A DNA stretch of 64,000 bases from Acidobacteriota bacterium. GTDB taxonomy: Bacteria; Acidobacteriota; Terriglobia; Terriglobales; SCQP01. The stretch lies in assembly GCA_027459505.1 (NCBI GenBank), contig DAIDIE010000043.1, forward strand, positions 62,001 through 126,000, read 5' to 3'. The notes below the pieces were generated by a model that made no database searches, had not been told where the DNA came from, and worked only from the letters and a program-made list of their open reading frames with translations. Shown here piece by piece: positions 1 through 64,000 of the stretch (within the stretch, counting starts at the first letter, position 1; each line of letters begins with the position of its first letter). A program made the translations under genes and the position numbers.

Positions 1-708
1 TGCAGGCAGGGGAGTCACGTCATAGTTGTGGGCGTCCTCCGGGTGTGACCAGTGCCAGCAGGGGGCCGGACGAATGTTTCCCGTCCCGGTTCCCACCAGC
101 CGGCCATTGCCGGGGAGCGGAACATTGTTGGGAACCGGTTCTACGGTGAAATCGCTCTTGTCCTGCGGATGCACCCAACGCCAGCCCAACTGCGGATGAA
201 ATCCGCCCTGGCCGTTCGCGATCAAGTGTGGATGCGCGGCGATGCTCTCGCCAGCCGGTACCGGCTGTACGGAATAATCGTGGGGATCGTTCGGATTTAC
301 CCAACGCCAGCCCAGCGCGGGATGGAAGTTGCCGTCGCCAGTGCCTTCCAGATGGGCATGGCCGGCTACGGGTTCGCCCGCATTGAGGGGAGTCACCTGG
401 TAATCGGAGGCGTTGTTGGGGTTCAGCCACTTCCATCCCATGGCGGGGCGGAACTTGCCGTCGCCGGTACCGACCAGGTGGGGATAGCCGGGCAGCGGTG
501 TTTCCGCTGGAACCGGTTCTACCTGGTAGTTGTGAACGTCGTTGGGGTACATCCAGCGGTAGCCCATGCGCGGATGCAGCTTGCCATCGCTGCCCCGGAC
601 CACATTGGGGTAGGTGGTCTGCGCTACCGCCTGGAAAGAGCGGCTGAAGACGGGGAGGGCGAGTGGCGAAGCCAAAGCGAAAAACAGAACGGCGCGATGC
701 AAGCGCAT
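1..708 (-). CDS. secreted protein of 42-residue Trp-rich repeats (3' end outside window)
   Basis: The frame is open from ATG at 708 to the window edge, so the C-terminus is missing. It starts with a likely signal peptide (MRLHRAVLFFALASPLALP, then a VAQ-like cleavage area near residue 30). The rest is five consecutive units of about 42 residues. Each unit carries a GTGDGxFxPxxGWxW core, then NPND, DYxVxPVPA and a short Pro/Gly turn before PHL. Unit 5 breaks the pattern with PCWHWSHPED. Repeat regularity, signal peptide and absence of stops make this the coding strand. An open frame on the opposite strand (52-729) lacks a signal peptide and clear order. I do not recognise the family. The repeats suggest an extracellular or periplasmic beta-rich structural or binding protein, which is inference. 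AGGA lies 12 nt before the start. Confidence 0.8.
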   Translation of the reverse strand, partial: MRLHRAVLFFALASPLALPVFSRSFQAVAQTTYPNVVRGSDGKLHPRMGYRWMYPNDVHNYQVEPVPAETPLPGYPHLVGTGDGKFRPAMGWKWLNPNNASDYQVTPLNAGEPVAGHAHLEGTGDGNFHPALGWRWVNPNDPHDYSVQPVPAGESIAAHPHLIANGQGGFHPQLGWRWVHPQDKSDFTVEPVPNNVPLPGNGRLVGTGTGNIRPAPCWHWSHPEDAHNYDVTPLPA

Positions 709-802
709 AGGAGCCCACTTTCCTGGTAGCCAGTTTCGACTCACTCTGTAGCACAATCGGCGAAGCTATGCAAGCGGCGGCGGCGGAGAGCGGAGAGAGG
801 AG

Positions 803-908
803 AGTTGACAGTTAACAGTTCACAGTTAACCGTAGGGCGTAGCGGTGGTCTGGGGCCACCCATTCAAGGGGGCCAGGCAGTTGACAGTTCACCGTTCACC
901 GTAGGGCG
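803..908. repeat. two copies of a GTTGACAGTT-type intergenic repeat
   Basis: Copy one (803-839) and copy two (879-908) both begin AGTTGACAGTT and end in CCGTAGGGCG, with short GTTCAC/GTTAAC units between. They lie between the start of the repeat-protein gene and the ankyrin remnant. Related CAGTTGCC/GGTTG fragments occur near 11330 and 45955. They look like debris of a dispersed intergenic repeat; no function can be assigned. Confidence 0.6.
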
Positions 909-922
909 GCTCTCCGCCGGGC

Positions 923-1412
923 TCACAGCTTCGGCAGGATTGTGCTCCGCGGATTGGCTTCGCGGAACATCTTGATGTGCCGCGGCGACATGCGGTTGCG
1001 GAGTTCGTCAATGCGGCGCAGCAGCGACCCCATTTCCGCGTTGCTGGTACGGTTTTCGTAGCCCTTTTCCCAGTATTTCAATGGGGTGTGGCCGTTGCGA
1101 TCCGTCAGCGTCTGATCGGCATGGGCGTCTAACAAAAAATTCGCTATTTTGACGATACTGGGCGGCGATCATGAGGGCCGTGCTGAACCTGCCGTCGAGT
1201 TCTTCCAACGTCGTGTCCACGTCCCAGCCGCGGCTGAGGGCGTCGCGGAAGTAGGCGATATCGCCGGTGCGCGCGGCGCCCTCAACGTCGACCGCGGGAA
1301 ACGGTTTCGGCGGCGGCTCGGGCGGCTTCGGCCTGGAAAGCGGCCTGGGCTCGGGTAAGGTTCCGTCAATCAACGGCGTGGGAGGCGGCGGGAAGGTGCC
1401 GATGGGGTACGC
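923..1412 (-). pseudogene. ankyrin-repeat protein, frameshifted and truncated at its 5' end
   Basis: Two overlapping minus frames together make one ankyrin-like protein. The upstream part (from about 1412, no good start codon) is Pro-rich and then reads AARTGDIAYFRDAL and STALMIAAQY. The downstream part continues IVKIANFLLDAHADQT and DRNGHTPLKYW in another frame and ends at 923. The frame must change by one base near 1145-1155 to join the two halves of the ankyrin unit. Upstream, a stop at 1413-1415 and then IS remnant sequence replace the expected N-terminus. The gene therefore appears to have been cut by the adjacent insertion sequence and to have decayed since. Family assignment is good; function is unknown. 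Confidence 0.65.
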
Positions 1413-1420
1413 CTATACCT

Positions 1421-1531
1421 TTAAAGGGTGACTGGCGCGGTGTGACGGTCACGCCGGAGGGCGCGCCGCTCGGTGAAGGCATACTCCTTTTGCAACTGCT
1501 CGACAGCCGCCTTCTGGGCTACGAGCTCCAT
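1421..1531 (-). pseudogene. IS3-family transposase orfB, N-terminal remnant
   Basis: This frame starts at ATG 1531 inside the end of orfA and reads MELVAQKAAVEQLQKEY then AFTERRA, the characteristic start of orfB in this IS3 subgroup. After 36 residues similarity stops and a stop codon follows at 1421. The catalytic DDE domain is absent. The overlap with orfA in a shifted frame matches the usual programmed frameshift layout of IS3 elements. Confidence 0.55.
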
Positions 1532-1794
1532 CCGTTTTTTCGTATCACCGACTGCAGCGCGTCCTTGTCCGGGCTCAGGTCGGCCACCAGCTTGCGCAGC
1601 CGGCTGTTCTCTTCCCGTAGCTGCCTGACTTCCTGGGCCTGGCTCACGTCCATGCCGCCGTACTTGGCCTTCCACTGATAAAGGGTCGGCACCGAGACCC
1701 CCACCTCACGCGCCACATCGGCGGCTTTTCGTCCCGCCTCCATCTGCTTCCAAGCCGCAATCATCTGTGCTTCCGTATGCCTGCTCTTCGACAT
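1519..1794 (-). CDS. IS3-family transposase orfA (HTH protein), intact
   Basis: This 91-residue protein begins at ATG 1794 with MSKSRHTEAQMIAAWKQ. It contains a transposase_8-type helix-turn-helix (ADVAREVGVSVPTLYQWKAK), then the KYGGMDVSQAQE linker and a leucine-rich coiled coil (LREENSRLRKLVADLS) ending IRKNG. This is the classical IS407/IS51-type OrfA, which binds IS ends and is joined to OrfB by frameshifting. It is complete, but its orfB partner is deleted, so it probably has no transposition role now. Confidence 0.75.
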   Translation of the reverse strand: MSKSRHTEAQMIAAWKQMEAGRKAADVAREVGVSVPTLYQWKAKYGGMDVSQAQEVRQLREENSRLRKLVADLSPDKDALQSVIRKNGWSS

Positions 1795-1855
1795 CGCAAT
1801 CCTCCAAAGTCGTCTGAAATCATACTCGGCTATGTGCGGATTGCGGGGAGCAAGG

Positions 1856-2287
1856 TCACGCCCAGCCCACCACCCGGCGGGAGAACGCATCGAGGATCAC
1901 CGCCAAGTAGACGAACTCCGTCCGCAGGCGGATGTAGGTGATATCGGCGACCCAAAGCTGATCGATGCCGGTCACCACCAGCTCCGGCGGCAGGTTGGGA
2001 TACACCGGCAGGCCGTGCCGCGAGTCCGTGGTTGAGGCCACGAAGCGCCGCCTGCGCAAGCACAGCAGGTTGTCCTCCCGCATGAGGCGTTGAACGCGCT
2101 TGCGATTCACCTCCCAGCCCCGCGCGACCAGCTCGCAGGTGACACGCCGCGTTCCGTAGCTGGGCCATTCCAGCGCCACGCGCTGGATGGCGTCGCGCAG
2201 ATCCAGATCCGGGTCAGGCGCGGCGTCCCCCTGCCGCGCCTCAAAGCGGTAAAAGCCCGTCCGGCTCACCTTGCCAAGCTGCGCCAT
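1856..2287 (-). pseudogene. IS3-family transposase orfB, C-terminally truncated
   Basis: The protein shows the HTH_21 region (YRFEARQGDAAPDPDLDLRD, PSYGTRRVT) and the start of the rve integrase core (DQLWVADITYIRL, YLAVILDAFSRRVVGWA). Only the first catalytic Asp (ADITY) remains; the second Asp and the Glu of the DDE triad are lost at the insertion point. The frame actually extends upstream of the ATG at 2287 (DWKSATYEEIQARIEQRSG), overlapping orfA in the -1 frame. This is the expected arrangement for an OrfAB fusion made by ribosomal frameshifting. Confidence 0.7.
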
Positions 2288-2298
2288 CCGCCGCAGCG

Positions 2299-2655
2299 TC
2301 AGCCCCGACCGCTGCTCGATCCGGGCTTGGATTTCCTCGTAGGTCGCGGATTTCCAATCGCGGCCTGCAGCATCCGCTGTTCTTCGCCGCGCTGCAAGCA
2401 GCCCTTCAAAAAATCGATCTCCAGCGCCTGCTGGCCGACCTTGCGCTCCAATTGCGCCACCCGAGCTTCTTCCTCGCGCGGTCTGCCGGGACCGCTGAAG
2501 GCCCGGGCACCGTGCGCTTCGGCCTCCCGCCGCCAGCGGTAAAGATCACTCGGATGAACTTCCAGATCGCGGCTCACCGCCGCCATCGTCTCCCCAGCCT
2601 GCAGCCGCCCTACCGCGGCCAACTTGTACTCCCGGCTGAACCGCCGGCGAATCAC
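2299..2655 (-). CDS. IS3-family transposase orfA
   Basis: This 118-residue protein starts at GTG 2655 (MIRRRFSREYKLAAVGRLQ). It has the transposase_8 helix-turn-helix (TMAAVSRDLEVHPSDLYRWRRE), a Gly/Pro linker and a C-terminal coiled coil (VAQLERKVGQQALEIDFLK). The last 25 residues after GEEQRMLQAA are in the region where orfB overlaps in the -1 frame, so the native product is probably a frameshifted OrfAB. The partner orfB is broken, so the element is dead. Confidence 0.7.
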   Translation of the reverse strand: MIRRRFSREYKLAAVGRLQAGETMAAVSRDLEVHPSDLYRWRREAEAHGARAFSGPGRPREEEARVAQLERKVGQQALEIDFLKGCLQRGEEQRMLQAAIGNPRPTRKSKPGSSSGRG

Positions 2656-2856
2656 TAGATCGACCCTGCGCGCGGATAAGCTCCTATCGAACAGGGCCTG
2701 AATGAGCGACTGGAGCGCATCTTCCGGGGCGGCGCCAGCAAAGCGCAGGCAACGCGCCCGATTACGGTCGTAACGTGCAGGGTTGGGTGTGTGCAGGCGG
2801 ACGGGGGTTGCGCCGTGCCGCCGAACGGCGGGGGCGTGGTGCTAGTCTGTGGAACG

Positions 2857-3726
2857 ATGTATCGCTTTTTTGTGGTCTTCGACTTTCCGGAGAGCCCGGT
2901 CGACGAGTGGGAGTCGATCGCCAGCAGTCCGCGGCCGCTCGCGCTATTCCGCGCCTTATTGCGGGAGATCGGCAACATTGCGAGTAGCGAGCCGCAGTCG
3001 ACGGTGGAGGAAGACACACCGGAACGGCGCATTGAAGCCACCTGGTACGGGGATGAGGAAGTCGGACTGAAGGTGACCGAGAGGGGCCTCCCTAAGGCGA
3101 TCCCTTTCCCGAAGGTGAGCACCACCATGGAGACGCAGGGGCTTCCGGGGACGATCGTGAAGTGGAACTCCGAACGGAGGTATCTAGAGGGACGCGGCTG
3201 CGTGGAGCGCGATGACGATATCACGTGCGAGTTCGAAACCAGAGCCGACTACGAGAGATTCCTGGAGATCTGGCGAAAAACGATGGGCGGCGAGCCGGTC
3301 CTGCTGCCGGGCGATGCCGAATCGCGGGCGCTGGTGGGAGATGCAGGGTTGGAGGGAACGCACCGCAGCGCGCACGGCGAGCCACGCCGCCGCCAGCGGC
3401 TTGGGCTGCCGCGCCTGGGTGCCGGAAAAAGGATGTTGGTGGTGGGCGGCGGGCTCTGCCTCCTGCGCGGCCTGGTCGCGGCGGCCGCCCGCAATAGCTG
3501 GTCGCTGAGGGAAGCGGGCGCGATCGCCGTGGCAACGCTGATCGCCTGGGTGGGACTGATTGGCCTGGATTACGCGCTTAGTCACGCCGGCCGCTGGCGC
3601 TGGGCTGTAGCCATTGCCGCCACCATGTTTATCGTCTTTCTCGTAGTGAGTTCCGCACCGGCGGCTTTTGGCATTGGCTTCGTCCTGCTTCGACTGGCTT
3701 GGCCGGCGGGGAAGGGAACGCGCTGA
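2857..3726 (+). CDS. hypothetical membrane protein
   Basis: I start this 289-residue protein at ATG 2857 (MYRFFVVFDFPESPVDEWES). An upstream GTG would add residues that look non-coding. Residues 1-165 form a soluble, acidic domain with no recognised motif. A basic stretch (PRRRQRL, near residue 185) precedes at least two hydrophobic segments (GAIAVATLIAWVGLIGLDYA and AVAIAATMFIVFLVV) and a third Ala-rich one at the C-terminus. The topology is thus a cytosolic N-domain on a C-terminal membrane anchor. It stands alone between the IS debris and bluB on the same strand, 274 bp upstream of bluB. Family unknown. Confidence 0.6.
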   Translation: MYRFFVVFDFPESPVDEWESIASSPRPLALFRALLREIGNIASSEPQSTVEEDTPERRIEATWYGDEEVGLKVTERGLPKAIPFPKVSTTMETQGLPGTIVKWNSERRYLEGRGCVERDDDITCEFETRADYERFLEIWRKTMGGEPVLLPGDAESRALVGDAGLEGTHRSAHGEPRRRQRLGLPRLGAGKRMLVVGGGLCLLRGLVAAAARNSWSLREAGAIAVATLIAWVGLIGLDYALSHAGRWRWAVAIAATMFIVFLVVSSAPAAFGIGFVLLRLAWPAGKGTR

Positions 3727-4000
3727 CGACAACATCCCGGGTGACAGCAGGCGCGGCTCGCAGGAGCATACAGAAGGGATTCCCCGTGCAATTGCGCCCA
3801 AGAACTGGCAAAGCGGTGCATTTACGCTTTGTACTCGCGCCGTGAGACGTAAACTACCAGGAGCCCATTCCGAGAAGAATTCCGAAGGGCAACAAGCAGA
3901 GCCGCCCGGCCGATCGCCGTGAATGGGCGGAACGCAATTCGAACGGGAATTGCGCGCATAGCGAGCGGCCCGCGCATCCCAACACCATGAAAGGGGACCA

Positions 4001-4705
4001 ATGATGGCTCCCGCGATTCAGGCCGACCCGGCCTTCTCCGCCGCCGAACAAGCGGCGGTCTACCGTTGCATTTTCAGCCGCCGCGACGTGCGCGGCGAAT
4101 TTCTTTCCACACCGATTCCAGACGAGGTTCTGGCCAAAATCCTGAGCGCGGCGCACAGCGCTCCCTCGGTTGGCTTCATGCAGCCCTGGGACTTCATTGT
4201 TGTGCGCGATCCCGCAGTCAAGCGCCGCGTCCACGATGGTTTTCAGAAGGCTCACGCCGAGGCCGCGCAGATGTTTCCCGAAGAAAAGCGCGAGACCTAC
4301 GCCGGGCTGAAGCTGGAAGGCATTCTGGAGTCGCCGGTCAACATCTGTATTACTTGCGACCGGGGGCGCACGGGGCCCACCGTCATCGGCCGAACGCATT
4401 TGCCGGAGATGGACCTCTTCAGCTCGGTTTGTGCGGTGCAGAACTTATGGCTGGCGGCGCGGGCGGAGAACATCGGTGTCGGCTGGGTCAGCATTATTCA
4501 CCGCGAGCACCTGCGCGAGGCGCTGGGCGTACCCAAGGAGATCAGCCTCATCGCCTATCTCTGCCTCGGCTACGTACGATACTTCCACGCCAAGCCGGAG
4601 CTCGAGAGCGCGGGATGGCTGCCGCGCCTGCCGCTCAAAGACCTGATCTGGTTCGACCAGTGGCAACAGCGTTGCGACGATGAACCCTTGTTGGCGCAGC
4701 TCTGA
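4001..4705 (+). CDS. bluB: 5,6-dimethylbenzimidazole synthase (BluB)
   Basis: BluB converts FMNH2 and O2 into 5,6-dimethylbenzimidazole, the lower ligand of cobalamin. The 234-residue protein is full length for the family. It has the nitroreductase fold signature of BluB: YRCIFSRRDVRGEF at the N-terminus, AAHSAPSVGFMQPWDFIVV around residue 55, and the C-terminal SLIAYLCLGYV and WLPRLPLKDLIWF blocks. The start at 4001 has AAGGGG a few bases upstream. No other B12 gene lies in the window, so the host probably uses BluB in remodelling or a dispersed pathway. I looked for a cobalamin riboswitch in the 274 bp upstream and saw no B12 box. Confidence 0.92.
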   Translation: MMAPAIQADPAFSAAEQAAVYRCIFSRRDVRGEFLSTPIPDEVLAKILSAAHSAPSVGFMQPWDFIVVRDPAVKRRVHDGFQKAHAEAAQMFPEEKRETYAGLKLEGILESPVNICITCDRGRTGPTVIGRTHLPEMDLFSSVCAVQNLWLAARAENIGVGWVSIIHREHLREALGVPKEISLIAYLCLGYVRYFHAKPELESAGWLPRLPLKDLIWFDQWQQRCDDEPLLAQL

Positions 4706-4897
4706 AACCTGGCGCTGATCCGGCGGCAGACTTCGCGTTGCGCCAAGCTCCGCCGCGGCGGCTTCACTCCAGGACTGCCGGCGCGACGGCGATTTGGATG
4801 TCGAGTTGGCCGAGCGAACCGGCGTTCCGTCCGAAGCGATTTTGTTGCCACAAATGTGCGGACGGTTTTCTGGCTTAGCTTCCCGCGAGGTCAGGGC

Positions 4898-4926
4898 GCC
4901 CACTCAACGAAAGGCGTTGAGTGGGC
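4898..4926. terminator. bidirectional hairpin between convergent genes
   Basis: A perfect 12-bp stem (GCCCACTCAACG / CGTTGAGTGGGC) with a five-base loop AAAGG lies between the converging ends of bluB and the RND permease gene. There is no strong T tract on either side. Position and symmetry suggest a shared terminator. Confidence 0.5.
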
Positions 4927-4992
4927 ACTGGAAACATGTTGTGTCTTTCGCGACACCAGCGAGATTCGCTGGATGTCCAACGGCTCGAACGG

Positions 4993-7900
4993 TCAGGGAA
5001 GAGCGGAGCTGGAGTGGGAATAGGTTGGTGAGGGAGTTAGCAGTTGGGGGAGCGCGGCACGGCGCTCGGAGAGGTAATAGAGCACGGGGACGGCGATGCG
5101 GGAAATCAGCGTCGAGGCGATCTCTCCGGCCATCAGGGAAATGGCCAGACCCTGGAAGATTGGGTCACGCAAGATGACTGAGACGCCGACAATTACCGCG
5201 CCCGCGGTCAGCAGCATGGGGCGGAAACGTACTGCCCCGGCCTCGCTGACCGCATCAATCAATTCCGCGCCCTGACGGCGGCGGAGCTCAATGAAGTCCA
5301 CCAGGATAATCGAGTTGCGCACGATGATGCCGGCGCCGGCGATGAAACCGATCATCGATGTGGCGGTGAAGTAAGCGCCCAGGAGCGCGTGTGCGGGCAG
5401 GATGCCGGTGAGGGTGAGAGGAATCGGCGCGAGGATTACCAGTGGCGTCTTGTAACTGCGGAACCAATACACCACCAGCACGTAAATCAGCACCAGGACC
5501 GCCGCAAAGGCAATGCCGAGATCGCGGAAAACGTGCACCGTAGTGTGCCATTCCCCATCCCACTGCAACACCGGTTTGGTGGAGGGCGGGGCGCTGAGCA
5601 AGTGAACCTGCAGGGGGCGGCCGCTGGGGCTGCGGAGTTGGCTCAGGCGAGGGTCCATGGCGAGCATGGCATAGGCGGGGCTCTCAGCGCCACCGGCGAC
5701 ATCGCCCATCACGTACTGCACGGGGCGCTGGTCCTTGCGAAATACCGGCAAGGGATGCGGATCGGTTTCCGCCTGTAAGAGGGAGGGAAGCGGGACCATC
5801 CCCGGGCCTGAAGGTGAGCTATCGAAGGCTGAGCTTCCGGAGACGCCCTCGCCGGAAGGGCGCTGCACGCCGCTGGGCAGCAACAGCGCGTTCATGCCGC
5901 TCGCGGTGGCGCGCAGGCTGGCGGGGAGTTGGAGGCGGATAGGAATCGGTTCCGGGGCCTGCGGGCGCGCCAGCACGCCTACCTCAAGCCCGCCCTGGGC
6001 AATGGCGAGGTTGCGCAGCACGGAGGCGGGCGATATCTGGTCCAATTGCGCTTTGGGCAACAGCACCCGGTAAGTCGTGCGGGAGATGCCAGGTTCACCG
6101 GTCCAACTGACGTCGACCACGCCCGGGGTGCTTTTGAAGACGGCGCGCGTCTGACTGGCCAGAGACAGTGCGGATTGCGGGTTGGAGGCGTAGATTTCCG
6201 CGACCAGGGTCTGCAGCACGGGCGGGCCGGGGGGAACCTCGGCGAGCGTCATGCGTCCGCCGGCGGCCGCGGCAATTTTGGTGAGGGGCGGGCGAAAAGC
6301 CAGTGCGAGCGCATGGCTTTGGCGATGGCGATCGCTGGCGTCGACCAGATTCACCTGGATATCAGCCTGGTTTGGCTGGTCGCGCAGGAAATAATGGCGC
6401 ACCAGACCGTTGAAGCTGAAGGGGGCGGCCACCCCAATGTAGGCCTCAATGTCGGTTACCTGGGGCTGGCGGCGCAGGTAGTCGCTCATGCGCTGGGCCA
6501 CCGCGGCGGTGGTCTCGCGAGGCGTTCCGGCAGGCATGTGCAGCACGACCTCCATCTCGTTTTTGTTGTCAAAGGGCAACATTTTCACGATCACGAGACG
6601 GAGAGGAATCAGGGCAAGGGCGAGCAGCAGGAGAACCACAACACCGCCGAGGAACAGGGTGCGGGCACGGGCGTCGTGCAAGAGCCGGCGCATGACACGG
6701 CGGTAGAGGTGCGTGCCGGGCGCCTGTTCGTGTTGCGGGCGTCCTTGGGCGGGCAGCAGGCGTAGCGCCGCCCACGGGGAGAGGACAAAGGCGATGAGCA
6801 GCGACAACAGCATGGCGGCGGAGGCGCCTACGGGAATGGGGCGCATGTAGGGACCCATCAGGCCGCCAACGAAGGCCATGGGCAACAGGGCGGCGATGAC
6901 GGCAAGGGTGGCGAGGATGGTGGGGTTACCCACCTCCTGAACCGCTTCCACCGCGACCAGCGCGGCGGGCCGCCCATCGTTTTCCGGCAGGCGGAGGTGC
7001 CGCACGATGTTTTCCACGACGACGATCGCATCGTCGACCAAAATGCCGATCGAGAAAATCAGGGCAAACAGGGTGATGCGATTGAGGGTGTAGCCATAGA
7101 GGTAGAACAACAGCAGGGTGAGCAGCAGGGTTACCGGGATGGCGATCGCGACCACGCCGGACTCGCGCCAGCCGAGCATGAAGCCGACCAGAATAACGAC
7201 TGACAAGGTGGCCAGGGCCATGTGGAAGAGCAGCTCATTGGAGCGTTCCGACGCGCTGGCGCCATAGTTACGGGTGATGATGACATGCACGCCGGCGGGA
7301 ATGAGATCACCCTGCAGGGCGTGAACACGGTCCAGGACCTGATGCACCACAGTGACCGCGTTGCTGCCTTGCAGCTTGGCGATGGAGAGGGTAACCGCCG
7401 GGGTGAATAACGCGCTGGCGGCGGATTTGGCGGCGGCATGACCTGCCGGGAAGCCCGCGCCCTGGGTGTAGCGCACCATGTTGAAGCGTGCCGCCGGCTG
7501 CTCGCGCACCTGGGCCACCTCGCGTAGCAGGATGGGGCGGTTGCCGGTCATGCCGACTACGATATCTCCCAACTGGTTGGCGGAGGCGATCAACTGCCCG
7601 GCCTGCAGCGCGGTCTGGCCTCCGGGAGCGGCAAGGCGCCCGCCCGGTTGACTTTGATTAACGGCCTGGATGGCTTGCGCCAGACGCGAGGCGTCCAGGT
7701 GAAAGGCGGCGAGGCGGGCGGGATCGAGGGTCACCAGGAGCTGATCCGGGGCGCCGCCGATCACGTGGGTGCGGGAGACATCGGGGATGGACTTGATCTG
7801 CTCGCGGACGGCGAGCGCAATAGCGCGTAGTTGCGCGTCGCTGAATCCCTGGCCTTCAAAGGTCAGGCTTAATACGGGGACATCGTAGATGGAGCGCAAA

Positions 7901-8328
7901 CGGACCAGCGGATGTCCGGCGGCCGCGGGCAGGACTTCCGGATGGGCATAGAGCTGGGTGTAGACCTCGGTCAGACTGCGCTGCACATCCTGGCCAACAC
8001 GGAAGCGAACAGTGACCAGCGCCTCGCCCGGGGTGGACGTGGAATAGAGGTGGTCCACGCCGGGGATATTATGCATGAGCCGCTCCAGCGGCTCGGCGAC
8101 CTGGGAGGCCACCTGGCGGCTGCTTGCGCCAGGCAAGGCGACCATGATGTCGACAAAGGGGACGCGGATCTGGGGCTCCTCTTCGCGGGGCATGCGCAGC
8201 ACGGCGAAGCCGCCCAGAAGCAGCGCCGCCACGACCAGCAGCGGAGTGAGTTTGGAGTTGATGAAGTAGGCGGCGAGGCGGCCCGCGCCGGTGAAGATGC
8301 GGGGATCGCCCTTGCGAGTGTCACTCAT
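4993..8328 (-). CDS. RND efflux transporter permease (AcrB/CzcA-like)
   Basis: This is an inner-membrane proton antiporter of the RND family, 1111 residues, slightly longer than AcrB. Visible features are the N-terminal TM1 (LTPLLVVAALLLGGFAVL), porter domain motifs (VALPGASSRQVASQVAEPLE), TM4 with the proton-relay pair Asp432-Asp433 (GILVDDAIVVVENI), the family motif after TM6, a second porter domain, and TM10 (AGAGIIVRNSIILVDF). In TM10 an Arg stands where AcrB has its relay Lys. The large second periplasmic loop contains a Ser/Pro-rich insert near residue 835-850. It is the last gene of an operon and overlaps the adaptor gene by 8 bp. Substrate cannot be read from sequence; HAE-type or hydrophobic drug efflux is as likely as metal. 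Confidence 0.92.
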   Translation of the reverse strand: MSDTRKGDPRIFTGAGRLAAYFINSKLTPLLVVAALLLGGFAVLRMPREEEPQIRVPFVDIMVALPGASSRQVASQVAEPLERLMHNIPGVDHLYSTSTPGEALVTVRFRVGQDVQRSLTEVYTQLYAHPEVLPAAAGHPLVRLRSIYDVPVLSLTFEGQGFSDAQLRAIALAVREQIKSIPDVSRTHVIGGAPDQLLVTLDPARLAAFHLDASRLAQAIQAVNQSQPGGRLAAPGGQTALQAGQLIASANQLGDIVVGMTGNRPILLREVAQVREQPAARFNMVRYTQGAGFPAGHAAAKSAASALFTPAVTLSIAKLQGSNAVTVVHQVLDRVHALQGDLIPAGVHVIITRNYGASASERSNELLFHMALATLSVVILVGFMLGWRESGVVAIAIPVTLLLTLLLFYLYGYTLNRITLFALIFSIGILVDDAIVVVENIVRHLRLPENDGRPAALVAVEAVQEVGNPTILATLAVIAALLPMAFVGGLMGPYMRPIPVGASAAMLLSLLIAFVLSPWAALRLLPAQGRPQHEQAPGTHLYRRVMRRLLHDARARTLFLGGVVVLLLLALALIPLRLVIVKMLPFDNKNEMEVVLHMPAGTPRETTAAVAQRMSDYLRRQPQVTDIEAYIGVAAPFSFNGLVRHYFLRDQPNQADIQVNLVDASDRHRQSHALALAFRPPLTKIAAAAGGRMTLAEVPPGPPVLQTLVAEIYASNPQSALSLASQTRAVFKSTPGVVDVSWTGEPGISRTTYRVLLPKAQLDQISPASVLRNLAIAQGGLEVGVLARPQAPEPIPIRLQLPASLRATASGMNALLLPSGVQRPSGEGVSGSSAFDSSPSGPGMVPLPSLLQAETDPHPLPVFRKDQRPVQYVMGDVAGGAESPAYAMLAMDPRLSQLRSPSGRPLQVHLLSAPPSTKPVLQWDGEWHTTVHVFRDLGIAFAAVLVLIYVLVVYWFRSYKTPLVILAPIPLTLTGILPAHALLGAYFTATSMIGFIAGAGIIVRNSIILVDFIELRRRQGAELIDAVSEAGAVRFRPMLLTAGAVIVGVSVILRDPIFQGLAISLMAGEIASTLISRIAVPVLYYLSERRAALPQLLTPSPTYSHSSSALP

Positions 8329-9484
8329 GGGGAACGCTCCCGGGGTTGGTTACATAGCGCTCGCCGGCGGCGAGGCCGGCGGTGACGTTGAGCTCGCCGT
8401 TAATGGCGGGGGCGGCACGCACCAGGCGCAGTTGAGGCTGACGCCGCTCGTCGAGTACCAGCATTTGGGTGAGGCCGTCACGTTCCAGCACGGCCGGTCT
8501 GGGAACCAGGATCGCGGATTGGGGTGGCCCAGGAACAGTGACGGTCACATAAGCGCCCATGGGGAACAGATTCGCCGGCGCTGCGAGGCGAATGGCGACG
8601 GTATGCGTGCCGGGATCGACGGCGGGCGCCAGCGCGGTGATGCGGCATTGCGCTTGTTGCGTGGTGGTGGTGTTGCCAGTGTCCGCGCTGACCAGCAATG
8701 CTTGGCCCACGCGCAGATGGGCAGCAAGTGTTTCGGGAATATCCGCATGGACGCGCAGCAGCCCTGGCGCGGCAATGGTGAAGAGCGGCGTACCTGGATT
8801 GACGAGATCGCCGGCATGTGCGGGACGGGAGGTGACCACGCCAGCAAAGGGAGCGCGCACCTGGCGATCATTGGACCATTGACTGGCTTCCGCCAAGGCG
8901 GCAGAGGCGGCGGCGCCCTGTGCGGCAGCGGCCTGGCGCTGCTGTTGGGCCTGCGTCAGTGCGGCGCGCGCCTGGGCTGTGGCAGTGCTGATTTGCTGGT
9001 ATTCGTGGGGGCTGATGGCGTGATCCTGCCAGAGCTGGTCGTAGCGGTGCTGGGTATCTTCCGCGAAGGCAAATTGCAGGCGCGCGGTACGGACGGCGGC
9101 ATCAAGGGCGTTGGCGGTGTCACGCGCGGACTCTACCTGCTGATGCGCTTGGGCCAGGCGAGCGCCGTATTCGGGGGCGGAGAGGGTGGCGAGAAGCTGT
9201 CCCCGGTGTACCGGGTTGCCGAGGTCCACCAGGAGGTTCTCGACTGTGCCGCCCACACGGGCGGCAATGGTGGCTTGCTGCTTGGCCTGCACAACGCCGG
9301 AGGCTAAATAGGCTTGCGGGGTGTTGGTGAGAACGGCGGTGGCCAGCCGGGCCTGCGGCGGCAGCGTCATCCTCGTGGTCGCGGGCAACTCGCGGGAAGC
9401 GCTGGAACAGCCGGTCAGAGAGGCAATGGCAGCCGCCATGGCGGCAGAGGCAAGCGCGGTAGTAAGGATGCGGGAGCGAATCAC
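8321..9484 (-). CDS. RND periplasmic adaptor lipoprotein (AcrA/HlyD-like)
   Basis: This membrane-fusion protein links the RND pump to the outer-membrane channel. The 387-residue protein has a signal peptide ending in a lipobox (AIASLTGC, Cys near 26), so it is likely lipid-anchored. It then shows the biotinyl-lipoyl halves (QQATIAARVGGTVENLLVDL and VRAPFAGVVTSRPAHAGDLV), a long alpha-hairpin between them rich in Ala/Gln, and beta-barrel and membrane-proximal domains at the C-terminus. Its GTG start overlaps the stop of the TolC-like gene (GTGA), and its own stop overlaps the permease start. This tight packing argues for translational coupling. Confidence 0.9.
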   Translation of the reverse strand: MIRSRILTTALASAAMAAAIASLTGCSSASRELPATTRMTLPPQARLATAVLTNTPQAYLASGVVQAKQQATIAARVGGTVENLLVDLGNPVHRGQLLATLSAPEYGARLAQAHQQVESARDTANALDAAVRTARLQFAFAEDTQHRYDQLWQDHAISPHEYQQISTATAQARAALTQAQQQRQAAAAQGAAASAALAEASQWSNDRQVRAPFAGVVTSRPAHAGDLVNPGTPLFTIAAPGLLRVHADIPETLAAHLRVGQALLVSADTGNTTTTQQAQCRITALAPAVDPGTHTVAIRLAAPANLFPMGAYVTVTVPGPPQSAILVPRPAVLERDGLTQMLVLDERRQPQLRLVRAAPAINGELNVTAGLAAGERYVTNPGSVPHE

Positions 9485-10923
9485 GGGTGCACTCCTTGGG
9501 AGCTGCGGGACGAAGGGGTTTGTGCCGACGCGGAAGGTGGCGCCCCGCTGGCGCTGACCGCGGCTTCAGCCTGGCGCAGGTGGAGCTGTGCGGTGGCAAG
9601 GTTCAGGCGGGCACGGGCGACCTGGAAATCATAGGTGGCGCGCACCAGTTCGGCCTGGGCCTGCACAACCACACTTTCGGCCTGCAGACGTTGCGTAAGG
9701 CTGGCCAGCCCGGCGCGGAACCGCTCAGCAATCGTACTGGCGGCAGAGAGGGCGCGGCGCCGGTTGGCGGTATCGACAAGCCACTGTTCCTGAGCCAAGC
9801 GCGCCTGCCGCCAGAGGCCGGTAATGTCAGCCAGTTGCTCTTCGCGAGCGGCGGTTTGGGCATCGCGAGCGGCAGCCAGGCGGCTGGCGGCCTGACGCAG
9901 CCGCGCGGCGTCGGCGCCGCCCCGAAAAAGGTTCCAACGAAGCGAGAGTCCGGCCATCCAGTTGGAGCCCCCGCCGTTAAGCAGCTCCGGCTGATCGCGC
10001 TGGAGCCGGGCAAAGCCACTTATCCGGGGCGCCCAGAGGCGGGAGCGAGCGCCATTGCGTTGCGTATTGGCGAGGCGGCGCTGCAAGGCGGCGCTACGTA
10101 CGGCAAAGCCGCTGGACTGCGCCTGCAGCCAAGACTCGAGACTGGGCAGACCTCGGTTGGGAGTGGCCAATGGTTGCAGGTCGGGAACGGCCGCGTTCCA
10201 GGGCAGACCGAGGCGCAGATTGAGTAGAGTGGCGCCTTGGGTGACTGCGTCCTGGGCGGCGAGCAGGCGCTGATGCGCGCGGCGCTCAAAGACCTGGGCG
10301 CGCTGCAGGTCCGAGGAGACGGTCAGTCCTGCGCGAAAGCGCGACGTGGAGTCGCTAAGCACGGCTTGAGCAGCGGTCCAGGCATGGCGGGCAACGCGAA
10401 CGTTTTCGCGCGAGGCCTGCAGGGCGGCGTAGGCCTGTACAGTGGAGAGCAGGACTTGTTGGCGGGTCTGTTCGCGGCGCAGTTCCGCCAGGAGTTGCGA
10501 GATGTGAGCGGCGTCAAGGGCATGGCGGCGGCCGCCTCCGGTCCAAAGGGTCAAATCCGCTTCAAGCGCCGAACTAAAGTCGGTTAAAGGAGCAGGCCGG
10601 TTGAGTGGACCAATCTGGAAGTCCTGCGTTCCGAAGCGGTGTTGGCGCAGCAGGCCACCAAAGACGTAGACCGGGTCATTGCCGCGTTGCAGCTCCTCGC
10701 TGGCAGTCAGCGAGGGGAGAAATCCGGCGCGGCTGATGGTGACGCCGGCGGCCGCGGCACGCTCCTGATTATGTGCCTGGTGCAGCGCCGGGCTATGCGC
10801 CAGGGCTAATTGCAGCGCCTTGCGCAGGGTGAGCGGCGAGGGCGCTGGACTCTGGGCGCTCAGTCGCAGGCCGGGGGCAAGCGAAAGAACGAGGAGAAGT
10901 GCAGTGTGGGGATGCCGAAGCAT
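9481..10923 (-). CDS. TolC-family outer-membrane efflux protein
   Basis: The 480-residue protein has a signal peptide (ALLLVLSLAPGLRLSAQ) followed by two repeated outer-membrane efflux (OEP) halves. Typical helical motifs are LTLRKALQLALAHSPALHQA, VLLSTVQAYAALQASRENV, LRWNLFRGGADAARLRQA and ATYDFQVARARLNLATAQLHL. It forms the trimeric exit duct for the adjacent RND pump. The ATG at 10923 directly follows the stop of the DUF2892 gene and the 3' end overlaps the adaptor gene. The C-terminal 30 residues are Ala/Ser-rich and probably disordered. Confidence 0.9.
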   Translation of the reverse strand: MLRHPHTALLLVLSLAPGLRLSAQSPAPSPLTLRKALQLALAHSPALHQAHNQERAAAAGVTISRAGFLPSLTASEELQRGNDPVYVFGGLLRQHRFGTQDFQIGPLNRPAPLTDFSSALEADLTLWTGGGRRHALDAAHISQLLAELRREQTRQQVLLSTVQAYAALQASRENVRVARHAWTAAQAVLSDSTSRFRAGLTVSSDLQRAQVFERRAHQRLLAAQDAVTQGATLLNLRLGLPWNAAVPDLQPLATPNRGLPSLESWLQAQSSGFAVRSAALQRRLANTQRNGARSRLWAPRISGFARLQRDQPELLNGGGSNWMAGLSLRWNLFRGGADAARLRQAASRLAAARDAQTAAREEQLADITGLWRQARLAQEQWLVDTANRRRALSAASTIAERFRAGLASLTQRLQAESVVVQAQAELVRATYDFQVARARLNLATAQLHLRQAEAAVSASGAPPSASAQTPSSRSSQGVHP

Positions 10924-11130
10924 TCAACGTCCTGGCTCCAGTGCCGGGGTCTTGCGCAGGCGGCGCAGCACGAGTTCCAAAGGGCAGAAGTTGGTAAGCG
11001 CCGACTGTGCCAGATTGAGGCCCACAAAGGCGCATAGCAGCAGCCAATAGTGGCTGACCAGCACGCCCAGTGTGAGTCCGGTTAAAACGAAGAGTCCGGC
11101 GACCAAGCGAATAACGTGTTCGTTGCTCAT
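10924..11130 (-). CDS. small DUF2892 (YgaP-like) membrane protein, first gene of RND operon
   Basis: This 68-residue protein starts at ATG 11130 with a good ribosome site (GAGAGG, 9 nt upstream). It reads MSNEHVIRLVAGLFVLTGLT, then a second hydrophobic stretch (YWLLLCAFVGLNLAQSAL), TNFCPLELVL and a basic tail. This is the YgaP/DUF2892 transmembrane module with the conserved FCP motif. In other bacteria it is fused or linked to rhodanese domains; here it is free-standing. Its stop abuts the TolC-like start (TGA ATG), so it leads the efflux operon. A role in sulfur or thiol handling by the pump is speculation. Confidence 0.8.
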   Translation of the reverse strand: MSNEHVIRLVAGLFVLTGLTLGVLVSHYWLLLCAFVGLNLAQSALTNFCPLELVLRRLRKTPALEPGR

Positions 11131-11459
11131 ACAGTGATGCCTCTCATCCGTATAGAGACCACTGGTGCGACGGCGGTCACCGGGACGGAGATCACAGCGC
11201 ACTCTTCACCGTGGGTCGCAGTCGGCGACGGTGACGGAGATGTGGTTCGCGATGGCAGGTCTGGCGTGAAAGGGGCCGGGCGGGGTCGAGGATACGCGTG
11301 GAGGCGTTAGCCGGCGGTGGGTCTTGTCAGTTGCCAGGTTGCGAGCTTTGGGAGCAGCATCAATGGGTAGAGCTCATTCAGTTTTGAGCACATGCATCTG
11401 CACGGAATACCGGGGCACCGTAGCCCTTGACTTTGGTGGGGCTTGTTAAGGAGGACCGT
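11131..11459. other. divergent intergenic region between RND operon and DUF302 gene
   Basis: This 329-bp region must hold the promoters for both the RND operon (minus) and the DUF302 gene (plus). A TTGACT hexamer lies near 11426, too close to the DUF302 start to serve it with a normal leader. A CAGTTGCCAGGTTG fragment resembling the dispersed intergenic repeat is present near 11330. I see no convincing operator or small gene. Confidence 0.4.
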
Positions 11460-11864
11460 ATGAAGGACGAAAGCGGGAGAGATCTGTTGACGGAAACCGC
11501 ATCGCTCGACGTCGACGAGCTGGACGGGCGATTACGCGAAGCTGTGCAGCGACACGGGTTTGGGGTGCTGAACGTAACCGATCTGAGGGCCAAGTTGGCG
11601 GAGAAGGGCATTGCGATGCAGGAGGCGTCCAGGGTTTATGACGTCTGCAATCCGAAGCTTGCGTACGAGGTACTGCGGCAGCATCCGGAAGCGGCAACAC
11701 TGTTGCCCTGTCGCATAGCGGTTTATGAACGTGGCGGCGTAGTGGAGCTTTCAACGTTGCGGCCGACACGCTTGATGGGACATGTGGACGCGAGCCTACG
11801 GCCGATAGCGGAACGGGTAGAGCAGGACCTGGCGGGGATTTTACGAGACGCGGTGAAGGGTTGA
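11460..11864 (+). CDS. DUF302 domain protein
   Basis: The 134-residue protein starts at ATG 11460 after a perfect AAGGAGG site. It has the DUF302 pattern: ELDGRLREAVQRHGFGVLN, DLRAKLAEKG, the YDVCNPKLAYEVLR block with the conserved Asn-Pro, LLPCRIAVYERGG and the C-terminal amphipathic helix. DUF302 proteins are small cytosolic proteins of unknown activity, often near sulfur- or metal-related genes. It faces the DUF2892-RND operon, which carries another family with sulfur links. That pairing is suggestive only. Confidence 0.85.
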   Translation: MKDESGRDLLTETASLDVDELDGRLREAVQRHGFGVLNVTDLRAKLAEKGIAMQEASRVYDVCNPKLAYEVLRQHPEAATLLPCRIAVYERGGVVELSTLRPTRLMGHVDASLRPIAERVEQDLAGILRDAVKG

Positions 11865-12202
11865 GGAGCAGTTGCAATGGGAAAGTGACCGGGAGTTGGA
11901 CGACCCCGGTTCCTTGGCGGCGGTTGCGAAAACGCAAACGTCCCAAACCGGAGACTTCTAACGGTTTGGGACGCATTGACGCAAGGTGCAGCCGGGCGAG
12001 AGTTGAAACGCTTACAATACTGGTGCCAGCAATTGGCCTTTTGGGGGCAAGTGGCTGGGCATGCAGAACTCGGGCGTTGCCGCCAGGCCGTAATGAGAGC
12101 GGACTGGGTAGAGTGGCGTCGCGGAAGAAACTCGCGTCCACAAGATTTCGCGTCTTGCGAGAGGTGGACGGCATCTGTGGAGAAGGACGAAAGGAGCGGT
12201 TC
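11865..12202. other. intergenic region with perfect 12-bp inverted repeat
   Basis: This 338-bp spacer between the DUF302 gene and the TPR gene contains the dyad described at 11939-11973. It ends in the AAGGAG site of the TPR gene. Upstream extension of the TPR frame through this spacer is open, but its residues look non-coding and the signal peptide starts at 12203. Confidence 0.4.
11939..11973. terminator. perfect 12-bp stem, 11-nt loop
   Basis: CGTCCCAAACCG and CGGTTTGGGACG form a perfect inverted repeat around an 11-base loop, 75 bp after the DUF302 stop. It is not followed by a T run (CATTGACG follows), so a factor-assisted terminator or a protein-binding dyad are both possible. Confidence 0.45.
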
Positions 12203-13279
12203 ATGAATCGATTGGTACGCGTAGCCGGCTTGGCGCTGGCATTAGTCCTGCTGGTAGCGGGAGCGGGGGCGCAGCAGGTGGTCGGCGGCATCTACGGGAA
12301 GGTGCTGGGGTTTGACGGCAAACCGTTGGCCGGCGGGAAGGTGGTGTTCCATTCGCTGGAGTTCACTAACCGCAACTATCCCGTAAAGATCAACAAGAAG
12401 GGTTCATACGGTCATTTTGGACTGCCCTTCGGCTCTTATGAGATGGAAATATTCACCCCCGATGGGAAGATGGTTTACAAGCAGAAGGTGCAATCGAAGA
12501 TAGACCGCACCCATTTGAATATCAATTTGAAAGAGCAAGCGGCGGAAGCGCAGGCGCGACAGGGCGCCCAGGGTGGGCAGCAGGGGGCCGCACCACAGGC
12601 CGGAGCGGGGCAACAGGGAAACAAGGTTGCCGCTCAAAAGGGTCTACAGCAGAAGCTGCTGAATCAACTCAACGGGATGCTGAAGCAGGCCAGCACGCAG
12701 GGCCAGGCGGGGAATTGGCAGGGGGCGGTTCAGACTTTGCAGCAGGCGCAGACGTTGGCGCCCACGGTTTCCGTGATCAAAGGTAATCTGGCGTTCGCTT
12801 ATTTGAACGCCAAGCAGTATCCGCAGGCGATTGCCTCGGCGCAACAGGCCATTCAACTGGACCCAACGAATGGCGGGTTTCACGACACGCTGGCGGAGGC
12901 GATGATCGAAAACGGCCAGGGAAAGGCGGCGCTGCCGGAATTGGACAAGGCGGCTACGCTGGATCCGGCGGATGCGGGGCGGTTCTATTACAATTCGGCG
13001 GTTCGCTTGTCGCAGAAGAACGACAATGCCGATGAAGTGGCGGTTTTGAACAAGGCCATTCAGGCCGACCCCAAGAACGCCAATAATTACTACCTGAAGG
13101 GAATGGCTCTTTTGGCGCAGTCCAGCTACGACAGCAAGACGAGCCAGCCAATCATTCCGGCGGGAACGCGTGCGGCGTTTAAACAGTACCTGACGCTGCA
13201 GCCAACCGGACAGATTGCCGCGACGGTGAAGCAAACACTGGCGCAGCTGAACAATGCGGAGACGGTGAAGGCCCATTAA
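12203..13279 (+). CDS. secreted TPR protein with N-terminal carboxypeptidase-regulatory-like domain
   Basis: The start at ATG 12203 follows AAGGAG and opens a clean signal peptide (LVRVAGLALALVLLVAGAGA, cut before QQVVGG). Residues 25-115 look like a CarboxypepD_reg/CNA-B-like beta-sandwich (GGIYGKVLGFDGKPLAGGKV, GSYGHFGLPFGSYEMEIFTP). A low-complexity Gln/Gly/Ala linker (residues about 115-150) leads to four or more TPR units (for example VIKGNLAFAYLNAKQYPQAI and AIQLDPTNGGFHDTLAEAM). The 358-residue protein is probably periplasmic or surface-exposed and acts as a scaffold. It is followed by a hairpin and then the hydrolase gene. The exact partner is unknown. Confidence 0.8.
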   Translation: MNRLVRVAGLALALVLLVAGAGAQQVVGGIYGKVLGFDGKPLAGGKVVFHSLEFTNRNYPVKINKKGSYGHFGLPFGSYEMEIFTPDGKMVYKQKVQSKIDRTHLNINLKEQAAEAQARQGAQGGQQGAAPQAGAGQQGNKVAAQKGLQQKLLNQLNGMLKQASTQGQAGNWQGAVQTLQQAQTLAPTVSVIKGNLAFAYLNAKQYPQAIASAQQAIQLDPTNGGFHDTLAEAMIENGQGKAALPELDKAATLDPADAGRFYYNSAVRLSQKNDNADEVAVLNKAIQADPKNANNYYLKGMALLAQSSYDSKTSQPIIPAGTRAAFKQYLTLQPTGQIAATVKQTLAQLNNAETVKAH

Positions 13280-13286
13280 TCATAAG

Positions 13287-13314
13287 GCGGGCGGTGTCCG
13301 CAAATTCCGCCCGC
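13287..13314 (+). terminator. hairpin after TPR gene
   Basis: GCGGGCGG and CCGCCCGC pair around a 12-base loop, starting 8 bp after the TPR stop codon. Only weak A/T follows (ATTCAATT). It probably attenuates transcription into the hydrolase gene. Confidence 0.5.
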
Positions 13315-13332
13315 ATTCAATTCTGGAGGGGT

Positions 13333-14097
13333 ATGAAAGCGGAGCATTCCAGCCCCTTGGTCAGCGAGCACGCGTACGGCAGCGATCCACGCCAACGCCT
13401 GGATTTGTTTCTGCCGGCTAAGGCCGAACCGGCGCGGCTGCTGCTGTTTGTTCATGGCGGCGGCTGGCGGGGAGGCAGCAAGGAATTTTATGGCGCACTA
13501 GGGGAGACCCTGGTGCGTTTTGGTTTTGCGGTGATGTTGCCCAATCACCGCCTCGCGCCGCAAGCGCCATACCGCCAGCAATTGGAGGATGTGGCCGACG
13601 CGTTGCGGTGGACGCTGGATTACGCAGGCGAGCGGGTGAAGCAGGATGGGCTCATTCTGGGAGGGCACTCTTCGGGCGCGCACCTGGCATCGTTGCTGGC
13701 GCTGCAGCCAGCGGCACGTCGGCGGGCAGGGATTGAGCGGACCCAGATCCGAGCGGTGGTGGCCATCAGCGGCGTCTACGATCTGCTCCCCTACCGGTTC
13801 TTGGCAGGGGATTATCTGGCGTCGGTATTTGGACGCGAGGAAGAGCAGTACCGGCAGGCATCTCCGCGGACTTACGTTGGGCACGGGACGCCGCCCTTCT
13901 TCCTGGCATATGCGGAACACGATTTGCCGGGTTTGGGAGAGCAGGCGGAGGGAATGGCGCATACCATTCAAGCGCAGGGCGGCAAGGCGCGGCTGGTGCG
14001 GGTTCCGGGACGTGACCACACGTCGATTCTGGCGGGGGTGCGTTCGATGTTTGACCCACTGGCGGTCCAGTTAGCCACGTTTTTCGCCGGGTTGTAA
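13333..14097 (+). CDS. alpha/beta hydrolase (esterase/BD-FAE-like)
   Basis: I take ATG 13333, preceded by GGAGGGG. This 254-residue cytosolic hydrolase has the oxyanion HGGGW motif (residues 41-45), the nucleophile elbow GHSSG with Ser113, an acidic residue in AYAEHD and the catalytic His in GRDHTS near the C-terminus. These put it among carboxylesterase/BD-FAE-type enzymes that act on small esters. It lies 54 bp after the TPR gene with a hairpin between, so co-transcription is possible. Substrate is unknown. Confidence 0.85.
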   Translation: MKAEHSSPLVSEHAYGSDPRQRLDLFLPAKAEPARLLLFVHGGGWRGGSKEFYGALGETLVRFGFAVMLPNHRLAPQAPYRQQLEDVADALRWTLDYAGERVKQDGLILGGHSSGAHLASLLALQPAARRRAGIERTQIRAVVAISGVYDLLPYRFLAGDYLASVFGREEEQYRQASPRTYVGHGTPPFFLAYAEHDLPGLGEQAEGMAHTIQAQGGKARLVRVPGRDHTSILAGVRSMFDPLAVQLATFFAGL

Positions 14098-14111
14098 AAG
14101 GCCAGCTTTGG

Positions 14112-14273
14112 TCAGCCGCCCCAACGCTGCAGGCTGCGCACGTTCATCCCCTCAATGCGGTACATGGCGCGCGTGAGCAGCGATAGCCGGTGTGCGACCA
14201 CCAGAAGAGGGATGGTCACCAGAAAAAAGATGCCGACCAGCAGAATCAGCAGGTTGGTAAACGAATCGCTCAT
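14112..14273 (-). CDS. small single-pass membrane protein (53 aa)
   Basis: ATG 14273 opens a 53-residue protein: MSDSFTNLLILLVGIFFLVT, IPLLVVAHRLSLLTRAMYRI, then EGMNVRSLQRWGG. It has one long or two short hydrophobic segments (residues 7-28) followed by a basic amphipathic tail. It ends 15 bp from the convergent hydrolase gene. Codon pattern and hydrophobic logic support a real gene, although no obvious Shine-Dalgarno site is seen. Family not recognised. Confidence 0.55.
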   Translation of the reverse strand: MSDSFTNLLILLVGIFFLVTIPLLVVAHRLSLLTRAMYRIEGMNVRSLQRWGG

Positions 14274-14491
14274 AGCATTTGGCTTTCGCCGTTTCCGGGC
14301 AGCCTGGTTTCTGCGCTCTCAGAACCAGCTTTCGCTACAACGATTTAAGGGCTGTCCCTTGCAGTGCTGATTGTAGAGGCGCCAATTCCCGGTGCGCTAA
14401 CCATGCTGATTCTGGCATAGCTGAGGCGAAGTTGTCAGGTGCTGGTTGCCCTGTTTCTGAAGCCTTACGCGGAAGTGGTTCGTTCTCTACG

Positions 14492-14520
14492 AGCCAGGGC
14501 CGAGTCGAACTGTTTTCGAG
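14492..14520 (+). repeat. dispersed 29-bp repeat, copy 1
   Basis: This copy differs at 2 of 29 positions from the one at 60061-60089 (shared core GGCCGAGTCGAACTG then TTTCGAG). Both copies are in non-coding DNA. It may be a remnant of a larger dispersed element. Confidence 0.55.
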
Positions 14521-14631
14521 TTCGAAATCGCAGGCCGAAGTCGTAGCGACGGTCCGGGGTTGCTGTTTAGGTCCCGCACCGCTGGCGACGCCCGAGTTCG
14601 TCACCGGGTGAATCGGAGGGACGGATAGGTG

Positions 14632-14660
14632 TGCGGCTTTTCTCAACAGGAAAAGCCGCA
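14632..14660. terminator. perfect 10-bp hairpin
   Basis: TGCGGCTTTT and AAAAGCCGCA pair around a 9-base loop. The A/T side of the stem gives a short U or A stretch in either direction. It may terminate transcription coming from the lipoprotein gene on the minus strand. Confidence 0.5.
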
Positions 14661-14742
14661 TGCCGCTAGATCGAGAAGCCCCGTTGTGTGACGAATTCGG
14701 GCTAGTAAAGCGCGGCCACCATCCGTGAGCTTCGGCCGGGGC

Positions 14743-14769
14743 CCCCAAGCCGCGCCGCGCGGCTTGGGG
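14743..14769. terminator. GC-rich 12-bp hairpin with 3-nt loop
   Basis: CCCCAAGCCGCG and CGCGGCTTGGGG pair around CCG. This very stable stem lies about 200 bp after the lipoprotein stop codon. No T run follows, so termination or RNA protection are both possible. Confidence 0.4.
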
Positions 14770-14973
14770 TGGGGCCGGACACCGAAGCGGGTGGAATAAA
14801 AGCGGCTGTGCCGCTGCGCCAGCTTCCCAAAGGGCTGTACTCTCTGGCCGGAGCGGTCCTGAAACAACTTTGCTTTGCCGGCAGCGATCCGCAACCCGGC
14901 CTGCAAGTTCGGATGAGGAGGGGTTTCCTGCCGGGCGTTTGCGGTGAGCCCAAGTTTCCGGTCTTCTGTTGTT

Positions 14974-15408
14974 TCAATGCGTCTTGTGGTGTTGTTCGCG
15001 CAGGGCGACGCCGAGGGAACGGCCCATAAACTGCGCGCCCTGGAAGACTGTCCCCACGACGTCTACGCGAACGCCCTTGCCGGGAATGCCGCTGTTGCTG
15101 ATCACCCAGATTTTTCCGGTGCCATCGCTGACTGAGTACATGCCCTCGCCGAGCAAGCCGACAGCATTTTGAACGGTGCCGTGAATCTGAACGGTCTTGT
15201 TGTTCCAGTGCGACGGGTCGGAGAGAAGACGGGCAATGGACACCGATTGGCTGCACGCTGCCAGGCCAAGCGCCAAGGCAAGGCCGAAAAAGCCTGTCAG
15301 GGCGGCTCGGCGACGAGAGCGGAAGAGCGGTAGCTGGGAGACGTGGTTGTCGAGAGGTTCGTGGCCATTCATCGGCTTATAGGGTGGATTGTCCGTCGGG
15401 TTGACCAT
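14974..15408 (-). CDS. lipoprotein with OB-fold-like domain
   Basis: The 144-residue product has a cytosolic lead of about 30 residues, then RRRAALTGFFGLALALGLAAC, a clear lipoprotein signal with the LAAC lipobox. The mature part reads VSIARLLSDPSHWNNKTVQI, GTVQNAVGLLGEGMYSVSDG, KIWVISNSGIPGKGVRVDVV, a small beta-barrel pattern like the tRNA_anti/bacterial OB-fold proteins. The start at 15408 gives a long N-terminal tail; ATG at 15375 would shorten it but lacks a ribosome site. It is probably an envelope-anchored binding protein. Ligand unknown. Confidence 0.75.
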   Translation of the reverse strand: MVNPTDNPPYKPMNGHEPLDNHVSQLPLFRSRRRAALTGFFGLALALGLAACSQSVSIARLLSDPSHWNNKTVQIHGTVQNAVGLLGEGMYSVSDGTGKIWVISNSGIPGKGVRVDVVGTVFQGAQFMGRSLGVALREQHHKTH

Positions 15409-15876
15409 GGGTACAGGTTCCTTTGTGGCTACTCCTCACCTCGATTTGATGCTACAGACGCGGCGAGGAGCTGGGAAGGTACACAGAGACGCACTAGCGG
15501 GCGGGGGAGCGGGTGTTGCTCGCTGTCGGTTGTCCGCAGGGAGTGGCGGTCCTGTGGGGCCGTACTCACCCCAGGAGCCGCCAATCCCCAGCTGCGAAGC
15601 GGGGTTAGTCGAAGAGGGACGAGGCTGGGGTAGATCGGTGGGGGTGGAAGTATCGGTAATGGTCCAGGCGCAGAGGTGGATGAGCAGGGAAGCGTTTGCA
15701 GGGGTGGGGGTGGCCCAATTTGGGACAAACAGCTACACTGAACTCTCAAGGCACCACAACATTTTGGGGTGCGAGGATGAAATACCCCTTGTGTTGGGGC
15801 TGAAATCAGAGTATCAAATGACTTCACACTTTTGCCGATAGGGCAAAGGGATGAATCGCAGTACTGGGTTCCAGCT
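15409..15876. other. 468-bp divergent spacer
   Basis: This lies between the lipoprotein gene (minus) and the MerR-TPR gene (plus) and should hold both promoters. It is low in coding signal on both strands. I see no clear -35/-10 pair, repeat or small gene. Confidence 0.4.
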
Positions 15877-16863
15877 ATGCCTGAGCAGAGCGAAACCGAT
15901 ATCGTTCCTGGGACGCAGGAAGAGGTCTCCAGCGGCAGCCAAGCAGCAGCAACGGTTGGCAAGGTGCGGGAGAGCTTTAGCCGCGCGGAAGTATTGCGGG
16001 TTTTAAAGTTGAGCTCGCAGAAGCTGAGCCGCTGGGAGCGCAACGGGATTTATCAGCGGCGGGAGAACTACAGCTTTGGCGACCTTCTGGCGCTGCGCAA
16101 GCTGGAAGCACTGTCCAGCCAGGTCTCGCTGCGGGAAATCCGCGAAGGCTTGGAGGCGGTGCGGGAGCGTTACGCGCAGCTTTCCGATCCGTTGGCGCAA
16201 CTGGGGCTGTTTGCGGCACGGCACCGGCTGCTGGTGAGCCATGAGGGACAGCAAATGGAGGCCGTTTCCGGTCAACTGACGCTTGACCTGAGTTCCCAAG
16301 CGCCGGGGGGGGCCAGGGCGCTGCCGGCCAAGAGCCAGCGTTTCTCCTGGGTGGCGGATGAATGGTTTGCCTACGGAGTGTCGCTGGAGCCGGAGCCGGA
16401 GCGGCGCGCGGAAGCGATTCAGGCCTACCTGCATTGTCTGGAATTGAATCCGCGGCATGCCAGCGCCTGGATCAATTTAGGCACGCTACGTTATCACGAG
16501 GGCAACTTCGAGGAGTGCGAGCGCTGTTACCGCACTGCGGTGGAAATCGATTCCGAATACGCGCTGGCGTTTTTTGATCTGGGGAATGTACTTGACGAAA
16601 CCGGTCGATTGACGGAGGCCATCGATGCCTACCAACGAGCGGTAGCGATCGCCCCACGCTATGGCGATGCGCATTATAACCTCGCTTTGGCCTACGAAAA
16701 AAGCGGGCAGCGCCGCCGGGCAATGGCGCACTGGCGGGCTTACCTGCGCATCGACAACACTAGCGCCTGGGCGGAGCATGCACGGCTGCAATTGCGGCGC
16801 GGGCTGGAGAAAGACACTCTGCAACTGGTCGCGGTCAAGCGGCGGCAGTCCGGGCGACGCTAA
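15877..16863 (+). CDS. MerR-type DNA-binding protein with C-terminal TPR repeats
   Basis: From ATG 15877 the protein has 328 residues. Residues 30-105 are a MerR-like winged helix (ESFSRAEVLRVLKLSSQKLS, RWERNGIYQRRENYSFGDL, LREIREGLEAVRERYAQL). A linker leads to at least three TPR units from about residue 180 (ASAWINLGTLRYHEGNFEEC, YALAFFDLGNVLDETGRLTE, GDAHYNLALAYEKSGQRRRA). The effector domain of MerR proteins is thus replaced by a protein-interaction module. It likely senses a protein partner instead of a small ligand. It converges with ligA; no operon partner is visible. Confidence 0.8.
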   Translation: MPEQSETDIVPGTQEEVSSGSQAAATVGKVRESFSRAEVLRVLKLSSQKLSRWERNGIYQRRENYSFGDLLALRKLEALSSQVSLREIREGLEAVRERYAQLSDPLAQLGLFAARHRLLVSHEGQQMEAVSGQLTLDLSSQAPGGARALPAKSQRFSWVADEWFAYGVSLEPEPERRAEAIQAYLHCLELNPRHASAWINLGTLRYHEGNFEECERCYRTAVEIDSEYALAFFDLGNVLDETGRLTEAIDAYQRAVAIAPRYGDAHYNLALAYEKSGQRRRAMAHWRAYLRIDNTSAWAEHARLQLRRGLEKDTLQLVAVKRRQSGRR

Positions 16864-16972
16864 CCGGATGTGGCTGGAGCCTGATCTCCAGGCGGCGCTT
16901 GCTTGAAAACGAGATTTGCCAGGGCAAGTCGGCCCGCATCACCTGGACGAGCGCCGCTGCAACCTCCGGTGA

Positions 16973-19003
<2,031 letters not shown>

Positions 19004-19669
19004 TCAGTTCACCGGAGTTTCCGAAGGCCAAAGCATTTCCACGATGCCGGCATGGCCGCGCTGGAGCGCGAGATCCAGGGGAGTTTGCTGCGAGTCGTTT
19101 TTCCTGTCCGCATCGGCGCCGCTGGTGAGCAGCAGCAAGGCGAGGCGCTCGAAGCCATGGTGGGCGGCGAGGTGCAGCGGAGAAAAGCCGCCGGCTTGAG
19201 GCAGATCGGGGTCGGCGCCGCTCTGCAAAAGCAGTTCCACGCACTGTAACTGATTGCGAGCGGCGGCGGCGCCTAAAGCAGTGCAGCACAGGGCATTTTG
19301 CGAGAGCGTGTTGGTTTCCGGGCGGTGCTCCAGCAGAAGTTGCAGTGTGGCCGCTTGACCGAGGAAGGCGGCCAGGTGCAAAGCGGTCCAGCCATCGGGA
19401 CTGAACTGGTTCAGGGAAGTACCGGCGGAGAGTTGTTGGCGCAGTTGTTCACAATCGCCGAGCGCGGCGGCAGTCAACAAAGAGTGTTCCGCGCCGTGTT
19501 GCAATAAGAGGCCGGCGGCCGCGCTGTGGCCGCGATAGAGGGCAAGAAAGACGGCGCTGACGCCCTGCTCGTTGCAGGTTCGAGCGAGGGCGGGATCTTG
19601 ACCCAGCAGGTGTTGCAATTGCGTGAGGTCGCCGGATTTAGCAGCTTCGAGAAGTAAGGAAGAGTTCAT
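19004..19669 (-). CDS. ankyrin-repeat protein
   Basis: The 221-residue protein is almost entirely ankyrin repeats, about six units. Clear ones are LLLEAAKSGDLTQLQHLL, SAVFLALYRGHSAAAGLLLQ, DGWTALHLAAFLGQAATLQL, CCTALGAAAARNQLQCVELL and GFSPLHLAAHHGFERLALLL, with SGADADRKNDSQQTPLDLAL after them. There is no signal peptide, so it should act in the cytosol as a protein-binding scaffold. It sits immediately upstream of ligA in the same direction. Unlike the remnant at 923-1412 it is intact. Confidence 0.85.
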   Translation of the reverse strand: MNSSLLLEAAKSGDLTQLQHLLGQDPALARTCNEQGVSAVFLALYRGHSAAAGLLLQHGAEHSLLTAAALGDCEQLRQQLSAGTSLNQFSPDGWTALHLAAFLGQAATLQLLLEHRPETNTLSQNALCCTALGAAAARNQLQCVELLLQSGADPDLPQAGGFSPLHLAAHHGFERLALLLLTSGADADRKNDSQQTPLDLALQRGHAGIVEMLWPSETPVN

Positions 19670-19792
19670 GATTGCATGAGCGCCGCAGCGGCCGCATTGG
19701 CATGTTTCAGCGGCGCGTCCTCTTGTATTCTACTGAACAAGGCCGCAATAAGGCCGCTGCCGGGAGCGGAGAAGCGAGTGGAGGAGTTTGCT

Positions 19793-20662
19793 ATGCCCAA
19801 GCGCGTTGTAAGCACCTATCTTTTCTCCAGGCAACGTCTGCACACTTCGCTCCTGGAACGGTTGGCGCAGGTGGGAGTGCAAGGCATTGAACTGTTTTGC
19901 GCGCGACACAGCTTCGATTACCGCGATGAGGTACAGGTGGAGGCGGTGGCGAACTGGGTGCGGCAAAGCGGAGTGGAACTGCACTCGCTGCACAGCCCCA
20001 TGTATGGTGGCGAGGGAGGGGGGCGGGGAGAGCCGCCGCTCAATATCGCACACCCGGACCGGCGGCAGCGCAGTGCCGCGCTGGAGGAGATTGAGCGCGC
20101 CCTGGACCTGGCGGACAGGGTGGCATTCCGCTATTTTGTGCAGCACCTGGGAATAGGGCGCGAGGAGTCCAGCCAAGCGAAGTTCGATGCCGCCTTTACC
20201 AGTATCGAGCGGCTGCGCATCCTGGCGCGGCAACGAGGAGTGACGCTGCTGTTGGAGAACATTCCCAACGCTCTGGCGACACCCGGGGCGCTGGAGGAAT
20301 TTCTGACGGCGACGCACTTGGACGATCTTGGTGTATGCCTGGATAGCGGGCACGCGAATCTGACGCCGGGAGAGTTCGGTTCCGGCGGGGTCATGAACGC
20401 CTGGAAGGTGCTGCGCGCGCGGGTTCGCTCGACGCATCTGCATGACAATCGTGGGGAACGCGACGAGCATTTGTGGCCGGGGGAAGGCACCGTGGCCTGG
20501 GCGGAACTGATTCCGGCGATGGGGGATGATATTCCGTGGGTGCTGGAAATCGAGCCCCAGGGGGACGACCTGGAGCAGGTCCTGGGACAGGTGCGGCGGA
20601 GTTTTCAGCGGTTGGAGGAGTGGCGGTCGGCAAGCCTGGGGAAAAAACAGGAACAGCGCTAG
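19793..20662 (+). CDS. sugar phosphate isomerase/epimerase family TIM-barrel protein
   Basis: I use ATG 19793, which follows GAGGAG; a longer frame upstream overlaps the divergent ankyrin promoter. The 289-residue protein belongs to the xylose-isomerase-like/AP-endonuclease-2 superfamily. Supporting blocks are LAQVGVQGIELFCARHSFDY, ELHSLHSPMYGG, VTLLLENIPNALATP, LGVCLDSGHANLT, RSTHLHDNRGERDEHLWPGE and WVLEIEPQGD. The His, Glu and Asp residues in these blocks are the usual metal ligands. Substrate is unknown. It ends tail-to-tail with the thiolase gene, overlapping by 4 bp. Confidence 0.85.
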   Translation: MPKRVVSTYLFSRQRLHTSLLERLAQVGVQGIELFCARHSFDYRDEVQVEAVANWVRQSGVELHSLHSPMYGGEGGGRGEPPLNIAHPDRRQRSAALEEIERALDLADRVAFRYFVQHLGIGREESSQAKFDAAFTSIERLRILARQRGVTLLLENIPNALATPGALEEFLTATHLDDLGVCLDSGHANLTPGEFGSGGVMNAWKVLRARVRSTHLHDNRGERDEHLWPGEGTVAWAELIPAMGDDIPWVLEIEPQGDDLEQVLGQVRRSFQRLEEWRSASLGKKQEQR

Positions 20663-21861
20663 CGAGCGAGGTTTTCGAAGATGGCGGCCGCGCCCATGCC
20701 GCCGCCGACGCACAAGGCGATAAGAGCATAGCGGGCGCTGCGGCGGCGTAATTCCGCGAGAGCGCTGACGGCCAGGCGAGCGCCGGTGCAGCCCAAGGGA
20801 TGGCCCAGAGCGATGGCGCCGCCATTTACGTTGACGCGGGCACTGTCCAAGCCCGCCAGTTGGATAACGGCCAGCGCCTGCACGGCAAAAGCCTCGTTGA
20901 GTTCGATAATCTCCATTTGCTCCAAGCGCAGGCTGGCACGCTCCAGGACGCGCGCGATGGCTGGAACAGGGCCGGTGCCCATCATTGCGGGCTCGACTCC
21001 GGCGGTGGCATAAGCGACCAGGCGAGCAATGGGTTCCAACTGATGGCGTTTGCAAAGCTCTTTGGAAGCGAGCAGGAGAGCGGCCGCGCCGTCGCTGCGT
21101 TGTGAGGCGTTGCCGGCGGTGACCTGACCGCGGGCGTGGAAGGCGGGTTTGAGCGCCGCCAAGGCTTCCAAAGAGGTGTCGCGGCGGGGCCCCTCATCCT
21201 TTTCAATCAGGCGTTCCTCCCACTGGCCGCCGGAGCGGTGCAGCTGCGGGTCGCCGGGAAGCTGCGCCTGGATGGGAAGGATTTCGTCGTGGAACTTCCC
21301 GAAGTCCTGGGCATTACAGGCTTTCTGGTGACTGCGCAGGGCGAAGGTATCGGCCTGGGCTCGGGGGATGGCGTAGCGCAAGGCCAGGCGCTCGGCGGCG
21401 AGGCCCATGCTGAGATAGGTATCGGGGCGGGACTCGATGAGGGCGGGATTGGGGGAAGGCTTATGGCCGCCGACCGGGACCATGCTCATACTTTCGACGC
21501 CGCCGGCCACGATGAGGTCGACGCCGGCGTGGATGCGCTCGGAGGCGAGCGCAATGGCTTCCAGGCCCGAAGCACAGAAACGATTCACCGTCATGGCGGA
21601 ACTGGTGACGGGAAATCCGGCACGTAACGCGGCGATGCGGGCAATATTGTGTCCCTGCTCGGCTTCGGGAGTGGCGCAGCCGAGAATGACATCTTCGATC
21701 TCGCTGGCGGGCAGGCGCTGTTCCTCGCCGTGGCGGGCGCGCTGCAAAACGCCCTGCAGAACGGCGGCGGCCAGGTCGTCGGGGCGAGTGGCGCGCAGAC
21801 TGCCCTTGCCGGCGCGGGTCACCGGGGAGCGCAGAGCGGAGATGATGAAGGCATCTTTCAT
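20659..21861 (-). CDS. fadA: acetyl-CoA acyltransferase (thiolase)
   Basis: This enzyme cleaves 3-ketoacyl-CoA to acetyl-CoA and a shortened acyl-CoA, the last step of beta-oxidation. From ATG 21861 it has 400 residues, a normal length. The nucleophilic Cys96 is in NRFCASGLEA. The GGAIALGHPLGCTGAR block gives His354, and CVGGGMGAA gives Cys384. It lies 13 bp downstream of the fadN-type gene in the same direction, matching the YusL-YusK (FadN-FadA) arrangement of Bacillus. An upstream extension of the frame overlaps fadN and is not credible. Confidence 0.92.
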   Translation of the reverse strand: MKDAFIISALRSPVTRAGKGSLRATRPDDLAAAVLQGVLQRARHGEEQRLPASEIEDVILGCATPEAEQGHNIARIAALRAGFPVTSSAMTVNRFCASGLEAIALASERIHAGVDLIVAGGVESMSMVPVGGHKPSPNPALIESRPDTYLSMGLAAERLALRYAIPRAQADTFALRSHQKACNAQDFGKFHDEILPIQAQLPGDPQLHRSGGQWEERLIEKDEGPRRDTSLEALAALKPAFHARGQVTAGNASQRSDGAAALLLASKELCKRHQLEPIARLVAYATAGVEPAMMGTGPVPAIARVLERASLRLEQMEIIELNEAFAVQALAVIQLAGLDSARVNVNGGAIALGHPLGCTGARLAVSALAELRRRSARYALIALCVGGGMGAAAIFENLAR

Positions 21862-21874
21862 AGGCCGAAGCAGG

Positions 21875-24319
21875 TCAATTGCGAAGTGTTTGACCGGTTT
21901 TGGCGGTGTACTGCAGCCGTTCCTGGGTGCGGCGCTCCCCGCAAAGGGAGAGGAAGGCCTCGCGCTCAAGTTCGAGCAAGTAATCCTCCGACAAGGGGAC
22001 TCCGGCGGCGACATCGCCGCCGCTCATGACGCCGGCAAGGTGGGCGGCGATTTTGGCTTCATGTTCGGTGATGGTTTCGGCCATGCGCATGAGATAGACC
22101 TCCATGAGGAGGGTAGCGCGCAAATTGCGGCCGGGAGCGGGAACGGTTTCGGGGGGACGGCTGGCATAGCCTTCGCGGAAGATATGCAGCGCCTGTTCGC
22201 GAGCGGCGGCCAGCAGGCGGTCACGATTGGCGACGACGGGGTGGGTGCTGCGCAAAAAACCCAACTGCCGCGCCTGTTGCGCCGATCGGGAGACGCGGGA
22301 GAAGAGGATTGTGTGGAAGGCGGTGCGAATGGCCTGTTGCACTTCCACGCCATCGGGACGTAAGCCGTCGGGCTGGAGGGCGAGGGCGCTGTGCACGGCG
22401 CGGAGCAGCATTTCCTTGCACCCGCCGCCGGCGGGCACTAAACCATAGGCGGGCTCGCCAAGGCCGATATAGAGTTCGGCGTGGGCCATGACGTGGGCGG
22501 CATTGAGCACCATTTCGCAACCGCCGCCCAGGGTCCAGCCAAAGGGAGCGACCACGACGGGGCGACGGGAGCGTTTGAGGGCGCCGGTCATGGCCTGCAG
22601 GGAGAGCACGGAAGCTTCAATTTCATCCCAGCTCTCGGCCTGGATGTCCATGAGCAGCGCATGCAGGTTTAATCCGGAACAGAAGTGTTCCGACTCGGAG
22701 GTGATGACAAAGGCATCGAACGGAGACTCGTGGTCGTTGAGGACCCGGGTGACCATTTGGACGATGTCGGGGCCCATGACGTTATTGCGGGTATGCAGTT
22801 CGAGACAGCCGATACCATCGCCGAGGTCGAGCATGGAGCAGCCGGGATTACGCTGTACTTCGCGGGCGCCGCGATAACGGCTCAACTGCAGAACGCCGGG
22901 AGGGTTGTGGACGGGCTGATAAGTGAGCGTGCGCGGGGAAAAATTGAGCAGGGTGCGGACCAGATCCGGAGCGCGCCCCATGGAGGAGGCGGCAGGCGCC
23001 TGCAAGGTGCGGTAGAAGGCGCGGGCGCCGCTTTGCAACAGGCGTTCCACAAACGGGGGAAGGGAACGGCCATCTTGGCGAATGCGCTGGCAGGTCGCGC
23101 CGAGGTCGAGCGCGTCCCAAAGTTCAAAGGGGCCCATGAGCCAGTTGTAGCCCCAGCGCATGGCCTGATCGACGATATAGGGTTCGTCGGCGATTTCAGG
23201 CACGCGATGGGCGGCATAGAGGAATAGATCAGTGAGGATGCGCCAGAGGAACTGGCCGCCTTCGTCACGTTCCTGGATGAGATAGCGCAGGCGGTCGAGC
23301 GGCTCATCGAGATTGCGGGCCTGTTCCAGGGAAGCAAGATGGACGCGATGGCGGGGCCGGTATTCGAAGGCGCTCAGGTCGAGGGTGAGAATTTCGGTCT
23401 GCTGCTCGGAGCGTTCGACACGTTTATAGAATCCCTGGCCGGTTTTTTCGCCGACCCATCCGCGCTGCAGCATGTCCTGCATGAATTGGGGAAGCTGAAA
23501 CAAGTCACGGCACTCGTCGTTGGGAAGTTGGGCGTAAGAGTTGCGCAGCATGCCGCTGAAGGCTTCCACGCCAACGAGATCGATGGTGCCGAAGACAGCG
23601 TGATCGCCCCACATGCCAACGTTGGAGATGAGGGCATCGACCTCTTCGATGGTGAGGCGCATTTCCTGCATGACGTGGATGGCGTTCATGAGGAAGAAAT
23701 TGGCGATGCGGCCAGCGACAAAGCTGGGCGTGTCTTTGGCGACCAAGACGCTCTTGCCGAGGCGCCGGTCGGCGAAGTCACTGATCCAGTGCTGAACGGC
23801 AGGATCGGTGTGGGGCGTGGGGATGAGCTCCAGCAGGCGGGTGTAGCGCGGGGGATTAAAGAAATGCGTGCCGAAAAAGCGGCGGCCTACTTCAGCGGGC
23901 AGGCCGGCGCCGATCTGGGCAATGGGCAGGCCGCTGCTGGTGGTGGTGAGGGCGGCTTGCGCGTTCAGGTGTGGTACCACGCGGGTAAGCAGCGCGCGTT
24001 TGGCTTCCAGATCTTCGGTGATGGCCTCAATAACCCAGTCGGCCTCGCGCAGGCGCGGAAGATCCTCGGCAAAATTTCCGAGGCGGACGCGCGCCGTGCT
24101 GGACAGGTCATAAAAGGCGGGAGGGTAAAGATCGCGGAGCTCCTCCAGGGCCCTCCGCACTGCCGCGTTGCGATCAGAAGGGGATGAAGAAGGCTGATCA
24201 AAAAAAAAGACGGCTACGCCCTGGTTAGCAAGATGAGCGGCGATGCGGCTGCCCATGGTGCCCGCACCCAGTACGGCGACGGTGTGAATGGGGCGATGCA
24301 GGACGCGATCGTTAAACAT
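21875..24319 (-). CDS. fadN: bifunctional 3-hydroxyacyl-CoA dehydrogenase / enoyl-CoA hydratase (FadN type)
   Basis: From ATG 24319 the protein has 814 residues. The N-terminal NAD-binding motif is VAVLGAGTMGSRIAAHLANQ, followed by the dehydrogenase blocks SSGLPIAQIGAG, FFGTHFFNPPRYTRLLELIP and KDTPSFVAGRIANFFLMN. A second dehydrogenase C-domain lies near residues 300-400. The C-terminal third is an enoyl-CoA hydratase/isomerase (AFVITSESEHFCSGLNLHAL, VVVAPFGWTLGGGCEMVLNA, YIGLGEPAYGLVPAGGG). This dehydrogenase-first order is that of FadN/YusL, not FadB. It forms a beta-oxidation operon with fadA. No acyl-CoA dehydrogenase is seen next to them. Confidence 0.9.
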   Translation of the reverse strand: MFNDRVLHRPIHTVAVLGAGTMGSRIAAHLANQGVAVFFFDQPSSSPSDRNAAVRRALEELRDLYPPAFYDLSSTARVRLGNFAEDLPRLREADWVIEAITEDLEAKRALLTRVVPHLNAQAALTTTSSGLPIAQIGAGLPAEVGRRFFGTHFFNPPRYTRLLELIPTPHTDPAVQHWISDFADRRLGKSVLVAKDTPSFVAGRIANFFLMNAIHVMQEMRLTIEEVDALISNVGMWGDHAVFGTIDLVGVEAFSGMLRNSYAQLPNDECRDLFQLPQFMQDMLQRGWVGEKTGQGFYKRVERSEQQTEILTLDLSAFEYRPRHRVHLASLEQARNLDEPLDRLRYLIQERDEGGQFLWRILTDLFLYAAHRVPEIADEPYIVDQAMRWGYNWLMGPFELWDALDLGATCQRIRQDGRSLPPFVERLLQSGARAFYRTLQAPAASSMGRAPDLVRTLLNFSPRTLTYQPVHNPPGVLQLSRYRGAREVQRNPGCSMLDLGDGIGCLELHTRNNVMGPDIVQMVTRVLNDHESPFDAFVITSESEHFCSGLNLHALLMDIQAESWDEIEASVLSLQAMTGALKRSRRPVVVAPFGWTLGGGCEMVLNAAHVMAHAELYIGLGEPAYGLVPAGGGCKEMLLRAVHSALALQPDGLRPDGVEVQQAIRTAFHTILFSRVSRSAQQARQLGFLRSTHPVVANRDRLLAAAREQALHIFREGYASRPPETVPAPGRNLRATLLMEVYLMRMAETITEHEAKIAAHLAGVMSGGDVAAGVPLSEDYLLELEREAFLSLCGERRTQERLQYTAKTGQTLRN

Positions 24320-24680
24320 GGCGCAAGAGGGTCGGACAACAGCAAAAGCGCTTCCGGGCAATCAAGAGCTGTTCCACAGGCACTTTGAGTCTACACGAGC
24401 GTTGCAACCGGTCACAATGCGGGCGTCGGGGCAAGTGACGCGGCAGTTAATAGTCAGGGGGCGAGGAGTTGTCAGATTCCGCTGCCCAGTTGTGCGGGGT
24501 GATTCTGGCGAGGGCGCGGGTCACCGCATGAGCCGGTCGCACCATCAGGTGGCGCCATGGGGAGGTGCGCGGATACAGAATCCCGCACGTCCTCAATCAG
24601 GAGGGAGTTCTGCTGGGAAGTAGCGGCCGGAAACGTTTCGCAGTGGATTCTAATGTCTGAAAAACGGCCAGCGCGGGAAA
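24320..24680. other. 361-bp spacer upstream of fadN
   Basis: This lies between the fadN start and the end of the MEMO-family gene, both on the minus strand, and should carry the fadN promoter. No clear hexamers, operator dyad or small gene were found. A GTTGTCAGATT fragment near 24470 recalls the dispersed intergenic repeat. Confidence 0.35.
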
Positions 24681-25946
24681 TCAGGCGTAAAAACGCAGGG
24701 CGCCGAAGGAGACTACCGATCCCGGGTCGATGTTCCACTGTTCGTAGCAGAGCAAATCGCCGCTATGCGGGCTGGTGGTGCGCAGGAACGTATACAGGGG
24801 GGAATAGCCGCACCAGCGCAGGACATCTGGGGCAAGAGCGGTGTCGAGCTTCGGGTGGGCGGGGTGAACAAGGGAGCGAAAGCCCCGGAGATCCGCGGCT
24901 TGGAGCGCGCGTAGGCGCTCCATGTCGTGGCGTTCCACCTCGCTCATGCGCGCGCTGTCGTTCTGCGCCGCCTGTTCATCCCCGTAGCGCTTGCCGATGT
25001 GGGCAAAGTCGACGCCGAGAATCCAGAAGAGCTCTTCGCCGCGCTGGTGGGCTAAAGTCTCGAGGGCGTCGAGGAATTGACGGACAGGGGGCGGCTCCAT
25101 GCCGGGCTGGCTTGGATCATGGGCCAACGGACCACAAAGGATGGGAAGAATGCGCGGGGGCTGGCGTTGGCGATAACTGGTAAAGAGAGCCTGAAATTCG
25201 ATGGAATGCTCTATCGCGTGACAATAGTCTTCTTCCACCAGCGCGCTTCCGGCGCGAGCGCGAAGAAATGAGAGTGCCTCCTGGTCGACTTCCAACTGGC
25301 CGAGAGGCGTGGTGTAGGGTTTGGCGGTAACACCAAAGCAATTGGCGTCGCCGTAATGGGAGGTTCCGAGAATGATTACGGTACGTCCGTTGAGCTCGGG
25401 GAGCTGTTGATAGGCCGACACGTAAGAGCGGATGCCGCCATGAGGGGAGACGTGAGGCGCCGCAATAGCGAGCAGGCGCCGTTGCTTTGGTTGTGGAGAA
25501 AAGGAGGTGATACGGTTTCCAGGCGTGGAGCCTCCGCTGAAAAATGAGGTCAGGAGCTGCTGCGCCGCTTCGCCAATCGCAGGATAGGCGGCGCCGGCGT
25601 GGGACATGGGGCGTTGAGGAAGGCCGCGGAATTCAGCGATGCGTTGCCGGCGCAGTGCCTCGAACTCGGGGGTCTGCAGGAAGCCGTGTTCGCGGAGCAA
25701 TTGCAGGAGTTGCTGGAGCCGTTCGTGGCCGAGCTCGATCCCCGTCAAGCGTCGCGAAACTTGCTCGGCCTGTTCCATCGTGTGCGCACCGTCGAGAGCA
25801 CTCAACGCTCCAAACCAAACCGGTGGAATGACCAGTACCGAGCGGGTGTAGCCAAAGGGGTCGCGCAGAACGAGACCAGGGTGTTTAGCGTCGGTGGAGG
25901 GGAATATGTCCAGCGTGGCGCGAAGGGCAGGCAGCAGGTCGGCCAT
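24681..25946 (-). CDS. MEMO1/AmmeMemoRadiSam system protein B with N-terminal winged-helix-like domain
   Basis: Residues about 130-421 are a MEMO domain, related to class III extradiol dioxygenases. Markers are AIAAPHVSPHGGIRSYVSAY, VIILGTSHYGDAN, AIEHSIEFQALF, WILGVDFAHIGKRYGDE and the C-terminal YEQWNIDP. The His residues in APH, TSH and FAH match the family metal site. The first 130 residues add a PqqD-like pattern (SALDGAHTMEQAEQVSRRLT, LLQLLREHGFLQTPEFEAL). The usual AMMECR1 and radical-SAM partners are absent nearby. The activity of bacterial MEMO proteins is unsettled, so I give no reaction. Confidence 0.85.
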   Translation of the reverse strand: MADLLPALRATLDIFPSTDAKHPGLVLRDPFGYTRSVLVIPPVWFGALSALDGAHTMEQAEQVSRRLTGIELGHERLQQLLQLLREHGFLQTPEFEALRRQRIAEFRGLPQRPMSHAGAAYPAIGEAAQQLLTSFFSGGSTPGNRITSFSPQPKQRRLLAIAAPHVSPHGGIRSYVSAYQQLPELNGRTVIILGTSHYGDANCFGVTAKPYTTPLGQLEVDQEALSFLRARAGSALVEEDYCHAIEHSIEFQALFTSYRQRQPPRILPILCGPLAHDPSQPGMEPPPVRQFLDALETLAHQRGEELFWILGVDFAHIGKRYGDEQAAQNDSARMSEVERHDMERLRALQAADLRGFRSLVHPAHPKLDTALAPDVLRWCGYSPLYTFLRTTSPHSGDLLCYEQWNIDPGSVVSFGALRFYA

Positions 25947-25998
25947 ATCAGCATGCTAGCAGTGTCGCAACCAGGCGTGCCACCATCACTGGTGAGAG

Positions 25999-26175
25999 CT
26001 AAAAGTGGTAGCGCTTACATCCACACCGGCGGCAGGCGTAGGTGCTCATGCCCAGTCGTTTGAGCAGGCGCTCCCAGACATTGGACGGTTTTCGACGGGT
26101 GAGATCGCAGCCGCAGCGCCAGCAGAACACCTCCTCCCGGGTCAACTTAATGGCCATCTTATCGCTTGCATTCAT
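25999..26175 (-). CDS. 58-residue zinc-ribbon protein downstream of truB
   Basis: ATG 26175 opens a 58-residue frame just 18 bp after the truB stop and in the same direction. It reads VFCWRCGCDLTRRKPSNVWE, then RLLKRLGMSTYACRRCGCKR. The paired CxxC motifs (Cys18/21 and Cys48/51, with Cys23 and Cys53 as extras) define a small zinc ribbon rich in Arg. The composition suggests nucleic-acid or ribosome binding. No strong ribosome site is seen, so translational coupling with truB is likely; ATG at 26157 is an alternative start. Family not recognised. Confidence 0.65.
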   Translation of the reverse strand: MNASDKMAIKLTREEVFCWRCGCDLTRRKPSNVWERLLKRLGMSTYACRRCGCKRYHF

Positions 26176-26193
26176 GCGGGATCGTGAATTTGT

Positions 26194-27123
26194 TTATTTT
26201 AGTCCAACTTGCGCGCCAGTAGTAGATTTTCGAAGAACCAATTTGGGATGAAACATGGAGCCACTGAGGCGTTGGCCTATAGCAACGATCTGCTCTTGTC
26301 CATTGAAGACGCGTACGAATGGTGCGCAGGAGAAATCCGGGAGATTCACTCGCTGCCCCTGCACCATGCGGCGCAGGATATCTTCAGGAGGGATCACGGC
26401 TGGGAACTGGTTCAACAAAAGTCTTTCCGGAAAAAAGATGGAATCCAGCTTATCGTTTTGGCCGAGTTCCGCAAGCTGTTCAAGGGTACAGGAATGGGAC
26501 AGGGTGAAGTTGCCGGCGCGTTCGCGGCGCAATTGGGTAATATGCGCCCCCACGCGGAGAGCCTGTCCAAGCTCATGCGCAATGGAACGAACGTAGGTAC
26601 CGCTGGAGCAGTGCAGGTGAACCTGCAAGAAGGGCTCTTCGTAACGGAGCAGTTCCAGGGAATGAATCTCTACGGCAATCGGGGTCAAGGTGACCGGTTT
26701 TTGGGCGCGCGCCATCGCGTAGGCTCGCTGGCCGGCGATCTTTTTGGCGGAAAAAGCGGGGGGCAGTTGGAAAATATTGCCGCGAAAGCGGGCGAGCGCC
26801 GCTTCTATTTCTGTGCGGCTGGGGCCGCAGTCGCTTGTGAGTCCGACAGGCTCGCCCTCGGAATCATAAGTTGTGGTGGCAAAGCCAAAGCGAATGGTGG
26901 CGGTGTACTCCTTCTCCGCGTGCAGAAAGAATTGAGCAAGCCGGGTAAGGTCGCCGAACAGCAGAGGCAATACGCCCGTTGCTAAAGGATCGAGGGTGCC
27001 AATGTGGCCAACCGAGCGCTGATGAAGGAGACGGCGCACGCGCGCGACCACGTCGTGCGAGGTCCACCCGGCCGGCTTGTCGATCACTACCGCCCCGCTG
27101 GACGTGCTTTGCAGAGTGTTCAT
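26194..27123 (-). CDS. truB: tRNA pseudouridine-55 synthase TruB
   Basis: TruB makes pseudouridine 55 in the T-loop of tRNAs. From ATG 27123 it has 309 residues. Motifs seen are VVIDKPAGWTSHDVVARVRR, the catalytic loop HIGTLDPLATGVLPLLFGD with its Asp, KEYTATIRFGFATTTYDSEG, and SSGTYVRSIAHELGQALRVG with the C-terminal PUA-like tail. In many bacteria truB follows infB/rbfA. Here it follows a secreted nuclease gene with a 4-bp overlap (ATGA type), which is unusual. The start must be 27123 because longer versions run through the nuclease gene. Confidence 0.94.
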   Translation of the reverse strand: MNTLQSTSSGAVVIDKPAGWTSHDVVARVRRLLHQRSVGHIGTLDPLATGVLPLLFGDLTRLAQFFLHAEKEYTATIRFGFATTTYDSEGEPVGLTSDCGPSRTEIEAALARFRGNIFQLPPAFSAKKIAGQRAYAMARAQKPVTLTPIAVEIHSLELLRYEEPFLQVHLHCSSGTYVRSIAHELGQALRVGAHITQLRRERAGNFTLSHSCTLEQLAELGQNDKLDSIFFPERLLLNQFPAVIPPEDILRRMVQGQRVNLPDFSCAPFVRVFNGQEQIVAIGQRLSGSMFHPKLVLRKSTTGAQVGLK

Positions 27124-28073
27124 TGCACCCGGTGAGAATAGCGCCTGCGCTGCGCGCGAGCAGCGAGCATGGCGCGGCTCTGCCGCCAGGCGGTGAGGTA
27201 AAGATTGGCCAGGGTCTGGGCGCCATCCAAAAGACAATGCTGCAGGAAAGCGCGTCCCGCCGGGGTGCCGTCGCCGGCAAAAGCCCGCTGCTGGTTCAGA
27301 CGATAGAGTTCCGGGACCGCGGCATGAACCTGATAGAGATGCTGCCAGTAAAGCTGCAGGACATCACCGGAGTACGGGTGCGCTGGGCGCATCTGCTGCT
27401 GCAACTGCTTCCGGAAGGCGGGGTCGTCGAGGGCTCGCCCGGCAAAGGTAGTTTCAAAAAGAGCGTGAATACCACGGCGGCGGCGAAAGTGGGCGGGATT
27501 CGGGCCGCGCCAGCCGTCGTAGTTGATGGTCGTGTGCAAGGGTTGTGAGCCATCGCCGGCGTAATGGCTGAGGAGGCCCATCCACTGTACGGCGTCTTGA
27601 ATGGAAGGGCTGAGAGGGCGGTTACGCAGTTTTGCCAAACGATAGTCTTCAAACGCGACGACCAGCTTGTCGTAGGTTTCCGCGACGGCGTAAGGCAGAA
27701 CGCCAATCCGGCTCAGCGCCGCCTGGTGAACCGGCGCAAGCCTTGTGGAGCGGTTGAGCAAGCGTTGAAAGTGGGCGCGATCGGGCGGGTAGGCGGTCAT
27801 CGGGGGAACCCATTCGAGGTTGATGAAGTGCTCGAAGGCGTTTTGCCCATTCAGGGCGGCGAGATGGGGCTGGCGCCAGCGATCGGGTTCGTTGCACAGT
27901 TGCAGCAGGCGACGGGAATGGGCGGTAAAAGGCGCCAAGGCAGATGGCAGAGCGCTCACGGCGAGGCGGGTGATAGCGCGATGCGCGCGCGGTCCCCAGG
28001 CCCATGCGGGGCAGAGAAGCGTAGCGACCAGCAGCAGGCAGAGTGGGGCGCGGAGTGGGGAGGAGGCCGTCAC
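27120..28073 (-). CDS. secreted S1/P1-type zinc nuclease/phospholipase C family protein
   Basis: GTG 28073 gives a 25-residue signal peptide (PLCLLLVATLLCPAWA) whose cleavage leaves WGPRAHRAIT as mature N-terminus. In this superfamily the N-terminal Trp and following His bind the zinc cluster. Further ligand blocks are NAFEHFINLEWVPP, YAVAETYDKLVVAFEDYRLA and MGLLSHYAGDGSQPLHTTIN, with the HxxxDxxQPLH signature. The 317-residue enzyme should degrade nucleic acids (3'-nucleotidase/nuclease) or phospholipids in the periplasm or outside. The start overlaps the stop of the VWFA gene (GTGA) and the end overlaps truB. Confidence 0.85.
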   Translation of the reverse strand: MTASSPLRAPLCLLLVATLLCPAWAWGPRAHRAITRLAVSALPSALAPFTAHSRRLLQLCNEPDRWRQPHLAALNGQNAFEHFINLEWVPPMTAYPPDRAHFQRLLNRSTRLAPVHQAALSRIGVLPYAVAETYDKLVVAFEDYRLAKLRNRPLSPSIQDAVQWMGLLSHYAGDGSQPLHTTINYDGWRGPNPAHFRRRRGIHALFETTFAGRALDDPAFRKQLQQQMRPAHPYSGDVLQLYWQHLYQVHAAVPELYRLNQQRAFAGDGTPAGRAFLQHCLLDGAQTLANLYLTAWRQSRAMLAARAQRRRYSHRVQ

Positions 28074-29044
28074 TTTGTGCCACCGGCATCGTTGACCGCG
28101 CGCAGGCGCCCCGGCAGCGGCGCGCCTGCCAGGGAATAGGAAAGCCGCAAGGGCCGCGAGGAGCGGGGGGCGCGGACCACCGCCAGCGAAAACGTGTCCA
28201 TGCGGGTGATGGCGAGTTCCAGTTGGGGCACTATCTGGTCCCAATTATCGGCGAACCAGGAATCACCACCGGTGGCCTGGGCAAACTGCGTCAGGCCGGC
28301 GCGGTACTGAAGGTTGAGCGCATCATTGCCGGGGGCGACATGGACGATAAATAGGGGGGCCTGCGCGCGGAGCAGTTGCTGGTTGACCTGATCAGTTTTA
28401 ATTTGCAGGTCGCGTCCGGCAAAAACGCGGCTCAGGTCGTTCTGGTCGCTGCCATTGATGGTGGGTGCGCCGTAACCGGCGCGATAGCTGTAGACATTAC
28501 TGTCAGTGACGCACAAGATGGCGGCGCGGATGTTGCCACGGCGTTCCAGGCGAGAGACAAATGTTTCCAGCTTGGGAAGCTGGGTGAGCAGACCGGGGCG
28601 GTTGGCGAGACTGATCGCGTTGATTTCGCGTTCCAGCCGGGGGCCGTCGCGGGTAGGTTCCTGAATAAAGCGCAGGCCACCATCCAGGCTGACCAGGCCC
28701 ACGTACTGATTTCTGGGGAGGTGAACGGTCCAGCGCTGCAACGCTCCACGGGCAATTCGGGACGCGTTGGGATCGCTGCTGAAGTCGAGGGCGACAAAAA
28801 TAAAGGTGGGCGCGGAGGGGCTTTGCAAACGGACCACAGGCAGGCGGCCGGCAGTGCTGAGCACATGCAATTGGGAAGCCCTTAACGTGACATGACGGGG
28901 CGTCCAGACGGCGAGGCGCATTTCCCTATAGGGTGTTTCGACATCATTGCCGGAGGCGTGAACGGCACAGGGCAAGAGGAGCAGCGCCAGCAGTGCCGAA
29001 AGCAGAGCGGGCCATCGGCGCAAGGTTTGATTCCAGAAAGGCAT
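28070..29044 (-). CDS. VWFA-related secreted protein
   Basis: From ATG 29044 the protein has 324 residues with a signal peptide (WPALLSALLALLLLPCAVHA). Residues about 75-290 form a von Willebrand A-like domain: TFIFVALDFSSDPNASRIAR at the MIDAS position, RNQYVGLVSLDG, AILCVTDSNVYSY and APLFIVHVAPGNDA. The first MIDAS strand reads DFSSD instead of DxSxS, so metal binding may be altered. This style of VWFA protein is common in Acidobacteria. It starts 17 bp after the TonB-type barrel and overlaps the nuclease gene, so it belongs to that transcript. Confidence 0.75.
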   Translation of the reverse strand: MPFWNQTLRRWPALLSALLALLLLPCAVHASGNDVETPYREMRLAVWTPRHVTLRASQLHVLSTAGRLPVVRLQSPSAPTFIFVALDFSSDPNASRIARGALQRWTVHLPRNQYVGLVSLDGGLRFIQEPTRDGPRLEREINAISLANRPGLLTQLPKLETFVSRLERRGNIRAAILCVTDSNVYSYRAGYGAPTINGSDQNDLSRVFAGRDLQIKTDQVNQQLLRAQAPLFIVHVAPGNDALNLQYRAGLTQFAQATGGDSWFADNWDQIVPQLELAITRMDTFSLAVVRAPRSSRPLRLSYSLAGAPLPGRLRAVNDAGGTK

Positions 29045-29060
29045 CGGCACCAGTAGATCG

Positions 29061-31880
29061 TTAAAACGCCCAGCGGAGGCCGAGCTCGATGACGCGTCCT
29101 CCGGTGGAACCAGTAATTTTACCCGCATGCAGGTTGGGACTGGAGGCGCTTCCAATCATTGTGTCAGGGCTATTCAGGTTGGCGTGGTTAAAGGCGTTGA
29201 AGGCCTCCAGGAACGTTTCAAGGGTCGTGGTGCCCTCGATAGTCGCGTCGTGGGTAAGCGAAAGGTCGGTTCCCCATATGCCGGGAGCGCGCAGGTTTGG
29301 TGAGGTACGAGGACCGTCTCCCAGCGTAAAGTCGGCGGGCTGCGCAAAGGCGGCTGGATTAAACCAGCCGTTGGCCGAGGGATTCGTCACCTCCGGATCA
29401 ACGCCAGGAACGAGGTTTACGCGCAGGCCTTGGGCGACGCCGCCGGTGTTGTTGAACTCGGGATAGAAAATCAAGGGCTGACCTGAGGCCAGGGTGAGAA
29501 AACCGGAGATGCTCCAGCCACCCAGCAACAGATTGGCGTGAGGAAGACGACTGCCCAAATCGGTGTTTTGCAAAGCGGGAAGTTGGTAGTAAAAGCTGGC
29601 ATTGAGGTTACGGCTGCGATCCCAGGGCGCAATGGACTTTTCGGTGGAGAGATTGGTGACATCCTGCGGCCCGAACCAACCCCCGAAATTGTTGAGGATC
29701 TTGCCGAATTTGTAGGTGGACTCCAAAGTGAGCCCGTGGGTAGCGCGGATATCCAGGGTGATGTAGCCACCGTTATAGGTTTCCGTGCCGTAAGGATAGA
29801 CCCCGCCGAGGGCGATATTGAGGACCTGCGGATATGGCCGGAGCGACTGGCTGAAGCTCTGGTTATAGAGCTGGTCTCCGTAGATGAGGTCGGCGGGAGT
29901 GAGGCCATTGAGGTTGATGCCGTTCCAGACGTAGGAATGGGTCAGCAATTGACCGTTGTAGCCGGCGCGCAGGTCGAGCTTGGGGCCAAACTGCTCTTCC
30001 AGCCCGGCATTCCAGAATTGCTGCACGGGGAGCAGTCCGGAAGGCTCGATGTAGGGGACAACCTGATTGTCTCCTACCGAGGGAGAGAGAAATGGGGGAA
30101 CCGGACCATTGGGGAAGCCGTTCGCGAGGACCAAAGCCGGCTGCAGCTGATCATTAGGCGAGACGTACTGTGGATTGAGGGTAAAGCCCAGCGATCCGAA
30201 ATTCTCACCATACATGGGGAAGTCCTGATCGAGCATCTGGTAGCCAGCGGTGAAAATGGTGTCACGGTGGGGGCCAAAGTTGTAGGCCAAGCCAGTATGG
30301 GGTTCAAAGACTGAGCGGGCAGGCTGCAGTCCCGCAAGCCCGGGGCGGTGGCCGAAGATCATGGCGCCGGGCAATCCCGTGGCTGGGTCGATAGTCGACA
30401 GGTCAAAGCTGGACTGATGCCCCTGCGCTTCCTGGCGGGGCGTGACGTACTTCCAGTTGACTCCGATGGTCCACTGCATCCCGCGCAGCAGTGGGTAGCG
30501 GTCCTGCATTTGGACGAGCGCTTTGCTGGCACGGTAATGTCCGGCCTGCGGCACCAGATTGAGCTGCGCCTGACTGACATCGCCAAGCAGGAACTGGGCG
30601 AGGCTGCTCCCCGTATCAACGACTCCAGGCAGGGAAGTCTGCTGGCCGCTGAACTGAAAGCTGCCGGCGGGATAGTTGGCCTGGTAGGAGCCGAGCAACT
30701 GCTGCTGGAACTGAGCACTGAGGCTCAGCGCGTGACGGCCACGCTGTTGTGACAACGTGTCGCCCACTTGCCAGTAAACCCGGTTGGTGCTCTGGTTCGG
30801 GTTCTGTTGCCCAAGCTGTGGATACCCGCCGCCTAGATTGATGTTGGGGAACACGTCGGCAGTGACACCCTGCACGCCCAGTTGCTGTGGCCAATTTTGC
30901 TCGCCAGGGGCGGAATCTGATTGGCGATCCTGGCTGATGGATAGCCAAAACACCTGGGTGGTGCGATCACTGATAGACCAGCGATCGTTCAGGTCCAGCG
31001 AGCGGGACAGCGCGGCCTGGTTGAGGGCATCGGGGGAAGCGGGGTTGTTCAACACGGACGGCGCGTCATGTTGGCCAATCGAGCCTTTCAGCGTCAGGGT
31101 CGCCTGATGGCGGGTACTGAAATTATGGTCGATATGAAGAATTCCACCGTTGGGCGTGTTGCGTTCCACCGCGTTGCTGAAATAGTTGTTTTGCAGGAAC
31201 GGCCCGACATTGGTGTTCGGTAGCGGAAAATACCGCAGGAGGGCAAGTGCTACCGGATCCAGGCGGGCGGTGGGAATGACGTTTCCAGGAAACTGCTGAC
31301 GAAGGTACTGCGGATTGCCGAAAGAAACCGGTTGGTTGGGGTCGTAATTGGGATTGGGCTGGGTGGTGGCCGGGTCGTAAATCGGAATTTGCTTGCCAGC
31401 CGCGTCGACCAGGTCGGAGAAGTCTCCCTGCCGCTCCGCCAGCGTTGGGACGGTGGCGAGGTAAGGGCGAGCAATGCTTTCCCGCGTGCCCTCGAAGGAA
31501 AAAGAAAAATGCGTGGGGCTGTCCGGGCCGGGATGCAGGCCAATGGGGCCGACAAGGTCAATACCGAACTGGTTGCGATGCAGGGCCGAGCGCGAGCCAC
31601 CGTACTGATGCACTTCGTGGGGGATGGCGTCCAGGGCATCGTTGCGGAAGTATTCGTAGGCGGTACCGTGGAGCAGTTGGAAAAAGCCCAAACCGTGGCC
31701 CGCGTGCAGTTGCCGCCGATTCCAAGCCTTGAGTTCCTGGTGGTAGGCCTTAAGGGCGTTCCGAACCGTAGTGGCGTTCTGAAGCGCAAGATGCTGTTGC
31801 GGATCGGAAGAGGGCTTTTTGCACGCCCAGGCCATGGAAACGGCAAGGGCAAACGCCAGCAATGATCGCAAACAGCTCAT
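29061..31880 (-). CDS. TonB-receptor (Oar-like) outer-membrane beta-barrel, plug shortened
   Basis: I use ATG 31880 (MSCLRSLLAFALAVSMAWAC), giving 939 residues with a signal peptide. From residue 70 it follows the acidobacterial Oar-like receptors: HGTAYEYFRNDALDAIPHEV, SALHRNQFGIDLVGPIG, GDFSDLVDAAGKQIPIYDP, TPNGGILHIDHNFSTRHQAT, then many beta strands, GGWSISGFLTLASGQPLIFY and the C-terminal strand RVIELGLRWAF ending in Phe. The expected N-terminal carboxypeptidase-regulatory domain and first half of the plug (about 200 residues) are missing. It may be a gated porin-like variant or a rebuilt relic. It heads the 31.9-26.0 kb gene run. Confidence 0.8.
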   Translation of the reverse strand: MSCLRSLLAFALAVSMAWACKKPSSDPQQHLALQNATTVRNALKAYHQELKAWNRRQLHAGHGLGFFQLLHGTAYEYFRNDALDAIPHEVHQYGGSRSALHRNQFGIDLVGPIGLHPGPDSPTHFSFSFEGTRESIARPYLATVPTLAERQGDFSDLVDAAGKQIPIYDPATTQPNPNYDPNQPVSFGNPQYLRQQFPGNVIPTARLDPVALALLRYFPLPNTNVGPFLQNNYFSNAVERNTPNGGILHIDHNFSTRHQATLTLKGSIGQHDAPSVLNNPASPDALNQAALSRSLDLNDRWSISDRTTQVFWLSISQDRQSDSAPGEQNWPQQLGVQGVTADVFPNINLGGGYPQLGQQNPNQSTNRVYWQVGDTLSQQRGRHALSLSAQFQQQLLGSYQANYPAGSFQFSGQQTSLPGVVDTGSSLAQFLLGDVSQAQLNLVPQAGHYRASKALVQMQDRYPLLRGMQWTIGVNWKYVTPRQEAQGHQSSFDLSTIDPATGLPGAMIFGHRPGLAGLQPARSVFEPHTGLAYNFGPHRDTIFTAGYQMLDQDFPMYGENFGSLGFTLNPQYVSPNDQLQPALVLANGFPNGPVPPFLSPSVGDNQVVPYIEPSGLLPVQQFWNAGLEEQFGPKLDLRAGYNGQLLTHSYVWNGINLNGLTPADLIYGDQLYNQSFSQSLRPYPQVLNIALGGVYPYGTETYNGGYITLDIRATHGLTLESTYKFGKILNNFGGWFGPQDVTNLSTEKSIAPWDRSRNLNASFYYQLPALQNTDLGSRLPHANLLLGGWSISGFLTLASGQPLIFYPEFNNTGGVAQGLRVNLVPGVDPEVTNPSANGWFNPAAFAQPADFTLGDGPRTSPNLRAPGIWGTDLSLTHDATIEGTTTLETFLEAFNAFNHANLNSPDTMIGSASSPNLHAGKITGSTGGRVIELGLRWAF

Positions 31881-31960
31881 CAGTGGGCGGGACGGCACCT
31901 GATCAGTTTAGCCCGTGAGGGCAGGCCCATTCACTTAAAAACGGCTTTAAAACGGGAGCG

Positions 31961-31972
31961 TTTACGCGTAAA
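31961..31972. promoter_or_regulatory. 12-bp palindrome upstream of the TonB-type gene
   Basis: TTTACGCGTAAA is a perfect palindrome about 80 bp upstream of ATG 31880, in an A/T-rich patch of the spacer between the TonB-type gene and the EamA gene. It could be an operator. Nothing links it to a specific regulator. Confidence 0.3.
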
Positions 31973-32062
31973 AAGCGGGTTTCGCCTGGGGCGGCCAGCG
32001 CCGGGTCGTGTCAGAGTTGCCGTCTCGCCGACGCTCCTAAAGGCGTTGCGTTTGCCCCACGG

Positions 32063-32473
32063 TCAGTGATGAAGCGGGGCGGTGCGCGTGATGAGATAAA
32101 CGCCGACCATGATGGTGCAAGCTCCGATCCAGCGTTCCAGCGACACCTGTTCATGCAGGAAAACGCGTGCGCTGATGAGCAAGAGCACATAGCTCATGCT
32201 CATCAGAGGGAAAGCGTAACTGATGTCGCTGCGGGAGAGGATGACCCACCAGAGGAGGACTTCGGCGACGTAGACGGCGAGGCCGGAGAGGACACGCCAG
32301 TTCGTCACGGTCTGCCAGACAAAGCTGAACAGGTTGGGGAGATGCCAAAGGCTGCCGTGCACCACAGCCTCGCGGTTGATACCAGCCTTGTAGAGGGTTT
32401 GGCCAGTAGCTTCCAGGCAGACCGCGGCCAGAATCATCAGAAAAACAGTCACGCGCTTTCGATTCTCCGGCAT
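32063..32473 (-). CDS. EamA/SMR-like small membrane transporter
   Basis: The 136-residue protein has four hydrophobic segments (FLMILAAVCLEATGQTLYKA, LSGLAVYVAEVLLWWVILS, AFPLMSMSYVLLLISARVFL, CTIMVGVYLITR). It carries an early Glu in TM1 and the conserved SYAFPLMSMSYVL segment of EamA/SMR proteins. The size is half of a standard DMT transporter, as in ArnE/ArnF-like or SMR proteins that work as dimers. It is transcribed divergently from the quinone-reductase gene. Substrate unknown; undecaprenyl-sugar or small-molecule transport are options. Confidence 0.75.
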   Translation of the reverse strand: MPENRKRVTVFLMILAAVCLEATGQTLYKAGINREAVVHGSLWHLPNLFSFVWQTVTNWRVLSGLAVYVAEVLLWWVILSRSDISYAFPLMSMSYVLLLISARVFLHEQVSLERWIGACTIMVGVYLITRTAPLHH

Positions 32474-32771
32474 GATGCGATAGAGTCCGTGTCAGTTTAT
32501 CAGCAGCAGCGCGACAGCGTGTGGCGGTCAGGGGAAAAAAGCCATGTTTGCCAGGGCGGTGCTGCCAGCCGAAGGGAGATTCCCGGAGCGGCGCCGAAGA
32601 TTATCCGCTCGCGGCCGGGCTTGTGGCCTAGAATTTCTAGTAGCAGGCAACGCGAGCGCCGAAGCCGCTGCCGGCCCCTGCCGCGCTCCAAAAAGACTTG
32701 AATGCAGGGGTGCGCCGGGCAAGCATGGCTCCACAGCCGAGGCTGCCCTCGTTTCAGGAGAACGCAAACGA

Positions 32772-33722
32772 ATGAAAGCCGTTGTTGCCACCGCACTGGG
32801 AACGCCCGAGGTTTTACAGCTCAAGGATGTGCCCGCTCCTATCCCGCAACAAGGTGAAGTCCTGATCAACGTTGAAGCCATCGGGGTCAACTTTGCCGAC
32901 ACCATGATGCGGCGTGGTTTTTATCCGGGCCAGGCTGACCCTCCCTTTATTCCGGGTCTGGAAGTGGCAGGAGTGGTTGCGGAGGGGCCGCGCCGTGGTG
33001 AGCGAGTCATGGCGGTCTGCCAGGCGGCTTATGCCCAACAAGTGGTCGCAAAGGATGCCTGGACCTTCCGCGTACCGGATGAGATGCCGACCGTCGAGGC
33101 GGCTGGGTTCCTGGTGACCAATCTGACCGCCTATTTTGCCCTCTACGTCAGCGACGTGAAGCCGGACGAACGGATTCTCATCCATGCCGCTGCGGGCGGT
33201 GTGGGCACTGCGGCCGTGCAACTGGCGCACGAGTTGGGCGCGGAGATCTTTGCAACGGCCAGCAGTGCCGAAAAGCTGGAACGTGCCAAAGCGCTGGGGG
33301 CGGAACATCTGATCGACTACAAGCAGAACGATTTTGTGGCAGAAGTGCAACGTCTGACCAACGGCGAGGGAGTGGACGTGGTTCTGGAGATGGTGGGCGG
33401 GGAGGTTCAGCAGAAAAGCATGGGTTTGCTGCGCAACCTGGGCCGCATGGTCATCTACGGAGCGGCGAGCGGCAAAATGGCCCCGATCGACCCGGGACTG
33501 CTTTTTGCCCACAGCAACGCCGTCCACGGCGTGTACGTTTACACACTGCTGCAGGAGCCGGAACTGCTGAAGACCGCCATGAAGGACCTGATGGAATACG
33601 TCCGCCGTAAGAAGTTGCGGACGATTATTGGGCAAACCTTCCCCTTGGAACAGGCTTCGGCCGCGCAGCAACTGCTTGAAACGCGCGGGAGCAGCGGCAA
33701 GTTGATTTTGACTGTGGACTGA
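32772..33722 (+). CDS. quinone oxidoreductase (zeta-crystallin-like MDR family)
   Basis: ATG 32772 follows AGGAG. The 316-residue protein is a zinc-free medium-chain reductase of the QOR type. It shows EVLINVEAIGVNFADTMMRR, IPGLEVAGVVAEGPRRGERV, the Rossmann motif LIHAAAGGVGTAAVQLAHEL, GAEHLIDYKQNDF and the C-terminal SSGKLILTVD. It should reduce quinones or enones with NADPH in the cytosol. The gene stands alone and has a classic terminator 28 bp after the stop. Confidence 0.9.
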   Translation: MKAVVATALGTPEVLQLKDVPAPIPQQGEVLINVEAIGVNFADTMMRRGFYPGQADPPFIPGLEVAGVVAEGPRRGERVMAVCQAAYAQQVVAKDAWTFRVPDEMPTVEAAGFLVTNLTAYFALYVSDVKPDERILIHAAAGGVGTAAVQLAHELGAEIFATASSAEKLERAKALGAEHLIDYKQNDFVAEVQRLTNGEGVDVVLEMVGGEVQQKSMGLLRNLGRMVIYGAASGKMAPIDPGLLFAHSNAVHGVYVYTLLQEPELLKTAMKDLMEYVRRKKLRTIIGQTFPLEQASAAQQLLETRGSSGKLILTVD

Positions 33723-33749
33723 ACTTGAGAGACAGAGATTGGGTACGTT

Positions 33750-33784
33750 GAGGCCCTCGCCCAGTGCGAGGGCCTCCGCGTTTT
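33750..33784 (+). terminator. Rho-independent terminator of the quinone reductase gene
   Basis: GAGGCCCTCGC and GCGAGGGCCTC form a perfect 11-bp stem with the loop CCAGT, followed by CGCG and TTTT. It lies 28 bp after the stop codon on the plus strand and is the clearest intrinsic terminator in the window. Confidence 0.85.
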
Positions 33785-33880
33785 GCGGCTTTTCGGTTCT
33801 ACGCCGCAGCCCGTCAGGCGTAATGGCCGGAGGTGCTGTTTCCAGCTATGGCTGCGGAGCGACGTTGACCCGCATGAACT

Positions 33881-35314
33881 TTAGTGAGGGTAGGCCGTGG
33901 AAGGGTTCGGCCGGAAAGGCCTTCCAGCGCGCAGTTCCGACAACACCTGCGCGGCACGGCGGGTGAACGCGGCAACTTTATCTGGAGTGATGTTGTTGTG
34001 ATTGGACTCAATCAGCGGGACGGCTTCTTTGGGCCCGGGAATCAAGTTGTAGGCGGTCCAGATGCCGGCTGGGGGTGCGATGGTGTCAATGAATCCCATG
34101 CCCACCAGGGTTGGGGCGGTGATATGGGGAGCGAAGTTGATGGGATCGAAATAGAGCGCTGTCCGGGCCACGCGAGGATCGCCGGTGCGCAGAAAGGGAT
34201 AGCCCTTCTGGCGGCCATGCAAATCAGCGTCGACGTCGCATCCAGCGGGCTCATCAACCAGAACGGCGGTGACGCGCCCGGGATTGAGTCCGGCCGTTAC
34301 GAGAGACTGCTGCCCTCCCATGCTGGTGCCCATAAACACCACCGTCTTTCCGTCCCAATGCGGGTTATCGCGAATGAAGTCCAGTGCGCGTGTGTCGCGC
34401 AGGTACATCTTTAGAAAGTAGTCCTGATTGCGATTGGTGTCGCCGATGTTCTGGTAATCGGCGGGAATGCCAGTGCCCAGTGTGGGTGACAGATCGTGGG
34501 AATCGACGTCGAAGGTCAGCCAGCCCTGGCTGGCCCAAACGGTGGCCCAACTGGGGTCCAGCTTGTAGACGCCTGCCCACTGATAGAGGATGAGTGCCGG
34601 ATAACGCTCACCAGAATCTGGACCGCGATCAGAAGCAGAAGGGGTTCGGCCTGGAGCTTGGGCATGGGCGGGGTAGGCCAGGTAGCCGTGGACATGAGAA
34701 CCAACGCTGTCCAGGGTAACGGTAAACAGCTTCACTCCCGGCGCTGCGGAGGGTTTAGGAACCAGTACAGGGTGAATGGGAACCCGCTTTAAGCGTGCCA
34801 ACTGCGCCGTCCAAAAGTCATCGAAATCGGCTGGCCGGGGGACCACGGGAGTCAGTTGTGTGGGGGTTACGGCAGCGCCGAGGCGAGCCACTATGGGCCC
34901 GGGCGTGGAGGGCGCTTTGCTGCGGGTCGCTGCGGGGAGGCGGCGTACGCGCACGCGTAGCATCGCGGGTGTGCCGATCGAAGTGCGGATTTCAACCACT
35001 CTCCCTGGACCTGGCTTTGAACTGATGGTGAAACGGCCTTCGGTGACCTCCGCCAAATTATTTCTCTTAACGGTATACGCGTAATGCCCCACGCAGCCAT
35101 GTGGCCCTGAGTGCGTTTTGATGGCAGCTGCGGCCACGGATCCATCAACCGCGGCGGTTGGGGAACAGGTAACTCTCCAGCCGACGATCTCGCCGGTTCG
35201 GTAGATTCCGTTGCGATGGAAGGGGGTGAAGTGGAGCGTTTGGGAAAAGCAGTAGAGAGGTGAAGCGGCGGCGATGAGTGTCAACAACGGTGCAAGCAGG
35301 CGGACAAGACGCAT
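33881..35314 (-). CDS. secreted alpha/beta hydrolase, acetyl-xylan-esterase (CE7)-like
   Basis: The 477-residue protein has a signal peptide (LLAPLLTLIAAASPLYCFSQ). An N-terminal beta domain (residues 30-130, FHRNGIYRTGEIVGWRVTC) precedes an AXE1/CE7-like hydrolase. That part shows RPADFDDFWTAQLARLKRVP, YPALILYQWAGVYK, the nucleophile elbow FMGTSMGGQQS, ILVDEPAG-type strands, an Asp in GMGFIDTIAPP and a His in IESNHNN. The N-terminal domain looks like those on plant-polysaccharide esterases. It likely removes acetyl groups from carbohydrates outside the cytoplasm; the exact substrate is inference. Confidence 0.82.
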   Translation of the reverse strand: MRLVRLLAPLLTLIAAASPLYCFSQTLHFTPFHRNGIYRTGEIVGWRVTCSPTAAVDGSVAAAAIKTHSGPHGCVGHYAYTVKRNNLAEVTEGRFTISSKPGPGRVVEIRTSIGTPAMLRVRVRRLPAATRSKAPSTPGPIVARLGAAVTPTQLTPVVPRPADFDDFWTAQLARLKRVPIHPVLVPKPSAAPGVKLFTVTLDSVGSHVHGYLAYPAHAQAPGRTPSASDRGPDSGERYPALILYQWAGVYKLDPSWATVWASQGWLTFDVDSHDLSPTLGTGIPADYQNIGDTNRNQDYFLKMYLRDTRALDFIRDNPHWDGKTVVFMGTSMGGQQSLVTAGLNPGRVTAVLVDEPAGCDVDADLHGRQKGYPFLRTGDPRVARTALYFDPINFAPHITAPTLVGMGFIDTIAPPAGIWTAYNLIPGPKEAVPLIESNHNNITPDKVAAFTRRAAQVLSELRAGRPFRPNPSTAYPH

Positions 35315-35493
35315 TCGAACTCTCCCTTTTGAACAGCGGTTGCGCTAAACGGTCCGGGCCGGCGACAGAATTAGGCGCGCGAGGATATGGGCATTTTCAC
35401 GCCAAGCTTTCCGTCCCTCAATGACCAGAAGTCATTGGTGGCTGCGAGGCGTGTAGGGAGTAAACGGGTCTAAAAAAATGGCTTCTGTCGTGC

Positions 35494-35712
35494 TCAGGCG
35501 GTGGGCTTGCGATTTCGCCTGCGCATCTCCGACCCTGCTAGCGCCATGACAGCCAGTATCGCAAGAACGCCGGTGGGATTTTCGGGCGATGGATGCCTCT
35601 TGTTGCAAGCGACAAGGGGAAGCATGGAAAGATGAGGGCCTGCGGCGGATACCGCCTTTGAAAAATGAGGGGAACTTGCGGAAAGTGAGAACAAGAGAAC
35701 GGTTGCTAGCAT
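35494..35712 (-). CDS. 72-residue secreted protein with PExPT/PEP-CTERM-like tail
   Basis: ATG 35712 has AGGGGAG eight bases upstream, better than the longer alternatives at 35733 or 35829. The 72 residues are a signal peptide (MLATVLLFSLSASSPHFSKA), a short middle (AGPHLSMLPLVACNKRH), and a sorting-like tail. The tail is PSPENPT, a hydrophobic helix (GVLAILAVMALAG), then SEMRRRNRKPTA. The order PExPT motif, helix, Arg cluster is the pattern of exosortase-processed proteins. The mature segment would be only about 20 residues. No exosortase gene is in the window. It is not obviously co-transcribed with any neighbour. Confidence 0.6.
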   Translation of the reverse strand: MLATVLLFSLSASSPHFSKAVSAAGPHLSMLPLVACNKRHPSPENPTGVLAILAVMALAGSEMRRRNRKPTA

Positions 35713-36031
35713 CAGTTTGGCTCCCCTGAACATCTGGAGTTTGCAAGCGGCCCAATTATGCACTACGAAAAAGTGAAGTGCAACCACTGGAACCAAGCAG
35801 AACCCGCAGGATAACCCGTGCCAATCCACGACGAGCGGGGGAGCGGGAGAATAGCAGCCTCCAAACTTTACTAGGTAGCTTTTACGTGGCAGGCAATTTC
35901 TACCTTGGAACGCATGGATCTCTAGGGGGCTAAGGTGATGAACCTAAAGGATTAATCGTCCATCGTGTTTTGGCAGCCCACGTGCAACCATTCGAGCCGT
36001 AGCGCGATGTAGTTCACAAACTGGAGGAAGA
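35713..36031. other. 319-bp spacer before the sigma-like gene
   Basis: This divergent spacer carries the start signals of the small PExPT-tail gene (minus) and of the sigma-like gene (plus, AGGAGGA just before ATG). It is more A/T-rich than the surroundings. A TGGAAC hexamer near 35903 could be an ECF-type -35 element, but no matching -10 is clear. Confidence 0.35.
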
Positions 36032-36772
36032 ATGGCTGCCACCCATCGTCCCGAACTCAGGCCTGCAAATCCTTTGCAGGAGAACCTCTGCAAGGCCATC
36101 TACGAAGCTCACGCTCCTCGAGTTTATTCGCTTTGCTCACGGATGCTTTGCGACGAGGGAGCCGCCCGCCGGGTCACCCAGGCGGTGTTCACTGACTGCT
36201 TCCGCCAACTGGCTCAGGGACGCAACTTCTCTCAAATAGGTGAAGCGCTGGATGATCTGGTCGTACGGCAGTTACGCCAGCGATTGGCAATTTTCCGCCC
36301 GTTTGAGGTAGTTGCCAAAACCCCCTTGCTGCGCGCCGAGGGCAGTTCCGGCATGGAAATCGCGCTGCGCACGTTGCCACCCACTGAGCGGCTGGTGTTT
36401 CTGCTGCACGACACGCACGGGTATAGCGTGGCCGTGGTGTCGCGCATGCTGGGCGTGGATGGGTCGATCTGCCGGCGCAGCTTGGCTTTCGCGCGGCGGG
36501 AGATGTACCGCCATCTGCATCCCACCAGCAGTTCCTCGCTGGTGGAGACGGCGGAGGCGACCAGCAACAATATCGCCGCCGAGCGTCGCCTGTTGATGGC
36601 GGTGGTTTCACAGGCATTAGAGGACGCGATGAGCTCGATGGGGCAGAGCGATCTGGCGCGGCAGGCGCGCGCCTGGCTGACGTCGGAAAGTTTGGAGCCG
36701 TTCAGTTTCCGCTGGATCTGCCAGCGGCTAGGAATGAGTCCGCAGCAGATCGGCGTAACGATGGCTGCATAA
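36032..36772 (+). CDS. ECF-like RNA polymerase sigma factor homologue
   Basis: ATG 36032 follows AGGAGG. The 246-residue protein shows a sigma region-2-like segment (LCKAIYEAHAPRVYSLCSRM then CDEGAARRVTQAVFTDCF) and a region-4 segment (LRTLPPTERLVFLLHDTHGY then SVAVVSRMLGVDGSICRRSL). The region-4 helix-turn-helix keeps the spacing but the recognition helix is unusual (GVDGSICRRS). A C-terminal extension of about 70 residues has no match. Region 2 lacks the usual aromatic promoter-melting residues, so it may be a regulator more than a working sigma. It lies upstream of the giant kinase in the same direction, with a hairpin between. Confidence 0.7.
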   Translation: MAATHRPELRPANPLQENLCKAIYEAHAPRVYSLCSRMLCDEGAARRVTQAVFTDCFRQLAQGRNFSQIGEALDDLVVRQLRQRLAIFRPFEVVAKTPLLRAEGSSGMEIALRTLPPTERLVFLLHDTHGYSVAVVSRMLGVDGSICRRSLAFARREMYRHLHPTSSSSLVETAEATSNNIAAERRLLMAVVSQALEDAMSSMGQSDLARQARAWLTSESLEPFSFRWICQRLGMSPQQIGVTMAA

Positions 36773-37123
36773 ATAGCTGCATAGATTGCTGCGTAAGCAG
36801 GGAAGTAACGAACACGAAGGGCAGAAACATCCACTTAGCCGGGACGGCGCCGTAGTGTGCCAGTCCCGGCTCTGTTATTGGTGAGGTGTGCTTGTGTTTG
36901 TGAGCTTGGGCGCTGCCTCGGCGGCCGCATTGGCGCTGCGCACGCGAGCTACAAAGACCTGACTGGAAGAGTATCCACTTAGGACCGTAAAGCTAAGTAA
37001 AAAAAGTTGCTTGGCTCACTATTCTATCTTCCCAAAAGCAGAGAAGCCGCTGTATTCTTTGAAAGCCCGCCGCTTTTCCAGCGGTCCATACGAACTGCAG
37101 TCCGTGTTCACTGAGGCTCCCCT
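36773..37123. other. 351-bp spacer before the giant kinase gene
   Basis: It contains a CTGCATAAATAGCTGCAT-type short repeat, the hairpin at 36837-36871 and an A/T-rich stretch (about 37000-37035) that likely holds the kinase promoter. GAGG precedes the kinase start by 7 bases. Confidence 0.45.
36837..36871 (+). terminator. hairpin after the sigma-like gene
   Basis: AGCCGGGAC and GTCCCGGCT form a 9-bp stem with a 17-base loop, followed by CTGTTATT. It lies 65 bp after the stop codon and probably separates the sigma-like gene from the kinase gene. Confidence 0.55.
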
Positions 37124-40100
37124 ATGAAAACCGTCAACGGTTCTGAAGCAGCCGTTCCCACCCCGGTTTCAACGTCCAAAGACAAAGAGTTATTGCGAGT
37201 GCTGAACGCCTTCCGGCAGGGCGACTTCTCCGTGCGCATGCGGCGCTCGGGAGGGCTCGACCCGCGTGTGGTACAGACTCTGAACGAGATCATCGAGCTC
37301 AATCAGAAGTTGACCCATGAGTTCGAGCGCATCAGCCGCAGCGTCGGCAAGGAAGGAAGAATTGCGCAGCGGGCCAGCCTGGGGCCGCACGGCGGCGCCT
37401 GGCGCGAGTGCGTCGATTCCGTGAACTCGCTGATTGGCGATCTGGTCCAGCCATCGACGGAAGTGGCGCGCGTGATTGGCGCGGTAGCCAAGGGCGACCT
37501 GTCGCAGAACATGGCGCTGGAAGTGGACGGGCGCTCGCTGAAGGGGGAGTTCCTGCGCACCGCACGGGTGGTGAACACCATGGTGGAGCAGTTGAACTCG
37601 TTTGCCAGCGAAGTCACGCGCGTGGCGCGCGAAGTGGGTACGGAAGGCAAGCTGGGCGGCCAGGCCATGGTGAAGGGCGTGGGCGGCGTCTGGAAAGACC
37701 TGACCGAGTCGGTGAACTCGATGGCCGGCAACCTGACCTCGCAGGTGCGTAACATCGCGGGCGTGACCACGGCGGTGGCGCGAGGCGACTTGTCCACCAA
37801 GATCACCGTGGACGCGCGCGGCGAGATTCTCGAGCTGAAAAACACCATCAACACGATGGTGGATCAGCTCAACGCGTTCGCCAGCGAAGTGACGCGCGTG
37901 GCGCGCGAGGTGGGTACGGAAGGCAAGCTGGGCGGCCAGGCGGAAGTGAAGGGCGTGGGCGGCGTTTGGAAAGACCTGACCGAATCGGTGAACTCGATGG
38001 CCGGCAACCTGACCGCGCAGGTGCGCAACATCGCCGGCGTGACCACGGCGGTGGCCAAGGGCGATCTTTCAACCAAGATCACGGTGAGCGCGCGCGGCGA
38101 AATTCTTGAGCTGAAGAACACGATCAACACGATGGTGGATCAGCTCAATGCCTTCGCCTCGGAAGTGACGCGCGTGGCCCGCGAAGTGGGTACGGAAGGC
38201 AAGCTGGGAGGCCAGGCGGATGTGCGCGGGGTGGGCGGTGTTTGGAAGGATTTGACCGACAGCGTGAATTCGATGGCTGGCAACCTGACCAACCAGGTGC
38301 GGAACATCGCGGCCGTAACCACGGCGGTAGCGAAGGGCGACCTCTCCACCAAGATCACGGTGGACGCGCGCGGTGAAATTCTGGAATTGAAGAACACCAT
38401 CAACACCATGGTGGATCAGCTCAACGCCTTTGCCTCGGAAGTGACGCGCGTGGCGCGCGAAGTGGGAACCGAAGGCGAATTGGGCGGCCAGGCGGAGGTC
38501 AAGGGTGTCGGTGGCGTCTGGAAGGACCTGACGGACAGCGTGAACTCGATGGCCGGCAACCTGACCGCGCAGGTGCGCAACATTGCCGGTGTGACGACAG
38601 CGGTGGCCAAGGGCGACCTGTCAACCAAGATCACGGTGAGCGCGCGCGGCGAAATTCTGGAGCTGAAAAATACCATCAACACCATGGTGGATCAGCTGAA
38701 TGCCTTCGCCAGTGAAGTGACGCGCGTGGCGCGCGAAGTGGGCACGGAAGGCAAGCTGGGCGGCCAGGCGGAAGTCAAGGGCGTGGCCGGCGTCTGGAAG
38801 GACCTGACCGAGTCGGTGAACTCGATGGCTGGCAACCTCACCAACCAGGTCCGTAACATCGCGGGCGTGACGACGGCGGTGGCAAAAGGCGATCTGTCGA
38901 CCAAGATCACCGTGGATGCGCGGGGCGAAATCCTGGAGTTGAAGAACACGATCAACACCATGGTGGACCAGCTCAGTTCGTTCGCCTCGGAAGTGACGCG
39001 CGTGGCGCGCGAAGTCGGCACGGAAGGCAAGCTAGGCGGCCAGGCCGATGTCAAGGGTGTGGCGGGCACCTGGAAGGACTTGACCGAGTCCGTGAACTCG
39101 ATGGCCGGCAACCTGACCAATCAGGTGCGCAACATCGCCGGGGTGACGACGGCGGTCGCCAAAGGTGATCTTTCCACCAAGATCACGGTGGACGCGCGCG
39201 GCGAGATTTTAGAGTTGAAGAATACGATCAACACCATGGTGGATCAGCTCAATGCCTTCGCCAGCGAAGTGACGCGCGTGGCGCGCGAAGTGGGCACGGA
39301 AGGGAAGTTGGGCGGCCAGGCGGACGTTAAAGGTGTAGGTGGCGTCTGGAAGGATCTGACTGAGTCGGTGAACTCGATGGCCGGCAACCTGACCAACCAG
39401 GTGCGCAACATCGCCCGCGTGACCACCGCGGTGGCCAAAGGCGATTTGTCGACCACGATTACCGTGGATGCGCGCGGCGAGATTCTGGAGCTGAAGAACA
39501 CCATCAACACCATGGTGGACCAGCTCAGCTCCTTCGCTTCGGAAGTGACGCGCGTGGCTCGCGAGGTAGGAACGGAAGGCAAACTCGGCGGCCAGGCGGA
39601 TGTAAAAGGTGTGGGTGGCGTCTGGAAGGATCTGACTGAGTCGGTAAACTCGATGGCCGGCAACCTGACTAATCAGGTACGTAACATCGCGGGCGTGACG
39701 ACCGCGGTGGCCAAGGGCGACCTTTCAACCAAGATCACCGTGGGCGCGCAGGGCGAGATTCTGGAGTTGAAGAACACCATCAACACCATGGTGGATCAGC
39801 TCAATGCGTTTGCCTCGGAAGTGACGCGCGTGGCGCGCGAGGTCGGCACGGAAGGCAAACTCGGCGGTCAGGCGGAAGTGAAGGGGCTGGCGGGTACCTG
39901 GAAGGATCTGACCGAGTCGGTGAACTCGATGGCTGGCAACCTGACCAACCAGGTGCGTAACATCGCCGGCGTGACTACCGCGGTGGCCAAGGGCGACCTG
40001 TCGCGCAAGATTACCGTCGACGCGCGCGGCGAGATTTTGGAGTTGAAGAACACCATCAACACCATGGTGGACCAGCTCAGCTCGTTTGCCTCGGAAGTGA

Positions 40101-43100
40101 CGCGCGTGGCCCGCGAAGTGGGTACGGAAGGCAAGCTGGGCGGCCAGGCGGATGTGAAGGGAGTGGCGGGCACCTGGAAGGATTTGACCGAGTCGGTGAA
40201 CTCGATGGCCGGCAACCTGACCAACCAGGTTCGTAACATCGCCGGGGTGACCACGGCGGTCGCCAAGGGCGACCTCTCCACCAAAATTACCGTGAGCGCG
40301 CAGGGCGAAATCCTGGAGTTGAAGAACACGATCAACACCATGGTGGATCAGCTCAACGCGTTCGCTTCAGAAGTAACGCGCGTGGCGCGCGAGGTGGGTA
40401 CGGAAGGCAAGTTGGGCGGCCAGGCGATGGTGACGGGAGTGGCGGGAACCTGGAAGGACCTGACCGACAACGTGAACTCGATGGCGGCCAACCTCACCAC
40501 GCAGGTGCGCGGCATCGCGAAGGTCGTGACGGCGGTGGCAAACGGCGATTTGAAGCGGAAACTGGTGCTGGAAACGAAAGGTGAAATCGCCGAGTTGGCC
40601 GACACCATCAACGGCATGATCGACACCTTGGCGCTCTTTGCCGACCAGGTGACCAGCGTGGCGCGCGAAGTGGGAATCGAAGGCAAGCTGGGCGGCCAGG
40701 CCCGCGTGCCCGGAGCAGCCGGCATCTGGCGCGATCTGACCAACAACGTGAATCAGTTGGCCGCGAACCTGACCACGCAGGTACGCGCGATCGCGGAAGT
40801 GGCGACGGCGGTAACCAAAGGTGATCTGACCCGTTCGATTGCGGTCGAGGCGCAGGGCGAGGTGGCGGCGCTGAAAGACAACATCAACGAGATGATCATC
40901 AACCTGAAGGAGACCACCCGCAAGAACACTGAACAGGACTGGCTGAAGACCAACGTGGCGCGCTTCACCGGCATGCTGCAGGGGCAGCGCGACTTGTTGA
41001 CAGTGTCGAAGCTGGTGCTATCGGAGTTGACGCCGTTGGTGGACGCGCAGCATGGCATCTTCTACATCAACGAGCCGGAGGAGGAGACCGGGGAGCCGCT
41101 GTTGAAGATCATGGCGAGCTACGCGCATCGCGAGCGCAAGCAGGCGGCCAATTACTTCCGCCTGGGCGAGGGGCTGGTGGGGCAGTGCGCGCTGGAAAAG
41201 GAGCGCATCCTGCTGACCGATGTTCCCAACGACTACATCAAGATCAGTTCCGGATTAGGCGAGGGCACTCCGCTCAACATTGTGGTTCTGCCGGTACTGT
41301 TTGAAGGGCAGGTCAAGGCGGTGGTGGAGCTGGCCTCGTTCCACCGCTTCAGTGATATTCACCTGGCCTTCCTGGATCAGTTGCTGGAGAGCATGGGTAT
41401 TGTGTTGAACACCATTGCCGCGACGATGCGGACGGAAGAACTGCTGAAGCAGTCGCAGGCGCTGGCGGAAGAGTTGCAGAGCCAGCAGGAAGAGTTGACC
41501 GAGACCAACAAGCGGCTGGAGCAGCAGGCGCGCACGCTGCAATCCTCCGAGGAACTGCTCAAGCGGCAGCAGGAGCAATTGCAGCAGACCAACGAAGAAC
41601 TGCAGGAAAAGGCGCAACTGTTGGCCGAGCAGAAGACCGAGGTGGAGCGCAAGAACCGCGAAGTCGAGCAGGCCAAGCGGGCGCTGGAAGAGAAAGCGGA
41701 GCAGTTGTCGCTCACCTCCAAGTACAAATCCGAGTTCCTGGCGAACATGTCGCACGAACTGCGGACGCCGCTGAACAACCTGCTCCTGCTGGCGAAGGTG
41801 TTGGCGGAGAATGCCGATGGCGGATTGACGCCCCGGCACGTCAAGTTCGCCGAGACGATTCACTCCTCCGGTACCGACCTGCTGGCGCTGATCAACGACA
41901 TTTTGGATTTGTCAAAGATCGAATCGGGAATGATGGGCGTGGACGTCACCGAGGTGGCGCTGAGCGATTTGCGCGACTACGGGTTGCAAACGTTCCGGCA
42001 TGTGGCGGAAGGCAAAGGACTGAGCCTGGTGGCCGAACTGGGGCCAGGCGTCCCGCGCAGCATGTTTACCGATTCCAAACGTCTGCAACAGGTATTGAAG
42101 AACCTGCTTTCGAACGCCTTGAAGTTCACCGAACATGGCTCAGTGACGCTGTCGATCGAGCGGGCGACCTCGGGATGGAATCCGGAACTGGAGGTGCTGA
42201 ACCGGGCCAAGAGCGTGATTGCCTTCTCGGTCACCGACACCGGCATTGGCATACCGGAGGACAAGCAGAAGATCATCTTCGAGGCCTTCCGTCAGGCGGA
42301 CGGCACCACGAGCCGCAGGTACGGAGGGACCGGCCTCGGCCTGTCCATCAGTCGCGAAATCGCCCGGCTGTTGGGAGGCGAGATCCGGCTGCAAAGCACG
42401 CCTGGAGTGGGCAGCACGTTTACGCTGTACCTGCCCCAGAACTACAATCTTGCGGGTCTGGCGCAGCGCAAGGGGAAGGCTGCGGCGGCCGGCAGCGGGG
42501 CGCAGGCGAGTACGGCGGTAAGCGGCAATGGGCACGGCGGTCTGGTCTCGCCGGAACTGCACTCCGGTCTGGCTCAGGTCGAGGTGGCGGCGCTGGAGCC
42601 GGCGCCGGTCGAGCCGAACGGTGATGCCAACGCGGGTAATGTGCAGGCGATTGACACCATCGAAGATGATCGCGCCAATCTGCAAGAGGGCGATCGGGCG
42701 CTGCTATTAATCGGCGAGGACCTCGCGGCGGCCCGCATCATCCGCGGTGTCGCGGCCGAACGGGAGTTCAAGTCCTTGATTGCCATTCGCGGCGACAAGG
42801 GTTTAAGCGTGGCGCGCGAATTCAATGTGAGCGCGATTGTGCTCGATCTGGCCTTGCCGGATCTTAGCGGTTGGACGGTGCTGGACCGGCTGCGCCACGA
42901 TCCCAAGACGCGCCATGTGCCGGTATTTGTCATCTGCGCCGAGGATGGCCGGGCCGAGGCACTCTATATGGGCGCCACGGACGTGGTACCGCGGCCGAAT
43001 AACCAGCAGTCATTTGATGTAATGTTTGGCAAGCTGGAAACGGCCTTGCAGCCACGGAAAAGCCGTATCCTGCTGGCACAGGACTCGCAGAGTGGCGACA

Positions 43101-43912
43101 CCATCGGCAACGCGGTTGAACTGCTAGGCAGTCAATCGGTTGAAGTGATGGCGGTCGGCACCGGGGCGGAGGCACTGGTGGCGCTGCGGAACGGGAGCTT
43201 TGATTGTCTGGTGATGGATGTGGGCCTGCCCGACTTGAGCGCCTTCCAACTGGTGCAGCACGTGCAGCATCAGAGCGGGCCCCTGTTTCCCGTCATCATC
43301 CATAGCGGCAGGGAACTGAGCCCGGAAGAACGGCTGGAGTTGGAGCGGCTGGACACTTCGGGATGGGTCGAGCTCTGCAGCTCACCCGAGTCACTGCTGG
43401 ACTTGACGGCGGTTCTGCTTCGGCAGCGCGAGGATGAGTTGCCGGAATACAAGCGCCGCATGCTGGAACAGGTGCGCCGCACCAGCCCGACCCTGGCCGG
43501 ACACAGCGTTTTGGTGGTCGACGACGATGTCCGCAATATTTTTGCTCTGACCAGTGTCTTGGAGGCGCAGCGGCTCGCTGTTTACCACGCGGAGAATGGC
43601 CGCAAGGGTATTGAACTGCTGAAGGCGCATCCGGACATCGACATTACTCTGATGGACATCATGATGCCGGAGATGGACGGCTACGAAACGACCCGGGCCA
43701 TCAGACAACTGCCGGAGTTTAGCGATCTGCCCATCATTGCCCTGACCGCGAAAGCGATGAAGGGCGACCGGGAAAAGTGCCTGGAAGCGGGTGCCTCGGA
43801 TTACATTACCAAGCCGGTGGATATGCAGGACCTGATCTCATTGCTGCGCGTGTGGCTGCGGCGCAATGTGCGGCCAATGCGCTCGTGGACCGCGAATGTA
43901 TCCACCGCGTAA
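37124..43912 (+). CDS. soluble poly-HAMP hybrid histidine kinase with GAF and three receivers (2262 aa)
   Basis: No signal peptide or membrane segment is visible, so the kinase is cytosolic. Residues about 60-1265 are thirteen 92-residue HAMP-type units: a divergent first unit ([10 protein letters not shown]), ten near-identical ones ([69 protein letters not shown]) and two drifted ones. Then come a GAF domain (about 1280-1440), a Gln/Glu-rich coiled coil, HisKA with His1544 ([11 protein letters not shown]), and HATPase with DTGIGIP and [10 protein letters not shown]. Three receivers follow: REC1 (Asp1908) and REC2 (Asp2032) lack parts of the active site, REC3 is canonical (Asp2178, Lys2230). 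The repeat and soluble layout recall fungal Nik1/Os-1 osmosensor kinases. It heads the cluster with the two next genes. Confidence 0.93.
37334..40921 (+). repeat. 276-bp coding tandem repeat (HAMP array)
   Basis: The unit repeats exactly every 276 bp, with anchors at 37610, 37886, 38162 and so on to 40646, plus a diverged unit at 37334. The ten units starting near 37610 to 40094 are highly similar also at DNA level, the flanking ones have diverged. The linker between units alternates LNAF and LSSF from about 38690 onward, which points to duplication of a two-unit (552-bp) block. The array is all in frame. Confidence 0.9.
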
Positions 43913-43926
43913 ACGTTTGAGCAGAT

Positions 43927-43957
43927 CAAGTCCCGCGTTCCGCTTTGCCGGGACTTG
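43927..43957 (+). terminator. hairpin after the giant kinase gene
   Basis: CAAGTCCCG and CGGGACTTG form a perfect 9-bp stem with a 13-base loop, 14 bp after the kinase stop. No T run follows. It may reduce read-through into the receiver-kinase gene. Confidence 0.5.
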
Positions 43958-44179
43958 GCATAATGGAAGCAGCGGAGGGATCCACCCACGGGGGCCGGTC
44001 GACCGCTTGTAACTCCCGCGGTTCTGTTTGGGCAGTACGACTTCCCTGGAGTGCGGTGAATGAGTTCCAATAACGGAAGAAACGACCCCACTTTCCACCG
44101 CCCCGGGCGCGGGATCCAGCGGTGGGTTTTGAACGCCACACCGGCGGAGAGCGATTCGGTTCTCAGTAAAGGGAAGTCG

Positions 44180-45520
44180 ATGGCCTCACAATCTCCAATG
44201 TCTTCCATGCCAATAGCGGGCAGCAGTGTACCCAAGATTCTGGTAGTGGATGACCGGCCGGATAACTTGCTGGCGCTGGAAGCGGCTCTGTTGGAGACTG
44301 GAGCGCAAGTGATCAAGGCCGAGTCGGGCACCGATGCGCTCCGCCATCTGCTGGAGGAGGACTTTTCGGTCATTCTCCTGGATGTCAAAATGCCGGACAT
44401 GGACGGCTTTGAAACCGCCGGTCTGATCCGTCAACGGGAGCGCTCGCGCAATACGCCCATCATCTTTTTGACCGCTTTTCGCAATGAAGAGGCGCTGTTC
44501 CGCGGTTACCATCTGGGGGCGGTGGACTACCTTTTCAAACCAGTGGTGCCGGAGGTTTTGCGCTCCAAGGTGAGCGTTTTTATCGAGTTCACGCGTCAAA
44601 AGGAGCTGTTGCGACGCAATGCCGAGGTCTTGGAAGACAAGAATCGCGAACTGCGGCAGACCATGCTGGAGCGGGAACGCGCGGAAGAGGAGCTGCGCCG
44701 GGCCAATCTGAATCTTTCGGCCTTGAACTTGCAGCTTGCCGAAAAGGCGGAGCGGATTGAGCAGCAGGCCAAAGAGCTGGTGCGGTCCAACGAGGAGCTG
44801 GAGCGCTTTGCCTCGATTGCCTCACACGACCTGCAGGAACCGCTGCGAACCGTGGCCAGCTACACGCAGTTTCTGGCAGAGCGCTACCAGTCCAGGCTGG
44901 ACCCGGAGGCGGATGAGTTCATTCGCTTCGTCGTCGACGGTGTGAACCGCATGCGCGCGCTGATCGAAGACCTGTTGTCCTACTCCAAGGTGGGCGCGCG
45001 GCGCAGACCGTGGGAGCGTTTTGGGTCGCGCCAGGCGCTGGAGCTTGCGCTCTCCAATCTTTCCGGAACGATCGAGGAAAGGGATGCCGAGCTGCAGATC
45101 GAGGAGCTGCCCGAGATCCTGGGGGATCCTGGCCAGATCAGTCAGGTCTTCCAGAATCTTCTCGGCAACGCCCTGAAGTTCTGCAAAAAAGCCAAGCCGC
45201 GCATTCGCGTGGCGGCTGAACCGCAGGGGCATACATACCGCTTCTCCGTGAAAGATAACGGAATCGGGATTGAAAGCAAGTACGCCGACCGGATCTTCCA
45301 GGTATTTCAGCGGCTTCATACCCGCGCTGAATATCCTGGAACGGGTATTGGCCTTGCGATTTGTAAGAAAATTGTGGAACATCACGGTGGACAGATCTGG
45401 TTTGAATCAGCGCCGGGCAAGGGCACGACGTTCTTTTTCACGCTGCCGGCGGCGGAAGTAGCGATACAAAATGGCGACACTGGCCCCCGAAACGCAACCG
45501 TTGCAGATTCTGTTGGTTGA
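44180..45520 (+). CDS. receiver-histidine kinase (REC-coiled coil-HisKA-HATPase)
   Basis: I choose ATG 44180 (AAGGGAAG upstream); ATG 44060 would add 40 residues without domain character. From 44180 there are 446 residues. A canonical receiver (KILVVDDRPDN, Asp68 in LLDVKMPDMDG, KPVV) is followed by a coiled coil, a phytochrome-like HisKA box with His216 (ASHDLQEPLRTV), and an HATPase (NLLGNALKF, KDNGIGIE, YPGTGIGLAICKKIV). There is no sensor or membrane segment, so its input must come from its receiver, most likely phosphoryl groups from the giant kinase upstream. Its end overlaps the next gene by 50 bp. Confidence 0.9.
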   Translation: MASQSPMSSMPIAGSSVPKILVVDDRPDNLLALEAALLETGAQVIKAESGTDALRHLLEEDFSVILLDVKMPDMDGFETAGLIRQRERSRNTPIIFLTAFRNEEALFRGYHLGAVDYLFKPVVPEVLRSKVSVFIEFTRQKELLRRNAEVLEDKNRELRQTMLERERAEEELRRANLNLSALNLQLAEKAERIEQQAKELVRSNEELERFASIASHDLQEPLRTVASYTQFLAERYQSRLDPEADEFIRFVVDGVNRMRALIEDLLSYSKVGARRRPWERFGSRQALELALSNLSGTIEERDAELQIEELPEILGDPGQISQVFQNLLGNALKFCKKAKPRIRVAAEPQGHTYRFSVKDNGIGIESKYADRIFQVFQRLHTRAEYPGTGIGLAICKKIVEHHGGQIWFESAPGKGTTFFFTLPAAEVAIQNGDTGPRNATVADSVG

Positions 45521-45944
45521 AGACGATCCCGGAGACGCGCGCCTGACGGCTGAGGCTCTCAAAGATTTGCCCGAGGCAAACTTGCTGGAGCATGTCTTTG
45601 ATGGTGTGGACGCAATTGACTACCTGCGGCAGCAAGGTAAATTCCGCAATGCGCAGCGCCCCGACCTTGTGATCCTGGACCTCAATCTGCCGCGCAAAGA
45701 TGGCAGGGAAGTGCTGCAGGAAGTGAAAGCCGACGAGCGGCTGCGCACGATTCCCGTGGTGGTCTTCAGTACTTCCACCGCTAAGGAAGACATTGTGCGG
45801 GCCTACGCTCTGCACGCCAACTGCTACGTCTGCAAGCCGGTGCATTTGCGCGAGTTCATGCGCGCGGTGCAATCGCTGGCGAGCTTCTGGGCGGCCAACG
45901 TGCGATTTCCCAAGCAACTCTGCAAGGATACGGCGGGCGCCTAG
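45471..45944 (+). CDS. single-domain response regulator (Rcp1-like)
   Basis: The 157-residue protein is one CheY-like receiver: ILLVEDDPGDARLTAEAL, the loop FDGVDAIDYLRQQG, Asp70 in VILDLNLPRKDG, the Ser/Thr in VVFSTSTAKED and Lys in CYVCKPVHLREF. The long loop before the phosphorylated Asp and the LPRKDG motif are typical of Rcp1-type regulators paired with phytochrome-like kinases, as seen in the kinase just upstream. There is no output domain, so it acts as a shuttle or phosphate sink. It overlaps the kinase gene by 50 bp, suggesting coupled translation. Confidence 0.92.
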   Translation: MATLAPETQPLQILLVEDDPGDARLTAEALKDLPEANLLEHVFDGVDAIDYLRQQGKFRNAQRPDLVILDLNLPRKDGREVLQEVKADERLRTIPVVVFSTSTAKEDIVRAYALHANCYVCKPVHLREFMRAVQSLASFWAANVRFPKQLCKDTAGA

Positions 45945-46014
45945 CCCCCGGCTGTTGTCAGTTGCCGGTTGTGAGTTGTCCGCGAGCAACCGCGGAGGGG
46001 TTTGCGTTGTCCAA

Positions 46015-46040
46015 GGCCAACGCCGGAGGCGCCGTTGGCC
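46015..46040. terminator. hairpin between regulator gene and tRNA
   Basis: GGCCAACG and CGTTGGCC pair (8 bp) around a 10-base loop, 70 bp after the response-regulator stop. No T run follows. It probably insulates the tRNA gene from upstream transcription. Confidence 0.4.
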
Positions 46041-46186
46041 AGCCGGGCGGTAAGCTCAGCGTCTGGGGGTCCAAGAGCTGGGCGCGGAACTTTTCTAGTC
46101 CAACCGCTCTGCAGTCCGACTGGCAGGGCCGGCTGTGGAGCTGGATTGCAACCGCGGGCCCGCGCTACACTCGAAGCACAATCCAG

Positions 46187-46263
46187 GGGCGCGTAGCTCA
46201 GCCGGATAGAGCATCTGCCTTCTAAGCAGAGGGTCGCAGGTTCGAGTCCTGCCGCGCCTACCA
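46187..46263 (+). tRNA. tRNA-Arg (UCU)
   Basis: A complete cloverleaf of 77 nt with encoded CCA can be drawn. The acceptor stem is GGGCGCG with CGCGCCT, with a G-T pair at the first position. The D stem is GCTC/GAGC, the anticodon stem TCTGC/GCAGA with loop CTTCTAA (anticodon TCT), and the T stem GCAGG/CCTGC with loop TTCGAGT. Its 3' part is duplicated 1351 bp downstream, marking it as an integration target. Confidence 0.95.
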
Positions 46264-46271
46264 ATGATTTC
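46219..46271 (+). repeat. att site copy 1 (3' end of tRNA-Arg)
   Basis: These 53 bp run from the anticodon stem-loop through CCA and 8 bp beyond. They are repeated at 47570-47622 with one mismatch (G46240 against C47591). The copy inside the functional tRNA keeps the T-stem pairing, the distal copy breaks it. This is typical of attL/attR left by tyrosine-recombinase integration. Confidence 0.85.
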
Positions 46272-46304
46272 TTATACTTGCGTGCCCTCCGGGCAAAGGT
46301 GCTC

Positions 46305-46323
46305 GGGTCAAATAAGGGTCACG
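46305..46323 (+). repeat. GGGTCA-type repeat, copy 1
   Basis: GGGTCAAATAAGGGTCACG is identical at 47456-47474 and differs at two bases at 46780-46798. Each copy is a direct pair of GGGTCA half-sites 11 bp apart. One copy lies near each end of the mini-island. They may be arm-type integrase sites or regulator sites. Confidence 0.6.
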
Positions 46324-46328
46324 CCGAA

Positions 46329-46715
46329 CTACTGAATCGGGATGTCGCTCGCAAGTGATCCGCCGGGAACCATTCCGGTTCCCGCCTCTCTCTTCACGAA
46401 CTCGACCAGCCGCCGTTGAATGCGTCGCTTGGCGTCCATCCCCAGCTCACCGTAAACGTTCGAGGTGGTCGCGATGTCTTCGTGCCGGAGGAGCGTCTTC
46501 ACGTCCTCCAGTGCGACGCCCGCTTCCTTGCCCCAAGCGCTCACCGTGTGCCGGAAGCTGTGCGCCGCGACCAGAGCCGGGCCGCGGTCGCGGTTATAGC
46601 CCGGATTGTGAATCCATTGCAGATCGGGGGCGAAGCTCAGCCATGGCTTCAGGAACCAAGTGTAGTAGGACTCCAGGATCGTTTCGCGACCATAGTTGAG
46701 CCGTCCGGAGCATCG
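46329..46715 (-). pseudogene. tyrosine recombinase (integrase), C-terminal remnant
   Basis: Read on the minus strand, the open frame begins after a stop near 46720 and lacks a start. It contains ALVAAHSFRHT with the His-x-x-Arg box, VSAWGKEAGVALEDVKTLLR, HEDIATTSNVYGEL with the catalytic Tyr, and a basic tail. The N-terminal DNA-binding domain and first catalytic Arg are missing; residues before PALVAAH do not resemble an integrase. Its location next to the tRNA att site is where an intact integrase would be. It is probably inactive. Confidence 0.7.
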
Positions 46716-46779
46716 CCGGTTTCCGCCTCATGCTTCTTTGTTTGACCCATGTTCCGGTCGCGAGCCGCGGAGCGAACGC

Positions 46780-46798
46780 GGGTCAAACTTGGGTCACG
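46780..46798 (+). repeat. GGGTCA-type repeat, copy 2
   Basis: GGGTCAAACTTGGGTCACG lies between the integrase remnant and the toxin gene. A further half-site in reverse orientation (TTTGACCCA) is at 46740-46748. See copy 1. Confidence 0.55.
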
Positions 46799-46833
46799 GA
46801 AGTGATCGTCGACCGTCGTCCTTCCCTGCTCTG

Positions 46834-47148
46834 TTATTCAGGAGCTGAACCACTTCCAAGCCGCTCGCGCCAATAGGCAGGTTCGCGTTTGGCGTGCATG
46901 ACCGCCAGAATCCAGACCTGATCCGGTTCGTCGAGGTAAACCACGGAATATGGGAATCGATTGGCAAGGGCTCGCCGGGCTGGTGGTTGAAAGTTCAGGT
47001 AGCGGTCTGGATGCCGGCGCACATTCCCAATGACACGCTCAATTTCCTGGTAGAAGCTTTGGCCCAACTCCGTTGAAATACTGGAATAGTGGCGTGCCGC
47101 GGCGGCGTACTCCTCCATCGCCGCTGGATGAAATCTGGCGGGCTTCAC
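46834..47148 (-). CDS. ParE/RelE-family toxin
   Basis: The 104-residue protein has the ParE/RelE fold pattern: PARFHPAAMEEYAAAARHYS at the N-terminus, SFYQEIERVIGNVRRHPDRY, RRALANRFPYSVVYLDEPDQ and VWILAVMHAKREPAYWRERL with the C-terminal Arg/Trp. Such toxins inhibit gyrase or cleave mRNA at the ribosome; the HPDRY and HAKREPxYW features favour the ParE branch. The ATG overlaps the antitoxin stop (ATGA). It is in the mini-island beside the integrase remnant. Confidence 0.85.
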   Translation of the reverse strand: MKPARFHPAAMEEYAAAARHYSSISTELGQSFYQEIERVIGNVRRHPDRYLNFQPPARRALANRFPYSVVYLDEPDQVWILAVMHAKREPAYWRERLGSGSAPE

Positions 47149-47369
47149 TGGCTGACGATTCGCCGAATGCGCGCCGACACCTCTTCGGCCGCAATCCCTT
47201 CGACGCGGCCGGCCCGGACGTCATCCACTCGCCGGGACACCTCGGCCCGCCATGCGGCATCGACGTCGGCACGGCCCCGGTGCAAGTCGGCGGTCAACCG
47301 CTCCACCAACTCGCCGACCATTTCTGGCGGCCAAGTTCTGGCTTCTTGTAGGATTTCTTCCACCGTCAT
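47145..47369 (-). CDS. antitoxin of the addiction-module (Unstab_antitox) family
   Basis: I start at ATG 47369, which gives a compact 74-residue protein. A longer frame from 47528 adds non-conserved sequence over the likely promoter. It reads TVEEILQEARTWPPEMVGEL, VERLTADLHRGRADVDAAW then EVSRRVDDVRAGRVEGIAAE and ends VSARIRRIVSQ. The EVxRRxxxxxxGxVxxxxxEE pattern is the signature of small putative-addiction-module antitoxins that pair with ParE/RelE toxins. It precedes and overlaps the toxin gene, and one 19-bp GGGTCA-type repeat lies 87 bp upstream of its start. Confidence 0.85.
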   Translation of the reverse strand: MTVEEILQEARTWPPEMVGELVERLTADLHRGRADVDAAWRAEVSRRVDDVRAGRVEGIAAEEVSARIRRIVSQ

Positions 47370-47455
47370 GGCTCCAGCATAGTCGAGATCCGAGATTGGT
47401 TCAATTCGACGCCACCATGACCGATTTTTGACCAAAACTCGCACGCCGAGAACGT

Positions 47456-47474
47456 GGGTCAAATAAGGGTCACG
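47456..47474 (+). repeat. GGGTCA-type repeat, copy 3
   Basis: This is identical to copy 1 (19 of 19 bases) and lies 87 bp upstream of the antitoxin start and 96 bp inside the distal att copy. It may double as an operator for the toxin-antitoxin operon. Confidence 0.6.
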
Positions 47475-47569
47475 GTCCTCGCAACCATCGATTTCCAGAC
47501 TTTCCGCAGAGTTCCCGAGAGGTGTCATCCGCGCCGCTAAGTGATTGAAAATGCTCGCGCCTCACGGGA

Positions 47570-47622
47570 CTTCTAAGCAGAGGGTCGCAGCTTCGAGTCC
47601 TGCCGCGCCTACCAATGATTTC
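47570..47622 (+). repeat. att site copy 2 (tRNA-Arg 3' fragment)
   Basis: These 53 bp match 46219-46271 with one mismatch in the T stem. The D arm and acceptor 5' strand are absent, so it is not a tRNA gene. It marks the far end of the mini-island. Confidence 0.85.
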
Positions 47623-47861
47623 ATTGGACTTGCCTCGTTCTCGTCACTACGACTCCCGACCTTGTTGTGCCCAATTTTGAGCCCACTCTGGTGCAGCGAA
47701 TGCGAATGCTCGATCGCCTCGCTCGCGGGGGCTTCGCTTCCACACGGCTGGGCGAGTAGCGCCCCAGCATTTTTACCTGACGTGACTGACTCGGCCCTGG
47801 CAGCACCGGCGAATCTCGCCGATGCGCACATTGAGATCGGCTCGTTCCTGTTCGCCTGTAC

Positions 47862-47890
47862 TTGACATGTTTGTTAAGTATGCGTAGACT
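47862..47890 (+). promoter_or_regulatory. sigma70-type promoter of the DUF6932/XRE genes
   Basis: TTGACA (47862-47867), a 17-bp spacer and TAGACT (47885-47890) form a near-consensus promoter. Transcription would start about 47897, just at the ATG of a nine-codon frame (47899) and 28 bp before the DUF6932-like start. The transcript would therefore have almost no leader. Confidence 0.7.
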
Positions 47891-47924
47891 GTTTAGCCAT
47901 GGCGGAAAGCGAGGTTGAGATTTT

Positions 47925-48459
47925 GTGATCCCACCCTTTCAGCACGATGGGCTATTGCCTCCAGGCGACTACGAGGTTTCGTTCGACGAATTGCGCAACT
48001 CGGTCCTGGTAGACGGTCCGACTGGGGACCAAGGAGCGTGGGATCGCAGTTGGAGGAGTCATCATGATCGGCAACCTTGAAGTGCTCACAAAGCAGCTTT
48101 GGCAGGTTGGAGTCCGCGACATTTATGCAGATGGCTCGTTTGCCGAAGACAAGGACCATTCGAACGATATCGACGGATATTTTGTCTGCGGGCTGCGGGA
48201 ACTGGCCTCGGGCGAGTTGCAGCGGGAACTGAATCTGCTCGATCCATTCAAGATCTGGACCTGGGATCCCCACACGAGAAAGCCCTATCGGGGCTATCCG
48301 AAGAAGCAGCTTCCGATGTGGCATCGCTACCGCATCGAGTTGTACCCTCACGTGCCCGGATGGGGGAATGATTTGGAATTTCCGTCCGCGTTCCGCCAAT
48401 CCCGCCGGGACGGCACGCCACGGGGGATTGTCAAAATCAGGTACGGAGGGCTCTCATGA
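47925..48459 (+). pseudogene. DUF6932-like nucleotidyltransferase-fold protein, split by a +1 frameshift
   Basis: Two frames make one protein. GTG 47925 opens IPPFQHDGLLPPGDYEVSFD, typical for the DUF6932 N-terminus, and runs to a stop at 48080. The second frame (ATG 48064) gives 131 residues: LEVLTKQLWQVGVRDIYADG, SFAEDKDHSNDIDGYFVCGL, YRIELYPHVPG and SAFRQSRRDGTPRGIVKI. The GS-F and DxD-like (NDIDGYF) pattern recalls minimal nucleotidyltransferases. Removing one base near 48060 joins the halves. It is a real mutation, a recoding site or a sequence error. The stop overlaps the XRE start (ATGA). Confidence 0.65.
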
Positions 48460-48902
48460 TTCGCAACGAAGCTGAATATCAGAACGCTTCTGCTCGCCTG
48501 AAAGAAGAACAAGCCAGGCTCACCGAGCATCGCGCTCGCCTCGCCGCGGCTGGGATGTCGCCGGAGGAAATGAAGCACGTCATCGATCCGATCGAATCCT
48601 TCCATCTACAGCTCAGGGAGGAGGTCGAAAGCTATGAACGGCTGAAGCGGGGCGAGTTCGACGAACTCGAGAATCTCCGCGGCCTCGGACATCTCCTCAT
48701 CGCGCTGCGGATAGCGCAGGGGATCTCTCAACGCGAATTGGCCTACAAGCTGGGCGTGCACGAGTCCCAGGTTTCGCGGGATGAACGGAACGAATATTTT
48801 GGAATCACCCTGGAGCGCGCCATCAGGATCCTGGATGCGTTGAACGCCAAGCTGCGAACGAAAGTGGAGGTCGAGCCCGGGCGCGACATGCTTGCAGTGT
48901 GA
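48456..48902 (+). CDS. XRE-family helix-turn-helix regulator (possible antitoxin)
   Basis: The 148-residue protein has a charged coiled-coil N-half (NASARLKEEQARLTEHRARL) and a C-terminal XRE domain (LRIAQGISQRELAYKLGVHE, SQVSRDERNEYFGITLERAI) with ALNAKLRTKVEV after it. It overlaps the DUF6932-like gene by 4 bp. A nucleotidyltransferase-fold gene followed by an overlapping HTH gene is the layout of type II or MNT-like toxin-antitoxin modules. The HTH protein would neutralise and autoregulate. This functional pairing is inferred, not shown. Confidence 0.8.
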   Translation: MIRNEAEYQNASARLKEEQARLTEHRARLAAAGMSPEEMKHVIDPIESFHLQLREEVESYERLKRGEFDELENLRGLGHLLIALRIAQGISQRELAYKLGVHESQVSRDERNEYFGITLERAIRILDALNAKLRTKVEVEPGRDMLAV

Positions 48903-49047
48903 TCGGCCTCATGTTGATCATCCTTGCAATTAGCTGTGTGCACTCCTGTAGCTCCTTCCATGCTGTGATGTCCCGCTCCCCCATCAATCCATATGCGCAG
49001 CTAATATACGGGGCTCAATCTGTGGCGCAATGGAGCAGAGCCAGTGC

Positions 49048-49061
49048 GTGACTTAAGTCAA
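49048..49061 (+). promoter_or_regulatory. Crp/Fnr-type dyad upstream of DUF59-DUF2249-nnrS-like genes
   Basis: GTGACTTAAGTCAA contains the perfect palindrome TGACTTAAGTCA and matches the TTGAC-N4-GTCAA style of FNR/DNR/NnrR boxes except for the first base. Its centre is 68 bp before ATG 49123, which would allow a class II promoter with a -10 near 49084. The regulator is not in the window. Confidence 0.5.
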
Positions 49062-49122
49062 TCCCAGCCACATTTGAATTGGATAGCCTGCTGATGTAGC
49101 CAGCAATGGTGAGTGTGCCGCA

Positions 49123-49431
49123 ATGGAATTGACTCAACAAGCCGTGCTCGACGCGCTGGCCACGGTGCCGGACCCGGAGATTGGGCTGGGCATCGTGGAC
49201 CTCGGGTTGGTCTACAACCTGCAAATTCAGGACCACCTGGTGCGCGTCGAGATGACCATGACCACCCCGGCCTGCCCACTGCATGCGCAGATGCGGGAGG
49301 CCGTTCAGCAAGCGGTCCTGGAGCGCTTTCCCGAGGTGAAGGAAGTGCGGGTGGAATTGGTCTGGGAGCCTCCCTGGAGTCCGCAGTTGATGTCATCGGC
49401 GGCACGGCACGCACTCGGCTGGTCAGAGTAA
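49123..49431 (+). CDS. MIP18/DUF59-family iron-sulfur assembly protein (PaaD/SufT-like)
   Basis: The 102-residue protein carries the DUF59 pattern: QQAVLDALATVPDPEIGLGI, VDLGLVYNLQIQD, VEMTMTTPACPLHAQMREAV with the conserved Cys, and VEVELVWEPPW-like end (VRVELVWEPPWSPQLMSSAA). Family members help to build or deliver Fe-S clusters. It is the first of three same-strand genes with DUF2249 and an NnrS-like protein. This context favours repair or maturation of metal centres under nitrosative or low-oxygen conditions, rather than the suf operon. Confidence 0.88.
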   Translation: MELTQQAVLDALATVPDPEIGLGIVDLGLVYNLQIQDHLVRVEMTMTTPACPLHAQMREAVQQAVLERFPEVKEVRVELVWEPPWSPQLMSSAARHALGWSE

Positions 49432-49444
49432 AGGAGAAACCACG

Positions 49445-49702
49445 ATGAGCAGCCCGAATTCCGAAACCACAAGCAAGCAGACGCTGGACGTACGCACGAT
49501 CGTGCCGCGCGAGCGCCATACCCTGATCTTCGCAACCTTCACGAACCTAGGTCCCAATGAGGCTTTCGAGTTGGTGAACGATCACGATCCCAAGCCGCTT
49601 TACTACCAGTTTCAGGCGGAGCACGGCGGCCAGTTCAGTTGGAATTACCTGGAGCAGGGGCCGGAGGTCTGGCGCGTGCGAATCGGGAAAACGGCGGCTT
49701 AG
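49445..49702 (+). CDS. DUF2249 domain protein
   Basis: The 85-residue protein starts 13 bp after the DUF59 gene with AAAGGAG. It reads LDVRTIVPRERHTLIFATFT, FELVNDHDPKPLYYQFQAEH, FSWNYLEQGPEVWRVRIGK, a clear DUF2249 domain. The NDHDP motif with two potential ligands and the RxRH segment are conserved in the family. DUF2249 proteins cluster with hemerythrins, ScdA-like and NO-response genes. The biochemical role is unknown. Confidence 0.9.
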   Translation: MSSPNSETTSKQTLDVRTIVPRERHTLIFATFTNLGPNEAFELVNDHDPKPLYYQFQAEHGGQFSWNYLEQGPEVWRVRIGKTAA

Positions 49703-49838
49703 CAGCGTGTGACAGGAGTGTGGCGTTGCCCGGGCCGGCAGCGGAACCCGCACGAGTGCGGCGTTTCGGTCGTTTCCCGCGCGCCGGGTTTTCGCCACAG
49801 GCTACCGGTTGGCGCGTTTATCCGCATTTGCAGGCACC

Positions 49839-50978
49839 ATGGGCAGGAGCACAACAGGACCGGGTCGCTGGTTGGCGCTGGCGGCGATTGCCGCCCTGCT
49901 GACGGGACTGTGGGCGGCATTGCTGCGGGTTGGATGGCAGCTTCCCGAGTTGCGCCCTGATCTGGAACTCGCCCATGGGCCGCTGATGGTTTGCGGCTTC
50001 CTGGGCACGTTGATCAGCCTGGAGCGGGCAGTGGCGCTTGGCCGTCCATGGGCATACCTCGCCCCGGCAGCGACGGGAGCTGGCGCTATGGCCCTGGTTG
50101 CGGGCCTTCCCGGTATCACCGGACCACTGCTGATCTTTGCCGGGAGCGTGCTTCTGGTTGGCGTATTCGGCGCTATCGTGCGGCGGCAGCGCACGCTGTT
50201 TACCCTGACCATGGCCGGGGGCGCCCTGGCTTGGGCGGTGGGCAATGCGCTGTGGTTGAGCGGCTTGCAAATCTTCGAGATGGTGCACTGGTGGATGGCG
50301 TTTCTGGTGCTCACCATTGTTGGCGAGCGGCTTGAACTGAGCCGCTTTCTGCCGCCCAGAAAGCATCGCACCTCCTCATTTGCGGTAATCGTCGCGGTCT
50401 ATGTGTCTGGTCTGGTGGCGATGTCGCTGGCCTGGGAGGCGGGCCCGCCTCTCATGGGTCTGGGGATGATCGCCATGGCGGGATGGCTGGTACGCTACGA
50501 CCTTGTCCGGGTCACCATCCGTGGCAAGGGGCTGCCGAGGTTGGCGGCGGTGTGTCTCGCCGGCGGTTATTTTTGGCTGGCGGTGGCTGGCGTCCAAGCC
50601 GTGTTGCTGGCCTGGTGGCCCGCCATTCCGGATCTGCGCTACGATGCCGAGTTGCATACCGTCTTCCTGGGTTTTGTCTTTTCGATGATCTTTGCCCACG
50701 CGCCGATCATTCTCCCGGCCGTTACCGGCTTGCAGGTTCCTTATCGCCGGTATTTTTACGCGCACGTCATTCTGCTGCATGCCTCTTTGCTTTGCAGGAT
50801 TGTCGCGGACGATTTCAGCCTGCAGGACCATTACCGCTGGGCTGGCCTGGGCAACGTAAGCGCCATTGTGCTGTTTTTGGGAGGGACCGCTTACTCTCTG
50901 CTGGCGGCTCAGAGGCAGCGCGGCAGGAGAGGGGCGTCGGTGCCGGTGCGGTCAGAGACCGGTGTAGTTTCCGGATAA
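49839..50978 (+). CDS. NnrS-like polytopic membrane protein
   Basis: From ATG 49839 the protein has 379 residues and about 11-12 hydrophobic segments. His residues sit at segment edges in ELAHGPLMVCGFLGTLISLE, MVHWWMAFLVLTIVGERLEL, DAELHTVFLGFVFSMIFAHA and YAHVILLHASLLCRIVADDF, a pattern like NnrS, a heme- and copper-containing membrane protein of the NO response. Identification rests on this topology and on neighbours, so NnrS-like is the right level. It lies 136 bp after the DUF2249 gene and ends near the convergent S4 gene. Confidence 0.75.
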   Translation: MGRSTTGPGRWLALAAIAALLTGLWAALLRVGWQLPELRPDLELAHGPLMVCGFLGTLISLERAVALGRPWAYLAPAATGAGAMALVAGLPGITGPLLIFAGSVLLVGVFGAIVRRQRTLFTLTMAGGALAWAVGNALWLSGLQIFEMVHWWMAFLVLTIVGERLELSRFLPPRKHRTSSFAVIVAVYVSGLVAMSLAWEAGPPLMGLGMIAMAGWLVRYDLVRVTIRGKGLPRLAAVCLAGGYFWLAVAGVQAVLLAWWPAIPDLRYDAELHTVFLGFVFSMIFAHAPIILPAVTGLQVPYRRYFYAHVILLHASLLCRIVADDFSLQDHYRWAGLGNVSAIVLFLGGTAYSLLAAQRQRGRRGASVPVRSETGVVSG

Positions 50979-51004
50979 GCGCTCTAAAGAGGCGGTGGTA
51001 GCGC

Positions 51005-51406
51005 TCAGCGCAATCCGCGCAACTGGTGCAGCTTGCGGCGATCGCGCTTGGAAGGGCGGGTCTCGGGAGAGGGGACGTAGGCGCCGGCGGCCTTGCGCTC
51101 CTCGGCCAATTTGAGACGCAGTTCGCGCCCGGTCTCGGTTTCGCGGTACAGCTTTTGTGCCACGGGCGCCGGGCCGCGCACCTCGCTGAGCTCGACTACC
51201 TCAACCTCAAACTCCGCTGAATCAGTCCGGACCTTGAGCAGGTCGCCGATCCGGATCTCGCGCGCCGGTTTGGTGAGTTGTCCGCGGACCTCCACACGGC
51301 CCAAGTCGCAGGCACGCGCGGCCAGCGCCCGGGTCTTGTAAAACCGGGCGGCCCACAGCCATTTATCAATGCGCAGTCCGTCCATAGCTCGGGTGGCCGG
51401 ATTCAC
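51005..51406 (-). CDS. S4-domain RNA-binding protein (Hsp15/HslR-like)
   Basis: The 133-residue protein has the S4 motif at the N-terminus (GLRIDKWLWAARFYKTRALA, ARACDLGRVEVRGQLTKPAR, EIRIGDLLKV) and a basic C-terminal tail (PSPETRPSKRDRRKLHQL). Hsp15 in E. coli binds stalled 50S subunits carrying nascent chains. The start at GTG 51406 has TAAGG a few bases upstream; ATG 51385 (MDGLRIDKW) is also possible. It converges with the NnrS-like gene and lies 26 bp after the propeller gene in the same direction. Confidence 0.88.
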   Translation of the reverse strand: MNPATRAMDGLRIDKWLWAARFYKTRALAARACDLGRVEVRGQLTKPAREIRIGDLLKVRTDSAEFEVEVVELSEVRGPAPVAQKLYRETETGRELRLKLAEERKAAGAYVPSPETRPSKRDRRKLHQLRGLR

Positions 51407-51431
51407 CGGCCTTAGGGCGACAGGCGCGGTC

Positions 51432-54400
51432 CTATTGCACGGTCACCAGAATAGTTGAGGTGTGGTTGAGCGGCCCGTCTTGCGCATCCACGGTGATCTG
51501 TGCGGTGGAACCGGTGGCCGTCGTTGTGCCACCGCTCGGGTTATTGCTGACCGGAGCGGGAGCACCGCCCCCGCCACAAGCGGAAAAGAGCAGAGTTCCT
51601 CCCAGCAAAACTGCCGGCAGCACGGCGGCCGTCATCCAGCGTTTCGGAATGGATGGGAGAAAGCGTAAGCTGCTGAGCCACAAAAGCAATGCAAGGAGAG
51701 CCGCCAAAATGACTGGGAACAGTCGCAAAAAGCTGGCTCCAGAGTTGGGCCGTCCCGCGGCGCCGACTGCCGCAGTGGTAGCAGTAATGGTCAGGGTAGC
51801 CGAACCGTTCAGCGCCACGTTGGAACTGGAGAGTGAGCAAGTGACATTGGCAACGGAGCTCAAACAGCTCAAGTTGGCGTTGCCGCCGAGCCCGTTGACG
51901 GGCGCCAGGGTCAGCCCCACCGTGGCACTCTTGCCGGCGGCGATGGTGAGGGCGTTCTGCGCAGCGGTGATGGAGAAGTCCTGGCCATTGGGAGGCGGCA
52001 AGGCGGGAATGGTCCAGGCGCCACGGCCGTGGGTGGCAACGACCACCGCGGGGTTGGCGCCGTTGGTAACAGACACCTGCATGGCCGGGGTGTCCGGCAA
52101 ACCGGTGCCGAGCACCTGCCAATTCTCGTTCGCCTGACCGCCGTCGGTGGCCACAAAGACGCCGATATCAGTGCCGACGTAAATGTTGTTGGCATTCTGC
52201 GGATCGACGGCAATGGAGTTGACCGGGACATCTGGAAAGTTGCCGGTGATATCGGTCCAGGAACCACCGAAATTGTCGATGCGATAGACATGCCCCAGCG
52301 CTGAGCCACTGGAAAACGCCCCTATCCCGAGGAACGCGGTGCCAGCGTTAATTGGGCAGACAGCGATCGCACTGAGCGGAGCGCCAACCACCGGGCCAGG
52401 TGTGATATCGGACCATTGAGGGGACGAGGAGTTGGCGTTGGAGGTCTCCGCCAACGCACCGCCTATCGTTGCCGCGTAAATCACGTTGGAATCGGTGGGG
52501 GCGACGGACACGCTTTGGATGTAATCGTAACTGGTGCTGGTGAGGACCGGGCTAATGGCCTGCCAGCCGCTGTTGGGAGCGGAAGGAGAGGCCGGCCCGC
52601 GCCATACCTGACTGGCGCCCAAAACAACCTTGCTGGAGTCGGTTGGCACGAGCTGATAGGGGATATAGAAGGCGGCTTGCTGATTGAGGGTGGCGCCATC
52701 AAAAACGGTTTGGAAACTGCTGTTTTGAGCGCTGACGGAGCCGGCGGTATCCGAACGCACTAGCGCCCACTGGTTCTGGGTATCTGGATAAACATATTCA
52801 TCTTCGCCGAAGTACTTTCCGGCAGTAGTGGGATCGATGGCCGTGAATCCTCCGTCACCGCCGTAGACGGTTTGCCAATTCAGCCCCTGGACGGTTTTGG
52901 CAGTGCCATTGTCCTGTGAGCCGCCCAGGTAGGTTCCAGGCGAGAACGGGTCGGCGGTCACACCAAGAAACTGTATGGTTCCAATGTTGGTATTGAGGTC
53001 GTTCCAGGTTCCACCGCCATCGGCGGTGGACCAAACACCACCGTCATTGCCGACGAACCAGTGGCTGGCGTCCAGCGCCACAACCGCGTGTTCGTCGGGG
53101 TGCACCACACCGTCGGTGTAGCTGCGGGTGTTATTGGACCAGGCGGTTGTCAGCCCACTGATATTTGTGGAGCTAAAGGTGTCAATGCCGCCCAGCAGCA
53201 GCCCGCCACCGGGTATGGCTTGCAGATAAAGATCGTAGGTGCCTTGCGCATTGGGTCCAAATATTTCGTCCGTCTGCCCGGGAAAACCCGGAGGCGCAAT
53301 TGGCGTCCATGTCTTGCCCCCATCGCTGGTTTGCGCCATGCCGGTATCGCAATTCTGTTGTGTGGTGGTGGTGCAAGCGCTGGAGGTAGACAGACTGCCG
53401 GAACTATTAACGACGGCCACGTACACTGTGCCGTTTTGCGTGGCGAAACTGGCGCGGTAGAAATTGTTCAGCGTCGCCGTCGTGGTCGCGCTGGCAAAGG
53501 GGAGGCTGACCGGGGTAAAGGTTGCACCCTGGTCGACGGACTTATAGACTCCGTTGCCGCGCAAAGCTGCATAGATAGTCTGGGTTTGAGGCTCGTAGAG
53601 CAGATCGGTGCAGGAGAAGCCGCCTGGAGCAGTCGGGCTAGAAAAATCCGTAGAGGGCACCAGACTCCAGGTATTGCCGCTATCGGTGGAGCGGTACACG
53701 CCGCGGGTGTAGCCGAGGCTCTGGGCATCGGCCACGCCGGGGCTGGCGCCACAGGCCAGAACGGTCCCAGGCGCCGAGGGCACGGGCAGAATTCTGGCGA
53801 AGGACATGCCGAAAAAAGGATGCGTACCGGAATCGGCCGATGAGCTGAGAGTCCACGTGAGCCCGCCGTCAGTGGAGCGGAAAATGCCCACGCCGTAGTA
53901 GCTGAGGCTGGAGCTATTGGCTTCGCCGCTTCCCACGTAAAGGGTCGCGGGACTGGTGGAAGCATCCAGGGCGAGCGCACCGACCGCCAAGGACTGGGTC
54001 TGGTCGGAAATCGGTGTAAACGTAGGCGCGCTGCTCAGGGCATTGGTGCTTTTCCAGACGCCGCCGTTCGCGGTGCCGACGTAGAGGATGTTTCCAGTGG
54101 GATCGTCGCTGATGTCATCGGCGAGGGAGGTTACGCGTCCCGACACGTTTTGATAGAACGGGTCGTGCTGCGGTGCGGGGCCCAGCTCGGTCCAACTGCC
54201 ACCGCTGGTTGCAAGAGCGTTGTAGGCGTGGCGCTGCCGCCCCTGCCAGCGCTCCCACTCCAAATGCGGCGTGATGACCGAGAGCTGGGCCTTTTGGCGC
54301 AGCGCTATCAGGCGATGCGCGGCCGGGCTGCGGTGGTCCAGAGTGACGCGGGTATGGGCAAACCAGGCGGCCCGTGCCGCCGCGAGTTTGCGTTGCCGGG

Positions 54401-54473
54401 GTGTTTGTGCACCGGTTGACAGAGTCAACAACAGGGAAGCCGAGAAGGCGACGAGCGCGCAGCGGGACCACAT
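51432..54473 (-). CDS. secreted sortilin-like/BNR beta-propeller protein with Ig-like, membrane-spanning C-terminus
   Basis: From ATG 54473 the protein has 1013 residues and a signal peptide (CALVAFSASLLLTLSTGAQ). Residues about 90-830 are beta-propeller blades with many Asp-box motifs (STDGGLTWT, STDSGNTWS, SDGGKTWT, TADGGGTWN) as in sortilin/Vps10 and exo-glycosidase-like propellers. An Ig-like domain (FSITAAQNALTIAAGKSATV) follows. Two hydrophobic helices then lead to a Gly/Pro tail with a last beta strand (TVDAQDGPLNHTSTILVTVQ). The helices are inserted within the Ig-like domain. The role is probably extracellular carbohydrate or protein binding. Confidence 0.8.
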   Translation of the reverse strand: MWSRCALVAFSASLLLTLSTGAQTPRQRKLAAARAAWFAHTRVTLDHRSPAAHRLIALRQKAQLSVITPHLEWERWQGRQRHAYNALATSGGSWTELGPAPQHDPFYQNVSGRVTSLADDISDDPTGNILYVGTANGGVWKSTNALSSAPTFTPISDQTQSLAVGALALDASTSPATLYVGSGEANSSSLSYYGVGIFRSTDGGLTWTLSSSADSGTHPFFGMSFARILPVPSAPGTVLACGASPGVADAQSLGYTRGVYRSTDSGNTWSLVPSTDFSSPTAPGGFSCTDLLYEPQTQTIYAALRGNGVYKSVDQGATFTPVSLPFASATTTATLNNFYRASFATQNGTVYVAVVNSSGSLSTSSACTTTTQQNCDTGMAQTSDGGKTWTPIAPPGFPGQTDEIFGPNAQGTYDLYLQAIPGGGLLLGGIDTFSSTNISGLTTAWSNNTRSYTDGVVHPDEHAVVALDASHWFVGNDGGVWSTADGGGTWNDLNTNIGTIQFLGVTADPFSPGTYLGGSQDNGTAKTVQGLNWQTVYGGDGGFTAIDPTTAGKYFGEDEYVYPDTQNQWALVRSDTAGSVSAQNSSFQTVFDGATLNQQAAFYIPYQLVPTDSSKVVLGASQVWRGPASPSAPNSGWQAISPVLTSTSYDYIQSVSVAPTDSNVIYAATIGGALAETSNANSSSPQWSDITPGPVVGAPLSAIAVCPINAGTAFLGIGAFSSGSALGHVYRIDNFGGSWTDITGNFPDVPVNSIAVDPQNANNIYVGTDIGVFVATDGGQANENWQVLGTGLPDTPAMQVSVTNGANPAVVVATHGRGAWTIPALPPPNGQDFSITAAQNALTIAAGKSATVGLTLAPVNGLGGNANLSCLSSVANVTCSLSSSNVALNGSATLTITATTAAVGAAGRPNSGASFLRLFPVILAALLALLLWLSSLRFLPSIPKRWMTAAVLPAVLLGGTLLFSACGGGGAPAPVSNNPSGGTTTATGSTAQITVDAQDGPLNHTSTILVTVQ

Positions 54474-54572
54474 GCGGGAGGAGCTCCAAAGAAACAACGG
54501 TGTTATGAAAGTAGCATCAACTCCGGGCCGCGGCAACGAATGCCGGGTTGCACTACACATTTGAAGACGTTC

Positions 54573-55442
54573 CTAATGGCTGATCGGCATCATGGGCAGC
54601 GGTTTATCTTTCTGCGCCGGCGCTGCCGCCGGGGTTTTAGTGAAAAAGTCGTTGAGCCAATCGGTATAGCGATAACCAGCCTCGACCGCGAAGACACTTT
54701 GGCGTGCCCCGTCAAGCACTTGTCGTTGCTTAGGGGTGGGGGCGGCATCGTAGACGCGCTGCGGAAGGTCACTGGAAATCTCTCCCGAGCCCGTGCCATA
54801 AAGAAACAGCTTGGGGCCGGAGTAATGGCGCAGCGCGGGTCCGATCTCAAAAGCGTTGGGGCGGAAAAAACCCGCCAGGGGCAGGCTGGAGTCCAGCAGG
54901 CTGCGCAGGTCCGGAACCGGGTAGAGCAGAACCAAGGCGGCGGTGTGCGGGTGTTGAGCGGCGAGGTGGGCGGCGAGGGCGCAGCCGATCTCATCGCCGG
55001 CCAGCACAATTTTGTTGGCAGGAAGATTGCGGGCCTTACGCAGGTACTGGTAGGCGGCGTCTGCGTCCTGGTAAAGCGCGGCGACAGAAGGTGTCCCGCT
55101 GCTGCGGCCGTAACCGCTGTAATCGATCAGGAAGAGGTCGCTGCTGGTATCTCGCCAGCGCAGGATCTGCTCGACATTGCTGGCGATGTTGCCGCGCCGG
55201 GAATGGAAGAAGAGCACAGTCCGTTGCGCGGGCTCGGCGCTGGGAACAAACCAGCCATTGATTTTGCCGGAGGGGGTCGGGAGCCAGATGTTCTGAGCGC
55301 TATAGACCTGTTGGGCGCCCCAATCGCCGGCGGGATACGGTTTGGGCTGAAAGAGCCAACTCTTCCAGGTGAACTGCACAATGCCGACGTAAATCAGCAA
55401 AAGGATGAGCAACGTGACTGACAACCGTTTCAGCACAGCCAT
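54573..55442 (-). CDS. alpha/beta hydrolase of the BEM46 type with the nucleophile replaced
   Basis: From ATG 55442 the protein has 289 residues with an N-terminal membrane anchor (LLILLLIYVGIVQFTWKSWL). It follows the BEM46/ABHD13-like family: INGWFVPSAEPAQRTVLFFH, DLFLIDYSGYGRSSGTPSVA and ALYQDADAAYQYLRKARNLP. Where relatives have the nucleophile elbow G-E-S-L-G it has GDEIG, so the catalytic Ser is Glu, and the HGNAGN motif reads HSRRGN. The acid/His region is weak. The protein may be a non-catalytic binding or structural relative, or use a different residue. It converges on nothing and faces the glucoamylase gene. Confidence 0.75.
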   Translation of the reverse strand: MAVLKRLSVTLLILLLIYVGIVQFTWKSWLFQPKPYPAGDWGAQQVYSAQNIWLPTPSGKINGWFVPSAEPAQRTVLFFHSRRGNIASNVEQILRWRDTSSDLFLIDYSGYGRSSGTPSVAALYQDADAAYQYLRKARNLPANKIVLAGDEIGCALAAHLAAQHPHTAALVLLYPVPDLRSLLDSSLPLAGFFRPNAFEIGPALRHYSGPKLFLYGTGSGEISSDLPQRVYDAAPTPKQRQVLDGARQSVFAVEAGYRYTDWLNDFFTKTPAAAPAQKDKPLPMMPISH

Positions 55443-55604
55443 GGGGCTAGTATACGGGTTGGCCGGGACCTGAACAGCAAGGGTCGCAAGCGAGTCCATA
55501 AAAGGGCGCCTCGCTGCGCAGCATAGCGTGGTTGGTGGGTGCAAGCTGCCTTTAGCGGAAGAAATGTAAACTTCTGGAGTAGAGCTTCACCGGGACTTTC
55601 TCCT

Positions 55605-58028
55605 ATGAGCGCAGCCTCCACCCCGTCTGCCACCACGTGCCGCCCTTCCCAAACGGGTCTTGCCTTCGGCGGCCCCGGTATTCCCGCGCGTTGGACGCGC
55701 AGCGATAAGCAGGGCGTCGGTACCGCGTATTCCGCCGCCAGCCGCCTGTGGTTTACGTTGGCGCAGGGAATCGTCAGCGAGATTTATTACCCCACCATCG
55801 ACCTGCCGCAGATTCGCGATCTGCAGCTACTGTTCACCGACGGTGAGAGTTTCTTTCACGAGGAGCGCCACCATATGGAGGCGGAGGTGGATGCGCTCGA
55901 CCCGGCGGCTTTGGGTTACCGCATCAGGAGCCGCGCCCCGGGAGATCTTTACCAGATAGAGAAGCAGATCATCAGCGATCCGCACTTGGATTGTCTGCTG
56001 GTGCACGTTCGTATTCACAGTGTCGCTGAGCAGTTTCAGCGGCGCCTGCGTTGCTACGTGCTTTGTGCGCCCCATTTGGCCGGCGCGGGCGCGCACAACA
56101 ACGCGGCCGTGGTCAATGTGGCGGGCAGGATGTTGCTGAGTGCCAGCAAGCCGGGAACGTTTTTGGTGCTGGGCGCCAATCAGCCGTTCACGCGCCTTTC
56201 CTGCGGCTATGTGGGCAGCAGTGACGGGTGGACGGATGTTGCGACGCACCGCGGGATGCAGTGGGAATTTCAGCAGGCGCTCGACGGCAACGTTGCGCTT
56301 ACCGGCGAGGTCGATTTGAGCCGCGGTTTGGAATTCACTTTGGCGCTGGCGATGGGCGACACTCTGCATAGCGCTGTCAATGCCCTGCAGCAATCGCTGG
56401 CCACCCCGTTTGAGCAATCCCGCGCCCGGTTCATTACGCAATGGCGGCGGGCGGCGCCCGAACGGCTGCCGCTGGGGGCCGAGTCGGGTGACGGCGGCGA
56501 GCTTTACCAGCGCAGCGTGCACCTGCTGCTGGCGCACGAAGACAAAACCTACCCGGGTGCGCTCATTGCCTCATTGAGCATTCCCTGGGGTGAAGCCATG
56601 GGCGACGATGACCAAGGGGGCTATCACCTGGTATGGACACGCGACATGGTCAACAGCGCCACCGGATTGCTGGCGGCCGGAGTGACCGCGACCCCGCTGC
56701 GCGCGTTGATTTATCTATCCACATCGCAGCGCGACGACGGGGGCTTCTACCAGAACTTCTGGATTGATGGCGAACCTTATTGGCGCGGCGTGCAACTGGA
56801 TGAAACCGCCTTTCCGGTGCTGCTGGCATGGCGTCTTCAGCGCGCCAATGCGCTGCGGGAGTTCGACCCCATGCCGCTGGTCCATGGCGCGATGCGGTTT
56901 TTACTACTGCAGGGCCCGATAACGGCACAGGAGCGCTGGGAGGAATGCAGCGGCTATTCGCCTTCGACGCTGGCCGCCGTCATTGCTGGCGTGACCTGCG
57001 CGGCGGCGCTGCTGCGGGAGCGGGGCCATGCCTCGGCCGCCGATTTCGTGCAGGAGTATGCGGACTTTCTCAGCACCAACCTGGAGCGGTGGACGGTCAC
57101 CACCAAAGGAACGCTGCTGCCCGATGTTGCGCGGCACTATATACGGATCCTGCCCGCGCCCGCCGATGGGGAAGTGTGTAAGCACGTGCCCGACCCGAAT
57201 ACAGCCACCGTACGCATTGCCAATCGGCCCCCGGGCGCGGACTATGAGTTTCCCGCCCGCGAGGTGGTGGACGCGGGGTTTCTCGAACTGGTGCGGCACG
57301 GTATCCGGCGGCCGGATGATCAGCTGATGCTGGATTCACTCAGGGTCGTTGATCGTATCCTGAAGGCCGACACTCCTTCCGGGCCCTGTTGGCGGCGCTA
57401 CAACCACGACGGCTATGGCCAGCGCGCCGACGGCAGTCCGTTTCAGGGCTGGGGCCGCGGTCGCGCATGGCCCCTATTGACGGGAGAGAGGGCGCACTAC
57501 GAACTGGCGGCGGGAAACGACGCACGACCGCTACGCCAGGCGATGGAGAATTTTTCGCACGGCGCGGAACTGTTGCCGGAGCAGGTTTGGGACAGCGAGA
57601 CGGAGCCGCCGTTTGTAGCGGGCGCTCCTACCGGTTCCGCTATGCCGCTCATGTGGGCGCATGCGGAGTACATCAAATTATTGCGCTCCTTGAAGGATGG
57701 CGTGATCTTTGATTGCATTCCCGAGGTTTACGAGCGCTATGCCGGGGCGGCGCAACTGCCGCGGAGTGATATTGAATTCTGGACCTTCCATTACCCGGTG
57801 GCGGAGATGGCGGCGGGACGGCGTTTGCGCGTCATCGCAGCCACTGCGTTCACCCTGCACTGGAGTCGCGACGACTGGTCGCATACTCAGGACACCCTTT
57901 CGGAGTGTGCTTTGCAGAGTTTGCATTTCGTCGACCTCCCCGCCCCGCGGGAGGGCAGCATACGATTTACCTTCCGTTGGGAGGGAGGCCGATGGGAAGG
58001 GCGGGACTGGCAGGTGCAGGTGGTTTGA
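55605..58028 (+). CDS. GH15 glucoamylase / glucodextranase-like
   Basis: From ATG 55605 the protein has 807 residues with no signal peptide, so it is probably cytosolic. The N-terminal 280 residues are a beta-sandwich (VGTAYSAASRLWFTLAQGIV, SEIYYPTIDLPQIRDLQLLF). Then comes the (alpha/alpha)6 barrel with YHLVWTRDMVNSATGLLAAG, WIDGEPYWRGVQLDETAFPV and WEECSGYSPSTLAAVIAG with general acid Glu446/447. QGWGRGRAWPLLTGERAHYE and EQVWDSETEPP complete the site. It releases glucose from the ends of alpha-glucans such as glycogen or trehalose-like oligosaccharides. It stands alone in its direction with the next gene, an ABC ATPase, 159 bp downstream. Confidence 0.92.
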   Translation: MSAASTPSATTCRPSQTGLAFGGPGIPARWTRSDKQGVGTAYSAASRLWFTLAQGIVSEIYYPTIDLPQIRDLQLLFTDGESFFHEERHHMEAEVDALDPAALGYRIRSRAPGDLYQIEKQIISDPHLDCLLVHVRIHSVAEQFQRRLRCYVLCAPHLAGAGAHNNAAVVNVAGRMLLSASKPGTFLVLGANQPFTRLSCGYVGSSDGWTDVATHRGMQWEFQQALDGNVALTGEVDLSRGLEFTLALAMGDTLHSAVNALQQSLATPFEQSRARFITQWRRAAPERLPLGAESGDGGELYQRSVHLLLAHEDKTYPGALIASLSIPWGEAMGDDDQGGYHLVWTRDMVNSATGLLAAGVTATPLRALIYLSTSQRDDGGFYQNFWIDGEPYWRGVQLDETAFPVLLAWRLQRANALREFDPMPLVHGAMRFLLLQGPITAQERWEECSGYSPSTLAAVIAGVTCAAALLRERGHASAADFVQEYADFLSTNLERWTVTTKGTLLPDVARHYIRILPAPADGEVCKHVPDPNTATVRIANRPPGADYEFPAREVVDAGFLELVRHGIRRPDDQLMLDSLRVVDRILKADTPSGPCWRRYNHDGYGQRADGSPFQGWGRGRAWPLLTGERAHYELAAGNDARPLRQAMENFSHGAELLPEQVWDSETEPPFVAGAPTGSAMPLMWAHAEYIKLLRSLKDGVIFDCIPEVYERYAGAAQLPRSDIEFWTFHYPVAEMAAGRRLRVIAATAFTLHWSRDDWSHTQDTLSECALQSLHFVDLPAPREGSIRFTFRWEGGRWEGRDWQVQVV

Positions 58029-58152
58029 GCGTACCTGGTCAGCGGCGGGGTGCGGCCCTCTCCACTGCCCCTTTGCTACCATGGAGACGGAAACGCATCA
58101 TAATAGTTGTGAGTAGATCGTGGTCCGCACCGCTTGCGGGGCGGCCTCTGAC

Positions 58153-58176
58153 GCCGGACAGAAGCGCTGGTCCGGC
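58153..58176 (+). terminator. hairpin just before the ABC ATPase start
   Basis: GCCGGAC and GTCCGGC pair around a 10-base loop, followed by GATTGTGTTTT and ATG 58188. It has the form of a weak intrinsic terminator of the glucoamylase transcript. It also covers the place where a ribosome site would be, so attenuation of the ABC genes is possible. Confidence 0.45.
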
Positions 58177-58187
58177 GATTGTGTTTT

Positions 58188-59135
58188 ATGGCTGCAGTGA
58201 TTGAAGTTCGGCAGCTTTATAAGAGCTACCCCGAGAACGGGCGCGAAATCGAAGCCCTGCGCGGGCTGGACCTGACGGTACAGGGCGGGGAAATCTTTGG
58301 CCTGCTCGGTCCCAATGGTGCGGGCAAGACGTCCCTTTTAGGCGTGCTGACTACGCGCGTGCGGCCCAGCGCGGGGGAAGTGCGCATTGCCGGGCTGGAC
58401 CCGCAGCAGGACGCGGTCCAACTGAAACGGCTGATTGCCACGGTGCCGCAGCGCAGCAATCTGGACCGCTCCCTGACGGTACGGGAGAACCTCACCTTTC
58501 ATGCCGCCTACTTTGGCGTTCCGCGCCTGGTGCGAGAGGCGAAGGCGCACGAATTGCTTTCCTGGCTGGGGCTCTCCGGCCGGGGCAACAGCAGCGTGGA
58601 CAAGCTTTCCGGGGGACAGATGCAGCGCGTAATGATCGCCCGCGCACTGATGCACGAGCCCCGCGTGCTGTTTCTGGACGAACCGACGCTCGGCTTGGAC
58701 CCGGCCTCACGCGTGGCCTTATGGCAGCGCATACGCGAATTGCGCGCTGGCGGCGTAACGATTGTGCTCTCGACGCATTACATGGACGAGGCGGAGCAGT
58801 TGTGCGACCGCATCGCCGTTCTCGATCAGGGCAGGGTCCTGGCCTGTGGCACGGCAGCGGAGTTGAAAATGATGCTGCCCTCCAGCGACGTGCTGGATCT
58901 AGAGTTCCCTGGTGACGGAGGAGAGGCTCTGGCGGGTCGTCTGCGGGGAAACCCGCTGGTTGCGGGCGTGGAGGCGGGAAACGAGCACATACGCGTCTAC
59001 CTGCGCTCCGGAGATTCCCTGCCACGCCTGCTGCAGTTGCTGAACGGGGAGTTGCAATGCATTCAGCAGATGCACGTCTCACACACCACCTTGGAAAACG
59101 TATTCTTTCACCTTACCGGTAAAGGCCTCGACTGA
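58188..59135 (+). CDS. ABC transporter ATP-binding protein (NodI/DrrA-like)
   Basis: From ATG 58188 the protein has 315 residues. It contains the Walker A motif GPNGAGKTS, Q-loop VPQRSNLD, the signature LSGGQMQRVMIARAL, Walker B VLFLDEPTLGLD and the switch His in STHYMDEAEQ. The C-terminal 90 residues form a DrrA/NodI-type regulatory tail (HVSHTTLENVFFHLTGKGLD). It pairs with the permease gene that begins in its stop codon (TGATG). It is an exporter of a small hydrophobic or glycolipid molecule; substrate unknown. Confidence 0.92.
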   Translation: MAAVIEVRQLYKSYPENGREIEALRGLDLTVQGGEIFGLLGPNGAGKTSLLGVLTTRVRPSAGEVRIAGLDPQQDAVQLKRLIATVPQRSNLDRSLTVRENLTFHAAYFGVPRLVREAKAHELLSWLGLSGRGNSSVDKLSGGQMQRVMIARALMHEPRVLFLDEPTLGLDPASRVALWQRIRELRAGGVTIVLSTHYMDEAEQLCDRIAVLDQGRVLACGTAAELKMMLPSSDVLDLEFPGDGGEALAGRLRGNPLVAGVEAGNEHIRVYLRSGDSLPRLLQLLNGELQCIQQMHVSHTTLENVFFHLTGKGLD

Positions 59136-60046
59136 TGCACGACGAGAGGCAGGAGGCGAGGCGGGGTGGGGCGCTGGAAATACCGGCGCGGGGCCAGGAT
59201 CCCAGGCCCTTGCCCAGCTTTCTCAACGTCGGTTCGGCCTCGTTGGAGGTGGCGCCGCAGCCGCCGCGCAATCGCCGCCGCGGAACCTTCCTCGCTATGC
59301 TGCATCGTGATTTGGTGGTGGGACGGCGACAGGCGGTGATCTTCCTGTTTCGCACGCTGGTGCAACCCGCCTTTCTGGTTTTTGTGCTGGGCTACCTCAT
59401 GCCCCACATGAATCTGGTGCACGAAGCGCTGCGGCACGTGCTCATGCCGGGAATGGTGGGGCTGAGCATGTTCTTCGCGGGCATGCAGGCGGTGACGTTT
59501 CCCCTGGTGGACGAGCTGGGGGTCAGCCGGGAGCTGGAAGACCGATTGATGGCGCCCATAGGAACCGCGCTGGTGGCGGTAGAAAAGATTCTTGCGGGGG
59601 CGCTGCACGCCTGGGTGGCGGGGTTAATGGTGCTTCCGATATCGATGCTGCTGCTGCCCTGGCGAGGACTGTTTCCAGCCCCGGAGCAGCTCTGGTTGCT
59701 GGCGCCGCTGGGCGGGCTGGTGGCCATTCTCTCGGCCAGCTTTGGTCTGTTTTTAGGTGTGCTCATCCCGCCGCAGAAGCTGGGCATAACCACAGCCGCG
59801 GTAGTCGCACCGCTGTTGTTTTTCGGCTGCACCTATTACCCATGGGCCTCGCTGGCGGTGTTTCCCTTCCTGCAAAAACTGGTGCTGCTGAATCCACTGG
59901 TCTACGCCAGCGAAGCCTTGCGTGCCGTGCTCACGCCCCATTGGCCGCATATGGCGATGCGCTGGAGTCTGGTAGGGATGGTGATCTTTACGGCATTTTT
60001 CAGCGTGATTGGCATTCGTCGCTTTCAAACGCGGCTGCAGTCCTGA
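59135..60046 (+). CDS. ABC-2 type transporter permease (NodJ-like)
   Basis: The 303-residue protein has a Pro/Arg-rich cytosolic head of about 55 residues and then six hydrophobic segments typical for ABC-2 permeases (VIFLFRTLVQPAFLVFVLGY, LVAVEKILAGALHAWVAGLM, LGGLVAILSASFGLFLGVLI, CTYYPWASLAVFPFLQKLVL, NPLVYASEALRAVL). The last block resembles the NodJ/DrrB family. It works with the ATPase encoded just upstream, whose stop overlaps its start by one base. It converges with the marR gene. Confidence 0.9.
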   Translation: MHDERQEARRGGALEIPARGQDPRPLPSFLNVGSASLEVAPQPPRNRRRGTFLAMLHRDLVVGRRQAVIFLFRTLVQPAFLVFVLGYLMPHMNLVHEALRHVLMPGMVGLSMFFAGMQAVTFPLVDELGVSRELEDRLMAPIGTALVAVEKILAGALHAWVAGLMVLPISMLLLPWRGLFPAPEQLWLLAPLGGLVAILSASFGLFLGVLIPPQKLGITTAAVVAPLLFFGCTYYPWASLAVFPFLQKLVLLNPLVYASEALRAVLTPHWPHMAMRWSLVGMVIFTAFFSVIGIRRFQTRLQS

Positions 60047-60060
60047 AGCCCTGCCTTGCA

Positions 60061-60089
60061 AGCCATGGCCGAGTCGAACTGATTTCGAG
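60061..60089 (+). repeat. dispersed 29-bp repeat, copy 2
   Basis: It matches 14492-14520 at 27 of 29 positions and lies in the 58-bp spacer between the converging permease and marR genes. A role as a terminator is not evident. Confidence 0.55.
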
Positions 60090-60104
60090 CGGTCGCGCCG
60101 CCGT

Positions 60105-60662
60105 TCACGCGCGAGCTTGATTTTGCAGTAATAGACGCACGGTGGCGCGGAATTCCTGGCGCGCCTTCTCGTCCAGCGGCTGCAGGATGCTCTCTTCCAA
60201 CTCGATCCCTTTGGCGGAGGCGCGGGCCAGTTTGGCTTTGCCTTTCGCTGTCAAATGCAGTTCGTTGGCGCGCCGGTCGCGCGGGTTGCGCCGCCTCTCC
60301 AGCAAACCCATGGACTCCAGCTCGTCCACGAGAAAAACCATGGTGCTGGGGTCGAGGCCCGCCATTTTTCCAAGGCTTAATTGCGAAACCGGGCCAGTGT
60401 TGGCGAGAATGGCCAGCATGCCAAAGTGCCGCGGATGAATGCCCAAAGGCGCGATGGCCGCGGTGAACTCCTGCCTGATATGCATGGAGAGGCGAAAAAG
60501 GAGATGCCCGATGCGGTCTTCCATTCCCGGAGGTATGCGGGTGGCCTGAAAGCGTTGTTCCCAGGGCTGCATCTCCGCGCTCAGGCGGCGTGGGCGGTGC
60601 TTCCCGGCTTCCGGCCTGGTGCTTCCTCGCTGATCGGATTGGGGCGCGCGCGGTGCACTCAT
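60105..60662 (-). CDS. MarR-family transcriptional regulator
   Basis: The 185-residue protein has a MarR winged helix after a 45-residue basic, Pro-rich head: GHLLFRLSMHIRQEFTAAIA, LGIHPRHFGMLAILANTGP, VSQLSLGKMAGLDPSTMVFL and VDELESMGLLERRRNPRDRR with the beta-wing DRR. MarR proteins usually repress neighbouring efflux genes until a ligand binds. The start overlaps the permease stop (ATGA) and has GGAGGACG upstream, so it is the last gene of the HlyD-ABC operon. A dyad near the operon start is its likely target. Confidence 0.92.
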   Translation of the reverse strand: MSAPRAPQSDQRGSTRPEAGKHRPRRLSAEMQPWEQRFQATRIPPGMEDRIGHLLFRLSMHIRQEFTAAIAPLGIHPRHFGMLAILANTGPVSQLSLGKMAGLDPSTMVFLVDELESMGLLERRRNPRDRRANELHLTAKGKAKLARASAKGIELEESILQPLDEKARQEFRATVRLLLQNQARA

Positions 60663-61771
60663 AACGTCCTCCGGAACATGGCCCGCGCTCCCGCAAACAT
60701 CAGCAGCGTGGTCACGGTCAGCGCCAGCAAATCAAAGGAGATGGCTCCCAGGTTGGCGGGCTTGAGCAGGAGCGTACGAAAGCCATGCACCGCGTAGGTG
60801 AAGGGATCGACGGCGGCGATCATGCGCATCCAGCGGGGGAAGGCGGCGATGGGATAAACGGCGCCGCTGGGAAAAAACAGCAGGGTATTGAGGACGCCGA
60901 AGATCGCGCGCGGCACCAGCGGATCGTTGATGCGCGCCATGATGAAAAACATCATGCTGATCAGCGCGGTGGAGGTCAGCAGTGTCACGAGCAGGAGCAT
61001 GGCCAGGCGCTCGGGCTGAAAGGTAGTCGTTAATCCGGAAAGCAGCGATCCGACCAGCAACACTGTCAGTCCCGCCAGAATCGCCTTTACCACTCCAGAG
61101 GCGTTGAAGCCGAGAATCAGCTCATCCTTGGTGATGGGAGTAACCAGGTAGCCCTCGTGCAGGCCGCGCGACTTATCGTCAATGAAGAGAATGCCGCCTC
61201 CGATCATGGCGGTGACAAAGATAGCCAACGTCACCGATCCGGGGAGCAGGTACTGCATGTAGGAGATGTAGGGGTAAAGCTCCACCGATTGCAGTTGCAC
61301 CTGATTGGCGGCGCGCGGGAGAATCGGCGGCTCATTCATGTGCTGGGTCATGGAGGTGAGCACGCCCCCCACGCTGCTACTGACAAAGCGGTCGGTATTG
61401 TCCTCGATCAAGGCCAGCTGAGGGCGATCGTGACGGGCGAGGTCGCGGGAGTATTGCGGTGGAATGATCAGGACGGCTCCCAGCTTGCCGGAGCGAAGCT
61501 GAGCCATGGCGGAACCTTCATCGGGAAAATCACTGACGATGAAGGTGCGGGCATTGGCAGCGACGGCCTGGAGGTTCTCCAGGATCTGGACGCTGGCGGG
61601 TCCGCGATCCTCATTGACCACGCCCATCCTGACGTTGCGAATGTTGCCGCCAAAAGCGTTGCCCAGGATGATCAGTTGCGCGAGGGGCAGCAGCAGGGAA
61701 GAGAACAGCAGCATGGGGCTGCGGAAAAACTTGCGCAGGTCGCGTTCGATGATGGCCATGGCGCGGTTCAT
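60659..61771 (-). CDS. ABC-2 type transporter permease (YhhJ/DrrB-like)
   Basis: The 370-residue protein has TM1 (MLLFSSLLLPLAQLIILGNA), a large extracytoplasmic domain (residues 45-165, VVNEDRGPASVQILENLQAV) and a C-terminal block of five TM segments (GSVTLAIFVTAMIGGGILFI, LAMLLLVTLLTSTALISMMF, LVPRAIFGVLNTLLFFPSGA). This layout is the ABC2_membrane_3/YhhJ type. It lies between the ATPase and marR genes with 4-bp overlaps on both sides. Confidence 0.92.
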   Translation of the reverse strand: MNRAMAIIERDLRKFFRSPMLLFSSLLLPLAQLIILGNAFGGNIRNVRMGVVNEDRGPASVQILENLQAVAANARTFIVSDFPDEGSAMAQLRSGKLGAVLIIPPQYSRDLARHDRPQLALIEDNTDRFVSSSVGGVLTSMTQHMNEPPILPRAANQVQLQSVELYPYISYMQYLLPGSVTLAIFVTAMIGGGILFIDDKSRGLHEGYLVTPITKDELILGFNASGVVKAILAGLTVLLVGSLLSGLTTTFQPERLAMLLLVTLLTSTALISMMFFIMARINDPLVPRAIFGVLNTLLFFPSGAVYPIAAFPRWMRMIAAVDPFTYAVHGFRTLLLKPANLGAISFDLLALTVTTLLMFAGARAMFRRTL

Positions 61772-62766
61772 GGGCGTTTGCCTCGCTTTCCGGCCGGCTG
61801 TCCGGCGAAGGCCTCGGCATCCTGGATGCCGCGCCCGGTGAAGTGAACAAAAACGTCATCCAGACTGGTGCTTTGCACGGAAAGACTCTTGAGCTCAAGC
61901 TGGCGGGCGCGTGCGAGTTCGACCAGATCGATGGCGGTATTGGGGCCGCGGTCGCTGAAGATGCGGTACAGTGCCGGGCCCTGGCGCTTCACCTGGCGGA
62001 CGTTGCTCAAGGCGCCCAGTATGGCTTCGGCATCAGGAAGGTCGGGCTCCAGGCGGGCTTCAATCACGCTGGCGCCGGGGACGGCGGATTTGAGCGCCAA
62101 GGGGGTATCGAGGGCGACGATTTTTCCGCGGTCGACGATGGCGAGGCGGTCGCAGAGGCGGTCGGCCTCGTCCATGTAATGTGTGGTCAGCAACAGTGTC
62201 AGCCCCTGGCGTTCGCGCAGGTGCGAGATCAATTCCCAGACCTCCATGCGGGACACCGGGTCGAGTCCGGTGGTGGGTTCATCCAGGAAAAGAATGCGCG
62301 GGGCGTGCACGATGCCGCGCACGATTTCCAGCCGGCGGCGCATGCCGCCCGAGAGGGTGCGCGCGAAGGCGTGCAGGCGATCGCCGAGGTTGACCGAATC
62401 CAGCAGTTCGCGGGCGATCTGTTTGCGGCGCGGTCCATGAATACCGTAGAGCCGCGCTTGAATGGTGAGGTTCTCTTCGCAGGTAAGGTCGGGATCGCTG
62501 GTCATGTTCTGCGGGATGACACCAATCGCATCGCGCACCGCGTCGGGCTCTTTTTCCACGTCGTGACCCGCCACACGCGCATGACCGCTGGTGGGCGGGA
62601 CGAGTGTGGTCATCATGCGAATCAGGGTCGATTTGCCAGCGCCATTGGGACCCAGCAGGCCGAAGATCTCGCCGGGTTTGACCTGGAAGGAGACGCCGTC
62701 AACGGCGGTGAGGGCGCCAAACTTCTTGGTGATGTTTTCGACCTCAATACTGGCGTCGCCGTTCAT
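61768..62766 (-). CDS. ABC transporter ATP-binding protein (DrrA-like)
   Basis: The 332-residue ATPase has Walker A GPNGAGKST, Q-loop VIPQNMT, the signature LSGGMRRRLEIVRGI, Walker B ILFLDEPTTGLD and switch His in TTHYMDEADR. The signature reads LSGGM, as in DrrA-type drug exporters, and a DrrA-like tail ends SLDDVFVHFTGRGI. It overlaps the HlyD and permease genes by 4 bp each. With them it forms a HlyD-linked efflux pump. Confidence 0.93.
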   Translation of the reverse strand: MNGDASIEVENITKKFGALTAVDGVSFQVKPGEIFGLLGPNGAGKSTLIRMMTTLVPPTSGHARVAGHDVEKEPDAVRDAIGVIPQNMTSDPDLTCEENLTIQARLYGIHGPRRKQIARELLDSVNLGDRLHAFARTLSGGMRRRLEIVRGIVHAPRILFLDEPTTGLDPVSRMEVWELISHLRERQGLTLLLTTHYMDEADRLCDRLAIVDRGKIVALDTPLALKSAVPGASVIEARLEPDLPDAEAILGALSNVRQVKRQGPALYRIFSDRGPNTAIDLVELARARQLELKSLSVQSTSLDDVFVHFTGRGIQDAEAFAGQPAGKRGKRP

Positions 62767-63851
62767 TGATGGCCTCCGGCGGCGGAGGCGGCCTTTTGCT
62801 GAGCGCGGGTTCGCAAGGGAACCACGACCCAGGCGGTCATGCCGCGCGCCAGGCGCCCATCGGCGTTGTTGACGCGCACGCGCAGTTCCACCGTGCGGAT
62901 GTCGCGTTTCGTGCGGCTGACGTCGCGCTGGGTGGCGAAACCGGCCTCAACGGATTTGTAGTAGACGGTTCCGGGAATGGTCTGCCCGGAGGGCAGCCGG
63001 ACGGTGACGCGATCGCCCAGGGAAATCAGATCGGAATAGGTCTCCTCAACATAGGCATCGATCCAGGTGTCATTGAGGTTGTAGACCTCGACAACCGCGC
63101 CGCCGGGCGTGACCACCTCACCGGGGCGGGCGACACGCAGCGAGACGATGCCGGAGACCGGGCTGACAATGCGTGTCTCCCCCAAGCGGGCGGCGGCGAC
63201 CTGTTGCTGAGCCGCGGAGGCCATCTGCGCGGCGCGCAGGGCGGCGGTGTGCTCGGTTTGCATGGCGACCTGCTGCTGTTGGGCGCGCGCATCCTGCAAA
63301 GCGGCCCGCGCGCCCGCCAAATTGCGCTGCGCAACGTCCAGTGCGGCTTTTGCCCCGTCGCGGTTGGTACGAGCATCGTCAAGCTGTTGGGCGGAAATAA
63401 TACCCTGGCTGGCCAGGGGAGCAACACGCTGGTAGTTGGCCTGAAGGCGCTCGAGATTAGCCTGCTGCTGCTGAACATTGGCCTGCTGGGAGCGCAGTTG
63501 CGCCTGCGCCTGGCGGACACGGGCGGCCAAAGTGGCGCGCAGGAGGCGCACTTGCACCTCCGATTCATTCACACTTTGGCGAGCCTGGCGGGTTCCGGCG
63601 GTGGCGGCGAGCAGGCTGGGCTCCAGTTCCGGCTCGGAGAGGAGCGCCAGCACCTGCCCTTTTTGAACGCGATCGCCCACGTCAACGTTGAGCTGATCGA
63701 CCCGGGCGGTGATCTGGGAGCCGACGGCGAGTTCCTCGCCATCGACGACGCCGGCGAGGGTGAGCGATTTGGGGGGGCGGTGAAAGTAAAAATAGAGGGC
63801 CACGAGAACGGCGATCAGCAACAGCACCAGAAGGCGGATGCGGGCTTTCAT
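62763..63851 (-). CDS. HlyD-family secretion/efflux adaptor
   Basis: From ATG 63851 the protein has 362 residues: an N-terminal membrane anchor (IRLLVLLLIAVLVALYFYFH), a lipoyl half (ELAVGSQITARVDQLNVDVG), a long Gln/Ala coiled coil (residues 95-210), the second lipoyl half (RIVSPVSGIVSLRVARPGEV) and a beta-barrel. It resembles EmrA/YbhG-type adaptors of ABC exporters. It is the first gene of the operon and precedes the ATPase. The TATAAT hexamer six bases before the ATG implies a leaderless transcript. Confidence 0.9.
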   Translation of the reverse strand: MKARIRLLVLLLIAVLVALYFYFHRPPKSLTLAGVVDGEELAVGSQITARVDQLNVDVGDRVQKGQVLALLSEPELEPSLLAATAGTRQARQSVNESEVQVRLLRATLAARVRQAQAQLRSQQANVQQQQANLERLQANYQRVAPLASQGIISAQQLDDARTNRDGAKAALDVAQRNLAGARAALQDARAQQQQVAMQTEHTAALRAAQMASAAQQQVAAARLGETRIVSPVSGIVSLRVARPGEVVTPGGAVVEVYNLNDTWIDAYVEETYSDLISLGDRVTVRLPSGQTIPGTVYYKSVEAGFATQRDVSRTKRDIRTVELRVRVNNADGRLARGMTAWVVVPLRTRAQQKAASAAGGHQ

Positions 63852-63857
63852 GGATTC

Positions 63858-63863
63858 ATTATA
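63858..63863 (-). promoter_or_regulatory. -10 hexamer of the HlyD-ABC-marR operon
   Basis: TATAAT (minus strand) ends six bases before ATG 63851. A start site 7 bases downstream would coincide with the start codon. No good -35 is seen at 17 bp (TTAGCT). Confidence 0.5.
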
Positions 63864-63887
63864 ACGCAAACCATATACATAGCTAAT

Positions 63888-63909
63888 CATTTGTAAAGCA
63901 AAGCAAATG
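63888..63909. promoter_or_regulatory. inverted repeat CATTTG-N10-CAAATG, possible MarR operator
   Basis: Perfect 6-bp arms with a 10-bp spacer lie about 25 bp upstream of the -10 hexamer, covering the -35 area. This is a natural position for the MarR regulator encoded at the end of the same operon. Binding is inferred. Confidence 0.4.
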
Positions 63910-64000
63910 GCGTGAGTTCCGGGGGCGCTTCGCCTAACGAGCGTTTGCGGAAGCGCTTAAGATAGTCTTTCAGGAGCATGCCGGGTGAGGAGGCAGGATG

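Follow-up and report, generated by a model that had tools for sequence, protein, structure and literature searches.

A protein of 2262 residues, encoded in the analysed stretch of DNA (64,000 nucleotides, referred to as the window), is best explained as a bacterial hybrid histidine kinase of the poly-HAMP type, located in the cytoplasm and akin to AskA/AskB, in which a relay rod would signal to the receiver of a partner gene; the probability of this reading is put at roughly 0.6. The gene is real and complete, and within its widespread family it is typical. The kinase is ordinary in kind and in array length, yet few members of the family have been studied (the papers found concern AskABC and OsaAB). 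The paired receiver gene, which the initial annotation left unmentioned, is the most useful addition to it, and the association with a single type of receiver supplies a concrete partner for the kinase.

Domain organization and conserved residues

Pfam searches of the entire protein returned 13 HAMP and 13 HAMP_2 stretches, a GAF_2 domain, HisKA, HATPase_c, and three receivers (Table 1). No membrane helix was detected by hydropathy over the whole protein, in which the highest Kyte-Doolittle 19-residue mean (1.64) falls within the GAF domain, and a membrane anchor was ruled out on this basis.

Table 1. Features of the poly-HAMP kinase and the adjoining receiver genes (window positions)
Feature	Position	Strand	Basis
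Poly-HAMP hybrid histidine kinase, 2262 aa	37124..43912	+	Frame open from ATG to stop; Pfam
HAMP array, aa 21-1269: 13 units of ~92 aa (HAMP + HAMP_2) and a final single HAMP	37184..40930	+	Pfam; own-unit and half-unit profiles
Ten near-identical internal units, aa 205-1124	37736..40495	+	Tandem Repeats Finder; own-unit profile
GAF domain, aa 1289-1428	40988..41407	+	Pfam GAF_2, E 2.3e-18
Putative coiled-coil signalling helix, aa ~1435-1525	41426..41698	+	E/Q/L-rich by eye; boundaries hand-set
HisKA, phospho-acceptor His1544	41726..41929	+	Pfam; residue comparison
HATPase_c, N1664 and D1705 intact	42071..42439	+	Pfam; residue comparison
Receiver 1, Asp1908 present, Arg replaces Lys	42680..43048	+	Residue comparison; boundaries hand-set
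Receiver 2, Asp2032 present, Ser replaces conserved Lys	43055..43408	+	Residue comparison; boundaries hand-set
Receiver 3, active site complete (D2133, D2134, D2178, T2208, K2230)	43508..43846	+	Pfam; residue comparison
Partner: receiver, coil, HisKA, HATPase, 486 aa	44060..45520	+	Pfam scan of window; comparison with relatives' loci
Single-domain receiver, 157 aa as called, overlapping the partner's end	45471..45944	+	Pfam scan of window

Relatives were sought with the region after the array as the query against bacterial and archaeal genomes, and were confirmed by tblastn. At least 582 core relatives were obtained, a figure that counts similar cores rather than poly-HAMP proteins, and the 80 best of these, chosen by similarity to the window's core, were compared in detail. 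Residues and domains were counted in 79 of the 80 (L088 was left out). All 79 span the GAF domain, HisKA, HATPase, and receivers 1 and 2, and 78 span receiver 3. The kinase positions His1544, N1664, and D1705 are occupied by H, N, and D in every one of the 79 relatives, and each of the five active-site residues of receiver 3 is conserved in 78 or 79. In receiver 1, the Asp is invariant (79/79), and the Lys, which is Arg in the window protein, is found in 77. The conserved Lys of receiver 2 is absent throughout, being Ser in the window protein and Ser or Thr in all 79 relatives, which makes this domain a possible pseudo-receiver. It may still accept phosphate, since the window protein and 68 of the 79 relatives retain the Asp of this receiver.

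Structure and history of the HAMP array

A profile built from the array's own units placed 13 of them between residues 21 and 1216, followed by half a unit at 1217-1269. Unit 1 is weak, scoring 28.6 bits compared with 124.7-180.4 bits for the next twelve. Each unit pairs a canonical HAMP with a divergent HAMP_2 behind it, so that 13 units of two modules, together with the final single HAMP, give approximately 27 HAMP modules. Half-unit profiles revealed a strict alternation of the canonical and divergent kinds over 26 modules, rather than 27, because the first canonical module is too degenerate. The array spans 13.6 units in the one assembly on which its length rests (contig C44, 227,280 bases), where near-identical repeats can be mis-sized.

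These results bear on several claims of the initial annotation. Its thirteen units of 92 residues were recovered in number and in length, and the count with HAMP profiles that it had proposed gave no fewer; each unit, however, proved to hold two HAMP modules rather than one. The lack of a membrane segment and the order of GAF, coiled coil, HisKA, HATPase, and three receivers after the array were borne out by hydropathy and by Pfam, respectively, with the coiled coil read from the sequence. The novelty that it implied for the length of the array did not hold, as arrays this long are common among the 55 relatives described below.

Tandem Repeats Finder reported a single array in the 64-kb window, with a period of 276 bases, 10.7 copies, and a score of 3815. 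The ten internal units are 86-99% identical in protein and 80-90% identical in DNA. At positions where internal units share a residue, the same codon is used in 66% of cases, compared with 50% expected if codons were independent, and no decay of codon sharing with distance along the array was found. A recent expansion of the repeat is unsupported by this level of codon sharing, despite the high protein identity. The internal units are 93% alike mutually, whereas their similarity to any single relative averages no more than 87%; among the proteins compared, only 123 of 390 units have their nearest unit within their own protein. Homogenization of the units is thus supported in part.

Array length was counted in the 55 of the 80 best relatives with unbroken frames, the other 25 being excluded as their frames run off a contig end. 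The number of unit-profile matches ranged from 0 to 17: 8 units were found in 13 arrays, 13 units in 12, 11 in 8, 14 in 5, 16 in 4, 15 in 3, 6 and 10 in 2 each, and 0, 1, 5, 7, 9, and 17 in one relative each. By span, the array is longer than that of the window in 8 of the 55. The array is dispensable in some lineages, because two Nostoc relatives (L039 and L041) retain the GAF-kinase-receiver core with a single HAMP, according to the half-unit profiles.

In all 55 unbroken relatives and the window, half-unit profiles identified the last module before the GAF domain as a canonical HAMP. The two kinds of HAMP alternate throughout the same set, with the exception of L014, in which a 35-residue gap probably hides a module. 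A tentative reading is that arrays differ in length by complete HAMP pairs and have a canonical HAMP as their last module, so that the sign of the signal would be the same at any length. Neighbouring HAMPs of the soluble receptor Aer2 are described as giving opposite signals (PMC3570549), and a conserved end module could therefore preserve signal sign. Selection on parity remains unproven, since unequal exchange between repeats would also preserve it. The alternation, together with the canonical last module, offers a handle on whether the number and parity of HAMPs set the sign of the kinase.

The paired receiver gene

The partner gene begins 147 bases beyond the end of the kinase. Neither a promoter-like nor a terminator-like site was found in this gap, so that co-transcription of the two genes is neither supported nor excluded. 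With the partner's receiver as the query, a similar receiver was found directly downstream on the same strand (within a span reaching from 300 nt ahead of the kinase end to 500 nt past it) in 49 of 78 testable relatives, a rate that is possibly inflated by the selection of relatives for similarity to the window's core; L041 and L088, too short downstream, make up the 80. The downstream-adjacent receivers (51 matches) have a median identity of 52% to the partner's receiver, compared with 34% for the other receivers, whether within the kinases or at other places in the loci. The 29 loci with no directly downstream receiver comprise 9 with the receiver directly upstream, 9 with a receiver 1-6 kb downstream (at least 50% identity), and 11 with neither.

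On the upstream side, a receiver-bearing frame ends beside the kinase start in 9 of 53 testable relatives, the other 27 of the 80 having an open frame or less than 3000 nt of upstream sequence. The partner in this order carries its receiver at the front of a gene of approximately 1.8 kb. These upstream cases show the pair in the other order. When both sides could be assessed (50 loci), the receiver was present downstream only in 30, upstream only in 10, on both sides in none, and on neither in 10, a receiver being counted if it reached 45% identity and lay no farther than 2500 nt away, a cut-off picked after the data had been seen.

The output halves attached to this receiver differ. All ten of the downstream partners scanned (of 49) are receiver-bearing histidine kinases, and seven of these also have PAS or GAF domains. 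The nine upstream partners, all of which were scanned, comprise seven receiver-GGDEF-EAL proteins (Massilia, Rugamonas, Duganella, Noviherbaspirillum, and Nitrosomonas) and two receiver-HisKA-HATPase proteins, both from Cohnella. The seven loci with a GGDEF-EAL-fused partner receiver directly upstream of the kinase (L032, L036, L047, L048, L061, L075, and L080) are all from Betaproteobacteria, and their outputs suggest a link to cyclic-di-GMP in those relatives. That the receiver is shared while the output halves are exchanged points to it as the target of the kinase.

A broader reading, to which we assign somewhat less than even odds, is that many phyla share a conserved module made of a soluble poly-HAMP kinase and one special receiver encoded on either side of it, in which the receiver is the target and its output half is swapped between lineages. 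In such a module, the output half would be a histidine kinase here and perhaps in AskC, GGDEF-EAL in several Betaproteobacteria, and a coiled coil in OsaB. If this were true, askB-askC and osaA-osaB would be two cases of one general cytoplasmic integrator. Literature searches aimed at bacterial poly-HAMP kinases and, to a small extent, at the pairing yielded the AskABC and OsaAB papers, and no report of a cross-phylum pair as judged by titles and opening lines of abstracts.

Distribution of the family

The named relatives among the best 80 of at least 582, placed in a tree of 83 rows, belong to 12 phyla. An Acidobacteriota contig is the nearest row to the window, a placement that is weakly supported (80/51), and the two included rows from the same order sit in the other large clade; near genomes are represented in the tree by 2 of 10 loci, the other 8 being absent as only the + strand was taken. 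Two Hyalangium relatives (L020 and L031) are also present. The core was matched at E 1e-100 in 11 of 60 near genomes, and the array at E 1e-30 in 28 of 297 genomes of the phylum, the window's own genome being included in both counts; inheritance within the lineage is therefore patchy. In the own genome (4.06 Mb), the protein has 89 matching places, of which 88 are confined to its coiled-coil, kinase, or receiver parts, and no other place matched the array. The genome has a rich two-component repertoire.

Comparison with known systems

Bacterial poly-HAMP hybrid kinases have been described in Myxococcus xanthus (AskA, MXAN_0712; AskB, MXAN_6735) and Sorangium (Amb07) (PMC7643160), and in Streptomyces coelicolor, where OsaA (1829 aa) is reported to have more than 10 HAMPs, to lack a membrane helix, and to be paired with a response-regulator gene (PMC9739842). 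The bacterial setting, which the initial annotation had implied to be new, was thus already on record in these published descriptions. Like AskA, AskB, and Amb07 as described, the window kinase is a soluble poly-HAMP hybrid kinase with several receivers. A second kinase with a receiver lies immediately downstream of it, just as askC (MXAN_6734) directly follows askB, and binding between the AskC receiver and receiver 3 of AskA is reported from two-hybrid assays (PMC7643160). AskA and AskB have a known developmental role; the likeness of the window kinase to them is judged by design and from the published descriptions. Many N-terminal HAMPs with no membrane segment, the HisKA and HATPase residues, several receivers, and the downstream receiver-kinase were all found in the window. 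OsaA, as described, similarly combines a hybrid kinase lacking a membrane helix, more than 10 HAMPs, and a paired response-regulator gene. The window's partner differs from OsaB, whose receiver is described as joined to a coiled-coil effector outside the classical families, by the addition of HisKA and HATPase. In design, the window kinase is closest to AskA/AskB and OsaA.

Fungal group III kinases (CaNik1p, Bos1, and TcsC), from their published descriptions, share the HAMP pairs, the final single HAMP, HisKA, HATPase, and a receiver. Their arrays are given as five to six repeats of approximately 90 residues, each a HAMP pair, and that of CaNik1p as four 92-residue pairs and one last single HAMP (PMC3848655); the "five to nine units" of the initial annotation mixed repeats with domains. 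The domain set described for CaNik1p (HAMPs, HisKA, HATPase_c, and REC only) is not that of the window kinase, which has thirteen pairs rather than four, a GAF domain, and three receivers, and which, because of the GAF domain and the two extra receivers, is not a fungal Nik1 proper. To our knowledge, the HOG pathway is absent from bacteria.

The N-terminal part of the window kinase has a close homologue in PDB entries 9trk (matching residues 19-296 of the kinase, E 2.5e-122) and 9trj (matching residues 19-204, E 1.3e-72), which contain a histidine kinase fused to Gcn4p. Aer2 of Pseudomonas and Vibrio is likewise a soluble protein with stacked HAMPs (PMC3570549), and the NCBIfam Aer2 model matches 13 stretches of the window kinase. 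The score, however, is 340.4 bits against a model cut-off of 1200, and the output of Aer2 is a chemoreceptor domain rather than a kinase.

Proposed mechanism and alternative explanations

Two chains probably lie parallel, with the approximately 27 HAMP four-helix bundles stacked into a long dimeric rod. The rod would pass a two-state signal to the GAF domain, and from there through the coiled coil to the HisKA/HATPase core. The array probably restrains the kinase, a regulatory role that is proposed because removal of every HAMP from CaNik1p is reported to activate Hog1p in the absence of a stimulus (PMC3848655). His1544 would be phosphorylated, and the phosphate would presumably flow to receiver 3, to the partner receiver, or to both. 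The kinase half of the partner may relay phosphate to the small receiver, and receiver 2 may have a binding role instead of acting as a phosphate acceptor. A route through HPt proteins is also conceivable, since two HPt domain matches occur in the own genome, one in a 577-residue frame and one in a 270-residue frame. The signal might be osmotic, a metabolite, or a secreted compound.

The rod might instead itself sense osmolarity or macromolecular crowding, as has been proposed for fungal Nik1 kinases and is suggested by Streptomyces OsaA/OsaB, an explanation that we consider rather unlikely. By analogy with OsaAB and fungal Nik1, the osmotic or cytoplasmic-state sensing put forward in the initial annotation is possible, and the absence of a membrane segment is consistent with it. 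The 92-residue pairs and final single HAMP resemble those described for CaNik1p (PMC3848655), and OsaB, the partner of the similarly long OsaA, is reported to be needed for osmoadaptation (PMC9739842). Array length, however, varies widely among the relatives, which argues against the rod as the sensor. The GAF domain, a conventional small-molecule-binding fold, is kept in all 79 relatives compared. It is not among the domains named for CaNik1p (PMC3848655), and, in the M. xanthus report, ambruticin binding was measured for AskC, not for AskA or AskB (PMC7643160).

AskB is also reported to act at the mrpC promoter (PMC7643160), which raises the alternative of a DNA-binding kinase complex at promoters. 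Partial Pfam matches to SpoIIID and HTH_6 lie over the HAMP units and resemble those of the AskB paper, as described there. No stretch passes singly, however, and the matches are located on HAMP helices, so that they are probably look-alikes summed over the repeats; as DNA-binding domains of the array they were rejected. Apart from these matches, Pfam identified no DNA-binding domain in the kinase, the partner, or the small receiver, and this alternative is regarded as improbable.

Neighbouring genes

Just upstream of the kinase, a gene at 36032-36772 (+) encodes a protein with a sigma-70 region 4 match and no region 2 match. Only two matches to this protein were found in the relatives' loci, 4.6 and 6.9 kb beyond the kinase. 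Elsewhere in the window, on the - strand, lie genes for a 945-residue outer-membrane beta-barrel protein (29061-31898; Pfam OMP_b-brl_4), a 477-residue protein with an acetyl xylan esterase AXE1 match (33881-35314), and a 1042-residue protein with a Sortilin-Vps10 match (51432-54560).

What the first reader, a model, noticed from the sequence alone, without database searches (positions are those of the whole stretch)
47862..48902. Possible toxin-antitoxin module: frameshifted DUF6932-like gene with XRE partner
A near-consensus promoter drives a nucleotidyltransferase-like gene that overlaps an HTH gene, next to another addiction pair. The first gene is split by one extra base near 48060. That could be inactivating, or a recoding signal that limits toxin amount.
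Basis: partly seen in the sequence, partly recalled or inferred. Interest (0 to 1): 0.6.

Follow-up and report, generated by a model that had tools for sequence, protein, structure and literature searches.

The report
Decayed nucleotidyltransferase toxin with intact repressor
The two genes are a broken copy of a widespread but untested bacterial gene pair, probably a growth-stopping nucleotide-transfer enzyme and the DNA-binding protein that holds it in check; the odd extra base is simple damage, while the partner gene and its control switch remain intact.

Summary
A DUF6932 gene (47925-48459) is split by a +1 shift near 48060 and overlaps an XRE gene (48456-48902) by ATGA.

Of 52 homologous loci from many phyla, all carry the same XRE gene just downstream. 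In 42 the first gene is a single open frame and none shares this shift, so recoding is unsupported and the copy is most likely a pseudogene.

Intact homologues have the invariant polymerase-beta nucleotidyltransferase residues (GS, DxD, distal E) and a confident model whose PDB matches are nearly all nucleotidyltransferases, each individually weak. The "promoter" -35 box is half of a conserved palindrome, CTTGACA-N4-TGTCAAG (34 of 44 loci, about 1% of controls), probably the XRE operator.

The first gene is broken with XRE intact in eight independent cases; the reverse occurs once. In one lineage XRE stayed under purifying selection (dN/dS 0.08) after the enzyme core was deleted. Distant relatives have XRE fused to an ImmA peptidase in PD-lambda-2-like operons.

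Best reading: a HigBA-like module with a nucleotidyltransferase toxin, toxin dead here, antitoxin/repressor kept. Toxicity is untested.

The parts
47861..47878 (.). Near-perfect inverted repeat CTTGACA-N4-TGTTAAG, probable operator of the XRE protein; overlaps the -35 hexamer
   Evidence: 13/14 match to CTTGACA-N4-TGTCAAG; the only such site in the 64-kb window; 34 of 44 homologous upstream regions score 11 or more, against about 0.9% of control stretches; only spacing 4 gives this
47862..47890 (+). Sigma-70-like promoter TTGACA-17-TAGACT
   Evidence: Consensus scan, 10/12; -35 conserved in homologues
47925..48063 (+). 5' piece of the DUF6932 gene (GTG start); its frame runs on to a stop at 48080
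   Evidence: PF22014 model 1-30, E 4e-4; 72% identical to L020 N-terminus
48052..48066 (+). Shine-Dalgarno-like GGAGG plus ATG at the frame break, present only in this copy; possible internal restart
   Evidence: Sequence; none of 40 homologues has ATG at this codon (an invariant Leu) and 1 of 40 has an SD-like string upstream; such strings are common in the window
48060..48063 (+). Site of the +1 shift
   Evidence: Alignment with L020 and other homologues
48064..48459 (+). 3' piece of the DUF6932 gene; holds the GS (48133 on), DxD (up to 48174) and distal Glu (48337-48339) residues
   Evidence: PF22014 model 35-141, E 1.8e-17; invariant residues
48358..48362 (+). Junction of a 30-bp in-frame deletion relative to homologues (removes the SGI-D region)
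   Evidence: Alignment with L020 and the family
48456..48902 (+). XRE gene: N-terminal two-helix hairpin plus C-terminal HTH; probable antitoxin and autorepressor, intact
   Evidence: HTH_3 E 2.8e-9; 88% identical to L020; no departures at positions 80% or more conserved; model pLDDT 90.9

Best explanation
The window holds a decayed copy of a two-gene toxin-antitoxin-type module. In intact copies the first gene (DUF6932) encodes a small polymerase-beta-fold nucleotidyltransferase that probably transfers a nucleotide to a cellular target and stops growth (target inferred, perhaps tRNA or protein). The overlapping second gene encodes an XRE protein that probably binds and restrains it and represses the operon at a palindrome overlapping the -35 box. 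In this copy the enzyme gene has lost function through a +1 shift and a 30-bp deletion, while the repressor and its operator are kept. Shown here: the lesions, conserved pairing, catalytic residues, predicted fold, conserved palindrome and loss pattern. Inferred: toxicity, neutralisation, operator binding, target.
For: All 52 loci found with the DUF6932 fragment carry the same XRE gene downstream, often with the same ATGA overlap; 42 have the first gene as one open frame. Invariant or near-invariant G72 S73 D83 D85 E140; model pLDDT 89.8; the VIA-align list is almost all nucleotidyltransferases, Z 4.7-5.7 over about 100-129 residues. Palindrome at conserved place in 34/44 loci. Eight independent cases of broken DUF6932 with intact XRE (window, L032, L039, L053, L061, L068, L070/L071, L075) against one of the reverse (L052), although the search query was DUF6932. 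After a shared 234-nt deletion of the DxD core in L070/L071, XRE shows 26 synonymous against 9 nonsynonymous changes, dN/dS 0.084. The XRE HTH resembles HipB antitoxins and C proteins. Sporadic presence: only G000 among 60 near relatives.
Against: No member of this family has been shown to be toxic. Structural matches are weak one by one (Foldseek E 0.056 or more). The eight-to-one loss bias is modest (length-weighted P about 0.05) and rests on metagenome assemblies. L052 has a broken XRE with an intact enzyme gene. The distinction between pseudogene and sequencing error for the single base cannot be made without reads.
Confidence: 0.6

Rival explanations
1. The extra base is a sequencing or assembly error; the real gene is one open frame with only a 30-bp in-frame deletion.
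For: The genome is a draft of 45 contigs; the rest of the gene is well conserved, dN 0.075 to L020 in the 3' part.
Against: No homopolymer at the site; a second independent lesion removes a conserved loop; an otherwise invariant Pro next to DxD is Ser here.
Confidence: 0.15
2. Programmed +1 frameshifting joins the two pieces and limits the amount of enzyme.
For: A CCT TGA stop context lies at 48075-48080, where a +1 slip would restore the length of the protein (sequence).
Against: No homologue has a break here; the GGAGG lies about 21 nt from the stop, far from the spacing known for prfB (general knowledge); the slip would replace an invariant Leu and its neighbours; the 30-bp deletion remains.
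Confidence: 0.03
3. The module is an XRE-regulated nucleotidyltransferase with another role (a phage-defence effector or modifying enzyme) and not a toxin-antitoxin pair.
For: All 40 homologues match PADLOC candidate PDC-M63A; XRE-ImmA cousins sit in PD-lambda-2-like operons.
Against: Compact overlapping genes, autoregulatory palindrome, loss of the enzyme with retention of XRE. The E. coli PDC-M63AB tested showed no defence (PMC12409345). The two readings overlap, as many defence systems are toxin-antitoxin systems.
Confidence: 0.17
4. Roles are reversed: XRE is the harmful partner and the enzyme neutralises it, as MNT does in HEPN-MNT, or as PD-lambda-2A does for PD-lambda-2B.
For: PD-lambda-2B, an XRE-peptidase fusion, was toxic alone and was rescued by A (PMC9519451).
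Against: The plain XRE lacks the peptidase; eight loci keep XRE after losing the enzyme, which would be harmful.
Confidence: 0.05

Closest known systems
DUF6932 (Pfam PF22014) / PADLOC candidate PDC-M63A
   Same: Sequence family membership of the first gene
   Different: Function unknown in Pfam; PDC-M63AB was tested once in E. coli without defence activity (PMC12409345); the XRE partner here matches no PDC-M63B model at E 0.1
PD-lambda-2 (HigB-like A, XRE-ImmA peptidase B, beta-protein C)
   Same: Distant cousins of this XRE are fused to the PD-lambda-2B peptidase region and followed by a PD-lambda-2C-like gene, with DUF6932 in the A position in L073
   Different: The window XRE has no peptidase and no third gene; the A component of PD-lambda-2 is HigB-like, not DUF6932
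Xress-MNTss of Streptococcus suis
   Same: XRE antitoxin with a nucleotidyltransferase toxin and autoregulation at a promoter with palindromes (PMC8406773)
   Different: The toxin there is described as similar to kanamycin nucleotidyltransferase; its sequence was not compared here
HigBA-type modules
   Same: Toxin gene first, XRE antitoxin second, autoregulation at a palindrome (general knowledge)
   Different: The first gene is a nucleotidyltransferase fold, not a RelE/HigB fold
MenT / AbiEii nucleotidyltransferase toxins
   Same: Polymerase-beta-fold nucleotidyltransferase toxins; MenT modifies tRNA ends (PMC11541572, PMC10435456, abstracts)
   Different: Different family; no DUF1814 match; different antitoxin

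Membership tests
DUF6932 (PF22014) | Match to the Pfam profile over the curated cut-off | tested here: met
   3' piece 64.5 bits against cut-off 27; 40 of 40 aligned homologues match
Polymerase-beta nucleotidyltransferase superfamily | GS motif, DxD and a distal acidic residue | tested here: met
   G72, D83, D85, E140 invariant and S73 nearly so in 44 sequences; all retained in the 3' piece in the window
Polymerase-beta nucleotidyltransferase superfamily | Nucleotidyltransferase fold | tested here: inconclusive
   Confident model; nearly all listed PDB matches are nucleotidyltransferases, but Z is 5.7 at best and Foldseek E 0.056 or more
Type II toxin-antitoxin system | Two adjacent, conserved, small genes in one operon | tested here: met
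   52 of 52 loci
Type II toxin-antitoxin system | First protein toxic, partner neutralises it by binding | not testable with these tools
   Needs expression experiments; only indirect support from the loss pattern
Type II toxin-antitoxin system | Antitoxin autoregulates at an operator | tested here: inconclusive
   Conserved palindrome over the -35 box; binding not shown
PD-lambda-2 | XRE fused to an ImmA/IrrE peptidase | tested here: not met
   The 148-aa XRE has no Peptidase_M78 match and no PD-Lambda-2_B match; only distant cousins do
Programmed +1 frameshift gene | Conserved break and signals in homologues | tested here: not met
   42 of 52 homologues are one open frame; none of the others breaks at this codon

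The most novel reading that the evidence does not exclude
The break is not only decay: GGAGG plus ATG, found at this codon in none of 40 homologues, restarts translation exactly at the frame break and makes a shortened nucleotidyltransferase that keeps GS, DxD and the distal Glu and keeps ribosomes running into the overlapping XRE start, so that a weakened or redirected enzyme, or a leader that secures repressor supply, has been selected. In line with a leader role, all four independent internal deletions seen in the family are in frame (chance 0.012).
Probability: 0.08. Interest if true: 0.5.

Novelty: new variant of a known kind. Interest (0 to 1): 0.38.

Why it matters
If intact homologues are toxic, DUF6932-XRE would be a family of nucleotidyltransferase toxins, spread over many phyla and so far without an assigned function, with a shared operator that allows a simple reporter and binding test. 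The link to PD-lambda-2-like operons suggests that the same XRE module has been coupled to a peptidase and a third gene, possibly for sensing phage infection. The damaged copies show that the repressor persists under selection after the enzyme is lost.

Tried and rejected
Recoding: rejected on comparative grounds. Sequence profile search of DUF6932 against PDB gave only chance matches to serpins. An operator-plus-minus-10 exact pattern in 99 phylum genomes found nothing, as it was too strict. The XRE profile in 396 phylum genomes found only the own genome and G320. A phylum search centred on a planctomycete locus was not accepted. Synteny around tRNA-Arg in relatives was too diverged to show an empty site. 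Phages: no match of XRE. L022, L066 and L069 were left out of the lesion census because N runs or gaps in the assembly could explain their breaks. Literature on DUF6932 by name: none in the library. dS between the window and L020 is near saturation, so relaxed selection could not be tested by dN/dS; the check at conserved positions is weak (2 against 1 departures at 90% or more). The CutA, cGAS and poly(A) polymerase rows were not taken as family assignments.

Full report
Observation. The region reads as described. A sigma-70-like site lies at 47862-47890. The ORF from GTG 47925 runs to 48080 and a second ORF runs from ATG 48064 to 48459. The two pieces match successive parts of the Pfam family DUF6932. 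The gene at 48456-48902 overlaps by ATGA and has an HTH_3 domain. The neighbouring minus-strand pair 46834-47528 is a ParE toxin with a TIGR02574 antitoxin.

The break. Fifty-two homologous loci were found with the 3' piece. In 42 of them the first gene is one open frame across the site of the break. The closest, L020 of an Acidobacteriaceae genome, is 82% identical in the enzyme part and 88% in XRE and has no break. The window copy has one extra base between TGGAGGAGT and ATGATC. It also lacks 30 bp in frame, which removes a loop (SGI-D-x-G) conserved in the family, and has Ser in place of an invariant Pro beside DxD. Two lesions and one unusual residue are more easily explained by decay than by one sequencing error, but only reads can decide. 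No slippery site is conserved, and none of the other homologues breaks at this codon, so programmed frameshifting has no support.

What the intact gene is. In 44 aligned sequences G72, D83, D85 and E140 are invariant and S73 nearly so, the pattern of polymerase-beta-type nucleotidyltransferases. The predicted structure of the L020 protein is confident, mean pLDDT 89.8. Its PDB matches are weak singly (Foldseek E 0.056 or more), but the VIA-align list, Z 4.7-5.7, is nearly all nucleotidyltransferases: poly(A) polymerase, AadA, TdT, polymerase lambda, CCA-adding enzyme, cGAS, CdnE. HEPN-MNT antitoxins appear in the Foldseek list.

The partner. XRE follows the enzyme gene in all 52 loci. Its model has an N-terminal two-helix hairpin and a C-terminal HTH that resembles HipB and restriction-modification C proteins. 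The window copy agrees with the family at every position that is 80% or more conserved.

The operator. The -35 hexamer is half of the palindrome CTTGACA-N4-TGTCAAG. Of 44 upstream regions, 34 score 11 or more of 14, against about 0.9% of control stretches. Only a spacing of 4 gives this, and the site lies mostly 45-65 nt before the start. In the window the score is 13 and the site is unique. The simplest reading is an XRE operator that blocks the promoter. Binding is inferred.

Direction of loss. With assemblies that contain N gaps left out, the enzyme gene is broken and XRE intact in the window, L032 (nonsense), L039 (nonsense), L053 (shift near the N-terminus), L061 (N-terminus missing), L068 (core deleted), L070/L071 (DxD to loop deleted, one shared event) and the Frigoriglobus plasmid L075 (core deleted). 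The reverse is seen only in L052. Under equal hazard by length the chance is about 0.05, and the search query favoured intact enzyme genes. The four independent internal deletions (window, L068, L070/L071, L075) are all in frame, chance 0.012.

Selection after loss. L070 and L071 share the same 234-nt deletion, bounded by a 5-base repeat, at a locus where the related genome L045 holds an intact pair. Between them XRE has 26 synonymous and 9 nonsynonymous changes, dN/dS 0.084, Fisher P about 1e-11. The repressor is thus kept without its enzyme, as expected for a solitary antitoxin or regulator. This assumes that the deletion predates their split.

Relation to known systems. All 40 aligned homologues match PADLOC candidate PDC-M63A. 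A two-gene PDC-M63AB system deleted in an E. coli isolate showed no defence (PMC12409345). Distant XRE cousins on alphaproteobacterial plasmids are longer and carry an ImmA/IrrE peptidase. In Sinorhizobium terangae the order is DUF6932, XRE-peptidase, beta protein; the latter two match PD-Lambda-2_B and PD-Lambda-2_C. In PD-lambda-2 itself the first gene is HigB-like, and overexpressed B was toxic and rescued by A (PMC9519451). This puts DUF6932 in a toxin-like position but warns that roles in the fused form may differ. An XRE and nucleotidyltransferase pair has been reported as a toxin-antitoxin system in Streptococcus suis (PMC8406773); family identity with DUF6932 was not tested.

Setting. 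The module is absent from 59 near relatives, which suggests horizontal gain. A tRNA-Arg gene (46187-46263) and a 53-bp repeat of its 3' end (47570-47622, 98%) enclose the ParE pair and an apparent integrase remnant. The DUF6932 module lies just outside the second repeat.

Verdict. A real but damaged member of a conserved, uncharacterised nucleotidyltransferase-XRE module. The frameshift is most likely inactivating. The family, its operator and its link to PD-lambda-2-like operons are of more interest than the frameshift.

Noticed in passing
46187-46271 and 47570-47622: tRNA-Arg(TCT) gene and a 53-bp, 98% identical repeat of its 3' end 1351 nt downstream, the layout of attachment sites of an integrated element.
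   Followed up: partly
46329-46544, minus strand: Short ORF that ends in RHEDIATTSNVYG, by eye like the C-terminal end of a tyrosine integrase; no Pfam match at E 0.001.
   Followed up: partly
46305-46323, 46780-46798, 47456-47474: Three copies of a 19-nt repeat GGGTCAAATAAGGGTCACG around the ParE pair.
   Followed up: no
46834-47528, minus strand: ParE toxin with TIGR02574 antitoxin, 4-nt overlap, apparently intact.
   Followed up: partly
L073 2106-4850 (Sinorhizobium terangae plasmid pCB3126_2): PD-lambda-2-like operon with DUF6932 in place of the HigB-like first gene.
   Followed up: partly
L075 2228-2974 (Frigoriglobus tundricola plasmid): Core-deleted, unannotated DUF6932 remnant before an intact XRE gene; operator-like palindrome 13/14 upstream.
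   Followed up: yes
G010 contig 197, G012 contig 1, G018 contig 7: Second partial copies of the tRNA-Arg 3' end 3-6 kb from the gene, suggesting that this tRNA is an insertion site in relatives too.
   Followed up: no
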